Shown: one piece after another, positions 1-64,000 of the stretch
How positions within the stretch are numbered: position 1 is the first letter of the stretch
How the letters are laid out: every line of letters begins with the position of its first letter
Assembly (NCBI RefSeq): GCF_000483485.1
Contig: NZ_KI519609.1
Span: 2,075,460 to 2,139,459 of the forward strand
Reading direction: 5' to 3'
Source of the DNA: Thiomicrorhabdus chilensis DSM 12352
GTDB lineage: Bacteria > Pseudomonadota > Gammaproteobacteria > Thiomicrospirales > Thiomicrospiraceae
Length of the DNA stretch: 64,000 nt
Notes under the pieces: model-generated
The model's database searches: none
Seen by the model: the letters and a program-made list of their open reading frames with translations, nothing else
What the model was told of the DNA's origin: nothing
Program-made: the position numbers and the translations under genes

Positions 1-349
1 AGAACCGATCATGATGACCGCGCCACAAGTTCAGTACGAATCGGCACCGGCCCAAGCACCGGCTGCGCCCGCCCCAGCCGCACCGGCTGAGGCAGAAGCG
101 CCTGCAGAGATCAGTGGCCACCAGGTCACCTCGCCTATGGTTGGAACCTTCTACGAAGCGCCTTCCCCGGATGCGCCGGCTTTCGTCAAGGTGGGAGACA
201 AAGTGGCTGCAGGCGACACCCTGTGCATCATTGAAGCCATGAAAATCATGAACCCGATCGAATCGGACGTTTCCGGTACCGTTAAGCAGATTATTGGCGT
301 AAACGGCGAGCCGGTACAGTTTGGTCAACCACTATTCATTATCGAATAA
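1..349 (+). CDS. accB: Biotin carboxyl carrier protein of acetyl-CoA carboxylase (5' partial)
   Basis: This is the C-terminal part of the acetyl-CoA carboxylase biotin carrier, which shuttles carboxyl groups from the AccC active site to the carboxyltransferase in fatty-acid synthesis. The reading frame is open from the first bases of the window (residues EPI precede the first ATG at 11), so the N-terminus lies upstream of the window. An Ala/Pro-rich flexible linker (about residues 10–35 of the visible part) leads into the biotinyl domain, with the biotinylation motif EAMKIMN (modified Lys in MKM/MKI context). accC follows 12 bp downstream, the usual accBC operon. Confidence 0.95.
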
Positions 350-361
350 GGAAGACCCCTA

Positions 362-1711
362 ATGATTGAAAAAATTCTAATTGCCAACCGTGGTGAAATC
401 GCACTTCGCGTGTTGCGGGCCTGTAAAGAACTGGGCATCAAAACCGTAGCCGTGCACTCCACCGCAGATGCCGACTTGAAACATGTATTGCTGGCGGATG
501 AATCGGTCTGCATTGGTCCGGCACCCTCATCGGAAAGTTACCTGAACGTGCCTGCGATCATTTCTGCCGCCGAAGTCACCGATGCCGAAGCGATTCACCC
601 GGGTTACGGCTTCCTGTCCGAAAACGCCGACTTTGCGGAACGCGTTGAAGAGAGCGGATTCAAGTTTATTGGCCCTAAAGCGGAAACCATCCGCATCATG
701 GGTGACAAGGTTTCGGCCATTCGTGCCATGAAAGCCGCCGGCGTACCGACGGTACCGGGCTCGGGTGGCCCTCTTGGCGACGACGACGATGAAAACCACC
801 GTATCGCCAAAGAGATTGGTTACCCGATTATCATCAAAGCCTCCGGCGGTGGCGGCGGACGCGGAATGCGTGTGGTACACACCGAAGCCAACCTATTGAA
901 GTCAATCCAGTTAACCAAGTCGGAAGCAGGCAGCTTTTTCGGTAACCCGGAAGTCTACATGGAGAAATTTCTTGAAAATCCTCGCCATGTCGAAATCCAG
1001 GTATTGGCCGACGGCCAGGGTAACGCCGTGCATCTAGGCGAACGTGACTGCTCCATGCAGCGTCGCCACCAGAAAGTGGTTGAAGAAGCACCGGCTCCGG
1101 GTGTCACTGCCGAACAACGTGCCAAGATCGGTGCGGCGTGTGTCAACGCCTGCAATGAGATCAACTACCGTGGTGCCGGAACCTTTGAATTCCTCTACGA
1201 AGACGGCGAATTTTATTTCATCGAAATGAACACCCGTCTCCAGGTTGAACACTGCGTCACCGAAATGGTGACCGGAATCGACTTGGTCAAGGCTCAAATC
1301 GAAATCGCCATGGGCATCCCGTTAAGCCTGAAACAAGAAGACATTGTCATCAAAGGCCACGCCATCGAATGCCGTATCAATGCGGAAAACCCGGCCAAGA
1401 ACTTCATGCCTTCACCAGGCCTGCTGGAACGTTTGCATTTACCGGGTGGTTTGGGCGTTCGTTGGGACTCCCATATCTATACCGGCTACACCATTCCACC
1501 GCATTACGATTCTATGATCGGTAAACTGATCTGTTTCGGCAATGACCGTACCACTGCGATTCGTCGTATGGACGTGGCGTTACAGGAAATGGTTATCAAG
1601 GGCATCGATACCAATATCCATCTGCAACGCGAAATCATGAACGATCACGGTTTCTGCGAAGGCGGTATGAACATCCACTATCTGGAACACCGTTTGGAAC
1701 ACCTTATTTAA
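362..1711 (+). CDS. accC: Acetyl-CoA carboxylase, biotin carboxylase subunit
   Basis: ATP-dependent carboxylation of the AccB biotin, the first half-reaction of malonyl-CoA formation in the cytoplasm. The 449-residue length matches the family. Visible features are the N-terminal [10 protein letters not shown] motif, the glycine-rich ATP-grasp loop [11 protein letters not shown] (about residues 159–169), the [12 protein letters not shown] segment, and the [10 protein letters not shown] catalytic strand. It lies 12 bp after accB with an 'aaggaag' ribosome-binding site and is followed by an intrinsic terminator at 1771. One CAGGCCTG palindrome lies inside it at 1416, encoding SPGLL. Confidence 0.98.
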
Positions 1712-1770
1712 AAGGACCACAAACGATTAACCGTCCCTCTTACCCCAAAAACGGGAAGGGAACATACTGA

Positions 1771-1806
1771 AAACCTCTTATGCAAAGCCATAAGAGGTTT
1801 TTTGCT
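1771..1806 (+). terminator. Intrinsic terminator of accBC
   Basis: Perfect 12-bp stem (1771–1782 with 1789–1800), 6-base loop, then a T-run running into 1803. It lies 60 bp after the accC stop. Confidence 0.85.
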
Positions 1807-1811
1807 TTTCT

Positions 1812-1976
1812 AGCCCGAATGTTTCATGAATTTGTACTGAGGTCGCGCAGGAAGTTGTTTTTACAAGGAAATTTTCGAAGGAGCGTCGTATCCAGGATTA
1901 CGACCGACCGAGAAAATATTTCTTGTGGAATCAAGAGGCAAGCGAGATCGGTGCAAATTTGTGAAATATTCGGGCT
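1812..1976. repeat. Long imperfect inverted repeat between accC and prmA
   Basis: About 165 bp with arms of roughly 77 bp that begin AGCCCGAAT and end ATTCGGGCT. Arm-to-arm identity is clear but imperfect (for example GTTTCATGAATTTG against the reverse complement ATTTCACAAATTTG). The centre is TCCAGGAT. It has no convincing ORF and I see no flanking target duplication. It looks like a folded non-autonomous element or a repeat inserted in the leader of prmA. An intrinsic terminator lies just upstream, so prmA probably needs a promoter within or after this repeat. Confidence 0.65.
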
Positions 1977-2005
1977 GGACAATGAAACAAGGCTAAGGAG
2001 AAAAA

Positions 2006-2884
2006 ATGGCTTGGATCCAAATCAACACCGTCGTCAAGGAAGCCCTTGCGGAACCTTTATCCGACGCACTGATGGAAAGCGGTGCCTGCTCGGTCACCTT
2101 TGAAGATGCCAAGGACCAACCCATTTTTGAACCGGAAATCGGCACCACCCCAATCTGGTCAACCACCAAAGTGGTGGGACTATTTGATGCCGAAACCGAC
2201 GCAAAACAGGTAATTGAGACACTGACCAACTTGCTGCCGGAGATATCGGCTCAACACTACAAAATTGAACAGCTGGAAGACAAAGACTGGATTCGTGCGT
2301 GGATGGATCAATTCCAGCCCATGCGTTTTGGGGATCGTTTATGGATTGTGCCCAGCTGGCTCGAACCGCCACAAGCGGATGCGGTCAATCTGATGCTGGA
2401 CCCGGGCATGGCCTTTGGAACCGGCACCCACCCAACCACCGCTTTATGTCTGACCTGGCTGGATCAACATGCCCCTGAAGGCTTGAATGTCATCGACTAC
2501 GGCTGTGGTTCGGGAATCTTGGCGCTGGCCGCGAATAAACTGGGGGCTCTAACCGTTACCGGTACGGACATCGATCCGCAGGCAATCCTGGCGAGCCAAC
2601 AGAACGCTCAGCGTAATCAGGCCGACATCCCTTTTGCTCTGGTCAAAGACTTTGATTCCGAACCGGTGGATCTGCTAATTGCCAATATACTCGCCGGACC
2701 TTTAAAAGAGTTGGCTGAAGAATTCGACCGTCTACTTAAACCCGGAGGAACGCTGGTCTTATCCGGACTGCTTGCCACTCAAGCCAAAGAATTGCAACGC
2801 CACTACCAATCGATTGGCATTGAACTCGACACCCTGAAAACAAATGAAGAATGGGGGCTTCTGGCCGGAACTAAGTCATGTTGA
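2006..2884 (+). CDS. prmA: Ribosomal protein L11 methyltransferase
   Basis: SAM-dependent methyltransferase that trimethylates ribosomal protein L11 on several amino groups. At 292 residues it matches PrmA. An N-terminal substrate-recognition domain begins MAWIQINT, followed by the family signature DPGMAFGTGTHPTT (about residue 132) and the SAM-binding motif VIDYGCGSGILAL (about 164), with NILAGPL as the motif IV region. A strong ribosome-binding site (AAGGAGA) sits 5–7 bp before the ATG. It is followed by dusB and fis, an arrangement commonly seen in gammaproteobacteria. Confidence 0.96.
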   Translation: MAWIQINTVVKEALAEPLSDALMESGACSVTFEDAKDQPIFEPEIGTTPIWSTTKVVGLFDAETDAKQVIETLTNLLPEISAQHYKIEQLEDKDWIRAWMDQFQPMRFGDRLWIVPSWLEPPQADAVNLMLDPGMAFGTGTHPTTALCLTWLDQHAPEGLNVIDYGCGSGILALAANKLGALTVTGTDIDPQAILASQQNAQRNQADIPFALVKDFDSEPVDLLIANILAGPLKELAEEFDRLLKPGGTLVLSGLLATQAKELQRHYQSIGIELDTLKTNEEWGLLAGTKSC

Positions 2885-2978
2885 AAACAGTCGAATTTGA
2901 AAACGGGCAGGCCTGGTATCATTCTGTCTGCCCTTTGGCAACACAACCTAATCACGGTTTAAAACCGGTTCAGGCACC

Positions 2979-3947
2979 ATGCTGAAAATCGGCCCTTATG
3001 CATTTGCACATAATCTGGTGCTGGCGCCCATGGCTGGGGTGACCGATTCCGTTTACCGAAAACTGTGTCGAGATTTCGGAGCCGACTACACCCTGGCGGA
3101 AATGGTCGCCTCGCAGAAACAGCTATGGGAAACGAAAAAATCCGCCACCCGCCAGGCCAACCCAAACGATCCGGAACCCCGCGCCGTACAACTGTTGGGG
3201 ACCGATGCTCAAGAATTGGCCGATGCCGCCGTTTGGCAACAGCAGCAAGGCGCACAGATCATCGACCTGAACATGGGCTGCCCCGCTAAAAAAGTATGCA
3301 GTGTAGCCGCCGGTTCCGCGCTGATGGGAGAGCCCAATAAGGTTGCACAGATATTTTCGGCCGTGGTGGATGCCGTGGATGTGCCGGTGACGGTCAAAAT
3401 CCGAACCGGACTCGATGACGAGCGAAAAAACGCCCTGCTGATTGCGCAACTGGCTCAGGAAAAGGGCTTGCAGGCGGTCACCATCCATGGCCGCACCCGC
3501 GAAGCCAAGTTCAGCGGTCAGGCTGAATACGAAACCATTCGTAGGGTCAAACAATCTCTGGACATTCCGGTGATTGCAAATGGTGATATTAACACACCCG
3601 AACAGGCCAAATTTGTATTAGAATATACGTCCGCTGATGGCATTATGATCGGACGTGCAACGCAAGGCTATCCATGGATATTTCGTGAGATAAATCATTA
3701 TCTTGAAACCGGCCGGCACCTCCCATCTCCAACCTTGAACGAATTCCGCAACGCCATGCTGGAACACACCTTGGGATTGCATCAGCTGTACGGTGAAATG
3801 CTGGGCGTGCGCATCGCCCGCAAGCACATTGGATGGTACAGTCAACATCTGCCACAGGGCTCGGCTCTGCGCAAACCATTCAACCTGCTGACCGACCCAA
3901 ACGAACAACTCAAGTTGATTGAGGCCTTTTTTGCAAAACGCATTTAA
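2979..3947 (+). CDS. dusB: tRNA-dihydrouridine synthase B
   Basis: FMN-dependent reduction of uridine to dihydrouridine in tRNA. The 322-residue protein starts with LKIGPYAFAHNLVLAPMAGVTD, of which the APMAGVTD strand begins the TIM barrel. The catalytic cysteine motif NMGCPAKKVC is at about residues 98–107, and VKIRTGLDD, TIHGRTR and IANGDI mark further FMN and RNA contacts. fis follows 45 bp downstream; dusB-fis co-transcription is the known enterobacterial arrangement. A CAGGCCTG palindrome sits one base after the stop codon, at 3949. Confidence 0.96.
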   Translation: MLKIGPYAFAHNLVLAPMAGVTDSVYRKLCRDFGADYTLAEMVASQKQLWETKKSATRQANPNDPEPRAVQLLGTDAQELADAAVWQQQQGAQIIDLNMGCPAKKVCSVAAGSALMGEPNKVAQIFSAVVDAVDVPVTVKIRTGLDDERKNALLIAQLAQEKGLQAVTIHGRTREAKFSGQAEYETIRRVKQSLDIPVIANGDINTPEQAKFVLEYTSADGIMIGRATQGYPWIFREINHYLETGRHLPSPTLNEFRNAMLEHTLGLHQLYGEMLGVRIARKHIGWYSQHLPQGSALRKPFNLLTDPNEQLKLIEAFFAKRI

Positions 3948-3992
3948 CCAGGCCTGCTTAATTTCAATCAACCTAAAACTGATATAAACACA

Positions 3993-4238
3993 ATGACCAA
4001 ATCGACCAACAACCATTCATTAAGCGCCCAAGTCACAACGACCCTAGAAAGCTATTTTGAAACGCTTGATAAAGAATCCGCCACCGATGTCTATGAGATG
4101 GTGATTCAACAGGTGGAAAAGCCGTTGATTGAGTTTGTGTTGACCAAAACCGATCAGAACCAATCGAAAAGCGCCCAGATTTTAGGCATCAACCGCAACA
4201 CCTTGCGCAAGAAAATGCAGAAATACGATCTGATCTAA
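3993..4238 (+). CDS. fis: Nucleoid-associated DNA-binding protein Fis
   Basis: Small (81 aa) homodimeric DNA-bending protein that organises the nucleoid and modulates rRNA and other promoters. The C-terminal helix-turn-helix reads SAQILGINRNTLRKKMQKYDL, the part of the family that is nearly invariant. The N-terminal half is the dimerisation region with helix segment SATDVYEMVIQQVEKPL. It is downstream of dusB, as in other gammaproteobacteria. Confidence 0.96.
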   Translation: MTKSTNNHSLSAQVTTTLESYFETLDKESATDVYEMVIQQVEKPLIEFVLTKTDQNQSKSAQILGINRNTLRKKMQKYDLI

Positions 4239-4298
4239 ACCCAATAACCAATTTATACCCAATTTTAAATTTAGTTTTCACTTTCTGGAGAAATGAAC

Positions 4299-5864
4299 AT
4301 GATGAAACCCGTTCGTCGCGCACTGATCAGTGTCTCGGATAAAACCGGCATTCTTGAATTTGCAGAATCGCTGGTCGCCATGAATGTCGCCATCCTATCC
4401 ACCGGCGGCACCTATAAAGTGCTTTCCGAAGCCGGCCTACCGGTTACCGAAGTGTCCGAATACACCGGTTTTCCGGAAATGATGGACGGACGCGTTAAAA
4501 CCCTGCATCCCAAAATTCACGGCGGGCTTTTGGGACGTCGCGGAACCGATGATGCCATCATGAACGAACATGGCATCGATCCGATCGACATGGTGGTGGT
4601 CAACCTATACCCGTTTGAAGCGACGGTCGCCAAAGCCGACTGCTCTTTGGAAGATGCGATTGAAAACATCGACATCGGCGGACCGACCATGTTGCGTTCT
4701 GCAGCCAAAAACCACAAGGACGTGGCCGTGGTCACCGATCCGGCGGACTATTCACGCATTCTGGAAGAGCTGCAAGCCAACAACGGCCAGCTCGCACACG
4801 CCACTCGTTTTGACCTGGCGATCAAAACCTTTGAGCAAACCGCCCGTTACGATGGAGCGATTGCCAACTACTTCGGCACCATGTTCAGTGAAGATGAAAA
4901 CGATGCCTTCCCACGTACGTTTAATTCGCAGTTCGTGAAGAAGCAGTCGATGCGTTATGGCGAAAACCCACATCAGGCTGCGGCTTTCTATACCGAACGC
5001 AACCCGAGCGAAGCATCCATCTCTACCGCCGAACAGATTCAAGGTAAAGCCTTGTCCTTCAATAACATCGCCGACACCGATGCGGCCTTGGAGCTGGTCA
5101 AAACCTTTGACGATACCGCCTGTGTCATCGTCAAACACGCCAACCCGTGCGGTGTATCAATTGGCAGCAGCCTATTTGAAGCCTATGACCGGGCTTATAA
5201 AACCGATCCAACCTCGGCTTTCGGCGGCATCATCGCCTTCAACCGTGAATTGGACGCACAAACTGCGCAGGCGATTGTTGAGCGTCAGTTTGTAGAAGTC
5301 ATTATTGCACCAAGCGTATCTGACGAAGCCAAAACCGTGGTAGCGGCAAAACAGAACGTACGCCTATTGGCCTGTGGTGAACTTGGCGAACAGCAAGCCG
5401 CGTATGATTACAAACGTGTAACCGGCGGTTTACTGGTTCAAGACCGTGATCTTGGCGCCGTTTCTCGAGAAGAACTCAAAGTCGTCAGCAAACGTACGCC
5501 GACCGAAACCGAAATGGATGACCTGATGTTTGCCTGGAAAGTCGCCAAATTCGTTAAATCCAATGCCATCGTCTATGTTAAAGACGGTATGACCATCGGT
5601 GTGGGCGCAGGCCAAATGAGCCGCGTTTATTCCGCCAAAATCGCCGGCATCAAAGCCGCAGATGAAGGATTGGAAGTTCCCGGTTCCGTCATGGCTTCCG
5701 ATGCGTTCTTCCCGTTCCGCGACGGCATTGATGCCGCAGCGGCTGCGGGCATCACGGCGGTGATTCATCCAGGTGGATCGATGCGCGATCAGGAAGTCAT
5801 CGACGCGGCGGACGAACACGGTATTGCGATGGTGTTCACAGGAATGCGCCACTTTAAACACTAA
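4299..5864 (+). CDS. purH: Bifunctional AICAR formyltransferase / IMP cyclohydrolase
   Basis: Catalyses the last two steps of IMP synthesis. The N-terminal MGS-type IMP cyclohydrolase domain contains ISVSDKTGI and TGGT near the start and [19 protein letters not shown] at about residue 55. The C-terminal AICAR transformylase domain contains [10 protein letters not shown] and the catalytic VKHANPCGV motif. Three ATGs lie close together (4293, 4299, 4302). GGAG at 4287–4290 is only 2 bases from the first, so 4299 or 4302 is the more likely start. Length is about 521 aa, as usual. purD follows, separated by a hairpin repeat. Confidence 0.97.
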
Positions 5865-5874
5865 GTGGCTCAAG

Positions 5875-5982
5875 GGGCTTATTTGTCCAACTTCGTTGTT
5901 GGATAAAAGCTTCCGATGCTCACGTACTTCAAGTACGCTGTGCGTCGGTTCTTTTATCCGCCTAGAATTTGAACAAAGCGCC
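5875..5982. repeat. Imperfect hairpin repeat, copy 1 (purH–purD gap)
   Basis: About 50-bp arms centred on GTACTTCAAGTAC. Both arms carry GGATAAAAG next to a CCGA..GC.CA.. block. The sequence CTTCGTTGTTGGA in the left arm and CGCCTAGAAT in the right arm recur in the repeat at 39153 (CTTCGTTGTTGAA and CGCCTTGAAT in the other orientation). I place it in a three-copy family with 39153 and 40125. It lacks a T-run, so it is not a simple terminator. Confidence 0.6.
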
Positions 5983-6026
5983 TCCTTCTTAAGAATGGTT
6001 ATTCTAAAAAGAAAGAGATTAAACAA

Positions 6027-7316
6027 ATGAAAGTATTAATTATTGGTGGCGGTGGTCGTGAACACGCCTTGGCTTGGAAAGCGGCACAATCGCCAAAGGT
6101 CTCCAAAGTCTTTGTGGCGCCCGGCAATGCGGGTACGGCGTTGGAAGCCAACTTGGAAAACGTCGAGATTTCCGTTGAAGATATCACAGGCCTGGTTAAT
6201 TTCGCCAAAAAAAATAACATTGATCTTGCCATTGTCGGCCCCGAGGTGCCTTTGGTACTGGGTGTGGTCGACGCCTATAAAGAAGCCGGCTTAAAATGTT
6301 TTGGTCCGAGTGCGGCAGCAGCTCAGCTGGAAGGTTCCAAGGCCTTCTCAAAAGACTTCCTGGCCAAACATAAGATTCCGACTGCGGCTTATGAAGTGTT
6401 TACCGAAATTGAACCGGCCGTGGCCTACATCGAAAAAATGGGCGCTCCGATCGTCATCAAGGCGGACGGTTTAGCGGCGGGTAAAGGTGTTATTCTGGCC
6501 GACACCAACGAAGAAGCGATTGAAGCGGTCAATGACATGCTGGCTGGCAACAAGTTCGGCGATGCCGGTGCACGCGTGGTGATCGAAGAGTTTTTAGTAG
6601 GCGAAGAAGCCAGCTTTATCGTTATGGCGGATGGCAAACACATTCTGCCAATGGCGACGTCGCAAGACCACAAAGCACGCAACAATGGTGATACCGGTCC
6701 CAACACCGGGGGGATGGGCGCTTACACCCCTGCCCCGGTGGTCACGCCTGAAATCCACGACCGCATCATGAAAGAAGTCATTGAACCAACCATCGAAGGC
6801 ATGGCGAAAGACGGCTTGCCTTATACCGGTTTCCTGTATGCCGGTGTGATGATCGACGCCTCCGGTGCGCCCAAGGTACTTGAATTCAACTGCCGTTTCG
6901 GCGATCCTGAAACCCAGCCGATCATGATGCGCCTGCAATCCGATTTGGTCGAATTGTGCTTGGCCGCCATCGACGGCAAGCTGGATACCGTCAGCGCCCA
7001 ATGGGACAGCCGCGCGGCCTTGGGTGTCGTCATGGCGGCCGGAGGCTATCCGGATGCGTATCGTAAAGCGGATGTCATCTCAGGCTTGCAAAATGCCGAT
7101 GCCGAAGACCTTAAGGTCTTCCATGCCGGTACGGCTTTAAATGAAAAAGACGAAGTCATCACGTCCGGCGGACGCGTTTTGTGTGTGACCGCATTGGGCG
7201 AAAACGTCACCCAGGCACAAAAACGTGCATACGAAGGGGTCAAGGCCGTTTCGTGGGATGAAGCCTACTTCAGAACCGACATCGGCCATCGCGCTATCCG
7301 ACGTGAACAAGCGTAA
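6027..7316 (+). CDS. purD: Phosphoribosylamine–glycine ligase (GAR synthetase)
   Basis: Second step of purine synthesis: ATP-dependent joining of glycine to phosphoribosylamine. The 429-residue length is standard. The N-terminal motif VLIIGGGGREHALAW, the ATP-grasp segment IKADGLAAGKGV (about residue 145), GPNTGGMGAYTPAP (about 227), and the metal-binding EFNCRFGDPETQ are all present. It is downstream of purH, a classical purHD pair, and is terminated at 7367. A CAGGCCTG palindrome at 6187 encodes TGL. Confidence 0.97.
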   Translation: MKVLIIGGGGREHALAWKAAQSPKVSKVFVAPGNAGTALEANLENVEISVEDITGLVNFAKKNNIDLAIVGPEVPLVLGVVDAYKEAGLKCFGPSAAAAQLEGSKAFSKDFLAKHKIPTAAYEVFTEIEPAVAYIEKMGAPIVIKADGLAAGKGVILADTNEEAIEAVNDMLAGNKFGDAGARVVIEEFLVGEEASFIVMADGKHILPMATSQDHKARNNGDTGPNTGGMGAYTPAPVVTPEIHDRIMKEVIEPTIEGMAKDGLPYTGFLYAGVMIDASGAPKVLEFNCRFGDPETQPIMMRLQSDLVELCLAAIDGKLDTVSAQWDSRAALGVVMAAGGYPDAYRKADVISGLQNADAEDLKVFHAGTALNEKDEVITSGGRVLCVTALGENVTQAQKRAYEGVKAVSWDEAYFRTDIGHRAIRREQA

Positions 7317-7366
7317 ATCCCCTGAAGGTTATCATTCAGCTTTGATTGGCTATTGATTCTCCTAAT

Positions 7367-7393
7367 AAAAAGCACTCATATGAGTGCTTTTTT
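7367..7393 (+). terminator. Intrinsic terminator of purD
   Basis: Nearly perfect palindrome AAAAAGCACTCATATGAGTG… followed by a run of T, 50 bp after the purD stop. Confidence 0.85.
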
Positions 7394-7451
7394 TATGCGC
7401 ACTTTTTAGGTATAGTGAAAGTATTATCGGCTCTTTAATTGAGGAATTGCC

Positions 7452-7727
7452 ATGTCATTTGATACTGTCCATAATTATTTTGAACGTCTTGTGTTTAATG
7501 AAATCCGTGAAAACTACCACGATAAAGAGCTGGATGAACAACAACTGGCCGATATGGCCTGCATCGCGCTCAACCGCATTCCACCTCGCTATATCCGTTA
7601 TGACATCGACATGTCTTTTTACATGTCCACCGAAGAACATATCGAAATCGAAGAGAAAGTGCGCAAAGCGGTGCGCAAAGCCTACAAAAAGATTAAGAAA
7701 CTGGATGGCCTCAATGAAGATGAATAA
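7452..7727 (+). CDS. Late competence development protein ComFB family
   Basis: A 91-residue protein matching my recall of the ComFB family pattern: NYFERLVFNEI near the N-terminus, then MACIALNRIPPRYIRYDIDM and an E-rich C-terminal helix with paired basic residues (KVRKAVRKAYKKIKKL). In Bacillus comFB sits in the comF competence operon. Cyanobacterial members are reported to bind cyclic nucleotides. The role in gammaproteobacteria is not settled, so no function is assigned. The ribosome-binding site GAGG lies before the ATG at 7452. It has its own upstream and downstream terminators, so it is probably a single-gene unit. The competence-family label is suggestive given the CAGGCCTG repeats in this genome, but the link is speculative. 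Confidence 0.75.
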   Translation: MSFDTVHNYFERLVFNEIRENYHDKELDEQQLADMACIALNRIPPRYIRYDIDMSFYMSTEEHIEIEEKVRKAVRKAYKKIKKLDGLNEDE

Positions 7728-7790
7728 GAGTTGAAAATCCTGTTTGATTCTCGACAGGCCTGTCCATTCCAAAACAGACTATTACACACT

Positions 7791-7818
7791 AAAAAACCCT
7801 CAAAAAGAGGGTTTTTTT
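7791..7818. terminator. Intrinsic terminator between convergent comFB-like gene and fccB
   Basis: Stem AAAAACCCTC/GAGGGTTTTT with a 4-base loop. T-run on the plus strand and A-run on the other side, so it can act in both directions between converging genes. Confidence 0.8.
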
Positions 7819-7849
7819 ATGGTTAAAACATTGAACTAAACTTGGTTCT

Positions 7850-9148
7850 TTAGCTATTCCAAATATCTGCGGTAATGCTCTTGTACCAACCACGTGCATA
7901 ATCGGCTTCTTGTTTATGCTGCTGAACACTGCCCGCGGAAGGACTGACACCGCCGGCACCAGGCACCATGTCGATTTTACCGTCTTTCATCTCATACACG
8001 GCCGCCACACTGATGCCGTAATCCTCGGCCACCAAGCTGTAACAGGTATTGACGTTTTTGGGTCTGGGCATAGCCCAATTATGAAAATGCGAGACGATGG
8101 CAGCCGCACACATCTTCCCCTGACTGCTGGCGGAATGGCCTGACTTTGGCATCTTACCGGCAATCGACGCATCGCCAATCACATGAATGCCACGATGAAT
8201 GCTGGATTCAAACGTTTCCTGATTCACCGGGCACCATCCACTGTCATCGGTCAATCCGGCAGTAAAGGCCAGCTTCCCGGCTTTCTGGGGCGGAATGATG
8301 TTCAACACATCGGCTTGAACCGTGTCGTAATCGCTGTAGACCGTTTTGGTAGCCACATCCACTTTCTTGACCGTACCACCATCCATGGCCCCGATCCACG
8401 TAATCATATCACCATATTCCTGTTTCCAGCCTTCCACAAACAAGCCCATTTTAGAAAACTTGTTCTTGGCATCCAACACTAGAATCTTAGCCGTTGGATT
8501 GTACTTCTTGAAATAACTGGCGACCATACTGACGCGCTCATAAGGCCCAGGAGGACAACGGAAAGGGTTGGGCGGCGGTGCGATGACAAACGTACCGCCC
8601 GGTTTCATGTCGCGTATCTGCTCATAGAGAATTTCGGTCTGAGGGCCCGCCTGATAAGCGTGAGGAATCTGGTCGATGACTTCCTCGGAATAGCCTTCGA
8701 TCATCTCATACTTGAAGTCGATGCCCGGTGACACCACTAGGCGATCGTACTTCAGCACGTCGCCGTTATCCAGCTTAACGGTTTTAGCCTGAGCGTCAAT
8801 CGCGTTGACAGACTGGTGAATGACGTTGACGTCATGTTTATCCGCTAAAACCGAGTAGCTATGGGTAATGGTATCGGAATCAACCAAACCGGCCAAATAC
8901 CAATTGCTGCCCGGACAGGTCATATAGGTTTTCTTTGGTTCAACCAAGGTCACCTCTATCTGCTTGTCGAAACGTTTGAGGTATTTGGCACAGGTCGCGC
9001 CGCCAAACCCACCGCCAATCACCACCACCTTGGGACCGCTAGAGTCATTGGAACTCATCGCACGCGCGCTCAGAGGTGAAATCATAGGAACCGTGGCACC
9101 CGCTGCCGCCATGGCTTTAATCAAAGTTCTTCGATTCATTTTCATCAT
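7850..9148 (-). CDS. fccB: Flavocytochrome c sulfide dehydrogenase, FAD subunit (FccB/SoxF)
   Basis: Periplasmic flavoprotein that oxidises sulfide and passes electrons to the FccA haem. A twin-arginine signal (NRRTLIKAMAAAGATVP) directs export of the folded flavoprotein. The FAD-binding GxGxxG motif reads VVVIGGGFGGATCAKYL, followed by the sulfide:quinone-reductase-type segment TYMTCPGSNWYLAGL with a redox cysteine. Further Cys residues are in FRCPPGPYE and DSGWCPVNQ, and FHVIGDASI-type second FAD contact appears as GIHVIGDASIAGKMPKSGHSA. ATG 9148 (or 9145) is chosen because GAGGAAAG lies just upstream; a longer TTG start at 9169 would abut the fccA stop. It forms an operon with fccA, which precedes it. 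Confidence 0.93.
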   Translation of the reverse strand: MMKMNRRTLIKAMAAAGATVPMISPLSARAMSSNDSSGPKVVVIGGGFGGATCAKYLKRFDKQIEVTLVEPKKTYMTCPGSNWYLAGLVDSDTITHSYSVLADKHDVNVIHQSVNAIDAQAKTVKLDNGDVLKYDRLVVSPGIDFKYEMIEGYSEEVIDQIPHAYQAGPQTEILYEQIRDMKPGGTFVIAPPPNPFRCPPGPYERVSMVASYFKKYNPTAKILVLDAKNKFSKMGLFVEGWKQEYGDMITWIGAMDGGTVKKVDVATKTVYSDYDTVQADVLNIIPPQKAGKLAFTAGLTDDSGWCPVNQETFESSIHRGIHVIGDASIAGKMPKSGHSASSQGKMCAAAIVSHFHNWAMPRPKNVNTCYSLVAEDYGISVAAVYEMKDGKIDMVPGAGGVSPSAGSVQQHKQEADYARGWYKSITADIWNS

Positions 9149-9169
9149 GATACTTTCCTCAGCTAACAA

Positions 9170-9478
9170 TTAGGGTTTCAAGGTTGAAAAATAACGGGCC
9201 AAATCTTCGATTTCTGCATCACTGTAACCCTTTATATGCCGCTGCATGACCGTGGAAGGACGTTTGCCACTTTTGAAGTTTTTGAGTTGCTCCACCATCA
9301 CCTTTTCGGGATAACCGGCTAAGGCAGGAATAGCGCCCCCCACATTTTTACCTTCCGGTCCATGGCATGAAAAACAGGTAGTGGCAGAAAGTTCCGCATC
9401 ACTGATTCCGGCCGAATATGATATTGTCGGCACGGCCAACACCGCCGCCGCAACCAAAACATGGATTCGCTTCTTCAT
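9170..9478 (-). CDS. fccA: Flavocytochrome c sulfide dehydrogenase, monohaem cytochrome c subunit
   Basis: Periplasmic class I c-type cytochrome of 102 residues, the electron-accepting partner of FccB. A Sec signal peptide (MKKRIHVLVAAAVLAVPTIS, cleavage after YSA) precedes a single haem-binding CFSCH motif. A likely distal Met is in VMQRHIKGYSD, within the usual C-terminal helix (EIEDLARYFSTLKP). Ribosome-binding site AAGAGG precedes the ATG. The pair fccA-fccB in this order, about 20 bp apart, is the typical arrangement in sulfide oxidisers and is the clearest metabolic clue in the window. The monohaem form resembles SoxE. Confidence 0.9.
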   Translation of the reverse strand: MKKRIHVLVAAAVLAVPTISYSAGISDAELSATTCFSCHGPEGKNVGGAIPALAGYPEKVMVEQLKNFKSGKRPSTVMQRHIKGYSDAEIEDLARYFSTLKP

Positions 9479-9660
9479 TCAAAGTACCTCTTATCGATAT
9501 TTTATTGGGAGACAATTCATAAGACTTAAAGAGTCGCAACCAAAATCCTACGTATTGATACGACTATTTTTACGGAAAAACCAAGAAAATAGCGAATCAA
9601 AATATCTTTACCTTGATAGATTCCACTTTTTAAAGCGAACCCTAATATGAAAATCGGACA

Positions 9661-9690
9661 AAAAAATACCCTCATTAAGAGGGTATATAA
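9661..9690 (-). terminator. Intrinsic terminator of clpB
   Basis: On the minus strand, ATACCCTC–TTAAT–GAGGGTAT is followed by seven T, about 50 bp beyond the clpB stop. Confidence 0.8.
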
Positions 9691-9736
9691 AAACTCAATT
9701 CATTATTTGAGTTAAAGTCGAGGGAACTGCCTCAAT

Positions 9737-12301
<2,565 letters not shown>

Positions 12302-12513
12302 GCTAATTCCCCTTAGCGTTTAAACTCATTATTACTTTACATATAGGGATGATTTCAATCACTTAAAAGTCAAAGTTAAAAAATTTTATAAAAAAATTAA
12401 GACTCACTCCAAAACCCGAAGTGCCCAGTCAAATAATTTATTAAAATGAGCATGTTACATAACAAAAATGCAAAAATTCAATTACAGTATAATGCAAATT
12501 ACCAACTCCTATA

Positions 12514-12543
12514 TTCACAAGTCCGCTACAATTAACATATAAT
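12514..12543 (+). promoter_or_regulatory. Putative sigma-70 promoter for the diguanylate cyclase gene
   Basis: TTCACA (12514–12519), an 18-bp spacer, then a perfect TATAAT (12538–12543), 43 bp before the ATG at 12586. The surrounding region is very AT-rich, so chance −10 matches are possible; TATAAT also occurs near 12487. Confidence 0.45.
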
Positions 12544-12585
12544 TTTTATGGTTTTTTTGTTTCCAATTCCACAAAGTGATGCATT

Positions 12586-13884
12586 ATGACAACCGGACCA
12601 CTTCAAGATGCCGATCTTAATTTAGAAGCCTTGTTCCAGAACATGGCGGATGCGGTCTACCTGATTGACCCGCACAGCTCAAATATTATCTGGTGCAATC
12701 GTGTCGGCCATGAAGAACTGGGTTATGAAAAACACGAGATTCTGAACCACTCGGTATTGAGCCTGCAAAAAAACGTTGAAGGCCTGCCTCATTGGGATGA
12801 AGTGAAACGGGTCATTCTGAACAGCCCTTCTTTTACCTTTGTCGGCAGCCACAAACACAAAGACGGCGGGGAGATCGCGGTAGAGGTCAATACCACACAC
12901 TTCGAGCACCTCGAACGCACTTATTTCTTATCGGTTGCGCGCAATGTCTCCAATCGCCTCACCATCGAAAAAGACATGCACAGTCGCAACCAACGCATCT
13001 GGTTTGCTCTCAACGAGGCCTCCGATGGGCTGTGGGAATGGGAACTTGAAAGCAACCATGTGTTTTTCAGCCCCCAACTCAAAAAAATGCTCGGTTACGG
13101 TCCGGACGAAATGGAGCCCCATGTCAAAACCTGGATCAATAACGTTCATCCGGACGATCTTGATCGCGTCGGGCAAATCCTTGAAGATCATCTGCAAGGT
13201 AGAAGAGGCAACTATGAAGCCGAATACCGATTACGCAACCGTAACGGCCACTTTATCTGGGTACATGACAAGGGCAAGATCTGTGAACGTGACGACCAGG
13301 GAAACCCTACTTTCGTGGTCGGCATGGTGGAAAACATCACCGAACGCAAACAGCTCCAGTTTCAGCTGGAGAAGTTGGCCGCGAACGATGTGTTGACACA
13401 ACTGCCGAACCGCCATCAGGGTGAAGAGCATGCCAGACAACAAATCGAATCAGCGCAAAGCAATCATCAACCTTTGTGCCTGGCGGTCATCGACTTTGAC
13501 AACTTCAAACAAATCAATGACCTATATGGCCATCAAAAAGGGGATGAGGTGCTGGTTTTTGGTGCCCAGCTACTGAAACAAACCTTGCGTCAGAACGACT
13601 TTGTTTACCGCTGGGGCGGAGAGGAATTCGTGGCCTTGTTCCCCAACACCCATCTGGATGACATCGAAACCATCACTTATAAAATCCACCGTGCATTTAT
13701 GGAAGCGGATTGGGCCAGCATCGATACTACCCCGCTGACGGTCAGTATCGGCATCGCCTGTTGCCCTGAAATTGCGGGCGATTTTGACAATCTCATCAAA
13801 CAAGCCGATTGCGCGGTCTATCTTGCAAAAGAACAGGGGCGCAATCAGACTGTTCTGGCCGATTTGCCAGCCGAACCTCAATAA
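12586..13884 (+). CDS. PAS–PAS–GGDEF diguanylate cyclase
   Basis: Cytoplasmic sensor that should make cyclic di-GMP from two GTP. The 432 residues contain two PAS domains: about 13–130, opening LFQNMADAVYLIDP, and about 136–260, with WFALNEASDGLWEWEL and the PAC end VGMVENITERKQ. A GGDEF domain follows (about 262–425). The active-site motif is WGGEEF, and an inhibitory RxxD site (RQND) lies exactly five residues before GGEEF, so product inhibition is expected. DVLTQLPNRH replaces the usual D.LT.L.NR motif with only minor changes. No membrane segment is seen. The signal sensed is unknown. The next gene begins 17 bp after the stop. Confidence 0.93.
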   Translation: MTTGPLQDADLNLEALFQNMADAVYLIDPHSSNIIWCNRVGHEELGYEKHEILNHSVLSLQKNVEGLPHWDEVKRVILNSPSFTFVGSHKHKDGGEIAVEVNTTHFEHLERTYFLSVARNVSNRLTIEKDMHSRNQRIWFALNEASDGLWEWELESNHVFFSPQLKKMLGYGPDEMEPHVKTWINNVHPDDLDRVGQILEDHLQGRRGNYEAEYRLRNRNGHFIWVHDKGKICERDDQGNPTFVVGMVENITERKQLQFQLEKLAANDVLTQLPNRHQGEEHARQQIESAQSNHQPLCLAVIDFDNFKQINDLYGHQKGDEVLVFGAQLLKQTLRQNDFVYRWGGEEFVALFPNTHLDDIETITYKIHRAFMEADWASIDTTPLTVSIGIACCPEIAGDFDNLIKQADCAVYLAKEQGRNQTVLADLPAEPQ

Positions 13885-13901
13885 ACCGCGAGGATTTAAC
13901 A

Positions 13902-14759
13902 ATGGATAACTTATTCTTCATCCTTTCCAAAGTCCTGTGGGCATTTTTGAGTCCGGGCAACCTAATCATATTCGCCCTCTTATGGGGAACTTTTCTGCTG
14001 TCTCTTAACCGCATCCGCAGTGCCAAAAGAGTACTGTACACAACCAGCCTGCTGAGTTTTCTCATTATGGCTTACCCATTCAGCGACTATCTCATGCAGC
14101 CTTTGGAATCGCGTTTTGCAAAACCGGTGAGCCTGCCCGAAAAAATTGACGGCATTATCGTACTGGGTGGCGGTGAAGACCTGAAACGCTCGCTGAGCTG
14201 GAATGTCGAGGAACTGGGACTGGGAGGCGACCGTTACATTGCTGCGGCCGAACTTGCAAAACGATACCCGAAGGCCCCCGTCATTTTCACCGGCGGCAGC
14301 GGTTTGGTACAATTGCAAAACACTCATGGTGAAGGAGCGCTGGCTAAAACACTGCTCACCACCATTGGCATTGACAGCAAACGTTTGATTATTGAATCCA
14401 AATCCCGCAACACCTATGAGAACTTCCTGTACACCAAGCCCCTGCTTCCAATCGAAAGCGGCCACTACTTACTGGTAACGTCAGCCTATCATATGCCACG
14501 AGCCGTCGGTGTGGCCAGGCAACAAGGAGTGAAGGTGACGGCCTATCCGGTGGATTACCGTTCCAACAGCGACGACCTTAGACGTTGGGATTTTGACCTG
14601 TTTGATCACCTCAAAGCCTTGGAACCGGCTTGGCGTGAGTGGATCGGCTTGAGCGCTTATCATTTGACCGGTAAAACAACCGCTCTCTTCCCACCCCCTT
14701 ATGAGTATACGGATAGCCGGACACGCGCAATAGAACTCGAACAAAATCAACCCAACTAA
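13902..14759 (+). CDS. DUF218 (YdcF/ElyC-like) membrane-anchored envelope protein
   Basis: A 285-residue protein of the DUF218 family. Two N-terminal hydrophobic helices (about 4–32 and 40–60) are followed by the DUF218 domain with DGIIVLGGGED, PVIFTGGSG, ESKSRNTYENF and LLVTSAYHMPRAVG. E. coli ElyC/SanA/YdcF relatives act in envelope or lipid-carrier homeostasis. The best match by topology is ElyC, but this is inference. ATG 13902 is preferred because GAGG precedes it (AGGATTTAACA); an upstream in-frame start at 13809 would lie inside the preceding gene. CAGGCCTG follows the stop by one base (14761), between this gene and convergent hemN. Confidence 0.82.
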   Translation: MDNLFFILSKVLWAFLSPGNLIIFALLWGTFLLSLNRIRSAKRVLYTTSLLSFLIMAYPFSDYLMQPLESRFAKPVSLPEKIDGIIVLGGGEDLKRSLSWNVEELGLGGDRYIAAAELAKRYPKAPVIFTGGSGLVQLQNTHGEGALAKTLLTTIGIDSKRLIIESKSRNTYENFLYTKPLLPIESGHYLLVTSAYHMPRAVGVARQQGVKVTAYPVDYRSNSDDLRRWDFDLFDHLKALEPAWREWIGLSAYHLTGKTTALFPPPYEYTDSRTRAIELEQNQPN

Positions 14760-14801
14760 CCAGGCCTGCCGGTTTTCAAACAGGCTCAAAAATCCAAGAC
14801 G

Positions 14802-16184
14802 TTAGATGACTTTGGAGAAGCGGTTTTGCATGTCGGGTTTTAAGTACGCATCAAACACCATACAGATATTGCGAATTAACAAACGCCCTTTGGCGGTCAC
14901 GTAAATATCTTCATCACTGAGTGTGATCAGGCCGTCTTCGACCATAGGGCTCAGATTCGCCAACTCAGTGGCAAAGTACTCTTTGAAACGGACATTCCAT
15001 AAGGCATCAATCTTGACGAAGTTCAAATGGAAATGGCTGATCAGACGGGTAATCACATCGCGTCGCAACTCATCGTCTTCGGTCAGTTGCACCCCGCGGA
15101 ATACCGCCAAATCCCCGGCATCAATCGCCTGATAATATTCTTCCAGACTTTTACGGTTTTGCGCATAGGTGTTGTTGATCAATGAAATTGAAGTGGCCCC
15201 CATGCCCACCAAGTCACATTCAGCATGGGTCGAATACCCCTGAAAATTGCGATACAAGGTTTCGTTACGCTGCGCGATCGCCAGTTCATCGTCAGGTTTG
15301 GCGAAATGATCCATTCCGATATAAACATAACCGGCTTCCAACAAACGTTCGGTGGAAGCATGCAGAATCGCCAACTTCTCATCGGCGTTGGGCATATCCG
15401 CTTCATTCATCTTTTTCTGGGTGGGGAACAGGCTCGGCATGTGGGCGTAATTGAAAATCGAAAAACGATCCGGTTCGGCTTCCAGGACGCGATCCAGAGT
15501 GCGTAAAAAACCGGCTTCGGTCTGCAACGGCAATCCATAGATCAGATCCACGTTGACCGACATAAAACCGGCTTCACGCGCGCCTTCCAGCACCTCAAAC
15601 GTCTCCGCCTGGGTTTGAATGCGATTGACCGCCTTCTGCACCTTTTCGTCAAAATCCTGAACCCCCAGACTCATGCGGTTGAAGCCAAGTTCACGCAACA
15701 ATTTCACCGATTCACGATTGGCTTCGCGCGGGTCGATTTCAATCGAATATTCGCCAGAGTCGTCATCATATAAATTGAAATGCTGGCGGGTTTTCTCCAT
15801 CAGCTGGCGCATCTCGTCATTATTGATGAAAGTCGGCGTGCCGCCGCCCAAATGCAACTGCTCAACCTTTCGTGCTGGGTCAAACAGCTGAGACTGCATC
15901 TCAATCTCTTTGAACAGACGTTGCAGATAAGGGGTGGTTTTCGAACGGTCTCGCGTCCAAACCTTATTGCAGGCGCAGAAGAAACACACCGTATCGCAGA
16001 ACGGAATATGATAATAAAGCGAAAGCCCTCGGCCCGATTCATTGCTGCGTAACGCGGCTTCTTTGTAGGCATCAATGCCAAAAGATTCCTCAAACTGAAT
16101 GGCCGTCGGATAAGAGGTGTAACGTGGACCACTCTGGTTGTAACGTTTAATCAGCGCTTCATCAAACTGTATTTTCTGTTCCAT
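14802..16184 (-). CDS. hemN: Oxygen-independent coproporphyrinogen III oxidase
   Basis: Radical-SAM enzyme that decarboxylates coproporphyrinogen III to protoporphyrinogen IX without oxygen. The 460 residues include the HemN N-terminal segment YNQSGPRYTSYPTA and the cluster motif FCDTVCFFCACNK (CxxxCxxC plus the extra Cys that distinguishes true HemN from HemW). LHLGGGTPTF and VDLIYGLPLQT are also present. True HemN length and the C-terminal HemN domain support this over HemW. It is a single minus-strand gene converging on the DUF218 gene. Confidence 0.95.
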   Translation of the reverse strand: MEQKIQFDEALIKRYNQSGPRYTSYPTAIQFEESFGIDAYKEAALRSNESGRGLSLYYHIPFCDTVCFFCACNKVWTRDRSKTTPYLQRLFKEIEMQSQLFDPARKVEQLHLGGGTPTFINNDEMRQLMEKTRQHFNLYDDDSGEYSIEIDPREANRESVKLLRELGFNRMSLGVQDFDEKVQKAVNRIQTQAETFEVLEGAREAGFMSVNVDLIYGLPLQTEAGFLRTLDRVLEAEPDRFSIFNYAHMPSLFPTQKKMNEADMPNADEKLAILHASTERLLEAGYVYIGMDHFAKPDDELAIAQRNETLYRNFQGYSTHAECDLVGMGATSISLINNTYAQNRKSLEEYYQAIDAGDLAVFRGVQLTEDDELRRDVITRLISHFHLNFVKIDALWNVRFKEYFATELANLSPMVEDGLITLSDEDIYVTAKGRLLIRNICMVFDAYLKPDMQNRFSKVI

Positions 16185-16308
16185 CTATCCGATCCATGTT
16201 TCATTATTCATCTGGCCCGCAAGCTTAATCTAAAACCCTTGAACAAAAGTTAATCCATCTCAAGAGTTGCGCATTTATCTGCCGGCAAGGCGGTTTAAAG
16301 GCGTTTAA

Positions 16309-16491
16309 GGAACCTCTGATTGAATCAGATTGGATTCTGGCAACGCCAAGTTTTCCAGATCAAGGCGTGAAGTTGCAGTAATGTCCAGACCTTGCAAAAC
16401 TTCACAACGCGGAGCTAGGAAACTTGGCTAAGCCCTTTCGGGCGGGGCTTAAAGCCCCGCAGAATCTCAATCTGATTCAATCAGAGGTTCC
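16309..16491. mobile_element. 183-bp MITE-like element at the 3' end of rlmKL
   Basis: Terminal inverted repeats start GGAACCTCTGATTGAATCAG and are perfect for 25 bp inside the element (29 bp including the flanks 16304–16332 against 16468–16496). Both ends are bordered by TTAA (16305–16308 and 16492–16495), consistent with a 4-bp target duplication; because TTAA is palindromic this cannot be separated from a longer repeat. The interior has no transposase and contains a GC-rich hairpin (GGCGGGGCTTAAAGCCCCGC). The TIR resembles those of IS5-type elements, which is inference. The element supplies the last codons and stop of rlmKL. Confidence 0.7.
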
Positions 16492-18683
16492 TTAAATGAC
16501 CAGGCCTGGTGGATTTTGCTGTTGCGTTGAAAATCTTTCGGCATGGTTTTTTGCGTGATATCGGTGACTTCCACATCCTCAAACTCAGCTTTGGACAACT
16601 TGAATTTGCGTAAATTGGTCGAGAAAATCAACTCCCCGCCGGGCTTTAACAGCGTCAAAGTTTGCTTGATCAAGTCCACATGGTCACGCTGAATATCCAA
16701 GGTGCCTTCCATGCGTTTAGAAGTCGAAAAGGATGGCGGGTCCAGGAAAATCACGTCAAACTCGGCCTTCCCTTCCGCTGTGGATTTTTCCAGCCATTCC
16801 AATACATTCGCCTGTTCCAGACGGTGTTTGGACTCATCACAGCCATTGCTCAAAAAGTTGTGTTTCGCCCAGTACAAATAGGTCTTCGACATATCCAGGC
16901 TCAAACTGTTTTTCGCTCCATGAACCGCGGCTTCGGTAGTCGCCGTTGCAGTGTAACAAAACAGGTTCAACAGGCTTTTGCCTCTTGATTGCTGCGCCAC
17001 ATAAGCGCGTACATCGCGATGGTCGAGAAACACGCCGGTATCCAGATAATCGGTGAAGTTAACGCGCAATTTGGCGCCGTTTTCCATCATCGTGAAAAAC
17101 TGTCGGTTCTCATCCAGACGTTCGTATTGCGAGGTGCCTTTCTGGCGTTCACGCACCTTAAAGACAATGTGATCCACCGGCAGATCAAACACCTCCGGCA
17201 AGACTGACATGGCCTCGTGCAGACGTTTTTTGGCTCGACCTCGGTCAATCGTCTTGGGCGCGGCGTATTCATTGACCACCAGCCAATCGCCGCCTTCCAG
17301 AGTTTGATAAAAATCGATCGCCAATGCATATTCCGGCATATCGGCGTCGTACACCCGGTAAGCGGAAATCTGATTGGTTTTCGCCCACTTGCGCAATCCC
17401 TTGATGTTTTTCTTCAAGCGGTTGGCGAACATCTTGGCGCCTTCGCTCTGCACCAGGTCGGGCAAAGCCATCTGAACTTCTTCCGCCAGTTTGGCGCCGC
17501 CTTTGACGGCCGGCTGACGATGAAATTCCTCTTTGATATCGAAACGGAACAGTTTACATTCCATCGGCCCATTGAAGAAGTTGTGGCTGCGTTTTGCCTT
17601 AAGCCCCAAATACATGCCCAATTCCGGGTTACAGGTCAGAATCGCCGCCTGCCATCCGTCAAATTCGTTTTTGAGGTAATTCCCCAATTCGACATAAATG
17701 CTTTTTACCGTATCCAGTTCGCCCAAGCGCTCGCCGTATGGCGGATTGGAAATCACCAGGCCTGGTGTCCAGTCCCCCCAGCGTCGACCCTGCTCAACGG
17801 TCATCTGTTTGATTTCGATGGCATCCGCATAACCGGCATTGGCGATCGCTTCTTCGGCGATATCCAATGACTTGTGCGACGCATCCGAACCGTAAATCGC
17901 TGGCAAATTGCGCAAACCTTCCGCCTCGCGCTCTTCGGCTTCCTCCACCAAACTAAGCCACAACTTGGCGTCATGCTGTTTCCAGGTCAAAAAGCCCATC
18001 TGTTCGGATTTTTCCAACCCCGGCGCCAGATCGGATGCCATCATCGCCGCTTCAATCAAGAAAGTTCCAGAACCGCACATCGGATCATACAAGGTACCAC
18101 CCTGCTTGGCGATTTCCGGCCAACCGGCACGCATCAACAACGCCGCCGCCACGTTCTCTTTCAATGGCGCCTTGACCTGCTGACCTTCACGATAACCGCG
18201 CTGGTGCAGACTGTGCCCGGTCAAATCGATACTCAAGGTCAATCGGTTACGGTTTAGATGTCCGTGAACGCGCAGCTCGGGATGCATCGTATCCACACTG
18301 GGGCGACTGTTGGAAACCGTTCTGAAATAATCGACAATGCCGTCCTTGATCTTCAAGGCTCCGTAATGACTGTGGTCGATGCCCATGCCTTTCCCGGAAA
18401 ACGAAACCGCAAAGGTTCCGAACGCGTCCATATGTTGATCCCAGTCGATAGCGGCGACCTCAAGCGTCAAGTCTTCCTGAGTATCCAACTCCGTCTCCAG
18501 AACCGTGAGGTAAATCCGGTTGGCCAAACGCGACCACAGACAGGCGCGGTAAGCCACTTCCAGACTGCCTTCGAAACTGACACCCCGGGGTTGTGCCTTG
18601 ACATTTTCAGCGCCCAAAGCGATCAACTCTTCTCGCAACATCTCACTCAACCCACCCGGCGAGGTGGCAAAACATTTCAACAT
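16467..18683 (-). CDS. rlmKL: Bifunctional 23S rRNA methyltransferase RlmKL
   Basis: Fused enzyme making m2G2445 (RlmL half) and m7G2069 (RlmK half) in 23S rRNA. An N-terminal THUMP region is followed by RlmL with YDPMCGSGTFLIEAA and the catalytic SNPPYGERLGE. The C-terminal RlmK half carries LNLFCYTATATTEAAVHGA and FLDPPSFS. M5 of the longest frame (ATG 18683) is preferred because GGA lies at ribosome-binding distance; the first ATG is at 18695. The normal C-terminus (RNSKIHQAWSFK) runs into EPLIESD and a stop, all encoded by the right terminal repeat of the element at 16309–16491. The insertion has therefore rewritten only the extreme C-terminus. Confidence 0.95.
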   Translation of the reverse strand: MLKCFATSPGGLSEMLREELIALGAENVKAQPRGVSFEGSLEVAYRACLWSRLANRIYLTVLETELDTQEDLTLEVAAIDWDQHMDAFGTFAVSFSGKGMGIDHSHYGALKIKDGIVDYFRTVSNSRPSVDTMHPELRVHGHLNRNRLTLSIDLTGHSLHQRGYREGQQVKAPLKENVAAALLMRAGWPEIAKQGGTLYDPMCGSGTFLIEAAMMASDLAPGLEKSEQMGFLTWKQHDAKLWLSLVEEAEEREAEGLRNLPAIYGSDASHKSLDIAEEAIANAGYADAIEIKQMTVEQGRRWGDWTPGLVISNPPYGERLGELDTVKSIYVELGNYLKNEFDGWQAAILTCNPELGMYLGLKAKRSHNFFNGPMECKLFRFDIKEEFHRQPAVKGGAKLAEEVQMALPDLVQSEGAKMFANRLKKNIKGLRKWAKTNQISAYRVYDADMPEYALAIDFYQTLEGGDWLVVNEYAAPKTIDRGRAKKRLHEAMSVLPEVFDLPVDHIVFKVRERQKGTSQYERLDENRQFFTMMENGAKLRVNFTDYLDTGVFLDHRDVRAYVAQQSRGKSLLNLFCYTATATTEAAVHGAKNSLSLDMSKTYLYWAKHNFLSNGCDESKHRLEQANVLEWLEKSTAEGKAEFDVIFLDPPSFSTSKRMEGTLDIQRDHVDLIKQTLTLLKPGGELIFSTNLRKFKLSKAEFEDVEVTDITQKTMPKDFQRNSKIHQAWSFKEPLIESD

Positions 18684-18847
18684 AATCGATTCCATTGATT
18701 TTTAAAGAGAAGGCCATGGGACAAACACCAAAACCATCGAGACTATTAATGCGCTCATTTTACTGTTTTAGTGTCAGCTTGATGTAAGTTTCTGTAAAAT
18801 AGGCGGTTGAATTTAGTCAAAATACACAAATCAACGGTGATGACCCC

Positions 18848-20050
18848 ATGACATTTCGATTGCGTCTTACAAGCTGGCTATTCGCACTGCTTACTCCTTT
18901 ATCGCTTCACGCGGCGACAGAAGTCGAGTTTCAATCTTGGCTATCGGAATTCAAACAGCAGGCCGTCAAGCAAGGCATTTCCCAAACCACGGTGCAAAGC
19001 GCCTTCAAAAATGTCAGTCTCAACGAGAAAGTGCTTGAACTGGATCGTCGCCAACCGGAATTTACCCGTACCTTCTGGCAATATTTCGATAAGGCCGTCA
19101 CCGACTGGCGCATCGTCAAAGGCAAGTATCTCTACCAAAAACACCGTAAACTGCTGGATCAAGTCACACAAAAATATGGCGTGCCGGGTCGTTATCTGGT
19201 GGCGTTCTGGGGCATGGAAACCAACTTCGGCGGTTATACCGGTAACCTGCCGATCATCGAATCGCTGGCCACTCTGGCGTTTGATCCGCGCCGCAGTGAA
19301 TTCTTCAGCAAAGAACTGATGGAAGCCTTGAAAATTCTCGACCAAGGACACGTACAGGTTTCGCAAATGAAAGGCTCTTGGGCCGGCGCTATGGGTCAAT
19401 GCCAATTCATGCCGTCCAACTACATGCGCTATGCGGTGGACGGCGACAATGACGGGAAAAAAGATTTATGGGGCAGCCTGCCGGATGTGTTTTTCTCAGC
19501 CGGACATTTTCTCTCCAATCTGGGTTGGCAAAAACAGGAGAACTGGGGACGCGAAGTGACCCTGCCGGACGGGTTTGATTTTTCCATTGCCGACGGAAAA
19601 ACCGCCCGTTTGTTGGATGAATGGCGAAAAATGGGCTTGAAACTGGCTGATGGCCGCCCCCTGCCAAGAGAGGATATGCAAGCTAAACTGATTCTGCCGA
19701 GCGACTACCGCGGGCCGGCTTTTTTGGTGTTTACCAACTTTTCGGTTATCAAACGCTGGAACAACTCCAATAACTACGCCCTGGCGGTCGGGCATCTGGC
19801 CGACCGCATTGTCGGTCGCCCGGCTTTGAGCAAACAGGCTCCCGAGGACGATGCCGCCCTGAATAAAGAGCAGATGAAAACCATCCAGCAGCGTCTCAAT
19901 GCTTTGGGTTACGAAGCCGGAAAAGCAGATGGTATCGCCGGAAGCCGCACTCGCAACGCCTTACGCGCCTTCCAGAAAGATCGGAACCTGCCTGCCGACG
20001 GATTTCCTTCTGCACGTATTCTCAATGTTTTACAGAACCCCATAAAGTAA
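18848..20050 (+). CDS. mltB: Lytic murein transglycosylase, MltB family, with peptidoglycan-binding domain
   Basis: Periplasmic lytic transglycosylase that cleaves murein glycan strands with 1,6-anhydro product formation. A Sec signal peptide (about 1–22, cleavage after LHA) carries no lipobox, so it is probably soluble, unlike E. coli MltB. The SLT_2 domain (about 28–325) contains the catalytic glutamate in FWGMETNFGGYTG and the motif GAMGQCQFMPSNY. A C-terminal PG_binding_1 domain (about 340–398) contains QQRLNALGYEAGKADG and RNALRAFQKDRNLPADG. Length 400 aa suits this two-domain subgroup. Confidence 0.93.
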   Translation: MTFRLRLTSWLFALLTPLSLHAATEVEFQSWLSEFKQQAVKQGISQTTVQSAFKNVSLNEKVLELDRRQPEFTRTFWQYFDKAVTDWRIVKGKYLYQKHRKLLDQVTQKYGVPGRYLVAFWGMETNFGGYTGNLPIIESLATLAFDPRRSEFFSKELMEALKILDQGHVQVSQMKGSWAGAMGQCQFMPSNYMRYAVDGDNDGKKDLWGSLPDVFFSAGHFLSNLGWQKQENWGREVTLPDGFDFSIADGKTARLLDEWRKMGLKLADGRPLPREDMQAKLILPSDYRGPAFLVFTNFSVIKRWNNSNNYALAVGHLADRIVGRPALSKQAPEDDAALNKEQMKTIQQRLNALGYEAGKADGIAGSRTRNALRAFQKDRNLPADGFPSARILNVLQNPIK

Positions 20051-20093
20051 GCACAGAACACGATGCAGACCCACTCCAGAGAGGAGACTTTTC

Positions 20094-20273
20094 ATGGCAG
20101 ATTCCAATCCTAAAACAAAAGCCATCGACCTCACCTTCCACAGGATTTTGCCGCCCAAAGCCGAACTATGCGACCACCCAGCCTATCTGTTCTGGAAGGT
20201 GCAAAGCCAATTGACCAAATTGAACAATCGGCTCACCCGTACCGCCCATCCGGCCAAAATCAAACAGAGCTAA
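20094..20273 (+). CDS. Small hypothetical protein (59 aa)
   Basis: Short ORF with a good ribosome-binding site (GAGAGGAG, about 8 bases before ATG). Translation starts MADSNPKTKAIDLTFHRILP, continues with a PAYLFWKVQ segment, and ends with a strongly basic tail (TKLNNRLTRTAHPAKIKQS). It has no signal peptide or membrane helix. It starts 43 bp after mltB and stops 65 bp before the TPP riboswitch, so it may be co-transcribed with mltB. I do not recognise a family. The ribosome-binding site and the compact fit between features favour a real gene. Confidence 0.5.
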   Translation: MADSNPKTKAIDLTFHRILPPKAELCDHPAYLFWKVQSQLTKLNNRLTRTAHPAKIKQS

Positions 20274-20338
20274 AACAAAAACCTCTTCATAACCCGCTTG
20301 CAAAACCGGGCTTCTGCCGTTACTCTAAAAAAGCAACA

Positions 20339-20422
20339 TTGTCGGAGTGCCTAGACTAGGCTGAGATCGCGAAAGCGGGATCCGTAGAACCTGATCTGGT
20401 TAATACCAGCGAAGGGAACAAT
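20339..20422 (+). promoter_or_regulatory. TPP (THI-box) riboswitch
   Basis: Contains the conserved thiamine-pyrophosphate aptamer elements: GGAGTGCC, GGCTGAGATCG, then GAACCTGATCTGG-TTAATACCAGCGAAGGGAA. It lies about 210 bases before the thiC start, so the leader is long. A hairpin (AATCAGAC at 20421–20428 pairing with GTCTGATT at 20466–20473) begins at the 3' edge of the aptamer and may belong to the expression platform. No T-run follows, so a Rho-dependent or translational mechanism is more likely than an intrinsic terminator. Confidence 0.92.
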
Positions 20423-20531
20423 CAGACATACAACGTTTCCGCCCATCGGCATTCGAGTTTCAAACGTCTGATTCATGCAAGATTTGCGTGAATACCCACT
20501 CACCTCATCTTCCTGAATCTTTGTCAGCTGA

Positions 20532-22571
<2,040 letters not shown>

Positions 22572-22572
22572 C

Positions 22573-23688
22573 ATGCCAAATACGCCCAATATCGCCATTG
22601 TCGGCGCCGGGTTGATAGGAAGAATGCTGGCGGTCAACCTGAGCGAGAGCAGACAGGTCACCCTGTTTGACAAGGATGACCGCCAAGGATCTCGAAGCGC
22701 CGCCCATCTTGCGGCGGCGATGCTGGCCCCCTTGGCCGAATCGGCAGACAGCTCGAGAATTGTCATGCAGATGGGTCAGCGCAGTCTGGCACTGTGGCCC
22801 AGTCTTCTGAAAAAACTGCATCAACCGGTATTTTTCCAACAGAACGGCAGCCTGATTCTGGCTTATGAACAAGATCACGGCAACCTGGTCGACTTCGGTC
22901 ACCGCATCAAGGGAGAAATGGGAAAGGACTACACTAATCTGACCTCAGGACAACTCGCGGAACTGGAACCGGAACTGGCCCGACAGCCGCACACCTTCAA
23001 GCATGTCCTCTGGCTTCCTGAAGAAGCTCAGTTGGACAATCGCGAACTGCTTGAAAGTCTGGCAAAAACGCTGGAAGATCGGAATGTGGTTTGGCATCCA
23101 AATACCGAGGTATCAATCGAGAATCGCCAAGTCGTTTTCGATGGCCAACGCCGATCATTCGACTGGGTGATCGATTGCCGCGGTCTGGGGGCTAAAAACC
23201 AGATAGTGCAAACCAAACCCGGCAAACACAAATTGCGCGGCGTGCGCGGCGAAGTGGTGCGGCTTTATGCGCCCGAAGTCAATCTGAACAGGCCTGTCCG
23301 TTTGATGCATCCGCGTTACCCGATTTATATCGCACCCAAAACGAACCACCGTTTCGTGGTCGGAGCGACCCAGATCGAAACCGAAGACCAACGCCAACCA
23401 ACCGTACGTTCCGCTCTGGAACTGCTGTCGGCGTGTTTCAGTGTGCATAAAGGCTTTGCCGAAGCGGAGATACTGGAAATCAAATCCGGCTTGCGTCCGG
23501 CATTTGAGAACAACGAACCAAAAATTCGGGTCGACGGTACTCTGATTCAGGTCAATGGTCTGTTTCGTCACGGTTATCTGCTGGCACCGGCCATAGCCGA
23601 ACAGTGCGTCGCGTTGATCGATTCCACTTTGCCGAAGCCGCCTCTTTTTGAACTTTTAATCGAATTTACCGAGAATCACCATGACTGA
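22573..23688 (+). CDS. thiO: Glycine oxidase ThiO
   Basis: FAD-dependent oxidation of glycine to the imine used by ThiG for thiazole formation, the aerobic alternative to ThiH. The N-terminal dinucleotide motif reads NIAIVGAGLIGRMLAVNLSE, followed by the DAO-fold segment SAAHLAAAMLAPLAE. The C-terminal VNGLFRHGYLLAPAIAE is the FAD-contact strand typical of ThiO. Length 371 aa. The start lies 1 bp after the thiC stop, and the last 8 bp overlap thiS. Presence of ThiO rather than ThiH implies oxygen-dependent thiazole synthesis. Confidence 0.92.
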   Translation: MPNTPNIAIVGAGLIGRMLAVNLSESRQVTLFDKDDRQGSRSAAHLAAAMLAPLAESADSSRIVMQMGQRSLALWPSLLKKLHQPVFFQQNGSLILAYEQDHGNLVDFGHRIKGEMGKDYTNLTSGQLAELEPELARQPHTFKHVLWLPEEAQLDNRELLESLAKTLEDRNVVWHPNTEVSIENRQVVFDGQRRSFDWVIDCRGLGAKNQIVQTKPGKHKLRGVRGEVVRLYAPEVNLNRPVRLMHPRYPIYIAPKTNHRFVVGATQIETEDQRQPTVRSALELLSACFSVHKGFAEAEILEIKSGLRPAFENNEPKIRVDGTLIQVNGLFRHGYLLAPAIAEQCVALIDSTLPKPPLFELLIEFTENHHD

Positions 23689-23890
23689 TCGCTTTCAAAT
23701 TTTAGTCAACGCCACGCCACAACAAGTCAATGAGAAGACCACGCTGGCTCAAGCCGCTGTCCAGTTTGGCGCCCAACCTCCTTATGTCCTGCTATTGAAC
23801 CATCACTTTATTGCCAGTTCGCAGCATGACCAAATCACACTCAAGCCCAATGACATCATTGAAGTCATTTCCGCAATCCAAGGGGGATAA
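23681..23890 (+). CDS. thiS: Sulfur carrier protein ThiS
   Basis: 69-residue ubiquitin-like protein that carries the thiazole sulfur as a C-terminal thiocarboxylate. It ends in the required Gly-Gly (ISAIQGG) and has the family pattern FILVN ... [11 protein letters not shown] ... [15 protein letters not shown]. Its ATG overlaps the last 8 bp of thiO (ATGACTGA), so the two are translationally coupled. thiF and thiI are not in the window. Confidence 0.93.
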
Positions 23891-23891
23891 G

Positions 23892-24692
23892 ATGACAACC
23901 GATAGACTGAACATTTACGGCACCCAGCTCGACAGCCGAATGCTGATCGGCAGTGCACTCTACCCATCACCGGACGTGATGCAACAATCCATCCAAGCTT
24001 GCGGTGCCCAGGTCGTCACCCTGTCATTAAGCCGACAAAATCCGCAGGCCAACGGCGGTGCCAGTTTCTGGGATAAAATCAAATCTTTGGGTCTGCACCT
24101 TTTGCCCAATACCGCCGGGTGCCATAGCGTCAGCGAAGCGGTCAATATGGCGAAAATGAGCCGTGAACTCTTCCAGACCGACTGGGTGAAGCTGGAACTG
24201 GTCGGCGACGACTACAACCTACAGCCCGACCCAATCGAACTGGTCAAAGCCACCGAAATTTTATTGAACGACGGCTTCAAAGTTCTGCCCTACTGCACCG
24301 ACGATTTGGTGATTGCCAGACATCTGGTGGAATTGGGCTGTGAAGTCATCATGCCGTGGGGCTCGCCGATCGGCACCGCCAAAGGTCTGCTCAACCCTTA
24401 TGCCTTGCAGGCCATCCGTGACCGTTTTCCGGAAATCACCCTGATTGTGGACTCCGGTATCGGAAAACCGTCCCACGCCACTCAAGCCCTGGAGCTGGGT
24501 GTGGATGCGATTCTACTGAACACGGCTGTGGCTCAGGCGAAAAACCCGGTGATGATGGCCACCGCTTTCGCCCGTGCCATCGAAGCCGGTCGTCTGGCCT
24601 ACCAGGGCGGATTGATTAACGAACGCTCCACCGCCAAACCCAGCACGCCGACGCTGGACAAACCTTTCTGGCATCAGGTGAAGAATGGATAA
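23892..24692 (+). CDS. thiG: Thiazole synthase ThiG
   Basis: Condenses deoxyxylulose phosphate, dehydroglycine and the ThiS thiocarboxylate into thiazole phosphate. The start at 23892 follows the thiS stop by one base, within GGGGGATAAG; the frame is open further upstream inside thiS but without merit. The 266-residue TIM barrel has the Schiff-base lysine in [11 protein letters not shown], the phosphate-binding [12 protein letters not shown], and [10 protein letters not shown]. The last 8 bp overlap thiDE. Confidence 0.95.
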
Positions 24693-26226
24693 ATCTTATA
24701 TGGAAAATCAAAATAGACCGATTATCTGGAGCATCGCCGGTTCGGATTGCAGCGGCGGAGCCGGAATACAGGCCGACATTAAAACCGGCCATGCATTGGG
24801 CTGCGAAGTCTGTACTCTAATCACCGCCAATACCGTACAGAATTCGCAATGCCTACAATCGGTCAATCCGGTTCCCATCGCCATTTTGCAACAGCAGTTC
24901 GACTGCCTTCTGGCAGACAAACCGCCGCAAACCATCAAAATCGGGTTGATCGCCAACAACCAGCAACTCGACTGGCTGATTCGAGTTCTGAAACAGCTCA
25001 AGCAAGAATCGGCAGGCCTGGTTGTGGTGTTAGACCCGGTAATGAAAGCCAGCGTCGGCCAGGATCTGGTGGTTGAATCGATGGCATCGATGCTGTTTGA
25101 CGAGCTGTTGAAACTCATCGACGTGGTCACCCCAAATCATTCCGAAGCGGCCAGCTTGGCGGAAGACGACAAATCCACCCTCTCTTCATCCGAATGGGCC
25201 GAAAAGATTCTGCAAAAAGGCTGTCGTAGTCTCATTGTGACCGGAGGTCACGGCGGCTCCAGACAGTGTGTGGTAGACCACTGTTTTTTCGAAAAGCAGC
25301 ACCTTGTTTTGGAATCACCCCGAACAAACACCGCTTACGGACACGGCAGCGGCTGCAGTTTATCCACCTCCGTGGCGAGCTTTCTGGCTCACGGCTATTT
25401 GCTGCGCGATGCGTTCATTCACTCTCAGGCCTTCATCAATAAGGCCTTCTCTCTGTGTCCAAACGAGCCTAATTATTACGGTGCATTGATTCAACCCTGC
25501 TGGCCGGTCGAGAAATCATTTTATCCACAGGTTGTTCTCGACAAACCTTGTGAGTCGGTTTCGCAATCCGGTTTTGCCGATTTAGGAACCGACAAACCAG
25601 GACTCTATCCAGTGGTGGATTCGGTTGAATGGCTGGAAACACTCATGCCTTTAGGCATTGAAATCATTCAATTACGTCTCAAGAACAAGAGCGAAGCCGA
25701 ACTGCGCCAGTGCATTCAACACGCGGTGAACTTGTGCAAACAGTATCCAACCCGTCTGTTCATCAACGATTATTGGCAATTGGCGATCGAATACGACGCA
25801 TACGGGGTTCATTTAGGGCAGGAGGATTTACAAGCCTTGTCGGTGGAAGACCTGCAAACCCTCCAACAATCGGGCATTCGCTTGGGCATCAGCACCCACG
25901 GTGCTTATGAATTTCTGTTGGCGCAGCAGATCAAACCGAGTTATTTGGCTATCGGCGCGATTTTCCCGACCCGAACCAAAGACATGACCGGGCAGATTCA
26001 AGGAGTGAATAACCTCCGCCAAATCCTTACATTAAAAACCGACATTCCGGTGATTGCCATCGGCGGAATCACCCTGAAAAATGCCGAAGAGGTCATTAAA
26101 ACCGGAGTCGACAGCATTGCCGCAGTCACCGCGATTACGCATGCGGAGAACCCTGTACAGGCCGTTAAAGTTTTGCAAACGTCGTTCTTTAAAAGGTCAA
26201 AAACGAGGCTTGAGAACGTGGTGTAA
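24685..26226 (+). CDS. thiDE: Fused HMP-phosphate kinase / thiamine-phosphate synthase (ThiDE)
   Basis: Two enzymes of the pathway in one 513-residue chain. The ThiD half (about 10–265) phosphorylates hydroxymethylpyrimidine and its phosphate; it shows [37 protein letters not shown] and the anion-hole motif [12 protein letters not shown]. The ThiE half (about 305–500) couples pyrimidine and thiazole; it shows [38 protein letters not shown] and IAIGGI. A linker of about 40 residues separates them. The gene order thiC-thiO-thiS-thiG-thiDE gives nearly the whole pathway. A second in-frame ATG at 24700 is possible. Confidence 0.95.
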
Positions 26227-26430
26227 TCAACACGACTCAACCGCGCCAATCAAGTTTTTTAGCCACGCGTCATTGGACAGACAAAATTTTCACCCCTTGA
26301 TTCAACAAACACACAAGATAAAGCCTAAGCGGTAAAACCCTAAGTGACCTCCTAAACGGTATTGGATGAATCTCAGCCCTCAATTGCGTTAAACTAAGAA
26401 TCTGGGATACTCAATGAGGAGGCCATCTCA

Positions 26431-28101
26431 ATGGGTCGACTTTTAAGAATTGTGATGATTGCCGCGATGCTTCTGGTAAGCACACAATCGCAAGCGGATG
26501 ACCTCTCGCCATCGCTGAAAACGATGCTCGATCAGAACACCTTTCCTCTCACAGAGGGGTTGGGGGTTGTGGTGCTATCTCAAAGACCGTATCTGAAACA
26601 GTTCTATCAGCAACGAGATTATCGACCAGCCTGGGAAAATGACCACCACACCGAAGAACTGATTGCTCAATTACTCCAGAGCATTAACAAGGCAACAAAG
26701 GATGGACTCGACCCGTCTCACAGCGCCTACCATAAAACGCGCATTCAACAACTCTCCGATCCTATCACCCCAGAAAATCAGGTTTTTCGCGACATCTTAT
26801 TGAGTGATGCCTTCATGGCGCTTGGTTCTCACTTGTACCACGGCGTCGCGTTCAAAACAGAAGTAGACACCCTGCATCGCGTTATCCAGCCCAATCATTT
26901 AAACAGAGTGGCGCTTCTGGAAAAAGCGTTGCAAACAAGACAAATCACCTCAAGCCTATCCAGTTTGGCTCCAAGACATCCGCGTTACCAAAACCTAAAA
27001 AAGGCCTTACATAATTATCAAAAAATCGCGGATCAAGGTGGGTGGAATGAGGATCCGGAAGCCTACCTTGACCCGGAGCAGGTGAAAAAAAGACTGTTGA
27101 TTACCGGCGAATTTCATGCCCCCACCGACCCAAAACCGACATCAGTCAACGGTAACTCCGTGAGTGATTCAGTCAATTGGCACTGGAGTGGATCCATAAC
27201 CGATGCAGAGAACAATGACCCATTGACTGAGGCCGTCAAAACGTTTCAGCGACGCCAGCACATCACCGTTGATGGCATTGTCGGCGTGCAAACTCGTCTA
27301 AAACTTGCAGAGAGTGTTCACCAGATTATCGAGCGTATTCGTCTTAATTTAGAGCGTTGGCGCTGGTTCAATCCTCTTGTGGAGGACAACTATGTGATGG
27401 TCAATATTCCGGATTTTTCCATGCAATATATCAATGATGAGCAACGTCTGTCTATGAATGTGGTCGTCGGCCAGAAAAAGCGTCAAACGCCCATGATGCA
27501 AGCCAAGATGAGTTATCTAGTATTCAATCCTTACTGGCGAATCCCCAAAACCATCCTCGCGGAAGACATCCTCCCAAAACTCAGAAAAAACAGAGAATAC
27601 CTTAAGGCCAATCAGATCACACTGTTCAGCAGTGCCGATCAAACGGAAAGTGACCCGCTCAATGCCGAAGACATTGACTGGAACCGTGTCACCCCAAATG
27701 GCATGTTACGTTACATATTCCGTCAGGAGCCCGGTCTCAAAAACCCATTGGGATCCCTTAAATTCATGTTTCCAAATAGCGAGGATATCTATATCCACGA
27801 TACCTCAGCACGTTATCATTTCAAAAATAAAGCCTTTCTAGTCAGCTCCGGCTGCATCCGTGCCGAAAAGCCGATACAACTGGCTTACGAGCTCCTAGTC
27901 AACGATCACCCCGAAGTCACCTACGAATCACTCTATCAACAAATTCAAAGCGGCCAACGCCAAGTGATCTGGTTAAAGGAAAAAATACCGGTCTACCTAA
28001 CGTATCAAACCGCTTGGGCCGATGAGGAGGGTATCCTCTATCTGCGTAACGATGTGTATGGCCACGACGCCAAGGTATTGAATTTCATAAAACAAATTTG
28101 A
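26431..28101 (+). CDS. L,D-transpeptidase, YcbB/LdtD type
   Basis: Periplasmic enzyme that forms 3-3 meso-DAP cross-links in murein. The 556-residue protein has a Sec signal peptide (1–22, ending SQA) and an N-terminal scaffold domain. A peptidoglycan-binding segment follows (about 265–290, EAVKTFQRRQHITVDGIVG), then the YkuD catalytic domain (about 325–500). The catalytic motif is IYIHDTSARYHFKNKAFLVS followed by SGCIR, with the nucleophile Cys. A very strong ribosome-binding site (GAGGAGG) precedes the ATG. The following gene encodes a MepK-like endopeptidase, the same pairing as E. coli ycbB-ycbK, so the pair builds and trims 3-3 cross-links. Confidence 0.93.
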   Translation: MGRLLRIVMIAAMLLVSTQSQADDLSPSLKTMLDQNTFPLTEGLGVVVLSQRPYLKQFYQQRDYRPAWENDHHTEELIAQLLQSINKATKDGLDPSHSAYHKTRIQQLSDPITPENQVFRDILLSDAFMALGSHLYHGVAFKTEVDTLHRVIQPNHLNRVALLEKALQTRQITSSLSSLAPRHPRYQNLKKALHNYQKIADQGGWNEDPEAYLDPEQVKKRLLITGEFHAPTDPKPTSVNGNSVSDSVNWHWSGSITDAENNDPLTEAVKTFQRRQHITVDGIVGVQTRLKLAESVHQIIERIRLNLERWRWFNPLVEDNYVMVNIPDFSMQYINDEQRLSMNVVVGQKKRQTPMMQAKMSYLVFNPYWRIPKTILAEDILPKLRKNREYLKANQITLFSSADQTESDPLNAEDIDWNRVTPNGMLRYIFRQEPGLKNPLGSLKFMFPNSEDIYIHDTSARYHFKNKAFLVSSGCIRAEKPIQLAYELLVNDHPEVTYESLYQQIQSGQRQVIWLKEKIPVYLTYQTAWADEEGILYLRNDVYGHDAKVLNFIKQI

Positions 28102-28163
28102 AAATCCACCCTGATTGATTTATGGTATAATTTCACATATTTAATAAATCAAACGGGGTCACT

Positions 28164-28733
28164 ATGCCGATACACACAGAAATGAACCGCAGAAATTTTC
28201 TAAAACTGGGTGGATTAGGCGCGGCAGCTGCGTGGGCACCTACGTCCCTCTTTGCCGCCACCCCAAAACAAGACAAACATGAAGAAGCCTTTAGAACACT
28301 CTCGTTTTACAATCTTCATACCGGCGAATCACTGCGCACAACCTACTGGGAACAGGGAGTCTATCATCCAGAAGCACTTGATGAGATCCGTCACGTTCTG
28401 CGGGATTTTCGCACCGGTGAAACGCACGACATGGACATTGCACTATTTGATTTGCTCAATGACATCCGCAGAAAAACGGAGAGCAATAAAGCGTTTAACA
28501 TCATCTCAGGGTATCGCTCACCCAAAACCAATGCCATGCTCAACAATACAACCCAAGGCGTGGCCAAAAAGAGCCTGCATATGGTCGGTAAAGCCATTGA
28601 CATCAACCTGCCAGGCTTTGAGCTTGCACACCTCAGAAAAGTCGCCATGATGCAAAAACGCGGTGGCGTAGGGTATTACCCAGCCTCCAATTTTGTGCAC
28701 GTGGATACCGGTCGCGTTCGCCATTGGCAATAA
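28164..28733 (+). CDS. MepK/YcbK-like murein endopeptidase (DUF882)
   Basis: DUF882/M15-type zinc metallopeptidase. E. coli MepK cleaves 3-3 and 4-3 cross-links. The 189-residue protein has a twin-arginine signal (NRRNFLKLGG, with hydrophobic stretch to about residue 30). Zinc-site motifs are FNIISGYRSPKTN, SLHMVGKAIDI (HxxxxxxxD) and the C-terminal FVHVDTGRVRHW (HxD). GGGG lies six bases before ATG 28164. It follows the L,D-transpeptidase by 62 bp, and a terminator lies at 28786. Confidence 0.9.
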   Translation: MPIHTEMNRRNFLKLGGLGAAAAWAPTSLFAATPKQDKHEEAFRTLSFYNLHTGESLRTTYWEQGVYHPEALDEIRHVLRDFRTGETHDMDIALFDLLNDIRRKTESNKAFNIISGYRSPKTNAMLNNTTQGVAKKSLHMVGKAIDINLPGFELAHLRKVAMMQKRGGVGYYPASNFVHVDTGRVRHWQ

Positions 28734-28785
28734 TCACTTGAAGCCTCACCGCTTTGACTATGCAACCCATTCATGGTTGGACAAC

Positions 28786-28826
28786 AAAACCGCAAGCACA
28801 CTCTAAGATGTGCCTGCGGTTTTTTT
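28786..28826 (+). terminator. Intrinsic terminator after mepK-like gene
   Basis: AAAACCGCA–GCACA stem pairing with TGTGC–TGCGGTTTT (a one-base bulge on each side), followed by seven T. Confidence 0.85.
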
Positions 28827-28995
28827 ATGGACGTGCCTAAGCGCGCGTATGAACACGACCCAACGATTGTTGATCCAGCCACCGCACCAACTTTCTCCCC
28901 CCTTTTTTTACAAGCCAACAAGAAAGACTGATTGCCGGTCCAATATTTTGACAGCCATTTAATTCAGTTGAAGGCTTTGATTTTATTGAGCTTGA

Positions 28996-29682
28996 ATGAA
29001 GCCAGGATATGATAAAGTTGAACAAAGCATCGGGGCATTGGGAGAATCGGTTTTGCATGAAATAACACCTAATACGGAAATCAAAGTTTGGGACCTGGGG
29101 GTTCGAACGTTTCACTGGAGTTTAGTGGGGCTGTTCTTTATCGCCTACCTCACCGGTGACGACAACTGGGTGCATGTCTATTCGGGCTACGGCATCATCG
29201 CTCTGCTGATTTTCAGAATATTCTGGGGACTGGTCGGACCGAAATACGCACGTTTTTCCAACTTCCTCTATGGACGGGCGGCCACCAAAGCCTACGCGCG
29301 TTCCCTGCTGAGCTTTCATCCCACCCACTACCTAGGACACAACCCGCTGGGCGGCTGGATGGTCGCTTTGCTGTTGATTTCCCTGTCACTGACGACCTGG
29401 ACAGGCCTGCAAGCCTATGGTGCAAAAGGCCATGGTCCACTGGCTGCTCAATGGGATCAAGCGTTCATCTCCACAGCACAGGCAGACGATGACAAACACA
29501 CCAAAGAAGGGGGCGAAGCGCACGGAAATGAGGACGATTTTTGGGAGGACATCCATGAACTGCTCGCCAATTTCACTCTGTTTCTAGTATTGATTCATAT
29601 TGCGGGTGTGCTTATCTCCAGCGTCCTGCACCGCGAGAATTTGATCCGTGCCATGATCACCGGCTACAAAAAACGTGACTGA
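28996..29682 (+). CDS. Cytochrome b561-family membrane protein
   Basis: A b-type di-haem cytochrome of four membrane helices, of the cytochrome b561/hydrogenase-cytochrome-b-like group. It would pass electrons between quinol and a redox partner. Helices lie near residues 38–58 (RTFHWSLVGLFFIAYLTG, with a haem His), 61–82, 115–140 (HNPLGGWMVALLLISL) and 187–212 (NFTLFLVLIHIAGVLISSV). Haem-ligand candidates are HW in helix 1, HNPLG before helix 3 and IHIAG in helix 4. An acidic, His-containing insertion (about 155–180, ADDDKHTKEGGEAHGNEDD) before the last helix is unusual and may bind metal. The electron donor cannot be told from the neighbours. Start ATG 28996 lacks a strong ribosome-binding site. 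Confidence 0.8.
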   Translation: MKPGYDKVEQSIGALGESVLHEITPNTEIKVWDLGVRTFHWSLVGLFFIAYLTGDDNWVHVYSGYGIIALLIFRIFWGLVGPKYARFSNFLYGRAATKAYARSLLSFHPTHYLGHNPLGGWMVALLLISLSLTTWTGLQAYGAKGHGPLAAQWDQAFISTAQADDDKHTKEGGEAHGNEDDFWEDIHELLANFTLFLVLIHIAGVLISSVLHRENLIRAMITGYKKRD

Positions 29683-29712
29683 GCGGCATCCATTGTCCAA
29701 TGCTTTAAACAG

Positions 29713-29742
29713 CCGAACCGGCCTTGAGCCGGTTCGGTTTTC
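29713..29742 (+). terminator. Intrinsic terminator between cytochrome b561 gene and convergent cnoX
   Basis: Ten-base stem CCGAACCGGC/GCCGGTTCGG with a 5-base loop, followed by TTTTC on the plus strand. Confidence 0.75.
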
Positions 29743-29774
29743 ATCAATGCCTGCAACACGCCTCTAGGCCTTAA

Positions 29775-30647
29775 TTACGCCATCGCGTTGCCCAATCTCT
29801 GCCGATACTGTTTGGACAATTCCGGATCGGAAGAGGACAGCATGTTCAACACCGTGACAATCAATTCACGGGCTGCGCCATCCTTATAATTTGGCTCCTG
29901 TTCAAACAGTGAAAACAGACTTTCCAAAGCGCCTTGATAATCACGCTCGGCCAGCAAGCAGACCGATAAATCGAAATAGGCATCAAAATCCAGCGGATCC
30001 TGATCCAGTCTCGCCAACAAGGCGGTTTTGCCGTCTGTTTTTCTTGCCAGCCTGTGAAAAGTCATCTGTCCAAGCAAGGCTCGTCCGGCTTCACTTTCCT
30101 TGTCTTTATCGGGCAAGCGGGAGAAGATATCCACAGCCTGTTCCCAGACTCCGACATCCAACAAAACCTGCACCATGTCCAAGGCTACGCGGGTATTGCC
30201 CGGGTCCGTTTGAATCGCTTTGGTCAAAAGGTCAACCGCACCTTGGGTATCGCCCTGCAGATGCAGTTCCCGTGCCTGCAAACGCATCTCGTCGGATTCA
30301 CGGTAAATTCCAAAGTCCTTGAGCATCGCCGCAAGTTCATTGCTGTCCATCTTGCCGATTTCGGTGCGCACCACCTCACCGTCCTTGAAGACCTTAACGG
30401 TCGGCAGGTTTACGATTTCGTACTGTTCTTTAAGTTCCGGCTGTTCATAGACGTCGATTTTGGCAAACACAAATTGCCCGGCAAACTCTTGCGCCAAAGT
30501 CGATAAGGAAGTTTCGACATTAATGCAAATCTCCGAGTTGACACTCATGAACTCGACTACGACCGGGATTTTATAGGAGTTGATCAACACCAAATTGTTG
30601 AAGTTGCTCTGCGATACTTCAAAGATATAACTTTCCTTGCTACTCAC
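29775..30647 (-). CDS. cnoX: Thioredoxin-fold TPR protein CnoX (YbbN)
   Basis: 290-residue protein with an N-terminal thioredoxin fold (about 1–115) and a TPR-rich C-terminal half (about 120–290), the CnoX/YbbN architecture. E. coli CnoX is a chaperedoxin that protects clients from oxidation and hands them to GroEL or DnaK. The classical WCxxC is replaced by SEIC, keeping only the second Cys, as in the E. coli protein (SQHC), so it is not an ordinary thioredoxin reductant. The conserved cis-proline is in VNLPTVKVF. It is transcribed convergently with the cytochrome gene. Confidence 0.9.
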   Translation of the reverse strand: MSSKESYIFEVSQSNFNNLVLINSYKIPVVVEFMSVNSEICINVETSLSTLAQEFAGQFVFAKIDVYEQPELKEQYEIVNLPTVKVFKDGEVVRTEIGKMDSNELAAMLKDFGIYRESDEMRLQARELHLQGDTQGAVDLLTKAIQTDPGNTRVALDMVQVLLDVGVWEQAVDIFSRLPDKDKESEAGRALLGQMTFHRLARKTDGKTALLARLDQDPLDFDAYFDLSVCLLAERDYQGALESLFSLFEQEPNYKDGAARELIVTVLNMLSSSDPELSKQYRQRLGNAMA

Positions 30648-30763
30648 GTTTTTACCTACTTATTGAATTCAATTACGATTATAGTGGCCGACGCCGAACT
30701 TGATGATAAGTTTTTGTTGGAGTCAGCATAAACATTTCATAATCTTGGCCTTTATGCCGGCAC

Positions 30764-30792
30764 AAAAAAACCAGCAGGCCTGCTGGTTTTAA
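30764..30792 (-). terminator. Terminator of lspA built on a CAGGCCTG palindrome
   Basis: Perfect 24-bp palindrome (AAAACCAGCAGG mirrored, 30767–30790) with A-run/T-run tails on both sides. It lies just 3' of the lspA stop (30799) and contains CAGGCCTG at its centre (30775). In the minus direction it ends in seven T. Confidence 0.75.
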
Positions 30793-30798
30793 AAAATC

Positions 30799-31356
30799 TT
30801 AAGGCTTGGACTGATCACCCTGTGCGTCAACCGCTTGCTGCTTGGCGGCTTTCTCATGACGAGGTTTCAAAATCAATTCGTTCAAAATGAGCAGGCCTGC
30901 CCCCAGGGTAATGGCCACATCCGCAACATTGAAGGTGGCGTAATGCCAAGTGCCGATGTAAAAATCGATAAAATCGGTGACCCGCCCTTCCAGAACGCGG
31001 TCAATGACATTACCGATGGCGCCGCCCAAAACCAGATTAATGCCGATGGTTTCAACATTTAGTTGATTAGGAAGTTTCTTCAGCCAAACATAAAGGATGG
31101 CGCTGACGGCCGCCGCCAGCCCTGTGAAAAACCAACGCTGCCAACCGCCCATATCCGCCAGAAAACTGAATGCGGCACCGTGATTGTAGGTCAGGGTCCA
31201 ATTCAAGTTCGGCATCACCGCCATCGGTTCACCAAAAGTCAGGCTAGTCACCGCCCAGTACTTGCTCAATTGATCAAGCACAATCACCATTACTGCAAAC
31301 CAAAGGGTGCGGACAGCAGTTTTGGAAACGGCTGTAGCAGAATTTGAATCAGGCAT
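30799..31356 (-). CDS. lspA: Lipoprotein signal peptidase
   Basis: Inner-membrane aspartic protease that removes prolipoprotein signal peptides (SPase II). From ATG 31356 the product is 185 aa (start [10 protein letters not shown]). That ATG overlaps the ileS stop by 8 bp (ATGCCTGA) and has AAGGGGAAGAG upstream, better than the longer start at 31377. Four membrane helices are visible. Catalytic Asp motifs are [20 protein letters not shown] and [11 protein letters not shown]. The C-terminal tail is basic. ileS-lspA coupling is the standard order. Confidence 0.95.
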
Positions 31357-34177
31357 AATGACGCTCTTCCCCTTCACCCTCTACGTTGTCCACACAACGC
31401 TGACACAGTTCCGGATGCGCTTCAATCTGACCGACCTCGTCACGATGATGCCAGCAACGTGCACATTTTGGTTTTTCCGTGGCTCCAGCATCAATCCACA
31501 GGCCTGCCAATTCCGATTCCACGGCACTGTCCGGTTTATCTGCCAAAGGTTTCACAGCGGCATCCGAGGTGATCAGCACAAAACGCAGTTCATCTTCCAA
31601 CTGGTTGATTGCATCGAACAGACCGTTTTCACAATAAAGCGTGACTTCGGCCGTCAAGGAGCCTTTAATGACTTTATCGTTTCGCAACTGTTCCAACTGC
31701 TTGGAGACCGCCGAACGCACTTGCATCATCTGCTCCCAATAGGCCGAATTCATCTGCGCCGATTCATCCAATTCTGACAAACCTTCATACCAGGTTGAAA
31801 CGAAAACGGTCTGGGTACGCTCACCCGGAATTTCCCGCCAGATCTCTTCGGCCGTGAAACTCAAAATCGGCGCAATCCAACAGCTTAGCGCCTCAACGAT
31901 ATGGTACAGAGCGGTCTGCGCTGAACGACGCGGCAAACCGTCGGCCTTGCAGGTGTATTGGCGATCCTTGATCACATCCAGGTAGAAAGCACCCAGTTCG
32001 ACCGAACAAAAATGCGTGACGGCCTGATAGATGGCATGAAAATTATACTCCTCGTAAGCTTCAGTGATCTCTGTCTGCAATTTGGCCGCATGACCGATCA
32101 CCCATTTATCCAGCGGCAGCAAACCCTCATAGGCCACCAGATCAGTCGCCGGATTGAAACCGTTGATGTTGGCCAACAGGAAACGCGCCGTGTTACGGAT
32201 ACGGCGATAGGCATCCGCGGTACGGCTGATGATCTCGTCCGACACCGTCATCTCGTAACGATAATCCGCCGCTGAAATCCACAGGCGCAGGATATCCGCA
32301 CCATACTTGTTGGCAATCTCCTGAGGGGCGACCACGTTACCCTTGGACTTGGACATTTTCTTTCCGTCTTTGTCCACGGTAAAACCGTGGGTCAGCACTT
32401 GCTTGTACGGAGCCTGTCCGGATGTCGCCAAGGCCGTCAACAATGACGACTGGAACCAACCGCGGTGCTGATCCGATCCTTCCAGATACAAATCCGCCGG
32501 CGAATACAATTCATCGCGCTGATCCAGCACCGTGTAATGCGAAATCCCGGAATCGAACCACACATCCAGAATATCGGCAACCTGCTCGTAATCGTCCGCT
32601 TCGTCTCCCAACAAAGCAGCAGGATCCAAATCGTACCAAGCATCAATCGAATTCTGTTCGACCAGTTTGGCGACCTCTTCCATCAACTCGACCGTACGCG
32701 GATGCATTTCACCGGTGACCTTGTGAACGAAGATCGTAATCGGCACACCCCAGAAACGCTGACGCGAGATACACCAGTCCGGACGGCCGTCGATCATGCC
32801 TTCGATGCGATTTTGACCCCAATCCGGAACCCACTCGACTTTCTTGATTTCAGCCAACGCCTGTTCACGCAGACCGCCTTCGGTCATGGAGATGAACCAT
32901 TGCGGTGTGGCTCGGAAAATCAACGGTGTTTTGGTACGCCAGCAGTGCGGGTAACTGTGCTCGATGACTTCGATATGCAGTAACGCCTTATGCTCTTTGA
33001 GCACCTCGATCACGTGGTCGTCGACCTTAAGCACGTTCTCGCCTTCAAACAGCGGCGTACCAGCCACATAGTTACCACGACCGTCCACCGGGCAATCCAC
33101 TTCCAAGTCATACTTCAAACCGACCGCGAAATCTTCCTGACCGTGCCCCGGTGCCGTGTGCACACAACCGGTACCGGCTTCGGTGGTGACGTGGTCACCC
33201 AAAATCAACGGCACAATACGGTCATAAAACGGATGCTGCAAACGGATCAATTCAAACTGCTCACCGCGACCGTAAGCGATCACCTTGTAATGTTCATAGC
33301 CCCACTTGTCCATTGAATCCTTGATTTTCGCTTCCGCCAGGAACAGACGTTCCGGGCCGTGCTCGCCTTCAACCTGAACCACCGCATATTCAAGTTCCGG
33401 ATTGATCGACACCGCCTGGTTGGCCGGTAAAGTCCATGGCGTGGTGGTCCAGATCACCACCGACAAAGGCCCTTCACCCAAATGGTCTTCCACATGGTGA
33501 CAACGTTCGAAAAACGCCTTCTCGTCAAGCACTTTAAAGCGCACGTCAATTGACTTGGAACGCTTCATTTCATATTCGACTTCCGCTTCCGCCAACGCCG
33601 AATGCCCACCGACGGACCAATAAACCGGCTTGGTGCCTTTGACCAAATGCCCGTTCTGGATGATTTTCGACAGAGCGCGAATCTCGTTGGCCTCAAACTT
33701 AAAATCTTTGGTCAGATAAGGATGTTCCCAATCGGCCATGACTCCCAGACGCTGGAAATCGGCCATCTGGCCTTCCACCTGTTTCTGAGCATAATCTCGA
33801 CAGGCCTGTCTGAATTCGGTGGCACCAATTTTTTGGCCGACCTTGCCTTTCTTCTTTTCCACATTCAGTTCGATTGGCAGACCGTGACAGTCCCAACCCG
33901 GCACAAACGGCGCATCGAAACCACTCAAGCCCTTTGACTTGACGATCATGTCCTTCAATACCTTGTTCACCGCATGACCGATGTGAATGTTGCCGTTGGC
34001 GTACGGAGGGCCGTCGTGCAGAATGAACTTCGGACGTCCGGCCATATGCTCGCGAACCGTCTTATACAAAGATTCGGACTGCCAAGTCTCTACCTGTTTC
34101 GGCTCACGATTCGGCAAATTGCCGCGCATCGGAAAATCGGTTTCTGGAAGGTTTAAGGTCGGTTTATAGTCTGTCAT
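31349..34177 (-). CDS. ileS: Isoleucyl-tRNA synthetase
   Basis: Class I aminoacyl-tRNA synthetase of 942 aa. The HIGH motif occurs as [12 protein letters not shown] (about residue 60) and KMSKS as [11 protein letters not shown] (about 605). The editing (CP1) domain is present ([13 protein letters not shown]). The C-terminal zinc site has two CxxC-type pairs ([11 protein letters not shown] and LCQRCVDN). It lies between ribF and lspA in the order murJ–ribF–ileS–lspA. The 80-bp ribF–ileS gap holds a 33-bp mini-element at 34198. Confidence 0.98.
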
Positions 34178-34197
34178 GCTCTAGCTTCTATGTAAGA

Positions 34198-34230
34198 GAG
34201 AGCTTTGCATCTATCTCATGCAAAGCTCTC
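34198..34230. mobile_element. 33-bp mini inverted-repeat element with TAAGA duplication
   Basis: Perfect 13-bp inverted repeats GAGAGCTTTGCAT/ATGCAAAGCTCTC separated by 7 bases (CTATCTC). Immediately outside both ends lies TAAGA (34193–34197 and 34231–34235). The same termini border the 115-bp element at 52053, which also has a 5-bp duplication. It lies in the ribF–ileS leader, 20 bases before the ileS start, and forms a strong RNA hairpin without a T-run. Confidence 0.7.
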
Positions 34231-34257
34231 TAAGAGTTATAAGAATGAAAATAAGGG

Positions 34258-35193
34258 CTAATCAAAATACTGTCTGGCTTGCTGCGCATCCAAACGAATC
34301 TGTTCGGTTAATGCGTCCAGGCCGTCAAATTTCATTTCCGGACGCAAATAATGCCTCAAAGCCACATCCACATGGCGTCCGTAGATTTCTTGGTCCCAAT
34401 CGAACAGGTGCACCTCTATCGAAGGTCGGTGTCCGTTAACAGTCGGCCGAATGCCCAAATTGGCCACGCCCGGCCAAGGCTGCTCGGCGATGCCGTCCAC
34501 AGTCACGGCAAACACACCTTGAACCGGCATCTGCAAACGTTTCGGGTTCAGGTTCAAGGTGGGAAAACCGATGGTACGTCCCAGTTTCTGTCCGTGAATC
34601 ACCCGTCCGCTAAAGGTAAATGCCTTGCCCAACAAGGCCTCGGCCTCCTGCAGATCCGGCTTTTGCAGAGCATTGCGAATACGCGTACTGCTGACTCGCT
34701 GACCGTTCACACCATAGGTTGGCATATCAGTCACACTGAATCCCTTTTGCAAACCTTGCTGCTGCAAATAAGCGAAATCGCCAAGACGCTGTTTGCCGAA
34801 GCGGAAATCGTCCCCCACCACCAAATGTTTGACATTCAATCCCTGCAACAGAATCGAATCCACAAACTGCTGGGCTTGCAGACCGGCAAAATGTGCATCA
34901 AAACGCGCACACAGTACATAGTCAATCTCGGTGGCCTGAAACGCCTGCATTTTTTCACGCAAGTTCATCAAACGTACCGGCGCCTGATCGGGCGAAAAAA
35001 ACTCAACCGGCAAAGGCTCAAACACCATCACCACACTGGGCAACTTCTCGACTTTAGCCTGTTTGGCAACGGAACGCAAAACCTGCTGGTGTCCCACATG
35101 AACCCCGTCGAAGTTTCCAATCGTCAGAACACAGCCATTCGTCAATGCGCCCTGAACGGAATCTAAATTGTGCAAACCTCGAATTAAGTGCAT
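34258..35193 (-). CDS. ribF: Bifunctional riboflavin kinase / FAD synthetase
   Basis: Makes FMN and FAD from riboflavin. The 311-residue protein has the N-terminal nucleotidyl-transferase motif LTIGNFDGVHVGHQQVLR, then SSTRIRNAL. The C-terminal kinase domain carries GRTIGFPTLNL and VANLGIRPTV, with catalytic Glu in SIEVHLFDWD. It is upstream of ileS, as in many gammaproteobacteria. The leader from murJ holds an AT-rich stretch, so it may have its own promoter. Confidence 0.96.
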   Translation of the reverse strand: MHLIRGLHNLDSVQGALTNGCVLTIGNFDGVHVGHQQVLRSVAKQAKVEKLPSVVMVFEPLPVEFFSPDQAPVRLMNLREKMQAFQATEIDYVLCARFDAHFAGLQAQQFVDSILLQGLNVKHLVVGDDFRFGKQRLGDFAYLQQQGLQKGFSVTDMPTYGVNGQRVSSTRIRNALQKPDLQEAEALLGKAFTFSGRVIHGQKLGRTIGFPTLNLNPKRLQMPVQGVFAVTVDGIAEQPWPGVANLGIRPTVNGHRPSIEVHLFDWDQEIYGRHVDVALRHYLRPEMKFDGLDALTEQIRLDAQQARQYFD

Positions 35194-35312
35194 TTCACCA
35201 TGATTATATAATATAAAACAAGCCGAAAATTATACCGTAAACAGGCGCTTAACTTTTTGTAAATCGTTTAAAAACCAGCTTTTTTAAGGCATTTCAAAAT
35301 CAACAGGCCTGG

Positions 35313-36854
35313 TTATTTTTTCACCGTGGCTTTCAGCAGTCGTTTCGGATTCAATCCCAAGCCGATCAGCACCATGCCATAAATCAGAATCGCGCCTGCC
35401 ACCAAGCCCAACAGCCAAGCCATTCTATGCCAGGCGTCAAAGCCAAGCCACTCGCCGGTCAACGGAGACAACCACACAATAAAGCCCACCAGCACGACAT
35501 TGGCCAGCAACACCTGAACAAACAATTTAGGCCAGCCTGATAAAGGTCTGAAAACCTGCTGTTTACGCAAATACCAATAAAGCAGTCCGGCATTCACAAA
35601 CGCCGAAATGGTGGTCGCCGCCGCCAAGCCCACATGCGCAAACGGCCCGATCAGAATCAGATTCAAAACGGTATTGGTCACCAAGGCCACGACCGCGACC
35701 TTGACCGGGGTTTTCATGTCTTTACGTGCATAAAACGCCGGCGCCAGAATCTTCACCAAGATAAAACCCAGCAGACCGAACGAATAGGCCATCAGACTCA
35801 TGCCCGACATGCTCACATCCAGCTCGGTGAACTTACCGTAATGAAACAGGCTTATGATTAAAGGTTCAGCCAGCAACAATAACCCCAAAGTCGCCGGTAG
35901 GCCGATGATCAAAACCAAACGCAAGGCCGTGTCGATGTCTTGCCGAAAGCCCTCCCAGTTTTCGTTCGCCGCCTTTTTGGACAGGCCTGGTAACACCACC
36001 GTGGCCAAAGCCACGCCGAACACACCCAACGGAAACTCCATTAAACGATCCGAATAATAAAGCCAGGAAACCGAACCGGTTACCAAAAAAGAAGCCAAGA
36101 TCGTATCGATCAGCAAATTGATCTGCGCCACCGAGACCCCAAATAATGCCGGCAACATCAGACGCTTGACCTCCCCCACCCCGGGATCGCTCTGTCTGGA
36201 GGGATGTGGCAACAAGCCCAAACGATACAAAAACGGCAGATGAAACAGCAACTGCACCACACCGGCCACCAACACCCCCCACGCCAGAGCCATGACGGGA
36301 ATGTCCAGCAGAGGCGAGACCCATACGGCGAAACTGATCAGCACCAGGTTCAAAAACACCGGGGTAAAAGCCGGCACCGCAAACTGGTTGTAGGTATTCA
36401 TAATGGCGGAGGAAAACGCCACCAACGAAATCAGCAACAGATACGGAAAGGTGATGGACAGCATGTCGGACGCCAGCGCGAACTTGACCGGGTCGTCGAT
36501 AAATCCGGGAGCGAACACCATCATCCACAAAGAAGAGCCAAACACCCCGAAGGCCGTCAACAAAAGTAGAATTCCGCCCAAACGAAAGCTGATGGCATTC
36601 ACCAGATGCTTGACCGCATCCTGACCGCGTTTCTCTTTGGCTTCGGCCAATACCGGTACAAAGGCTTGAGAAAAGGCGCCCTCGGCAAATAGGCGACGAA
36701 AAAAATTGGGGATTTTAAACGCCACAAAAAACGCATCCGCCCCCATGCTGGCCCCGAAATATCGGGCGATGATGACATCCCGCACAAACCCCAGCACACG
36801 GGAAATCATCGTCATGCCGCCGACCGTGGCGGTGGCTTTTAAAATTCTTTTCAA
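35313..36854 (-). CDS. murJ: Lipid II flippase MurJ (MviN family)
   Basis: Inner-membrane MOP-superfamily protein of 513 aa that moves lipid II to the periplasmic face. Fourteen hydrophobic helices are evident. The N-terminus has the family pattern SRVLGFVRDVIIARYFGAS, then DAFFVAFKIPNFFRRLFAEGAFSQAFVPVL with conserved Arg and Asp residues of the central cavity. It precedes ribF on the minus strand. A CAGGCCTG palindrome lies one base after its stop (35304), and another is inside it (35982, encoding PGLS). Confidence 0.96.
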   Translation of the reverse strand: MKRILKATATVGGMTMISRVLGFVRDVIIARYFGASMGADAFFVAFKIPNFFRRLFAEGAFSQAFVPVLAEAKEKRGQDAVKHLVNAISFRLGGILLLLTAFGVFGSSLWMMVFAPGFIDDPVKFALASDMLSITFPYLLLISLVAFSSAIMNTYNQFAVPAFTPVFLNLVLISFAVWVSPLLDIPVMALAWGVLVAGVVQLLFHLPFLYRLGLLPHPSRQSDPGVGEVKRLMLPALFGVSVAQINLLIDTILASFLVTGSVSWLYYSDRLMEFPLGVFGVALATVVLPGLSKKAANENWEGFRQDIDTALRLVLIIGLPATLGLLLLAEPLIISLFHYGKFTELDVSMSGMSLMAYSFGLLGFILVKILAPAFYARKDMKTPVKVAVVALVTNTVLNLILIGPFAHVGLAAATTISAFVNAGLLYWYLRKQQVFRPLSGWPKLFVQVLLANVVLVGFIVWLSPLTGEWLGFDAWHRMAWLLGLVAGAILIYGMVLIGLGLNPKRLLKATVKK

Positions 36855-37092
36855 AATGAATGGCTTCTGTTGTTAATCGACTTTCCGCATTGTATCAAAG
36901 CTCCGTAAGAGACGCATTTAAAGCCGCTTATTAACGAGAATAAAGGCAGAAGGTGAATGGATATTAAGATTTGATAATAGAATGCCGCTAGTATTCCCTT
37001 AAGCCTCGGACTATGCCAATATTATCCTGACTGATGCCCATTCACAAATTAACAGCTCACAATAACCGTTGACAAAACAACAGGGAATCGCC

Positions 37093-38724
37093 ATGAAAGC
37101 CGCCGAATTATTTGTCCGATGTCTGGAAAACGAAGAGGTTGAATACATCTTCGGTATCCCTGGAGAAGAGAATCTTGATTTAATGGATGCGCTGCTGGAC
37201 AGTCACATCCAATTCATCCTCACCCGTCACGAGCAAGGAGCGGCTTTCATGGCTGACGTCTACGGTCGTCTTACCGGCCAGGCGGGCGTATGTTTATCCA
37301 CACTCGGGCCCGGTGCCACCAATCTGGTGACAGGCGTGGCGGACGCCAACATGGATCGCGCGCCGGTCGTCGCCATCGCCGGACAAGCGGCCACGAGCCG
37401 CCTGCACAAAGAGAGCCATCAGGTCTTGGATCTGGTCAACCTGTTTGAACCCATCAGCAAATACAGTACCCAGATCCTGACGCCGGACATTATTCCGGAA
37501 GTGGTGCGTAAAGCCTTCAAGGTCGCACAGTCTGAAAAACCCGGCTGCAGCTTTATTGATTTTCCTGAAAACATCGCCTCGTTTGAGGTCAATAAGCCGC
37601 CATTAAAAAAACAAAGCGCCCTGCCGCCTGAGCCCAACAGTCATAAAGTCAAACAAGCAGCCGAGGTCATCAGCCAGGCACACTACCCCATCATCATCGC
37701 CGGAAACGGCGTGGTGCGTTCCAATGCAAGCCACGCCCTGGAAGAGTTTGCTTCCAAACTCAACATTCCGGTGGCCACCACCTTCATGGCCAAAGGGGTA
37801 CTTTCTTGTGGACACGAACTTTCACTGGGAACCGTCGGACTGCAGGCCAACGACTACATTTCATGCGGTATTGACCGCGCCGACGTGGTGATTTGCGTGG
37901 GCTACGACATCGTCGAATACCAACCGCACTTATGGAACCACAATCCCGGGTGTAAAATCATCCACATCGACAGCCAACCCGCCGAAGTGGACGAGTTTTA
38001 CATTGTCGAAGCGGGCCTGATCGGGGACATCGGCAGCGCTTTGGCCAAAATATCGGCCATCAGTCAGCGTCATAAAACCCCCTTCTACCAGAACCTGAAA
38101 CAGCACATTGACGAGCGCATGCAGGCGTACAAGGACGACAGCGGATTCCCGCTCAAACCTCAGAAAATCCTTCACGACCTGCGCAGAGCCTTGCAACCCG
38201 AAGACATCGTCATCTCCGATGTGGGTGCGCATAAGATGTGGATCGCACGCATGTTTCAAACTCTGGCTCCCAACACCTGCATTATCTCCAACGGTTTCGC
38301 CTCCATGGGCATCGCCCTACCGGGTGCCATTGCCGCCAAGCTCGCCAAACCCAAACAAGTGGCGGTGGCGGTCACCGGAGATGCCGGATTCTTGATGAAC
38401 ATGCAAGAGATTGAAACCGCGGTACGTTTGCAGATACCGATTATCGTGCTCATCTGGAACGATGCCCATTACGGTTTGATCAAATGGAAACAGGAAAACC
38501 ATTTTGGACGCGAAAGCCATGTCGCTTTCACCAATCCCGATTTCGTCAAACTGGCCGACGCTTTTGGTGCCAAAGGTTATCGCATCGAGAAAGCCAGCGA
38601 TCTGCTACCGACCTTGAAAAAGGCGATAACAGACGATTGCGTGGTATTGATCGATTGTCCGGTGGATTACTCGGAGAATCTTAAATTGACCGAAGAACTC
38701 GGTCATTTGATCTGCCCCAGTTAG
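37093..38724 (+). CDS. Acetolactate synthase-like thiamine-pyrophosphate enzyme (AlsS/IlvB type)
   Basis: TPP-dependent carboligase of 543 aa. It contains the catalytic Glu motif LTRHEQGAAFMADVYGRLTG, the FIDFPENIA stretch, and the TPP-Mg site GDAGFLMNMQEIETAVR…WNDAHYGLIK. In organisation and key motifs it is closer to catabolic AlsS or the ilvB-like single-subunit group than to IlvI. No regulatory subunit gene (ilvN/ilvH) is next to it, and the substrate (pyruvate) is inferred. ATG 37093 with AGGGAATCGCC upstream is preferred over the TTG at 37069. The adjacent DUF3817 gene is convergent and not an obvious partner. Confidence 0.82.
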   Translation: MKAAELFVRCLENEEVEYIFGIPGEENLDLMDALLDSHIQFILTRHEQGAAFMADVYGRLTGQAGVCLSTLGPGATNLVTGVADANMDRAPVVAIAGQAATSRLHKESHQVLDLVNLFEPISKYSTQILTPDIIPEVVRKAFKVAQSEKPGCSFIDFPENIASFEVNKPPLKKQSALPPEPNSHKVKQAAEVISQAHYPIIIAGNGVVRSNASHALEEFASKLNIPVATTFMAKGVLSCGHELSLGTVGLQANDYISCGIDRADVVICVGYDIVEYQPHLWNHNPGCKIIHIDSQPAEVDEFYIVEAGLIGDIGSALAKISAISQRHKTPFYQNLKQHIDERMQAYKDDSGFPLKPQKILHDLRRALQPEDIVISDVGAHKMWIARMFQTLAPNTCIISNGFASMGIALPGAIAAKLAKPKQVAVAVTGDAGFLMNMQEIETAVRLQIPIIVLIWNDAHYGLIKWKQENHFGRESHVAFTNPDFVKLADAFGAKGYRIEKASDLLPTLKKAITDDCVVLIDCPVDYSENLKLTEELGHLICPS

Positions 38725-38750
38725 GACGTTAGAACGGTTTAAACCTGTTT

Positions 38751-38776
38751 GAAAACCAACAGGCCTGCTGGTTTTC
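38751..38776. terminator. Bidirectional terminator built on a CAGGCCTG palindrome
   Basis: 26-bp near-perfect palindrome. GAAAACCA (38751–38758) mirrors TGGTTTTC (38769–38776) around ACAGGCCTGC; only the innermost flanking pair is mismatched. It lies between the converging acetolactate synthase-like gene (stop 38724) and the DUF3817 gene (stop 38775) and overlaps the latter's stop codon. Confidence 0.65.
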
Positions 38777-39068
38777 AGCCTTGAGCAGAAACATCCGCTG
38801 TTTTCAAGACCTTGGCCTTGTACACAAAAGTGCCGAACGGAATCAACGAGGCGATCAAACCGAGAAAGCCTTTCATTTCCGAAAGATGGCCTTTAAGGAC
38901 GTGGTAAAACAGCACGATATTGAACGCCAAAAACAGACCGCCGTGGGCACGCCCGACCCAACTGACCGCTTCCGGCATGCCGTAATTGTATTTCAACGGC
39001 ATCGCCACAAACAACAGCAGCAACAATGAAGTCCCTTCCAATAAAGCCATAAATCTTAAAAATGCCAT
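38775..39068 (-). CDS. DUF3817 family integral membrane protein
   Basis: 97-residue membrane protein with three hydrophobic segments: about 3–24 (LRFMALLEGTSLLLLLFVAMP), 37–57 (VGRAHGGLFLAFNIVLFYHV) and 66–88. The motif EGTSLLLLLFVAMPLKY..G with WVGRAHG is typical of DUF3817 (YdzA-like) proteins. Function is unknown. It reads on the minus strand as a single gene; the terminator of rpsT lies just upstream. Confidence 0.8.
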   Translation of the reverse strand: MAFLRFMALLEGTSLLLLLFVAMPLKYNYGMPEAVSWVGRAHGGLFLAFNIVLFYHVLKGHLSEMKGFLGLIASLIPFGTFVYKAKVLKTADVSAQG

Positions 39069-39098
39069 GTCATCACCTTGTTTAATAAATCCCGGGTA

Positions 39099-39129
39099 TA
39101 AAAAAACCGGGAATAATCCCGGTTTCTTC
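39099..39129 (-). terminator. Intrinsic terminator of rpsT
   Basis: On the minus strand, AAACCGGGA–TTAT–TCCCGGTTT runs into seven T. It is about 130 bp beyond the rpsT stop and just before the DUF3817 start. Confidence 0.8.
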
Positions 39130-39152
39130 TTAATTTATTGTCAATTTCGTTT

Positions 39153-39236
39153 CTAAAGTTTATGGATTCAAGGCGAAAAATAGGAGTTTACATTAAGTAA
39201 ATGACTATTTTTCAACAACGAAGCCGTGAACTTTAG
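39153..39236. repeat. Imperfect hairpin repeat, copy 2 (downstream of rpsT)
   Basis: 84-bp inverted repeat with CTAAAGTT at the outside, AAAAATAG in both arms and TTTAC…GTAAA at the centre. It shares CTTCGTTGTTGAA and CGCCTTGAAT with the repeat at 5875. It lies between the rpsT stop and its terminator, so it is transcribed. Confidence 0.6.
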
Positions 39237-39256
39237 GGGCGAAAGAGCAATAAATT

Positions 39257-39520
39257 TTAGGCCATCGCTTTGATGCGAGCGTTAATGCGGCTCTTGGTAC
39301 GAGCGGCTTTGTTTTTAGCGATGATGCCTTTACGAGCCATACCGTCTAGGTTTGACTGTGCATCACGGAACGCTGCATTCGCAGCCGCCTGATCACCACC
39401 GTCGATTGCTGCATACACTTTTTTCAAAGAAGTACGCATTTCAGAACGCATCGCTGAGTTATGCTGACGTTGTTTTTCTGCCTGACGTGCGCGTTTTGCT
39501 GCTTGTGCTGAGTTTGCCAC
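39257..39520 (-). CDS. rpsT: 30S ribosomal protein S20
   Basis: 87-residue, strongly basic primary 16S-binding protein. The sequence starts MANSAQAAKRARQAEKQRQH and contains MRSEMRTSLKKVYAAID and a Lys/Arg-rich C-terminus (AARTKSRINARIKAMA), all typical of S20. GGAG lies about eight bases before the ATG. It is a single-gene unit, as in many proteobacteria, flanked by a hairpin repeat and a terminator. Confidence 0.97.
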   Translation of the reverse strand: MANSAQAAKRARQAEKQRQHNSAMRSEMRTSLKKVYAAIDGGDQAAANAAFRDAQSNLDGMARKGIIAKNKAARTKSRINARIKAMA

Positions 39521-39883
39521 TTTATTTCTCCAGTTTGTTTTTACGTGTTAACGATCCGTAGACCTATCATTAACAATTAACACAACATTGTCTTATGCGT
39601 ACACAAGAACAATGACTACGTTGTTTATATCCAACCATCCGAAAACGAATGATTTGAAAAGGATTGGGAATTATCCACAATCCACGCTGACCGGTCAAGC
39701 TTTATTCCAAAACAAATTGAAAATGAAGAACTTATGGAAACTGAACAGGCCTGCTTATTTTCAAAAACAATCAAAAAACCATCCTAAGTTATAAAATTGA
39801 ACGTTTTGTGATTGAAAATGCCATTTTATTGAGAAGCCTCTTTGATGACCGTGTTTCACATTTAATCTGTATCAAGGCTTCCC

Positions 39884-39914
39884 GTTACTATTTTTGTTCG
39901 CCAAAAATAGTAAC
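39884..39914. repeat. Perfect 13-bp hairpin in non-coding DNA
   Basis: GTTACTATTTTTG (39884–39896) and CAAAAATAGTAAC (39902–39914) with loop TTCGC. It is followed by CACAAAAAAGGCGC, not by a T-run. Confidence 0.7.
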
Positions 39915-40124
39915 CACAAAAAAGGCGCTCCATTTCATAAATTGGCAAGTTCTAAACTGGTTCACTGAAATGCTGAACTCGCTCCGCTCAAACAGCAGCG
40001 TTTTTTAACCGTTCACGACATTAAGAACCTTGTTCAATTTATTCCAATGAGAAACTGGCCGGTACACTTCAGACCCTATGAAACAATTGAAATCTAACGT
40101 AAAGCCTCATTGTAAAAAGGAGGA

Positions 40125-40206
40125 TTTTTGTTCAAGGTCAAGGCAAATTTCAGCGACGTTTACGCTTGTAAACGAGCTGGAATTTAACGCAGAGATTGAA
40201 CAAAAA
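40125..40206. repeat. Imperfect hairpin repeat, copy 3 (3' of rlmH)
   Basis: 82-bp inverted repeat. Both arms start TTTTTGTTCAA and meet at CGTTTACGC-TTGTAAACG. The GCGTTAAATT and GCCTTGA blocks resemble those of copies 1 and 2. It ends 9 bp from the rlmH stop. On the rlmH transcript a TTTTTG run precedes rather than follows the stem, so it is not a normal terminator. Confidence 0.55.
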
Positions 40207-40214
40207 GACCCTTT

Positions 40215-40685
40215 TTATTCGCGATGGTAGGGGTGGTGGTTGATGACCGACCACGCTCGGTAAACCTGTTCCGCCACCATAATACGCACCATCGGATGCG
40301 GCATGGTCAATTTGGACAGACCCCACTTCCATTGCGCCTGTTGCAGAATAGTCTGATCCAAGCCGTCTGGGCCGCCCACTATCAGGGCAATATCCTGCCC
40401 GCCGGCGAGCCAGTCTTCCATCTTATCGGCCAAGCCTTTGGTGGTGACCTGTTGTCCGTGTTCGTCCAACGCGATCAGACGCGCGCCTTTAGGAATAGCG
40501 GCCAGAATACGTTTGGCTTCCTCAGCTTTCATCTGCTCGACCGAGCTGGTTTTGCCGCGTTGCGCCATGGGCAGTTCAATCAAATTCAAACTACAGGCTT
40601 TCGGCAAACGTTTAGCGTACTCCGCATAGCCTTCCTGCACCCATTTGGGCATTTTCTGGCCGACGGTGATGAAATGAATGATCAA
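40215..40685 (-). CDS. rlmH: 23S rRNA pseudouridine-1915 N3-methyltransferase
   Basis: SPOUT-fold methyltransferase that modifies pseudouridine 1915 of 23S rRNA, acting on the 70S ribosome. TTG 40685 is chosen as start: GGGA lies eight bases upstream, the product starts (M)IIHFITVGQKMPKWV as RlmH does, and the length is 156 aa. The longer frame to 40754 would overlap rsfS. Knot motifs are LIALDEHGQ, ALIVGGPDGLD and LSKLTMPHPMVRIMVAEQ, with the C-terminal YHRE. It follows rsfS by 13 bp, the usual rsfS-rlmH pair. Confidence 0.95.
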   Translation of the reverse strand: MIIHFITVGQKMPKWVQEGYAEYAKRLPKACSLNLIELPMAQRGKTSSVEQMKAEEAKRILAAIPKGARLIALDEHGQQVTTKGLADKMEDWLAGGQDIALIVGGPDGLDQTILQQAQWKWGLSKLTMPHPMVRIMVAEQVYRAWSVINHHPYHRE

Positions 40686-40698
40686 AATCGGTTCCCGT

Positions 40699-41046
40699 CT
40701 ATTCGCCTTCGGCGTTGGCGGTGGATTTGATGTCCCACAATTTTTCCAACGCATAATGGGCGCGTGCGGCTTCGGTCATCACATGCACGATAGCATCCCC
40801 CAAGTCCACCAAAACCCAATCCGGCTGAGGCCCGGCTTCGACACCCAACGGCGGATACCCGGCGTCTTTAAACGCCAACGCAACCGCATTACCGGTTGAT
40901 TTCACATGTGTGGTCGAAGTACCCGTTGCCACCACCATCAAATCGGCGAAGCTGCTCACTTCCGACACATCCATCACCTGGATATCACGCGCCTTGCTGT
41001 CTTCCAGCGTCTGTACAATCAAGTCTTTAATTTCAGTTAATTCCAT
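40699..41046 (-). CDS. rsfS: Ribosomal silencing factor RsfS
   Basis: Binds ribosomal protein L14 and blocks subunit joining when nutrients are low. 115 residues with the family pattern DIQVMDVSEVSSFADLMVVATGTSTTHVKS and DWVLVDLGDAIVHVMTEAARAHY.LEKLW. It follows nadD in the common nadD–rsfS–rlmH cluster. Confidence 0.95.
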   Translation of the reverse strand: MELTEIKDLIVQTLEDSKARDIQVMDVSEVSSFADLMVVATGTSTTHVKSTGNAVALAFKDAGYPPLGVEAGPQPDWVLVDLGDAIVHVMTEAARAHYALEKLWDIKSTANAEGE

Positions 41047-41054
41047 AGTCTTTT

Positions 41055-41702
41055 TCAGTTTCCTTTTGCATCCCGATAAAGCTGATGCTGTTGTATATAG
41101 TCAATCACAGTCGGCGGCATCAAATAATCCACCGACTGTCCTTGATGCAAATAATTTCTCAGTGCCGTCGCACTTAAATCCAGTTGGGTCACCGGCACAT
41201 CGACAATCTGTTCGCAGCACTGGCTAAAATGCCTGACATGATGGGCCCGCAGAATCTGTCCGGCCTGGCAATATAGAGGCAAGGCTTCACCCGGTCGGTG
41301 TGTGACCGCGATATTCGCCAACCGAAGTATCTCCTGCCAATTGTGCCACTTATGAAAATTGGCAAACGCATCGGTGCCCATAATCAAAACCAATGCCGTG
41401 CTCTCTTCAGAATCGGCATAACGTTGCTTCAGTGCGGCCAAGGTATCCACCATATAAGATGGCCCGCCGCGATCAATCTCGATAGTGTCCAGACAAAAAC
41501 TGGGCTGACCGGCGATCGCCAATTCAATCATTTCACAACGCTGCACAGCCGACACACTCGGCTGGCCGCGATGCACCGGCTGATAACAGGGCACAAAACG
41601 CACCTGTTCCAAGCCCAGAGATTGCTGAACCTCCAACGCCGGACGCAAATGCCCGTAATGAATCGGGTCAAAGGTTCCGCCATTGATGCCAATCAGTCGC
41701 AT
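41055..41702 (-). CDS. nadD: Nicotinate-nucleotide adenylyltransferase
   Basis: Adenylates nicotinate mononucleotide in NAD synthesis. Starting at ATG 41702, the product (215 aa) begins MRLIGINGGTFDPIHYGHLR, with the nucleotidyl-transferase (T/H)xGH motif. The longer frame (41750) would overlap proA. LIMGTDAFANFHKWHNWQEIL and the C-terminal SATALRNYLHQG (an SSTxIR-like motif) also fit. proA is upstream and rsfS downstream. Confidence 0.95.
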   Translation of the reverse strand: MRLIGINGGTFDPIHYGHLRPALEVQQSLGLEQVRFVPCYQPVHRGQPSVSAVQRCEMIELAIAGQPSFCLDTIEIDRGGPSYMVDTLAALKQRYADSEESTALVLIMGTDAFANFHKWHNWQEILRLANIAVTHRPGEALPLYCQAGQILRAHHVRHFSQCCEQIVDVPVTQLDLSATALRNYLHQGQSVDYLMPPTVIDYIQQHQLYRDAKGN

Positions 41703-41718
41703 AACTGTCCGGCTTTCA

Positions 41719-42972
41719 TCATTGGCGAATGGTGCCGTCACCCAGCACAATGTATTTCTGCGAGGTCAGACCTTCCAAACCGACCGGGCCGCGGGCGTGG
41801 AATTTATCGGTACTGATGCCGATCTCCGCGCCCAAACCATATTCAAAGCCATCGGCAAAACGGGTCGAGGCATTGACCATCACCGAACTGGAGTCGACTT
41901 CCGCCAGGAAGCGACGCGAAGTGCTGAAGTTCTCAGTAATGATCGACTCGGTATGGCCGGAACTGTATTGGGCGATATGATCCATCGCCGCATCTGCATC
42001 GGCCACCACCCGAATCGACAGAATCGGGGCCAGATATTCGGTCTCCCAATCTGCTTCGGTTGCCGCAACGGCTTCGATAATGTCGCGGGTCTTGTCGCAA
42101 CCGCGCAGTTCCACCCCTTTTTCAGCGTATTGTTTGGCCAGTTCAGGCAATACCTTTTGCGCCTGAGATTCCGCCACCAACAAGGTTTCCATGGCGTTGC
42201 ACACCCCGTAACGATGGGTTTTGGCATTGACGGCCACGCGAATCGCCTTGTCATAATCCGCATCGTCATCGATGTACACATGACAGATGCCGTCCAAATG
42301 CTTGATGACTGGCACCCGTGCGTTTTGACTGATACGTTCAATCAAGCCTTTACCGCCACGTGGAATGATGACATCGACATATTCCGGCATGGCAATCAAT
42401 TCACCCACCGCGGCACGGTCGGTAGTGGCCACAACCTGCACCGCGGTTTCCGGCAGGCCTGCTGTTTTCAACCCTTGCTGAATGCAGTTTGCCAGAGCCT
42501 GATTGGAATAGGCCGCTTCGGAGCCGCCGCGCAGAATCGCCGCATTACCCGACTTCAGACACAGAGCCGCCGCATCGGCGGTGACATTCGGACGCGATTC
42601 GTAAATGATACCCACCACCCCTAAAGGCACACGCATCTTTCCTACTTGTATGCCCGACGGACGGTAGCTCATGTCGGTTACTTCACCAACCGGATCCTGC
42701 AAGGAGGCCACCTGGCGTAACCCTTCTGCAATTCCGGCAATGCCGGCATCGGTCAAAGCCAAACGATCCAGCATGGCGGCGTCCAAACCGTTCTGTTTTC
42801 CGTTTTCCAAGTCCTTGGCATTTTCCGCCTTCAAAGTCTCGGCAGACTGCTCAATGGCCTCGGCCATGGCCAACAGCGCCTGGTTCTTTTCCGCGGTAGT
42901 GGCACGTACCAATACTCGTGCCGCTTGTCTGGCCTGTTGACCCAACTGTTGCATGTAGGCTTGTATATCCAT
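41719..42972 (-). CDS. proA: Gamma-glutamyl phosphate reductase
   Basis: NADPH-dependent second step of proline synthesis. The 417-residue aldehyde-dehydrogenase-fold protein has [35 protein letters not shown] and the catalytic cysteine segment [10 protein letters not shown]. It lies between holA and nadD. One internal CAGGCCTG (42454) encodes AGL. Confidence 0.96.
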
Positions 42973-43041
42973 GTCTGATGTTTCCTATCTTTTTCGTTAT
43001 CTTTTTTTGCTTTCTATCTTCAGCATTCCATTCAACGGCCT

Positions 43042-44079
43042 TTAAACTGCCACCTTATTCACCAGTGCTGACAACCCCATCCACACCTCTTCGCCATTCA
43101 GGGTTTTGCGAATGCCTTTGATTTTCAAATCAATCTGCAAGGCTTCCTTAAGCAGCAATTGCCAGTAGTGCAGATTATGGCGTTGCAAGGCCGAGCCCAC
43201 TTCAGCCTGACGCGACTGCCAGATTCTCAACTGTTTATAAGCCTGGGCTAACGGCATGCTCTGGCGTAATTGCGAGAGCTCCACCAACTGGCGGATCTCC
43301 TTAGACAGCAACCATAAGATCACCGGAGCTTCCAAACCTTCCTGGCGCAAACGCGTCAACATCTGCTGTGCGTAATCCAATCGTCCGGTGAGCATGGCCG
43401 AAGCCAGGGCAAACAGCTGATAATGCGCCTGATCTACCACCGTCTCGGCGATAATCTGGGCGCTGATCAGACTGTCGGCAGGATAAAGCAGGCTTAATTT
43501 AATCAACTCCTGGTCAGCCGCCAGCAGATTGCCCTCAACCCGTTCGGCCAACAAGGCGGCCGCCTCCGCTTCCAACTGCAAGCCATACTGATTGGCTTTT
43601 TGCTGACACCAGCCCGGCAAAGCCTGAGTCGGAACCGGTTTGGCCTGAATCACCAGGCCTGCCGATTCTATGGCGCTGACCCACTTGGACTTGACCTGGC
43701 GATTGTCGAGCTTTTCGCACTCCAACAACACAATCACTTCCGGGGCAAGGCCGTCTTGGGCCTGATTGAATTTGCACCACTCCTGGATGAACTTGGCGCC
43801 TTCGGTTCCCGGTGAGCCTTTCGGCATGGAAACCATGATGACGCGCTGCTCCGAAAACAGGGAACCGGCTTGGGTTTCCATCTGCAATGACTGCCAGTCA
43901 AATCCGGCATCCACTTCATAACGGTCACCGAATAGATAGCCCTGAGATTGAAGGCTGTGACGCAAACCGTCCACACAATCCCTCAAAAACAACGCCTCTT
44001 CGCCGTAAAACAGGTAAATCGGCTTGAGCGCCAGCGTATTCTGCTGCAACTGATTCAAAAAGGCGCTCGCTAAAATCAC
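43042..44079 (-). CDS. holA: DNA polymerase III delta subunit
   Basis: Clamp-loader subunit that opens the beta sliding clamp. 345 residues with KPIYLFYGEEALFLRDCVDGLR near the N-terminus, the NRQVKSK and ALPGWCQQKANQYGLQL segments, and the C-terminal collar region. The start codon is GTG at 44079. The order leuS–lptE–holA is the conserved gammaproteobacterial one. Confidence 0.95.
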   Translation of the reverse strand: MILASAFLNQLQQNTLALKPIYLFYGEEALFLRDCVDGLRHSLQSQGYLFGDRYEVDAGFDWQSLQMETQAGSLFSEQRVIMVSMPKGSPGTEGAKFIQEWCKFNQAQDGLAPEVIVLLECEKLDNRQVKSKWVSAIESAGLVIQAKPVPTQALPGWCQQKANQYGLQLEAEAAALLAERVEGNLLAADQELIKLSLLYPADSLISAQIIAETVVDQAHYQLFALASAMLTGRLDYAQQMLTRLRQEGLEAPVILWLLSKEIRQLVELSQLRQSMPLAQAYKQLRIWQSRQAEVGSALQRHNLHYWQLLLKEALQIDLKIKGIRKTLNGEEVWMGLSALVNKVAV

Positions 44080-44124
44080 AAGAAAAGAGACTCCATTAAT
44101 TCAAACGCCATGGCACTGTCCCTC

Positions 44125-44754
44125 TCAATCACTTGATTTATCCTCATTAAGCGGTGTTTTCAGGGCTTCGTCCTGCACGTTGCGGGTAATCAAAGCACGG
44201 TTGATGCGTTCCACTATCTGGCGTGCCAAATCTCGCGCCATCTGTTGCTGAATGGCTTCCAGTTCCCGATTCGAGGCCAACAAGGCGTTGTTGTTGATTT
44301 GATGGTCGCGATAACTGCTCACCTCTGCTCTCAGCAACAGCGATTCGGTCGCCACTTCCTGCACCTCAAAGGCCTGCTTCATGGTCAACAGAACCGATGA
44401 GACATCACCCGTGCCGGTATAACTGGTTTTGGAACGATGCGAATAGGTTCTTGCAAAAGACACCTCCAACTCGGCTCCGGCCAAATTGGGCGTCACCACC
44501 ACGCCGCTGGCCTTGAGCTGCTGCCTCAAGGCATCGGCCACATCGCCTTGCACACTCTGCAAATCGGTGAGTTTGACACTTTTGAACTGAGCCTGTCCGC
44601 CGCTGTCATAACCGCGCAGGTGAAAACCGCAGCCGCTCATCACACTCGTGACCATCAGCAACAGTATCAAACTCGCGGTCATTTTCACGGCGCTGCTCGA
44701 ATTTGAACAGGCCTGCTTATTTTGAAAACACGCGGCAAACGCTTTCTTCATCAT
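44125..44754 (-). CDS. lptE: LPS-assembly lipoprotein LptE
   Basis: Outer-membrane lipoprotein that plugs and chaperones LptD in LPS export. The lipobox VMSGC is followed by GFHLRGYDSG, the LptE signature. The frame from ATG 44754 lies 8 bp after leuS with AAAGGATAAGG upstream, but this gives a long N-region (about 24 residues, FAACFQNKQACSNSSSA) before the hydrophobic stretch. A second ATG at 44682 would give a normal signal peptide but lacks a ribosome-binding site. The extra N-region is encoded by the CAGGCCTG repeat (44708) in its full form AACAGGCCTGCTTATTTTG. Confidence 0.9.
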   Translation of the reverse strand: MMKKAFAACFQNKQACSNSSSAVKMTASLILLLMVTSVMSGCGFHLRGYDSGGQAQFKSVKLTDLQSVQGDVADALRQQLKASGVVVTPNLAGAELEVSFARTYSHRSKTSYTGTGDVSSVLLTMKQAFEVQEVATESLLLRAEVSSYRDHQINNNALLASNRELEAIQQQMARDLARQIVERINRALITRNVQDEALKTPLNEDKSSD

Positions 44755-44762
44755 GCAGAGCC

Positions 44763-47231
<2,469 letters not shown>

Positions 47232-47411
47232 TTAATCTTCTACTTTTTTAAAACGGTTGAATGTAACGGCTTGAAACCCTTCGGTCTTTTTCGGCAAGCC
47301 AATTTTGACTTTTTTAGCCATGCCATTGACGCTTGCAAAGGACTCTTGATAAATCAAATAAATAAGTTCAATATTATAGAGGATGTAAGACTGACATAAA
47401 GGAAAAAAACC

Positions 47412-47810
47412 ATGAGTCAACATAAAATGTTGCACGCCTATCGAACCTTGCTGAATTTTGCCATGCGTACCGCCATTTCGGCGGAAAACGCAACCTGGTC
47501 GCTGCTGGGTAAGGCCATTGAAAAAACCGAACGCGCCGACCATGAACTGGGAGAGCTGACGGAAAAGGAATTCAAACAAGTTCAGGAGGATTTGCAGGCC
47601 GACCTGATGCAAACCGCCGAATACCTGGCCGATATGGAAAAAGGTATTGAAGAATTTTTGGACATGGATCTGCCCGTGTTGGAGAAAATCCTCATCGACA
47701 AGGCCCTGGATTTGGCCGACCCGACGGAAATCACCATCCTGAGAATGCGCCTGGCGGCGGCAATGGATGAAAACCACCCGATGTTTGAGGTAGAACACCG
47801 AAAACACTGA
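47412..47810 (+). CDS. DUF1451/YbeL-like helical protein lacking the zinc ribbon
   Basis: 132 residues, nearly all helical and acidic. A YRTLLNFAMRTAIS… start, then a GELTEKEFKQVQEDLQADLMQTAEYL segment resembling the N-terminal helices of E. coli YbeL. Full-length YbeL proteins end in a zinc ribbon (two CxxC pairs); this one stops before it and has no cysteines. It sits beside leuS and divergent from it; ybeL occurs near leuS in E. coli too. The ATG at 47412 is preceded by AAAGGAAAAAAAC, a fair ribosome-binding site. Function unknown. Confidence 0.7.
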   Translation: MSQHKMLHAYRTLLNFAMRTAISAENATWSLLGKAIEKTERADHELGELTEKEFKQVQEDLQADLMQTAEYLADMEKGIEEFLDMDLPVLEKILIDKALDLADPTEITILRMRLAAAMDENHPMFEVEHRKH

Positions 47811-47907
47811 AAACACGCCTTAGACATGTTTCAAATTGCCAGGCTCTGCCAAAAACAGACAGGCCTGGTCAAAGTGACTATCAAGCCTGGTAGACTTTCA
47901 CCAGGGG

Positions 47908-49452
47908 TTAATCGATGCGCCCTTTAGAAAAACGTCCACTCAAAAAATAGCGTTTGCCCAAAATAAAGGCAAAAATCATAAACAGCATAAATTCAATCGG
48001 CAGGCGTTTCCATTGCGCATAGAACGTCATGCCTTCATAGGGTTGAACCTCACCTCGCAACACTCCCTCCTCATAAGCCGGAATGGAGGTTTTGATTTGA
48101 CCGTCCACACCGACAATCGCGGTATATCCGGTATTGGTGCTGCGTGCCACTTCACGCCCCAACTCAAGCGCACGCAAACGCACATCCTGCAGCTGTTGAG
48201 CGGGTTCGAAAGTACGGGCAAACCAGGCATCATTGCTCACCGTCAGCAAATACTTCGCTTCCGGCAGATATCTGGCCAGCTCTTCCCCAAACGCCATCTC
48301 GTAACAGACACTCAACCCGGCAAGCTGACCGCCCAGCATTAAGGGCGGCTGGTCGGATGGCCCTGCGGTAAAGGTGGAAAACGGAATATCGAACAAATTG
48401 GTTAGAAACGCAAACACACCATGAAACGGAAAGAATTCGCTGAACGGAACCAAGTGGCTTTTGTAATAACGCTCTTCGGGATTGCTCAAATTGACCACCG
48501 CATTGAAGTACTGGTCTTTTTCATCATTACCGTCAATCACACCGGCGACGATGTCGGTATTCAGCAGCTTGGCATCTTTAATGAAACTGTGCAATGCCCC
48601 CTTCTCAACCACATCGTAATAGGTTGGAATCGCAGTCTCCGGCCAGACAACCACATCTGCATCCATATTCTGCTTGGTATGCGATACATAGGTTTTCAAA
48701 GTCGGGTAAAAATTCTCCTGTAGCCACTTCTGTTCCTGCGGAATATTGCCTTGCACCAGAGCCACATCAATCGGGTCGCCCACCGGCTGGACCCACTGAA
48801 CCTGCTGCAACAGCCCCCCGATTGACCAAAGCAAACACAAAAAGGTGCTGGGCCCCAACCAAGAACGTTGTTGCACAAACCACAACAACAAGCCGGCGCT
48901 CAGAGCGACCGCCCAGCTCATGCCCAATACGCCGAGAACAGGCGCATAGCCTTGCAACCAGGTATCCAGATGAGTGACGCCAACCTGCAGAAACGGAAAA
49001 CCGCCAAACAGGGTGCCACGCAAATATTCACCCAAAACCCATACCGCGGGCAACAGACCAAACAACATCAGACCGGGGCGTTTGGCGTCATTAAAATAAA
49101 AAGCCAGCCAGCCGGAGAAAGCGGAATAGAGAGACAGGAAAAACACAAAGGCAAAGGTGGCCAAAACAGCCGCCACCAGCGGCACGCCCGAATAGAAATA
49201 CATGCTGGAAAATAGCCAGCTCACCCCTACACCAAACAGACCCAAACCAAACCATAAACCGCGTTTGAAAGCGTCAAGGCGACTTTCAGCATGCATCCAT
49301 AACCAGAAAATCCCGGCCAGCGCCACTAAAATTACCGGCGAAAACTCAAAGGGAGCAAACGCCAAAACCGAAGCCCCGCCCAACAAAAAGGCGATCAAAT
49401 CGAATTTTTTAGGAATGAAGATCGCCAGCAGGGACGGCCAAACTTTTCTCAA
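47908..49452 (-). CDS. lnt: Apolipoprotein N-acyltransferase
   Basis: Inner-membrane enzyme that adds the third acyl chain to lipoproteins. The 514 residues have about six N-terminal membrane helices and a periplasmic nitrilase domain. Catalytic Glu, Lys and Cys are seen in VVWPETAIPTYYD, YYKSHLVPFSEFFPFHG and LSVCYEMAFGE. The start is TTG 49452 (RKVWPSLLAIFI), directly after the corC stop (TAATTG), with GGAG nine bases before it. It is the last gene of the phoH-ybeY-corC-lnt cluster. Confidence 0.95.
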   Translation of the reverse strand: MRKVWPSLLAIFIPKKFDLIAFLLGGASVLAFAPFEFSPVILVALAGIFWLWMHAESRLDAFKRGLWFGLGLFGVGVSWLFSSMYFYSGVPLVAAVLATFAFVFFLSLYSAFSGWLAFYFNDAKRPGLMLFGLLPAVWVLGEYLRGTLFGGFPFLQVGVTHLDTWLQGYAPVLGVLGMSWAVALSAGLLLWFVQQRSWLGPSTFLCLLWSIGGLLQQVQWVQPVGDPIDVALVQGNIPQEQKWLQENFYPTLKTYVSHTKQNMDADVVVWPETAIPTYYDVVEKGALHSFIKDAKLLNTDIVAGVIDGNDEKDQYFNAVVNLSNPEERYYKSHLVPFSEFFPFHGVFAFLTNLFDIPFSTFTAGPSDQPPLMLGGQLAGLSVCYEMAFGEELARYLPEAKYLLTVSNDAWFARTFEPAQQLQDVRLRALELGREVARSTNTGYTAIVGVDGQIKTSIPAYEEGVLRGEVQPYEGMTFYAQWKRLPIEFMLFMIFAFILGKRYFLSGRFSKGRID

Positions 49453-50325
49453 TTAAAGATTCTCCGGCTCATCCTGCTGTTCGGACGCTTCCAAAGGTTC
49501 AAGCGGTTTGACCAGAAACAGGTCGGCGCGGCGTTCACTGGCTTTGAGGACTTTAAAGTAAAGTCCGTAAAGTTCGATTTCTTCGTCTTCCACCGGCACA
49601 TGCCCAAGCTCCAACGCCAGGGTACCGCCAATGGTTTCACTTTTCTCGTCGGAGATATCCACGTTAAAGAATCGGTTGAACTCATCCAATGCGGTAATCG
49701 CCTTGACCGAATAAGCACCGCCCACATGATTGAGGATATTATGATCACTATCCACATCATGCTCATCGGCGATGTCGCCAACAATCTGCTCAAGCACATC
49801 CTCGATGGTGACCAGGCCTGCCAGTTCTCCATATTCGTCGACCACCAAGGCCAAATGATTGCGACTGGATTTGAAATCGTGCAACAGCATGTTCAAACGC
49901 TTGCTTTCGGGCACAAATGTCGGCTCGCGATAAATCGCTTCCAACTCCTCTTTGGAGGTCAATTCACCCTTAACCACGGCACGGAACACATCCTTGGCCA
50001 GCAACACCCCGACGATTCCGCCCTGAGTGCCTTCAATCACCGGATAACGCGAATGCGAGGTTTCCAGCATTTTTTCCAAAATAGTTTCCAGCGATTCGGA
50101 CGCATCCACCACCTCAATATGCATCCGCGGGATCATAATATCTCTGACGCGTGCCTCACAGACATTCAACACCCCTTCAATCATCAACTGCTCATCATTG
50201 TCGATGACCCCTTGAGACTGCGCTTCCTTAATGACTTCTAAAAGTTCTTCCCGACTCTCCGGTTCACCTGAAAATACCTTTCCAAGACGCTCTAACCACG
50301 AAGAGCCGCTACTACTGTCACTCAT
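49453..50325 (-). CDS. corC: CorC-family magnesium/cobalt efflux protein (CBS domains)
   Basis: Cytoplasmic CBS-domain protein (290 aa) that acts with the CorA-type Mg/Co system in E. coli. Two CBS domains span about 65–180 (MIPRMHIEVVDAS, HSRYPVIEG, VDEYGELAGLVTIEDVLEQIVGDI). The C-terminal CorC_HlyC domain spans about 195–280. No membrane segments are seen. It is downstream of ybeY and abuts lnt; the CorC name rests on this synteny. Confidence 0.9.
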   Translation of the reverse strand: MSDSSSGSSWLERLGKVFSGEPESREELLEVIKEAQSQGVIDNDEQLMIEGVLNVCEARVRDIMIPRMHIEVVDASESLETILEKMLETSHSRYPVIEGTQGGIVGVLLAKDVFRAVVKGELTSKEELEAIYREPTFVPESKRLNMLLHDFKSSRNHLALVVDEYGELAGLVTIEDVLEQIVGDIADEHDVDSDHNILNHVGGAYSVKAITALDEFNRFFNVDISDEKSETIGGTLALELGHVPVEDEEIELYGLYFKVLKASERRADLFLVKPLEPLEASEQQDEPENL

Positions 50326-50364
50326 TAGTTTTTGTTACCTTTTTTATAAAAAATGCCGGATGAA

Positions 50365-50844
50365 TCAACGTTCATCCGCCTGATAAGGATTGTCGTAACC
50401 CAAACCGTGAAGAATTTCGATTTCCAAGGCTTCCATCTCTTCGGCCTCATCGTCATCAATATGGTCATAACCCTGCAAATGCAAGGTACCGTGTACAATC
50501 ATATGCGCCCAATGCGCTTCCAGCGCTTTATTTTGCGCCTTGGCTTCTTGCTCCACCACGTCGGCACAAATCACCAAATCCCCCAAATAAGGCAAAGCCT
50601 CACCCAAATCCAGCAGGCCTGGTGGGTTTTCAAATTCAAAGGAAAGTACGTTGGTGGGCTTGTCTTGATTGCGATAATCGCGATTCAGCGTCTGGCTCTC
50701 TTCGGCGTCCACGATACGAATGGTCAACTCATTGGCTTCATTGGCCAATTCCCCGACCAGACTGGCCTGAACCCACTCTTCACACTGTTCAAGTGTCGGA
50801 ATATCCTGGGCATCAATCGCCCACTGCAAATCCACCTCAACCAT
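50365..50844 (-). CDS. ybeY: Endoribonuclease YbeY
   Basis: Zinc-dependent RNase needed for 16S rRNA 3'-end maturation and ribosome quality control. The zinc-binding motif [11 protein letters not shown] (HxxxHxxxxxH) is clear. Starting at ATG 50844 ([13 protein letters not shown]) gives 159 aa, the usual size; the frame is open to a GTG at 50874. It lies between phoH and corC in the standard cluster. An internal CAGGCCTG is at 50614. Confidence 0.95.
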
Positions 50845-50894
50845 GTCACCGCCCCCACTATTATTGATTGCCACGCACCTATAAAACCAAATAA

Positions 50895-51905
50895 CTAAAC
50901 TTTAGCGTGCTTACGGTCATACTGATCGTAAGCTTTGACGATTTTCTGAACCAAAGAGTGGCGCACCACGTCCTTGGCCTGATAAAAGGTAAAGCCGATG
51001 TCCTCGACGCCTTCCAGCACCTCAATCACATGGCGCAGCCCCGACTTCTGATGTTTGGGCAAGTCGCACTGGGTAATGTCGCCGGTGATCACTGCCGTGG
51101 AGGAGAATCCCATCCGCGTCAAAAACATTTTCATCTGTTCGGTGGTGGTGTTTTGCGCCTCATCCAAAATAATAAACGCCTCGTTCAGGGTACGCCCACG
51201 CATAAACGCCAGCGGTGCGACCTCAATCACATTCTTTTCAATCAGACGCTCGACCGTTTCAAAGCCCAACATTTCAAACAGGGCGTCAAACAGCGGGCGC
51301 AAGTACGGATCGACCTTCTGGCTCAAATCCCCGGGCAAAAAGCCGAGTTTTTCACCCGCCTCCACCGCCGGACGCGTCAAAATAATGCGGCGCACCTTTT
51401 CGTTTTCCAATGCTTCCACCGCACAGGCCACCGCCAGATAGGTTTTACCGGTTCCCGCCGGGCCGATACCGAAATTGATATCGTGCTCTTTGATCGACTT
51501 CACATACTGCGATTGATTAGGGTTGCGGGTCTTAATCACCTTGCGGCGTGTCTTGATCAGCTGTTGATCCACGGTTACAGGCTGTGGCTCATCCAAACCC
51601 AAATTGTGCAACGCCAAATGTAGTTTTTCCGGATCAAGCGTCTCCTGCGCTGTTTCCTCATACAGATCCAGAATCAACTGCTCGGTTTGCACCAGACGAT
51701 CACCCAAACCGGTAATGGAAATATTGAACCCCCGGGAGTTGATTTCCACTCCCATGCGCAACTCAATCTGCTCCAAATGCTCGTTATGCCAGCCAAACAG
51801 GTTCTGCAGGCGCTCATTATCCTCAGGATAAAGTTTAAATTGAATAGTGTGCAGTGCTGACAATAGTGCGTCTCGGAAACTAAAAAATGGAAAAACGGGA
51901 TTCAA
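50895..51905 (-). CDS. ybeZ: PhoH-like ATPase (YbeZ)
   Basis: Cytoplasmic P-loop ATPase, probably with RNA-related activity alongside YbeY. The 336-residue frame has an N-terminal KH-like part and then the Walker [20 protein letters not shown]. Also present are [17 protein letters not shown] and Walker [28 protein letters not shown]. The frame's first start codon is TTG (51905); the true start is uncertain because no strong ribosome-binding site is seen there. ybeY follows after the stop. Confidence 0.94.
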
Positions 51906-52052
51906 AAGCCTGATGTCATACCATACAACAAGCTTTCAACCTTAATAATACTGTTTTTATGAAATTTCAATGACGAATCCGTTTGATTGACTTCTCATAG
52001 AGAGTCACATCAAACGGAGCCATTTCCTGAATGGCGGTCACAATTAAGTTTA

Positions 52053-52167
52053 GAGAGCTTTGCACGAGTGGAGCGCGAAAGAAAAATGAGGAAAAAATTG
52101 GCTGATTTTTAACCATTTTTATTCGTGCAACCATCTCGTGTTTATACCCTTTGGGTGCAAAGCTCTC
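52053..52167. mobile_element. 115-bp MITE-like element with GTTTA duplication
   Basis: Termini GAGAGCTTTGCAC (52053–52065) and its exact reverse complement (52155–52167). Both are directly bordered by GTTTA (52048–52052 and 52168–52172), a perfect 5-bp duplication. The inner sequence is itself a long imperfect hairpin (GAAAGAAAAATG… pairing with …CATTTTTATTCG). It has no coding capacity. It shares its termini and the 5-bp duplication length with the mini-element at 34198. It lies between miaB (stop 52179) and phoH. Confidence 0.75.
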
Positions 52168-52178
52168 GTTTAGTCAGT

Positions 52179-53591
52179 TTACAACGCATGAAATTGCGGT
52201 GCAACGTGTTTATCCGCTTCCGGTGTTGCCACCACTTTGCCACGCAGTGAATTGGCAAAGGCTTCGGTGATCTCCACGTCCACAAACTGGCCGATCAACT
52301 CCGGCGAACCTTCAAAATTGACCACCCGGTTATTTTCGGTGCGCCCTGCCACTTCGTTGAATTTATTGCGTGACAAACGTTCCACCAACACACTTTGCAC
52401 CGTACCCAGCATGCCTTCGCTGATTTCGGCAGTCTGCTTGTTCAGCAGTTCCTGCAAGGCATACAAACGGCGCTTTTTCTTTTCCAGCGGTTCCTCGTCC
52501 GGCAGGCTCGCGGCTGGGGTGCCCGGACGCGGACTATAGATAAAGCTGAACGAACGGTCGTACTTCAACTCTTCGACCAGCGCCAGGGTTTCTTTGAAAT
52601 CGTCACAGGTCTCACCCGGAAAACCGATAATGAAATCGCCCGACAAACTCAAGTTAGGACGCAAAGCACGGATTTTTCGAATGGTCGATTTGTATTCCAT
52701 CACCATGTGATTGCGTTTCATCAACGCCAGCACGCGGTCGGCACCCGATTGGATCGGCAGATGCAGATGCGACACCAATTCCGGAATTTCCGCATAACAA
52801 TCGATGATGCTCTGCGTCATCTCATTGGGGTGCGAGGTAGTGAAGCGGATGCGGTCGATCCCTTCCACCGCACGCACCGCATGCATCAACACCGCCAAAT
52901 CGGCAATTTCGCCGTCGGCCATCACCCCGCGATAAGCATTGACGTTTTGACCCAACAGATTCACTTCACGCACGCCCTGTGCCGCCAGAGAACGGATTTC
53001 GTGCATCACATCCTCAAACGGACGACTAACCTCTTCACCACGGGTATAAGGCACCACGCAGAAAGTACAATATTTGGAACAGCCTTCCATCACCGACACC
53101 ATCGCCGAGACACCACTGACTTCCGGTTCCGGCAGGTTATCGAACTTCTCGATTTCCGGAAAGGTGATGTCGATGACCGCTTTTTTCTTTTTGATGTGGT
53201 CATCGCCGCGCATTTCTAACGCCTGATCGATCATGGCCGGCAAACGATGCAACGTCTGCGGCCCGAAAATCACATCCACACTCGGCGCACGCTGACGAAT
53301 CACCTGGCCTTCCTGTGACGCCACACAACCACCCACGCCAATGACGCGATTGGGTTTCGCAGCCTTCCATTTGGCCCAACGCCCCAATTCCGAGAACACC
53401 TTTTCCTGCGCCTTCTCGCGCACCGAGCAGGTGTTCATCAACACCACGTCCGCCTCTTCCGGCTCGGTCACCAGCTTCAGACCATGGGTCTTTTCCAATA
53501 AACTCGCCATCTTGTCAGAATCGTATTCGTTCATCTGACAACCGTAGGTAATAACGTAAAGTCCGCCAGTAAAAGGGGTGGTTTGCGACAT
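52179..53591 (-). CDS. miaB: tRNA-2-methylthio-N6-dimethylallyladenosine synthase
   Basis: Radical-SAM methylthiotransferase acting on i6A37 of tRNA. The 470-residue protein has the N-terminal cluster Cys residues ([40 protein letters not shown]), the radical-SAM motif [24 protein letters not shown], and a C-terminal TRAM domain (about 380–448, with LVERLSR). The order miaB–phoH–ybeY–corC–lnt is conserved, although here a MITE-like element separates the first two genes. Confidence 0.97.
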
Positions 53592-53764
53592 ACTTGTTTT
53601 CCGTGCTCGATATAGGGTTAATTACACAATTAATGCAAAGTCCATGACAAAGCTATGTAACTGAATATTATATAAAAATTAAGGTCGCGTATTCTAACAC
53701 ACAGACTTAACTATGTGCGTAAAAAGCAGCGGACTAAAACGAAACAAACATTCTACTAATCAAC

Positions 53765-55432
53765 CTATTCACTGACACGCCTTTTATTAGAGCGTTCCAA
53801 TAATTGCTCGGCTTGAACAGCGTATGCTTTATAAACTTTTGGCAACATTTCTTGCTGTCGATACCAAAGTAAATACTGTTTTAAATCATAAAAATTATTA
53901 TCCCTAACAGCCTGATGAAACAAATTTTGCATATTATTCAAAACCAACTCCCGGTACAACTCATTACCTGAAGCGTATTTAAAGTATCCCTTTACTTCTT
54001 GTTCTGGATATTTTTTATATAAAAACAATCTGTTTTTAAAGTAATAAGTCTCAAAAGAAGCAGAGGCGCTTTGGTAAGCGTATCGCGCAATAGCCAAAAC
54101 CATAACCAAAAGAACCACTACAACCCCAACCTGAATCATTCGAGAAAGTTGAAACTTAATTACTTGCGTTTTGAACTGTGTACCATAAACCAACAGCAAT
54201 AACACCAAAAAATAATGTGTGGCTGACAATTCAAAAGGATAAGAAACCAACGCCTGAAGAATCAATGGCAAAGAGAGCGCCAGTAAAACAAAAAAACGCT
54301 CCCTCCCTTGTTTAAACCAATTCACCAGTAAAGCAATCAAACCCAACAAGATTGGCAACATACCAATCACACCAACTTGAATCAACCAATACAACAATTC
54401 ATTGTGAGGATGTGTGATCCGGCTGATATCAAAATTTACAATCCGAGAATCCAACCATAGCTGATGTGCAAATATGAATTCCTGAAGTGCCGACGGATAA
54501 TTACCTATGCCCACCCCGAACCAAAAGTTTTCTAAAAACAATTTCAAACCGCTTTCATACATAAACCAACGGATGTCTAATCCCGTCAAGACACTTGAAA
54601 ACTTATCAGCAACATTAACCCCTACAACCGGTACAAAAAGGTTCAATGACAACCCAAGCAAGGATGCGATTACCCATAGTCCTAGCGAGGACTTATGATT
54701 ATATAACCTCATGCGCGCGCCCCAAAGCAATAAAGCCACACCGATGGTTAATGCCAAAAACCCAACGCGAGAACCACTATTCGTCACTAAAAACACACCC
54801 AAAAATGCAAGCGCATATAATGGAAAACGCCCCCAAACATTCAAACGCTTGAAGCTTGGCTGTAGTAACAAAAACACACTCAACACCACTGCAAATGCCA
54901 TAAAGCTGGCAAACATGTTTTTTTGCTGCAAAGAGCCAAGATACGCATTATGCATTTTAAGAGGAAAGTATCCAGACAAGGTATAGAGCACACCGAAAGG
55001 ATCGAAACGCTGGTCTAAAGCAATCAACCCCTGAATCAAACCAAGAATCACGAACGCGTAAAACAACGAAAACCAATGATGATTTTCCCAGCGATACTGC
55101 ATCAGAGCAAATACAAACAGGAAGCCAACAAATATAGCACCGGCTTGATACTTGTACTCATACCAATCACTAGTTTGCAAACCACCAATAATCAACAGTA
55201 ATGTAAAAGGAAAAGAAAATACGACAACAAATAAGGAAACAACCAGACGCTTGGAAGATATTATTCTATATAGGTTCCAAACAATAAAAAGACTCGCTAC
55301 AACATATACACCTAAGTTGTATGGCGTTATCAGACCCGATTGCTGACCGATATTAGGCACTGAAAAAAGATTAGCATAATAGAGAATCCCTAATAAGATT
55401 AGGCCAATTAGATTAACTGTAGTTTGAAGCAT
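53765..55432 (-). CDS. Wzy/PglL-type O-oligosaccharyltransferase or O-antigen ligase
   Basis: 555-residue polytopic membrane protein with about 11–12 helices. The Wzy_C signature is a large periplasmic loop holding ISRITHPHNELLYWLIQVGVIG, preceded by FWFGVGIGNYP. Family members attach glycans to O-antigen acceptors or to pilins (PglL, TfpO). Its position directly downstream of a pilin-like gene (58 bp, with a leaky-type terminator between) is like TfpO next to pilA, so pilin glycosylation is the favoured inference. The region is visibly AT-rich (for example 13 G/C of 60 in 54001–54060), unlike the neighbouring housekeeping genes, which suggests transfer or rapid diversification. Confidence 0.75.
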   Translation of the reverse strand: MLQTTVNLIGLILLGILYYANLFSVPNIGQQSGLITPYNLGVYVVASLFIVWNLYRIISSKRLVVSLFVVVFSFPFTLLLIIGGLQTSDWYEYKYQAGAIFVGFLFVFALMQYRWENHHWFSLFYAFVILGLIQGLIALDQRFDPFGVLYTLSGYFPLKMHNAYLGSLQQKNMFASFMAFAVVLSVFLLLQPSFKRLNVWGRFPLYALAFLGVFLVTNSGSRVGFLALTIGVALLLWGARMRLYNHKSSLGLWVIASLLGLSLNLFVPVVGVNVADKFSSVLTGLDIRWFMYESGLKLFLENFWFGVGIGNYPSALQEFIFAHQLWLDSRIVNFDISRITHPHNELLYWLIQVGVIGMLPILLGLIALLVNWFKQGRERFFVLLALSLPLILQALVSYPFELSATHYFLVLLLLVYGTQFKTQVIKFQLSRMIQVGVVVVLLVMVLAIARYAYQSASASFETYYFKNRLFLYKKYPEQEVKGYFKYASGNELYRELVLNNMQNLFHQAVRDNNFYDLKQYLLWYRQQEMLPKVYKAYAVQAEQLLERSNKRRVSE

Positions 55433-55449
55433 ACAAAGCTCTTAGAAAT

Positions 55450-55481
55450 AAAAAAGCCCGCATCAGCGGGCTTAAAAAATA
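55450..55481 (-). terminator. Intrinsic terminator of the pilin-like gene
   Basis: On the minus strand, AAGCCCGC–TGATG–GCGGGCTT followed by TTTTTATT, 10–40 bases past the pilin stop and just before the downstream ligase gene. Confidence 0.8.
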
Positions 55482-55489
55482 ACGCTTTA

Positions 55490-56023
55490 TTATTTCAACT
55501 GTTTACAAAATGTTACCCCTGCTTCACTATCTGCATCATAAGCAACACTTGATCTATACTCCCCTGTTGTTGCAACACCATCATCAAGTTTATTATCAAT
55601 ATTTAGTGCAATGCGGTTAGGTACCAAGCTAGCACATACATATTTAACATCATCCTCAAGATTAGTACCATTACCCCCATCATTTTCATATGACAGCACA
55701 CCATCCAATGCATGATCAGGGCCATCAGAATCCGCAGAAGTTCCTAAGGTACCGCCAATAAAACCTTCATTTTTTAAGTTAAACCAAAAAGAATCATCCG
55801 TAGTACCAGGATAAGATCCTGTACGATCACGATAAGCCCAATAAGCAGCTGAAACACCTTCAAGATCCTGCGTTACACTTTTAACTTTTGAGTTTTCAAT
55901 CAACTCTTGACCTTTCAATACACCACCCAGTAGTAAACCGATGATGACCAATACGATTGCGATTTCCACCAGGGTGAAACCCTTTTGGTTTTGCAGTTTT
56001 GTTTGTACGTTTTTCATGTTCAT
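55490..56023 (-). CDS. Type IV pilin-like / pseudopilin protein
   Basis: 177-residue protein with a prepilin leader (MNMKNVQTKLQNQKG) and cleavage before FTLVEIAIVL, with Glu at +5, so it is a PilD substrate. The helix has GLLLGGVLKGQELIENSKV, then the segment AAYWAYRDRTGSYPGTTDDS. Two Cys near the C-terminus (YVCASL and TFCKQL) probably form the D-region disulfide. The closest pattern is the type II/IV major-type pseudopilin of GspG-like or PilA-like size. The DGPDHALDGVLSYENDGGNG region is rich in acidic residues. It has its own promoter region and terminator; a PglL-type gene follows. Confidence 0.85.
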   Translation of the reverse strand: MNMKNVQTKLQNQKGFTLVEIAIVLVIIGLLLGGVLKGQELIENSKVKSVTQDLEGVSAAYWAYRDRTGSYPGTTDDSFWFNLKNEGFIGGTLGTSADSDGPDHALDGVLSYENDGGNGTNLEDDVKYVCASLVPNRIALNIDNKLDDGVATTGEYRSSVAYDADSEAGVTFCKQLK

Positions 56024-56084
56024 TCCTCACAAATTAAAGAAGTTACCTTTCTCTAGGTGGTTCCATCATAGCAAACCGTTTTAA

Positions 56085-56114
56085 ACAAAAAAGAGTAAAA
56101 GTTTTTTACTCCTA
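56085..56114 (-). terminator. Intrinsic terminator after the histidine kinase gene
   Basis: On the minus strand, GAGTAAAA–AAC–TTTTACTC followed by six T, about 30 bases past the kinase stop (56143) and upstream of the pilin gene. Confidence 0.75.
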
Positions 56115-56142
56115 CCATCAGGGGGCTAAATATTGAGGCAGA

Positions 56143-57228
56143 TCAACTTAAGGCGGGTAAATTGTTGAGTTTGAGCTCAAAATTCAACTGCTGGTCATGC
56201 TGATGAAAGGCGATCTCACTGCCGACTTGTTTGAGCAGTTCACGAGTTAGAAACAGCCCCAACCCCATGCCGCTCTCACTGGTGGTCCAGAAAGGTTCAA
56301 ACAGGCGTTCGGACTTTAAAGGTTCCAGACGGCCGTCTAGACAACTCTGTATCTCTACCAGCGCCCCCTCTTCTCCTTGCGATTGCACCTTGATAGAGAG
56401 TCGACAGTCTCCACCGGGGTGATCTCGATAATTGCCCAATAGGTTTTTAAACACCTCCAACAGCACCGGTCGCGCAATGCGCACCGATGCACCGCCAGTC
56501 AAGTCGGCCTGCAACTGGTACATATACAGCACTTCTTCAATTAGGATATTCAAATCAACCGAATCATCGGCAAAAAACTCTTGTAAGGGCTGCTTCATCT
56601 GTTGAATGGTATTGCTGGCCCTTAAAGCCATCACCGGTAAGGTGCTTTGCAGACGATTGAACAGTTTAAGCTTGTCCTGATCGTTATCAATGCATTCAAC
56701 CTGCTCGCTGAGCAACTGGATAAACTGGGCGATGTTTTTGACTTCATGCTGAACAAACATTTGGTAACGTTCCAAACGTTTTTGTGAGGCGAGAATCTCG
56801 GCATGCTTGTGATCCAGATCCTGTTGCAGGATTTGGCTAAACGTTGTAACAATCAGGCTTAACCAGCTACTGCGTTCGCCGCGGTACTTGGGTAGATCAA
56901 ACTGCAGCTCAAAACGCATATCGTCACGTTCCAAGAGTATATTCCGGTAGTTGGCTTTCGCGTGCTTTTGGCCAAAGCCTTCAAAACGTTGCTCGCCAAA
57001 CCAATCAATTTGCGCTTGCAGCGACAAAATGCCAGCCTTCTCCAATATTGGCCAGGCCTGTTCAAAAAAATCTAACGCATCCTGCCCCACCTGCTGATTC
57101 AATTCATATAGTTGGGCAATTCTTTGGCTGAAACGGGCGGTTTGCTGATGGACGTAATAGGCCACCAACAGCAACACAAATCCAAACCCCACCAATCCGA
57201 GCGAAACCGCATCAACAAAAAAATTCAT
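56143..57228 (-). CDS. Sensor histidine kinase, PrsK-like
   Basis: 361-residue kinase with one N-terminal membrane helix (about 10–27), then a cytoplasmic sensing region without an obvious PAS fold. The H-box is MFVQHEVKNIAQFIQLL, the N-box EVFKNLLGNYRDHP and the G-box ESGMGLGLFLTRELL, so it should be active. The HEVKN-type H-box with neighbouring Asn recalls PrsK of PEP-CTERM systems (HDLKN), which is inference from motif shape. The response regulator at 57548 lies 320 bp upstream on the same strand and is the likely partner. Confidence 0.82.
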   Translation of the reverse strand: MNFFVDAVSLGLVGFGFVLLLVAYYVHQQTARFSQRIAQLYELNQQVGQDALDFFEQAWPILEKAGILSLQAQIDWFGEQRFEGFGQKHAKANYRNILLERDDMRFELQFDLPKYRGERSSWLSLIVTTFSQILQQDLDHKHAEILASQKRLERYQMFVQHEVKNIAQFIQLLSEQVECIDNDQDKLKLFNRLQSTLPVMALRASNTIQQMKQPLQEFFADDSVDLNILIEEVLYMYQLQADLTGGASVRIARPVLLEVFKNLLGNYRDHPGGDCRLSIKVQSQGEEGALVEIQSCLDGRLEPLKSERLFEPFWTTSESGMGLGLFLTRELLKQVGSEIAFHQHDQQLNFELKLNNLPALS

Positions 57229-57394
57229 TGTCTTCCTACTGCCCTTCTTATGGGGTGGTGAGTGTTAATACATCATTCTAAACTTTTTTATAACATTTAG
57301 CCCATGCTTGTCACCCCGAACAACTTTTTCTGTCATATAAAAGAAAGTGTAGAAAAGATATGCCTTAAATGAGTAATCGGGATGTCAGACTGCA

Positions 57395-57475
57395 GTGTCA
57401 CCCTGAGCTTGTCGAAGGGTCTTCAGCCGCCTTGCACACCCTTGCAAGATCCCTCCACTTCGGTCGGGATAACAT
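57395..57475. repeat. Dispersed-type imperfect inverted repeat
   Basis: The sequence GTGTCACCCTGAGC followed by TTGTCGAAGGGTCTT has a loose inverted counterpart AAGATCCCTCCACTTCGGTC…GGGATAACA. The GTCACCCTGAGCTTGTCGAA form is a widespread bacterial dispersed repeat as far as I recall. It sits in the 320-bp gap between regulator and kinase. Confidence 0.5.
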
Positions 57476-57547
57476 ATGGTAAGTGAAATGCTTTTTTGAA
57501 AATGAACAGGCCTGGTTAAAGTCTGGGTTAAACACCCCCATAAACAC

Positions 57548-58150
57548 TTACTCTCTCTGCAGGCCGTATTTTTTAATCAAATAATAGACGTTTTCACGTT
57601 TAATCCCCAACTGGCGGGCGGTTTCATGCACATTAAAGTCGGTGTCAGCCAACACCTGCTTGAGCAATTTTTCTTCGGCCTGATTGCGAATCTGTTTCAT
57701 GCCTTCACCCAAACTGGCTTCAATCTCAACCCTTTGAACCCCTTCCTGCGTTTTAAGCTTTTGGGCTTGCTCATAAAAGAGCACCGCGCGCCTGACCGAA
57801 ATCAACAACGCCTCCTGAGACACCGGCTTTTCAAGAAAATCGAACGCGCCCTGCTTTAAGGCTAAGTAAGAGGTAGCCTGTGCATTTTGTCCCGTCAGAA
57901 CAATGGTTTTGGCTGGCGATTGATGGTTTGCCAACCAGTCCAACACCGCCAACCCTTCCTCGGGCGTATGCTCATGAGGCGGCATGCCCATATCGAGCAC
58001 CACCGCATGCGGGGCATGCTGTTTTAGGACTTGCAGGGCCTGTTTACGCGAATCGGCTTCCAACACCTCATACCCGGCGCTTTCCAATGAAAAACCCAGC
58101 ATGCCACGCAGTGCTGGGTCGTCGTCGATGATTAAAATCAAAGAACTCAT
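57548..58150 (-). CDS. Response regulator: receiver plus Fis-type HTH
   Basis: 200-residue DNA-binding regulator. The receiver domain (1–125) has IIDDDPA, the phospho-acceptor Asp in VVLDMGMPP, Thr in IVLTGQN, and Lys in FLEKPVS. The C-terminal Fis-type helix-turn-helix (about 160–198) reads DFNVHETARQLGIKRENVYYL. The DMGMPP…EGL motif is like that of PrsR/NtrC receivers, but the sigma-54 AAA+ domain is absent, giving a short NtrC-without-AAA+ (PrrA/ActR-like) architecture. Its start is 6 bp after the stop of the RTX-like pseudopilin gene, so it belongs to that operon. Confidence 0.88.
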   Translation of the reverse strand: MSSLILIIDDDPALRGMLGFSLESAGYEVLEADSRKQALQVLKQHAPHAVVLDMGMPPHEHTPEEGLAVLDWLANHQSPAKTIVLTGQNAQATSYLALKQGAFDFLEKPVSQEALLISVRRAVLFYEQAQKLKTQEGVQRVEIEASLGEGMKQIRNQAEEKLLKQVLADTDFNVHETARQLGIKRENVYYLIKKYGLQRE

Positions 58151-58156
58151 TCAGAA

Positions 58157-59527
58157 TTATGGCCTGACCAATTCGCTGCCGTTTGGAACATAGTTGTAGT
58201 TAATCGAATCAAAGTCCGTCACGGTTCCACCATAATCTGTCAACATCTGATTCCAGTCTGCCTCAGACTTTGTAGTGTACAGTTCATTGGTGCCTGAACC
58301 TCCATCCAGCACACCGCCCGCTAGGTCGCCGTAAAGATACAGTTTATCGTCATCATTATTCATCAACACCGTTCCGGTGACATCGCCTTTGATGACGACA
58401 ATATCATTTCCTTTTCCGGCATCAATCTCACCAATGACCGCGCCGCCAATTTCACTGATATCATCCCCGTCACCTAAAGTCGCCTGCCCACGGAGCAATA
58501 TGGTACCCAATACATAGAGATCATCATTGTCCTGCCCCATGTCGGCATTACCGCCGGCTTTGATATTCCCCACCAGCTTCAACTTATCCTCACCGTCTTT
58601 TAGTTGCACATTGGCATCCAGATTTCCGCCAAGACCATCATCATCGGTATCGATGTAAAAAGAATTATCCTCACCGTTACCCACGTTCAAGTCGTTTGCC
58701 GAATCCACATCGCGACGAATGATTACCTCGTAACCTGCGTAATCCGAGTCCGTAACAGTTAAAGAGATGTTATTGAGCAGATCCAATACCTGCTGTTTGA
58801 TTTCATAACCGGAAATCGTCACCATCTGATCATCATAATTGGAATCACTGAAAACACTCTTCCAAAGCAACAAATCATTGTCACAGTTCTCATTCTCTTT
58901 GCCGCTTTCGACATTACATGACGCCAATGAGGTAGCACCGCCATTCTCATTAAAGGCCACGATCACTGCAGGAATCGCACTTACCTCAACATTACTGGCC
59001 GTCGAGTTACAAGCCGTCGCCTCTTTTTTACAAACAGTATAACTTTCAGCAACGATTGGATTATCTCTTGTGGGAGGTGTTTGCAAATCAAAAGCCGGTG
59101 GGCTTTGGTTACCGAAGTAACTTGCTGAATCCGTTGGATCCGCAATGGCCGCAGCGCTTGTGGCATTGGTGTTAATACCATATGCAAATACATTTCCATA
59201 TTCATCGCTGGTCACATCAAACCCCAAACCGATGTCATCAAACGGTACCGTTCCTTTGCTGGCGGTACATTCAAAACTGGCTTCACGGTTCTCGATACCA
59301 TCATTATCCGTATCTGGACAAGGCATATGGCGATTCACCAACACATAATCCAACATCGCACGTTTGGTGACCTGTAAATTGCCCATGGTGTGAGCTTGAT
59401 TGGCATTGTCTATGTAAGCCCCTACTGTACTGAAACCTGCCCCAATCAAAATCGAGATAATTCCCAATACAATTGCGATTTCAACCAAGGTAAACCCTTT
59501 CTGAATTTTCATCGCTCTACTTTTCAT
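58157..59527 (-). CDS. Pseudopilin with C-terminal RTX-like acidic repeat domain
   Basis: 456-residue exported protein. The prepilin leader (KIQKG) is cut before FTLVEIAIVLGIISILIGAG (Glu +5). A Ca-site module PCPDTDNDGIENR lies at 69–81, and Cys residues lie up to position 215. Then comes a repetitive region (282–419) of seven units like LKDGEDKLKLVG, MGQDNDDLYVLG, LGDGDDISEIGG, AGKGNDIVVIKG and MNNDDDKLYLYG. Unit starts are spaced 27, 21, 21, 19, 19 and 19 residues apart. The G-[D/N]-x-D-x-hydrophobic pattern resembles RTX nonapeptides and suggests a Ca-bound beta-roll/solenoid. The start overlaps the previous gene by ATGA. It lies in an operon with two other pseudopilin-like genes and a response regulator. 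No close named family is recognised. Confidence 0.8.
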   Translation of the reverse strand: MKSRAMKIQKGFTLVEIAIVLGIISILIGAGFSTVGAYIDNANQAHTMGNLQVTKRAMLDYVLVNRHMPCPDTDNDGIENREASFECTASKGTVPFDDIGLGFDVTSDEYGNVFAYGINTNATSAAAIADPTDSASYFGNQSPPAFDLQTPPTRDNPIVAESYTVCKKEATACNSTASNVEVSAIPAVIVAFNENGGATSLASCNVESGKENENCDNDLLLWKSVFSDSNYDDQMVTISGYEIKQQVLDLLNNISLTVTDSDYAGYEVIIRRDVDSANDLNVGNGEDNSFYIDTDDDGLGGNLDANVQLKDGEDKLKLVGNIKAGGNADMGQDNDDLYVLGTILLRGQATLGDGDDISEIGGAVIGEIDAGKGNDIVVIKGDVTGTVLMNNDDDKLYLYGDLAGGVLDGGSGTNELYTTKSEADWNQMLTDYGGTVTDFDSINYNYVPNGSELVRP

Positions 59528-60384
59528 CTGAATTCTCCCGTGCCAATAATGGCCACTTTTGCTTGATTGACTGTGACCCAGGTAACAAAGTCCCGGTTTT
59601 CCCCCGTCTGGGTATCCACAAAGACTCGATCATCATCACAATTTTCCATTTCATCTGATGTGCCACCGGTGCAATTATCACGATTTACCTCTTTTCCATT
59701 CGCACCCCATGAAACCACCGTTGCAACCACGCCCTCACTTTTCTGATTACCATTCTCATCATTCACAATAATGTTTAATGACCCGCTTACACCTCCAAAC
59801 GGAGGCGTGGCCAAATGAAAAAATGGGGGTAAGGTCACATTGGTTGTCGGGCGTGGATCCGTTGTATTGGTGCAAGTTGACGAACACACATCGTTGCAGT
59901 TAGAAGAAGCGGTAATGTCCGCGCAATAATAAATATTCGTATCCGGACATAACCACATATCGGCCTGGCTTCTTGTTCCAGCCTTACCCAACACACTGGC
60001 TGGCTCGCAACTGTCATTCACATAAGTCGAACTTTCGGCTCTTTGATGCACACGGTAATAGTAAGGATTACCCCACGCATCCTTTTCAGGAACCCCCAAA
60101 TCATTAAAAGGCAAGGTACCTTCGCGATCAACACACACCTCAACACCGCTCGACACACTTCGGTTTTCAAGACCGTCACCATCCGTGTCTGGACATGGCA
60201 CATAGGCATTGACCGACAAGTAAGTTCGCATGGAATCATGGATACGTGCCATATTCTTTTGCTCTTCCATTTTATGGTCGGTATCAAAAACCAAACCAAA
60301 AATCCCATTAAACCCAGCCAAAACCAAAGTCAGAATCAACAGGCCTATGGTAATTTCAATGATTGAAAACCCTTTCTGATTCAT
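59524..60384 (-). CDS. Pseudopilin-like protein with Ca-type module
   Basis: 286 residues from ATG 60384, which overlaps the stop of the upstream gene (TAATG); longer starts at 60393 and 60414 are possible. Prepilin leader MNQKG, cleaved before FSIIEITIGLLILTLVLAG (Glu +5). It contains PCPDTDGDGLENR (about residue 63) and a CVDREGTLPFNDLGV–DAWGNPYYYRV segment, a pattern common in multi-domain pseudopilins of type II/IV systems. Several Cys pairs and C.STCTN. suggest disulfides. The C-terminal part ends in VTVNQAKVAIIGTGEFR. It is translationally coupled to its neighbours on both sides. Confidence 0.8.
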   Translation of the reverse strand: MNQKGFSIIEITIGLLILTLVLAGFNGIFGLVFDTDHKMEEQKNMARIHDSMRTYLSVNAYVPCPDTDGDGLENRSVSSGVEVCVDREGTLPFNDLGVPEKDAWGNPYYYRVHQRAESSTYVNDSCEPASVLGKAGTRSQADMWLCPDTNIYYCADITASSNCNDVCSSTCTNTTDPRPTTNVTLPPFFHLATPPFGGVSGSLNIIVNDENGNQKSEGVVATVVSWGANGKEVNRDNCTGGTSDEMENCDDDRVFVDTQTGENRDFVTWVTVNQAKVAIIGTGEFR

Positions 60385-61376
60385 TATGGACATACCGCAC
60401 CCCAAGACCGCCAATTACCACCACCAGGATTGGTCGTCGCATCGTAATCGTTATACCAATGCTGCATAGTGCTATCAATATCCGTGTAGTCACCGGAAGG
60501 GTCAATTCCCTGCAAGCGCCTTCTTTCAACACACACCCGGTGCGCAACCAAAGCAATCCATTCATTATAGGTAATCCCAATAATCTGATCGGCTGTGTCC
60601 GAATCGGTAATATCAGGCGTACCGGAGACAAAATTAGCATCACCGTCTTTATTCGCGGCATCCAAACCATCGTCCCCCGCATCAATGATCAGTGCGACAT
60701 AACCACCCACCCCATTCAAACTCAAAATAGGATCAAACGGATCTAAACTATTTGAAGCAGAGGCCGGGTCTCCCACTAAATTATCCGGGTACAAGGGTGC
60801 ATAACGTTTTGGACCGGTGCCGCCAACATTATTGTAATTGGTGTTCTGGGCACTGAATCTTTCATCCAGAAAATAAAAATATCGACCCGCTTCGGCAAAA
60901 AAAACATTACGAGTCGAGATATTCGCGGGGACAAAGCCTGAACACATTTCGGTACCGTTGCATGACCCCAACCCTACCGCACTGGTCGGATCGGGAACAT
61001 AACCACTCCCCGCCACACCTGAAATCAGCGGATTGCCGCAATTGGCTTCGGTACTGTTCAAACTCCCATCCCCATTCAAATCCGGACACGGAAAATATCC
61101 CGGCGGCGGAATCTTATCACTGCCTTCCATATCGCCACTGCTGGAATCAGTCATATAGATTTCGGGCTGTAAAACCGAAAACTCCAACAAGCGCGCCTTG
61201 ACCAGTTTCAACTCACTCAAGTCCTGTTCAATCTGCTCATTTTTAAAGATTGAAATCAAACTTTGATGCTTGGTTGAAAGCCACAAGGACGCAATAATCA
61301 CCACCACGACAATGAACAGCATGATCACAAATCCATTTTGTTTATGGCACGGTTTCATAGAACATCCTTTTTTCAT
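60384..61376 (-). CDS. PilX/GspK-like minor pseudopilin with Ca-type module
   Basis: 330 residues. A short basic N-terminus, then G^FVIMLFIVVVVIIASLWL. The residue at +5 of the mature chain is not Glu, as in GspK and PilX minor pilins that sit at the fibre tip, so a tip role is inferred. Module PCPDLNGDGSLNSTEANCG (about residue 96) is EF-hand/dockerin-like (D-x-N-x-D-G). It has four or more Cys, and the tail carries GGNWRSWGAVCP. It is the first gene of the operon; a weak −10 (TATACT, minus strand, 61414–61409) lies about 33 bp upstream. Confidence 0.75.
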   Translation of the reverse strand: MKKGCSMKPCHKQNGFVIMLFIVVVVIIASLWLSTKHQSLISIFKNEQIEQDLSELKLVKARLLEFSVLQPEIYMTDSSSGDMEGSDKIPPPGYFPCPDLNGDGSLNSTEANCGNPLISGVAGSGYVPDPTSAVGLGSCNGTEMCSGFVPANISTRNVFFAEAGRYFYFLDERFSAQNTNYNNVGGTGPKRYAPLYPDNLVGDPASASNSLDPFDPILSLNGVGGYVALIIDAGDDGLDAANKDGDANFVSGTPDITDSDTADQIIGITYNEWIALVAHRVCVERRRLQGIDPSGDYTDIDSTMQHWYNDYDATTNPGGGNWRSWGAVCP

Positions 61377-61433
61377 TAAATGGCCTTACAACCATATTCC
61401 ATAATCTAAGTATAGAACAAAACAGCATAAACA

Positions 61434-61460
61434 AGAAATCCCACCTTAGTGGGATTTATC
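61434..61460 (-). terminator. Probable terminator of the CxxCxxCC gene
   Basis: AAATCCCAC–CTTA–GTGGGATTT, nine-base stem. On the minus strand it is followed by TTTCTTGTTT, a poor T-run, so efficiency is uncertain. Confidence 0.5.
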
Positions 61461-61495
61461 AGTTATTTACATCAATCAATCTCAAAAAACGAGTG

Positions 61496-61975
61496 TTACC
61501 ATAAGCTTATGCCTTTGGCCTGTTGCTCCAGCACCCACTGTTGAAAGGCGGGCGGGCCATAGGCCAGGGTCAAAGGATTTTTCTCAAGTTTGTCGCTTTT
61601 AGGATCCTGCTGCTGATAAATCAGTGGGCGCATGGTCTTTTCGGCATACTGCATCAGCCATTTCAAGGTTTCTTCTGGAATCTCACGCCCGACCGGCACC
61701 GCCAAATCGACCGCCAAGCCTTGCCAGGTGAGCAAACCGTCAATCACCAAGGCACCGCATTCGTTGGGTCTAAAGTCGTCCGGCAACTTAGAGCCTTGCT
61801 TGACCCAAGCGCATTCAAATTGACGACACGGATCGACCGGACGGTTTTCATAGTCGTCACAGCCTTTTCCGGTACTGTGCGGGCATGGATGCCCGGGGTA
61901 AGCCTCACAGCCTTTGACTTTGATTTGCACCCAACCATCGCAACAGGCCGTGCAGGGTTGACAACTTCTTTGCAT
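61496..61975 (-). CDS. YkgJ-family Zn/Fe-binding cysteine-rich protein
   Basis: 159-residue cytoplasmic protein with the CxxCxxCC motif (CQPCTACCDGW) at its N-terminus. Further conserved cysteines lie in KGCEAYPGHPCPH, KGCDDYENRPVDPCRQFECAW, and in ECGALVIDG. The spacing matches the YkgJ/zinc-and-iron-chelating domain family. Function is unknown. It lies between the pseudopilin operon and the porin, with separate terminators, so it is probably a single-gene unit. Confidence 0.8.
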   Translation of the reverse strand: MQRSCQPCTACCDGWVQIKVKGCEAYPGHPCPHSTGKGCDDYENRPVDPCRQFECAWVKQGSKLPDDFRPNECGALVIDGLLTWQGLAVDLAVPVGREIPEETLKWLMQYAEKTMRPLIYQQQDPKSDKLEKNPLTLAYGPPAFQQWVLEQQAKGISLW

Positions 61976-62080
61976 TCTTAGTCCTTCATCAAAACTTTAT
62001 TACAATTTTGTGACAGAGTATAACGCTTAGAAATGTAAATGAGTGATGAACCGGGATAGATATTTTTTTACAGGCAATAA

Positions 62081-62112
62081 AAAAGCCCCGCCTGACAACA
62101 GACGGGGCTTTC
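62081..62112 (-). terminator. Intrinsic terminator of the porin gene
   Basis: On the minus strand, AAAGCCCCG–TCTG–TTGT–CAGG–CGGGGCTTTT with a T-run, about 40 bases past the porin stop. Confidence 0.85.
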
Positions 62113-62150
62113 AATCAAGATTAATCAAACTGACTTATGTCAGCAATTGA

Positions 62151-63185
62151 TTAGAACTTGTGTAGAAGACCTACAGAAACTGCATTAGTGTCAGCGTCTT
62201 TAACACCTTTGCTGTTTTCGATTGAAGCATATTCAACATAACCAGTTGTCTTCTTACCGAAAGAGTAGTTTAGACCAACTGCGTAGTTAGTTGCATCTTC
62301 GTTGGCAGCTGCATCTTTATCAATGTCAACCATTGAGATTTTAGCTTTAGGCATAAATTTACCCATTTTGTAACCTAGGTTAGCTTGGATGTTTGTACCA
62401 CCTTTAGAAGTATCTTCAATCGCATCACCAGAAAAGTCCTGGTACATAGCGTTAGCGATTAAACCACCAGTCGCGTACTGAGCAACCAAACGCATGTGAG
62501 AAGCTTCTGCACCGTCAGTTCCGATAGTCTGGTCAGATGCCTGGTCCATACCAGCTGCTAGGTAAAGACCTTTCTTTGAAGAACCGTAAGTCAAAGCTAC
62601 AGAATATAAGTCAGAAAGTGATGACTCTTCATCATTAGCTGCAACAGTCATGTTCGCGCCTTCCTGAGGAACCATAGCAGCGATTAATTTAACGCCACCA
62701 AATTCTGGAGACACATAAGCTAATACGTTAGATACACGGTTTTCCATACCACCGCCGAATGCACCTAGACCACCCGCCATTGGCTTGTTATCAGCAAGTC
62801 CAGCATCGTTGAAAAGGTCTTTAGCCTGAATCATTTTAGTAGGAGTATCGTGACGACCCATTAGAACCGTACCGAAACCACCTGCTAGACCAACGTACTG
62901 ATTACGTGCTTTCAAAACACCATTGTCATAATTGTTATCGTCGATTTCAACTTCAAACTCAAGCTTATAAATCGCTTTAAGGCCGTTACCTAGGTCTTCA
63001 GACCCTTTAACACCCAAACGTGAAGCACGAGAGTTTACTTGAGTACCAGATTTAGCGTCATTACCATCAACGTCAACCTGTTCTAGAGCCATGTTTACTT
63101 GACCATATACAGTAGGAGCGTCAGCCATTGCAACCGGAGCAGCGATAGCAGAAGCGATTGCTAGAGCAATTACATTCTTTTTCAT
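62151..63185 (-). CDS. Outer-membrane general porin
   Basis: 344-residue trimeric-type porin. A signal peptide (MKKNVIALAIASAIAAPVAMA) precedes a beta-barrel starting DAPTVYGQVNMALEQVD with alternating strands. The C-terminal strand ends in SVGLLHKF with the terminal Phe needed for BAM recognition. The sequence pattern LGVKGSEDLGNGLKAIYKLEFE is of the Gram-negative porin (Porin_4) type. A putative sigma-70 promoter lies at 63239–63267. It is a strongly expressed single gene by context. Confidence 0.93.
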   Translation of the reverse strand: MKKNVIALAIASAIAAPVAMADAPTVYGQVNMALEQVDVDGNDAKSGTQVNSRASRLGVKGSEDLGNGLKAIYKLEFEVEIDDNNYDNGVLKARNQYVGLAGGFGTVLMGRHDTPTKMIQAKDLFNDAGLADNKPMAGGLGAFGGGMENRVSNVLAYVSPEFGGVKLIAAMVPQEGANMTVAANDEESSLSDLYSVALTYGSSKKGLYLAAGMDQASDQTIGTDGAEASHMRLVAQYATGGLIANAMYQDFSGDAIEDTSKGGTNIQANLGYKMGKFMPKAKISMVDIDKDAAANEDATNYAVGLNYSFGKKTTGYVEYASIENSKGVKDADTNAVSVGLLHKF

Positions 63186-63238
63186 TTTTTCAATCCTTAA
63201 GTTAGTTAAAACTGTCCACTGTCGTGAACTTGAAAGTG

Positions 63239-63267
63239 ACTATATTGGATTCAATTTCACTACGCAA
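63239..63267 (-). promoter_or_regulatory. Putative sigma-70 promoter of the porin gene
   Basis: Minus strand: TTGCGT (63267–63262), 17-bp spacer, TATAGT (63244–63239). The ATG at 63185 is about 50 bases downstream, preceded by AAGGAT. Confidence 0.5.
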
Positions 63268-63401
63268 CTTTTTTTTGCAAAAAAACCACATAAAGTCACT
63301 GTGTTGTTTTTTTACAACACAACCCCTGTATTTCACCTAAGACAGGAATTGATTTAAATCAATTAATCAAGCAGTTACGATAGACAATTAATTGCAGGCA
63401 T

Positions 63402-63430
63402 AAAAAAACCCGCACAAGGCGGGTTTTTTG
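63402..63430 (-). terminator. Intrinsic terminator of rplM-rpsI
   Basis: AAAACCCGC–ACAAG–GCGGGTTTT with seven T on the minus strand, 30–60 bases past the rpsI stop. Confidence 0.85.
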
Positions 63431-63460
63431 TTCCAGACGTTATCTGTATCAATACAAATA

Positions 63461-63853
63461 TTAACGTTTTGAGAACTGTGGACGACGACGTGCTTTGCGC
63501 AGACCCACTTTTTTACGCTCAACCTGACGCGCGTCACGAGTCAATAGACCACGTGCACGAAGGGCTGGGCGATTGCCTTCTTCATACGCAACCAATGCGC
63601 GTGAGATACCGTGACGAACCGCACCGGCCTGACCGGTTGTACCACCACCTGTTACGGTGATGACTGCATCAAACTTCTCTAGGTTCTCAGTCGCTTCTAG
63701 CGGCTGGTTGATTACCATCAGATCCGTTTCACGCGCGAAATATTCATTGATATCACGACCGTTTACTGTCATTTTTCCAGACCCTGCACGCAAGAATACG
63801 CGAGCGACTGAGCTTTTACGACGTCCTGTTCCGTAGTATTGTTCTGTTGCCAT
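63461..63853 (-). CDS. rpsI: 30S ribosomal protein S9
   Basis: 130 residues, starting [20 protein letters not shown] and ending in the universal [11 protein letters not shown] tail, which contacts the P-site tRNA. Other signature segments are [19 protein letters not shown] and [20 protein letters not shown]. It is 13 bp after rplM, the standard rplM-rpsI operon. Confidence 0.98.
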
Positions 63854-63866
63854 CTTCTAATTCCTC

Positions 63867-64000
63867 TTACAACTCAAGTGCTTTAGGTTGTTGTGCCGTA
63901 TGCGGATGATCAGCTCCAGCATACACTTTTAGTTTTTTAAACATTGCACGCCCTAGAGGACCTTTAGGCAACATTCCTTTTACTGCAAACTCAATTGGAC
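63867..64000 (-). CDS. rplM: 50S ribosomal protein L13 (5' partial)
   Basis: Only the last 44 codons lie in the window. The visible residues ([20 protein letters not shown], then [23 protein letters not shown]) match the L13 C-terminus, including [12 protein letters not shown] and the VYAG.DHPH..Q.P motif. Confidence 0.96.

Follow-up and report, generated by a model that had tools for sequence, protein, structure and literature searches.

The nearest described precedents for the elements considered here are BrickBuilt of Porphyromonas and ATR of Neisseria. BrickBuilt is a MITE of Porphyromonas gingivalis, dispersed in about 19 copies, with no transposase remnant inside; its intact copies have GAGACCTTTGCA ends like those of IS5-family elements (PMC4596501). 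The AT-rich repeat (ATR) of Neisseria meningitidis, as far as it is summarized in that paper, is a type II MITE with ISNme1 as its proposed parent, and its ends match those of this IS5-family element, GAGACCTTTGCAAAA (cited in PMC4596501). The Porphyromonas paper was the sole relevant one found on the 12-mer ends; the literature searched yielded no description of these ends in Thiomicrorhabdus or its relatives, and nothing on Thiomicrospira MITEs or Thiomicrorhabdus insertion sequences.

The window analyzed in this study, a stretch of 64,000 nucleotides from the 2.44-Mb genome of Thiomicrorhabdus chilensis DSM 12352, contains two short elements, of 115 and 33 bp, with common 12-13-bp ends GAGAGCTTTGCA (Table 1). 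Each lies within an exact 5-bp duplication, and the four perfect matches to GAGAGCTTTGCA in the window are the four ends of the two units; units, ends, and duplications all lie where the earlier note had placed them. The 115-bp copy consists of a left arm of about 50 bp joined to the right arm of a longer form, the centre being lost, and its right-end 33 bp have a 100% identical match in genome G006. An end module resembling this right end is seen in a 58-bp near-perfect palindrome at another locus (L316:1501-1558), which has the alternative end GAGACCTTTGCACCCAAGGGCATA and an exact TATTT duplication.

Table 1. Positions in the window of the two elements, their parts, and the genes around them
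Feature	Position	Strand
115-bp MITE copy, internal-deletion form of the ~160-185-bp family element	52053..52167	+ (consensus forward orientation)
Left target duplication GTTTA, 115-bp copy	52048..52052	
Right target duplication GTTTA, 115-bp copy	52168..52172	
Left terminal inverted repeat GAGAGCTTTGCAC, 115-bp copy, continuing to CACGAG	52053..52065	+
14 additional bases TTTATACCCTTTGG, preceded by CTCGTG and followed by the right terminal repeat, 115-bp copy	52141..52154	
Right terminal inverted repeat GAGAGCTTTGCAC, 115-bp copy	52155..52167	-
33-bp remnant: GAGAGCTTTGCAT (13 bp), spacer CTATCTC (7 bases), ATGCAAAGCTCTC (13 bp)	34198..34230	
Left target duplication TAAGA, 33-bp unit	34193..34197	
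Right target duplication TAAGA, 33-bp unit	34231..34235	
miaB-like gene (UPF0004, radical SAM, TRAM), ending 11 bases from the 115-bp element	52179..53591	-
PhoH-like gene flanking the 115-bp site	50895..51905	-
ribF-like gene (FAD synthetase/riboflavin kinase) flanking the 33-bp site	34258..35193	-
ileS-like class I tRNA synthetase gene, start codon 20 bases from the 33-bp element	31349..34177	-

A genome-wide search for pairs of these ends, with one mismatch allowed and also with the 115-bp copy as query, as the earlier note had proposed, yielded 12 paired elements, namely one of 161 bp, five of 160 bp, two of 185 bp, and one each of 205, 115, 33, and 27 bp. Full-length copies are about 160 bp and longer forms 185-205 bp, so that the overall range of 159-205 bp is too short for a transposase. 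Nine of the twelve are flanked by an exact 5-bp duplication (GATTA, TGAGC, AAATA, TTTTA, TTAAT, ATAAA twice, TAAGA, and GTTTA), and the flanks of the other three agree in four of five bases (two elements) or two of five (one element). Insertion sites are mostly AT-rich and intergenic.

The family, which is non-coding, extends across Thiomicrorhabdus, a genus of sulfur-oxidizing bacteria, and beyond it. With one mismatch allowed, the 16-mer GAGAGCTTTGCACGAG occurs in 23 of 32 genus genomes, with 1 to 272 matches each, and the reversed control had no match in any of the 32. Thiomicrorhabdus sp. Milos-T2 (G012), which belongs to the genus group together with T. cannonii HH3 (G003), contains 381 perfect 12-mer ends GAGACCTTTGCA. 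A scan of the collection found the family in Hydrogenovibrio sp. JE_KL2 and in MAGs carrying the labels Thiotrichales or Piscirickettsiaceae; the matches frequently lie at the end of a contig. Bins with the labels Campylobacterales and Rhodobacterales gave single matches, which are located at the ends of contigs and may reflect binning errors. These elements are a well-supported family of the MITE type, the type being already known and the family itself new.

Since the elements are intergenic hairpins, they could in principle be inverted repeats that arose by chance, intrinsic terminators, or static palindromes between genes, the repeats at their flanks being accidental. We consider this practically negligible, given the copy number and the identity between copies, the lack of a T run directly 3' of the hairpin on the transcribed strand, and the duplications, which have exactly one length. 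Among all fetched loci, 43 of 119 paired elements have an exact 5-bp duplication, compared with 1.4 expected with shuffled partners, and none of the 119 has a duplication of 6-10 bp; three of them (54 bp) are artefacts of the loose end pattern inside IS copies and were left out of the later copy comparison.

The same explanation is contradicted by empty sites in relatives. At the 33-bp site, genome G026 reads CTTCTATATCGGAGTTA, where T. chilensis has CTTCTATGTAAGA, the 33-bp unit, and TAAGAGTTA; the flanks align, G026 has a single 5-bp target (TCGGA), and the left flank in T. chilensis ends in the first TAAGA. The site of the 205-bp element (genome position 1242386) likewise has a single target copy in G026, which reads CTAACTTTTGACAAC against GAACTTTTA, the element, and TTTTAGATTG; in T. 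cannonii the spacer at this site contains an element of its own, separately placed. Thus the search for empty sites suggested by the earlier note gave a clear answer for the 33-bp element. For the 115-bp element the result is supportive, as none of the relatives examined has an element there, in a spacer too diverged for exact placement of the target.

The transposase with matching ends that the earlier note had asked for was found in relatives; it belongs to an IS5-family element some 1.25 kb long, which has the ends GAGACCTTTGCACGAG and is flanked by 5-bp duplications. The T. chilensis genome itself contains no PF01609 transposase, and a protein search found no relative of the partner transposase in it. 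Elements of 1244-1264 bp with GAGACCTTTGCACGAG-type ends occur in genomes G014, G023, G056, and G060; those of G023 and G014, which are 1244-1254 bp long and have matching ends, contain a transposase of 326-328 aa. Full-length IS copies have the ends GAGACCTTTGCACGAG and GAGACCTTTGCAAAAC, and three of the eight examined, all in G060, have an exact 5-bp duplication (AATAA, AAGAT, and AAGCT). In G056 and G059, relatives of this transposase are bordered by GAGAGC ends, and a decayed remnant of the IS in G001 is still next to a GAGACCTTTGCACGAG end. In total, relatives of the partner transposase were detected by protein search in 14 of 63 family genomes, with 16 matches in G060, a member of another genus.

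The transposase is of the IS5 DDE family: it passes the NCBIfam IS5 equivalog NF033581 (E 1e-77, 260 bits against a cut-off of 140) and contains the domains PF01609 and PF05598. The partner element also has the terminal repeats and short target duplication by which the IS5 family is recognized, a family whose subgroups differ in duplication length. Among the named elements of the plasmid collection, ISAba23 is the closest to it, with 54% identity across the whole protein.

The left end of the 115-bp copy has 16 bp in common with the IS5-family end except for position 5, which is G in this copy and C in most IS copies. Among the MITEs position 5 is either C or G, but of 79 full-length copies, 72 have the same base there at their two ends. 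The MITEs and the IS have no internal sequence in common, and hence the link between them rests on 12-16 bp and the duplication length. As the miniatures share solely their ends with the IS, they are of type II in the sense used for the Neisseria ATR.

Common ends, 5-bp duplications on the MITEs and on three IS copies, empty sites, and genus-wide spread all bear on the origin of the family. Based on these observations, we propose, with a probability of about 0.88, that the elements are foldback MITEs of about 160 bp moved in trans by an IS5-family transposase with the same ends, producing a 5-bp duplication. From the sequences, such a transposase, recognizing the same 12-16-bp ends, would mobilize the MITEs in trans, and an IS of this kind would once have been present in the T. 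chilensis lineage and later lost. The claim of the earlier note that these are non-autonomous, MITE-type units with a history of transposition is borne out by the copy number, the 5-bp duplications, and the two empty sites, and further by a related autonomous element of the IS5 family, whose ends and duplication length are the same.

In Milos-T2, where copies are most numerous, no relative of the partner transposase was detected. The PF01609 transposases of this genome were checked, and in no case do these ends lie on both sides. At L089, L096, L104, and other loci, it contains a separate expanded IS family without these ends, with at least 13 nearly identical copies of another PF01609 transposase (400-aa open frame).

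The strict census revealed 23 short forms of 20-50 bp in the 32 genus genomes and none in 31 genomes of other genera. Eight of them are exactly 33 bp long, with differing interiors. With looser ends and flanks, there are 30 forms of up to 50 bp, including ten of 33 bp, three of 20 bp, and two of 32 bp; the 33-bp and 20-bp forms are below the usual size range of MITEs. We suggest that the 33-, 27-, and 20-bp forms would arise by loss in place of the sequence between short direct repeats (TGCA or variants of it). Being self-complementary, TGCA is found in the two arms as a direct and also as an inverted repeat, and the palindrome would make such slippage likely. Of 158 ends of full-length copies, 142 have a TGCA beginning at base 9, 24 have one at base 21, and 9 have one at base 22. 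Deletion from the TGCA of one end to that of the other arm predicts lengths of 20, 32, and 33 bp, which agree with 15 of the 30 short forms, although this account is post hoc, having been made with the lengths already known. When one mismatch is allowed, the commonest internal position of TGCA is 22, which corresponds to 33 bp. Several junctions have a 4-base repeat and others have none; several 33-bp forms lack a perfect repeat. In no relative was the position of a short form seen to be occupied by a full-length element.

Alternatively, the 33-bp and similar forms could be transposition-competent minimal units that were inserted as such. Three 33-bp copies with different interiors (L051, L075, and L144) have exact duplications around them, and 33 bp is the commonest length after 159-160 bp, which may point to a required spacing of about three turns of the helix. 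However, in-place deletion likewise preserves the duplications, and the lengths of 20, 32, and 33 bp are those expected from TGCA slippage. The interiors vary between copies, and several match the arm sequence beside the right end. As a matter of general knowledge, two 12-bp ends nine bases apart leave little space for a synaptic complex. We regard transposition of a minimal unit as unlikely, and the 33-bp and like forms are probably remnants of in-place internal deletion. The 33-bp unit, described in the earlier note as an extreme minimal form, does consist of two termini and a 7-base spacer, but is best read as what recurrent internal deletion leaves of a 160-bp element.

Full-length copies fold back along their whole length into what is nearly all a single imperfect hairpin, with 57 pairs, of which 27 have changes on both sides (30 copies). 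The hairpin cells are 95.7% paired, a value reached in none of 500 shuffles and far above that obtained with the partner slid. In a wider set of 53 full-length copies with a mean identity of 79%, 52 fold more stably as the aligned forward strand than as its complement, the means being -72.9 and -58.3 kcal/mol, respectively. In the union of pairs over these 53 copies, the forward strand has more G-U wobble cells than mirror A-C cells (274 versus 98), an excess that the random gene orientation does not account for. Selection on the hairpin may be the source of the covariation, as may template switching that homogenizes the arms, or, in part, descent.

Whole-length pairing with these two-sided changes, the strand preference in folding, and the location of both window copies between same-strand genes (miaB-phoH and ribF-ileS) would also be expected if the elements were functional hairpins, that is, RNA processing sites or mobile regulatory RNAs under selection, with mobility secondary. 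This is quite unlikely, because orthologous sites in relatives lack the element, the 115-bp element has no match in Rfam, and the strand asymmetry could come from a single ancestor. Relative to co-directional flanking genes the orientation shows no bias (14 versus 15), and so there is no sign that RNA read through on one strand matters. A similarly doubtful idea is that compensatory change, mainly on one strand, preserves the hairpin of the full-length element, which may then be a mobile structured RNA or a transposition-coupled hairpin under selection, more than a passive passenger, and which decays by repeatable deletion to a 33-bp scar.

Some other features were observed in the window. At 16304-16496 there is a second MITE-like unit, in which 135 bases separate perfect inverted repeats of 29 bp (TTTAAGGAACCTCTGATTGAATCAGATTG). 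A 30-nt repeat centred on the palindrome CAGGCCTG is dispersed in eight copies (at 3940, 14752, 30766, 35295, 38751, 39737, 44699, and 57498), which may be terminator-like or another repeat family; within them, AACAGGCCTGNT occurs five times in the window, with none expected. A TPP riboswitch at 20333-20434 lies upstream of an ORF starting at 20544.

Close relatives thus hold a series comprising the autonomous IS, a decayed IS, full-length miniatures, deletion forms, and empty sites. This series lends itself to the study of how MITEs persist after their transposase is gone and how elements with a palindromic structure become shorter. The family probably also accounts for many of the contig breaks in assemblies of these bacteria.

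Among named systems, ISAba23 has the ends GAAACCTTTGCACGA and GAGACCTTTGCACGA; the ISAba23-like IS is autonomous and about 1.25 kb long, whereas the miniatures share its ends alone. The Thiomicrorhabdus family resembles BrickBuilt, compared by the published table of ends, in the GAGACCTTTGCA ends, the lack of a transposase remnant, and the dispersed copies. BrickBuilt differs in having an internal 23-nt minisatellite and irregular duplications, in contrast to the 160-bp whole-length hairpin and constant 5-bp duplications found here. ATR, compared by its ends only and as cited in the Porphyromonas paper, is likewise a type II MITE with ends matching those of an IS5-family element, and differs in its host.
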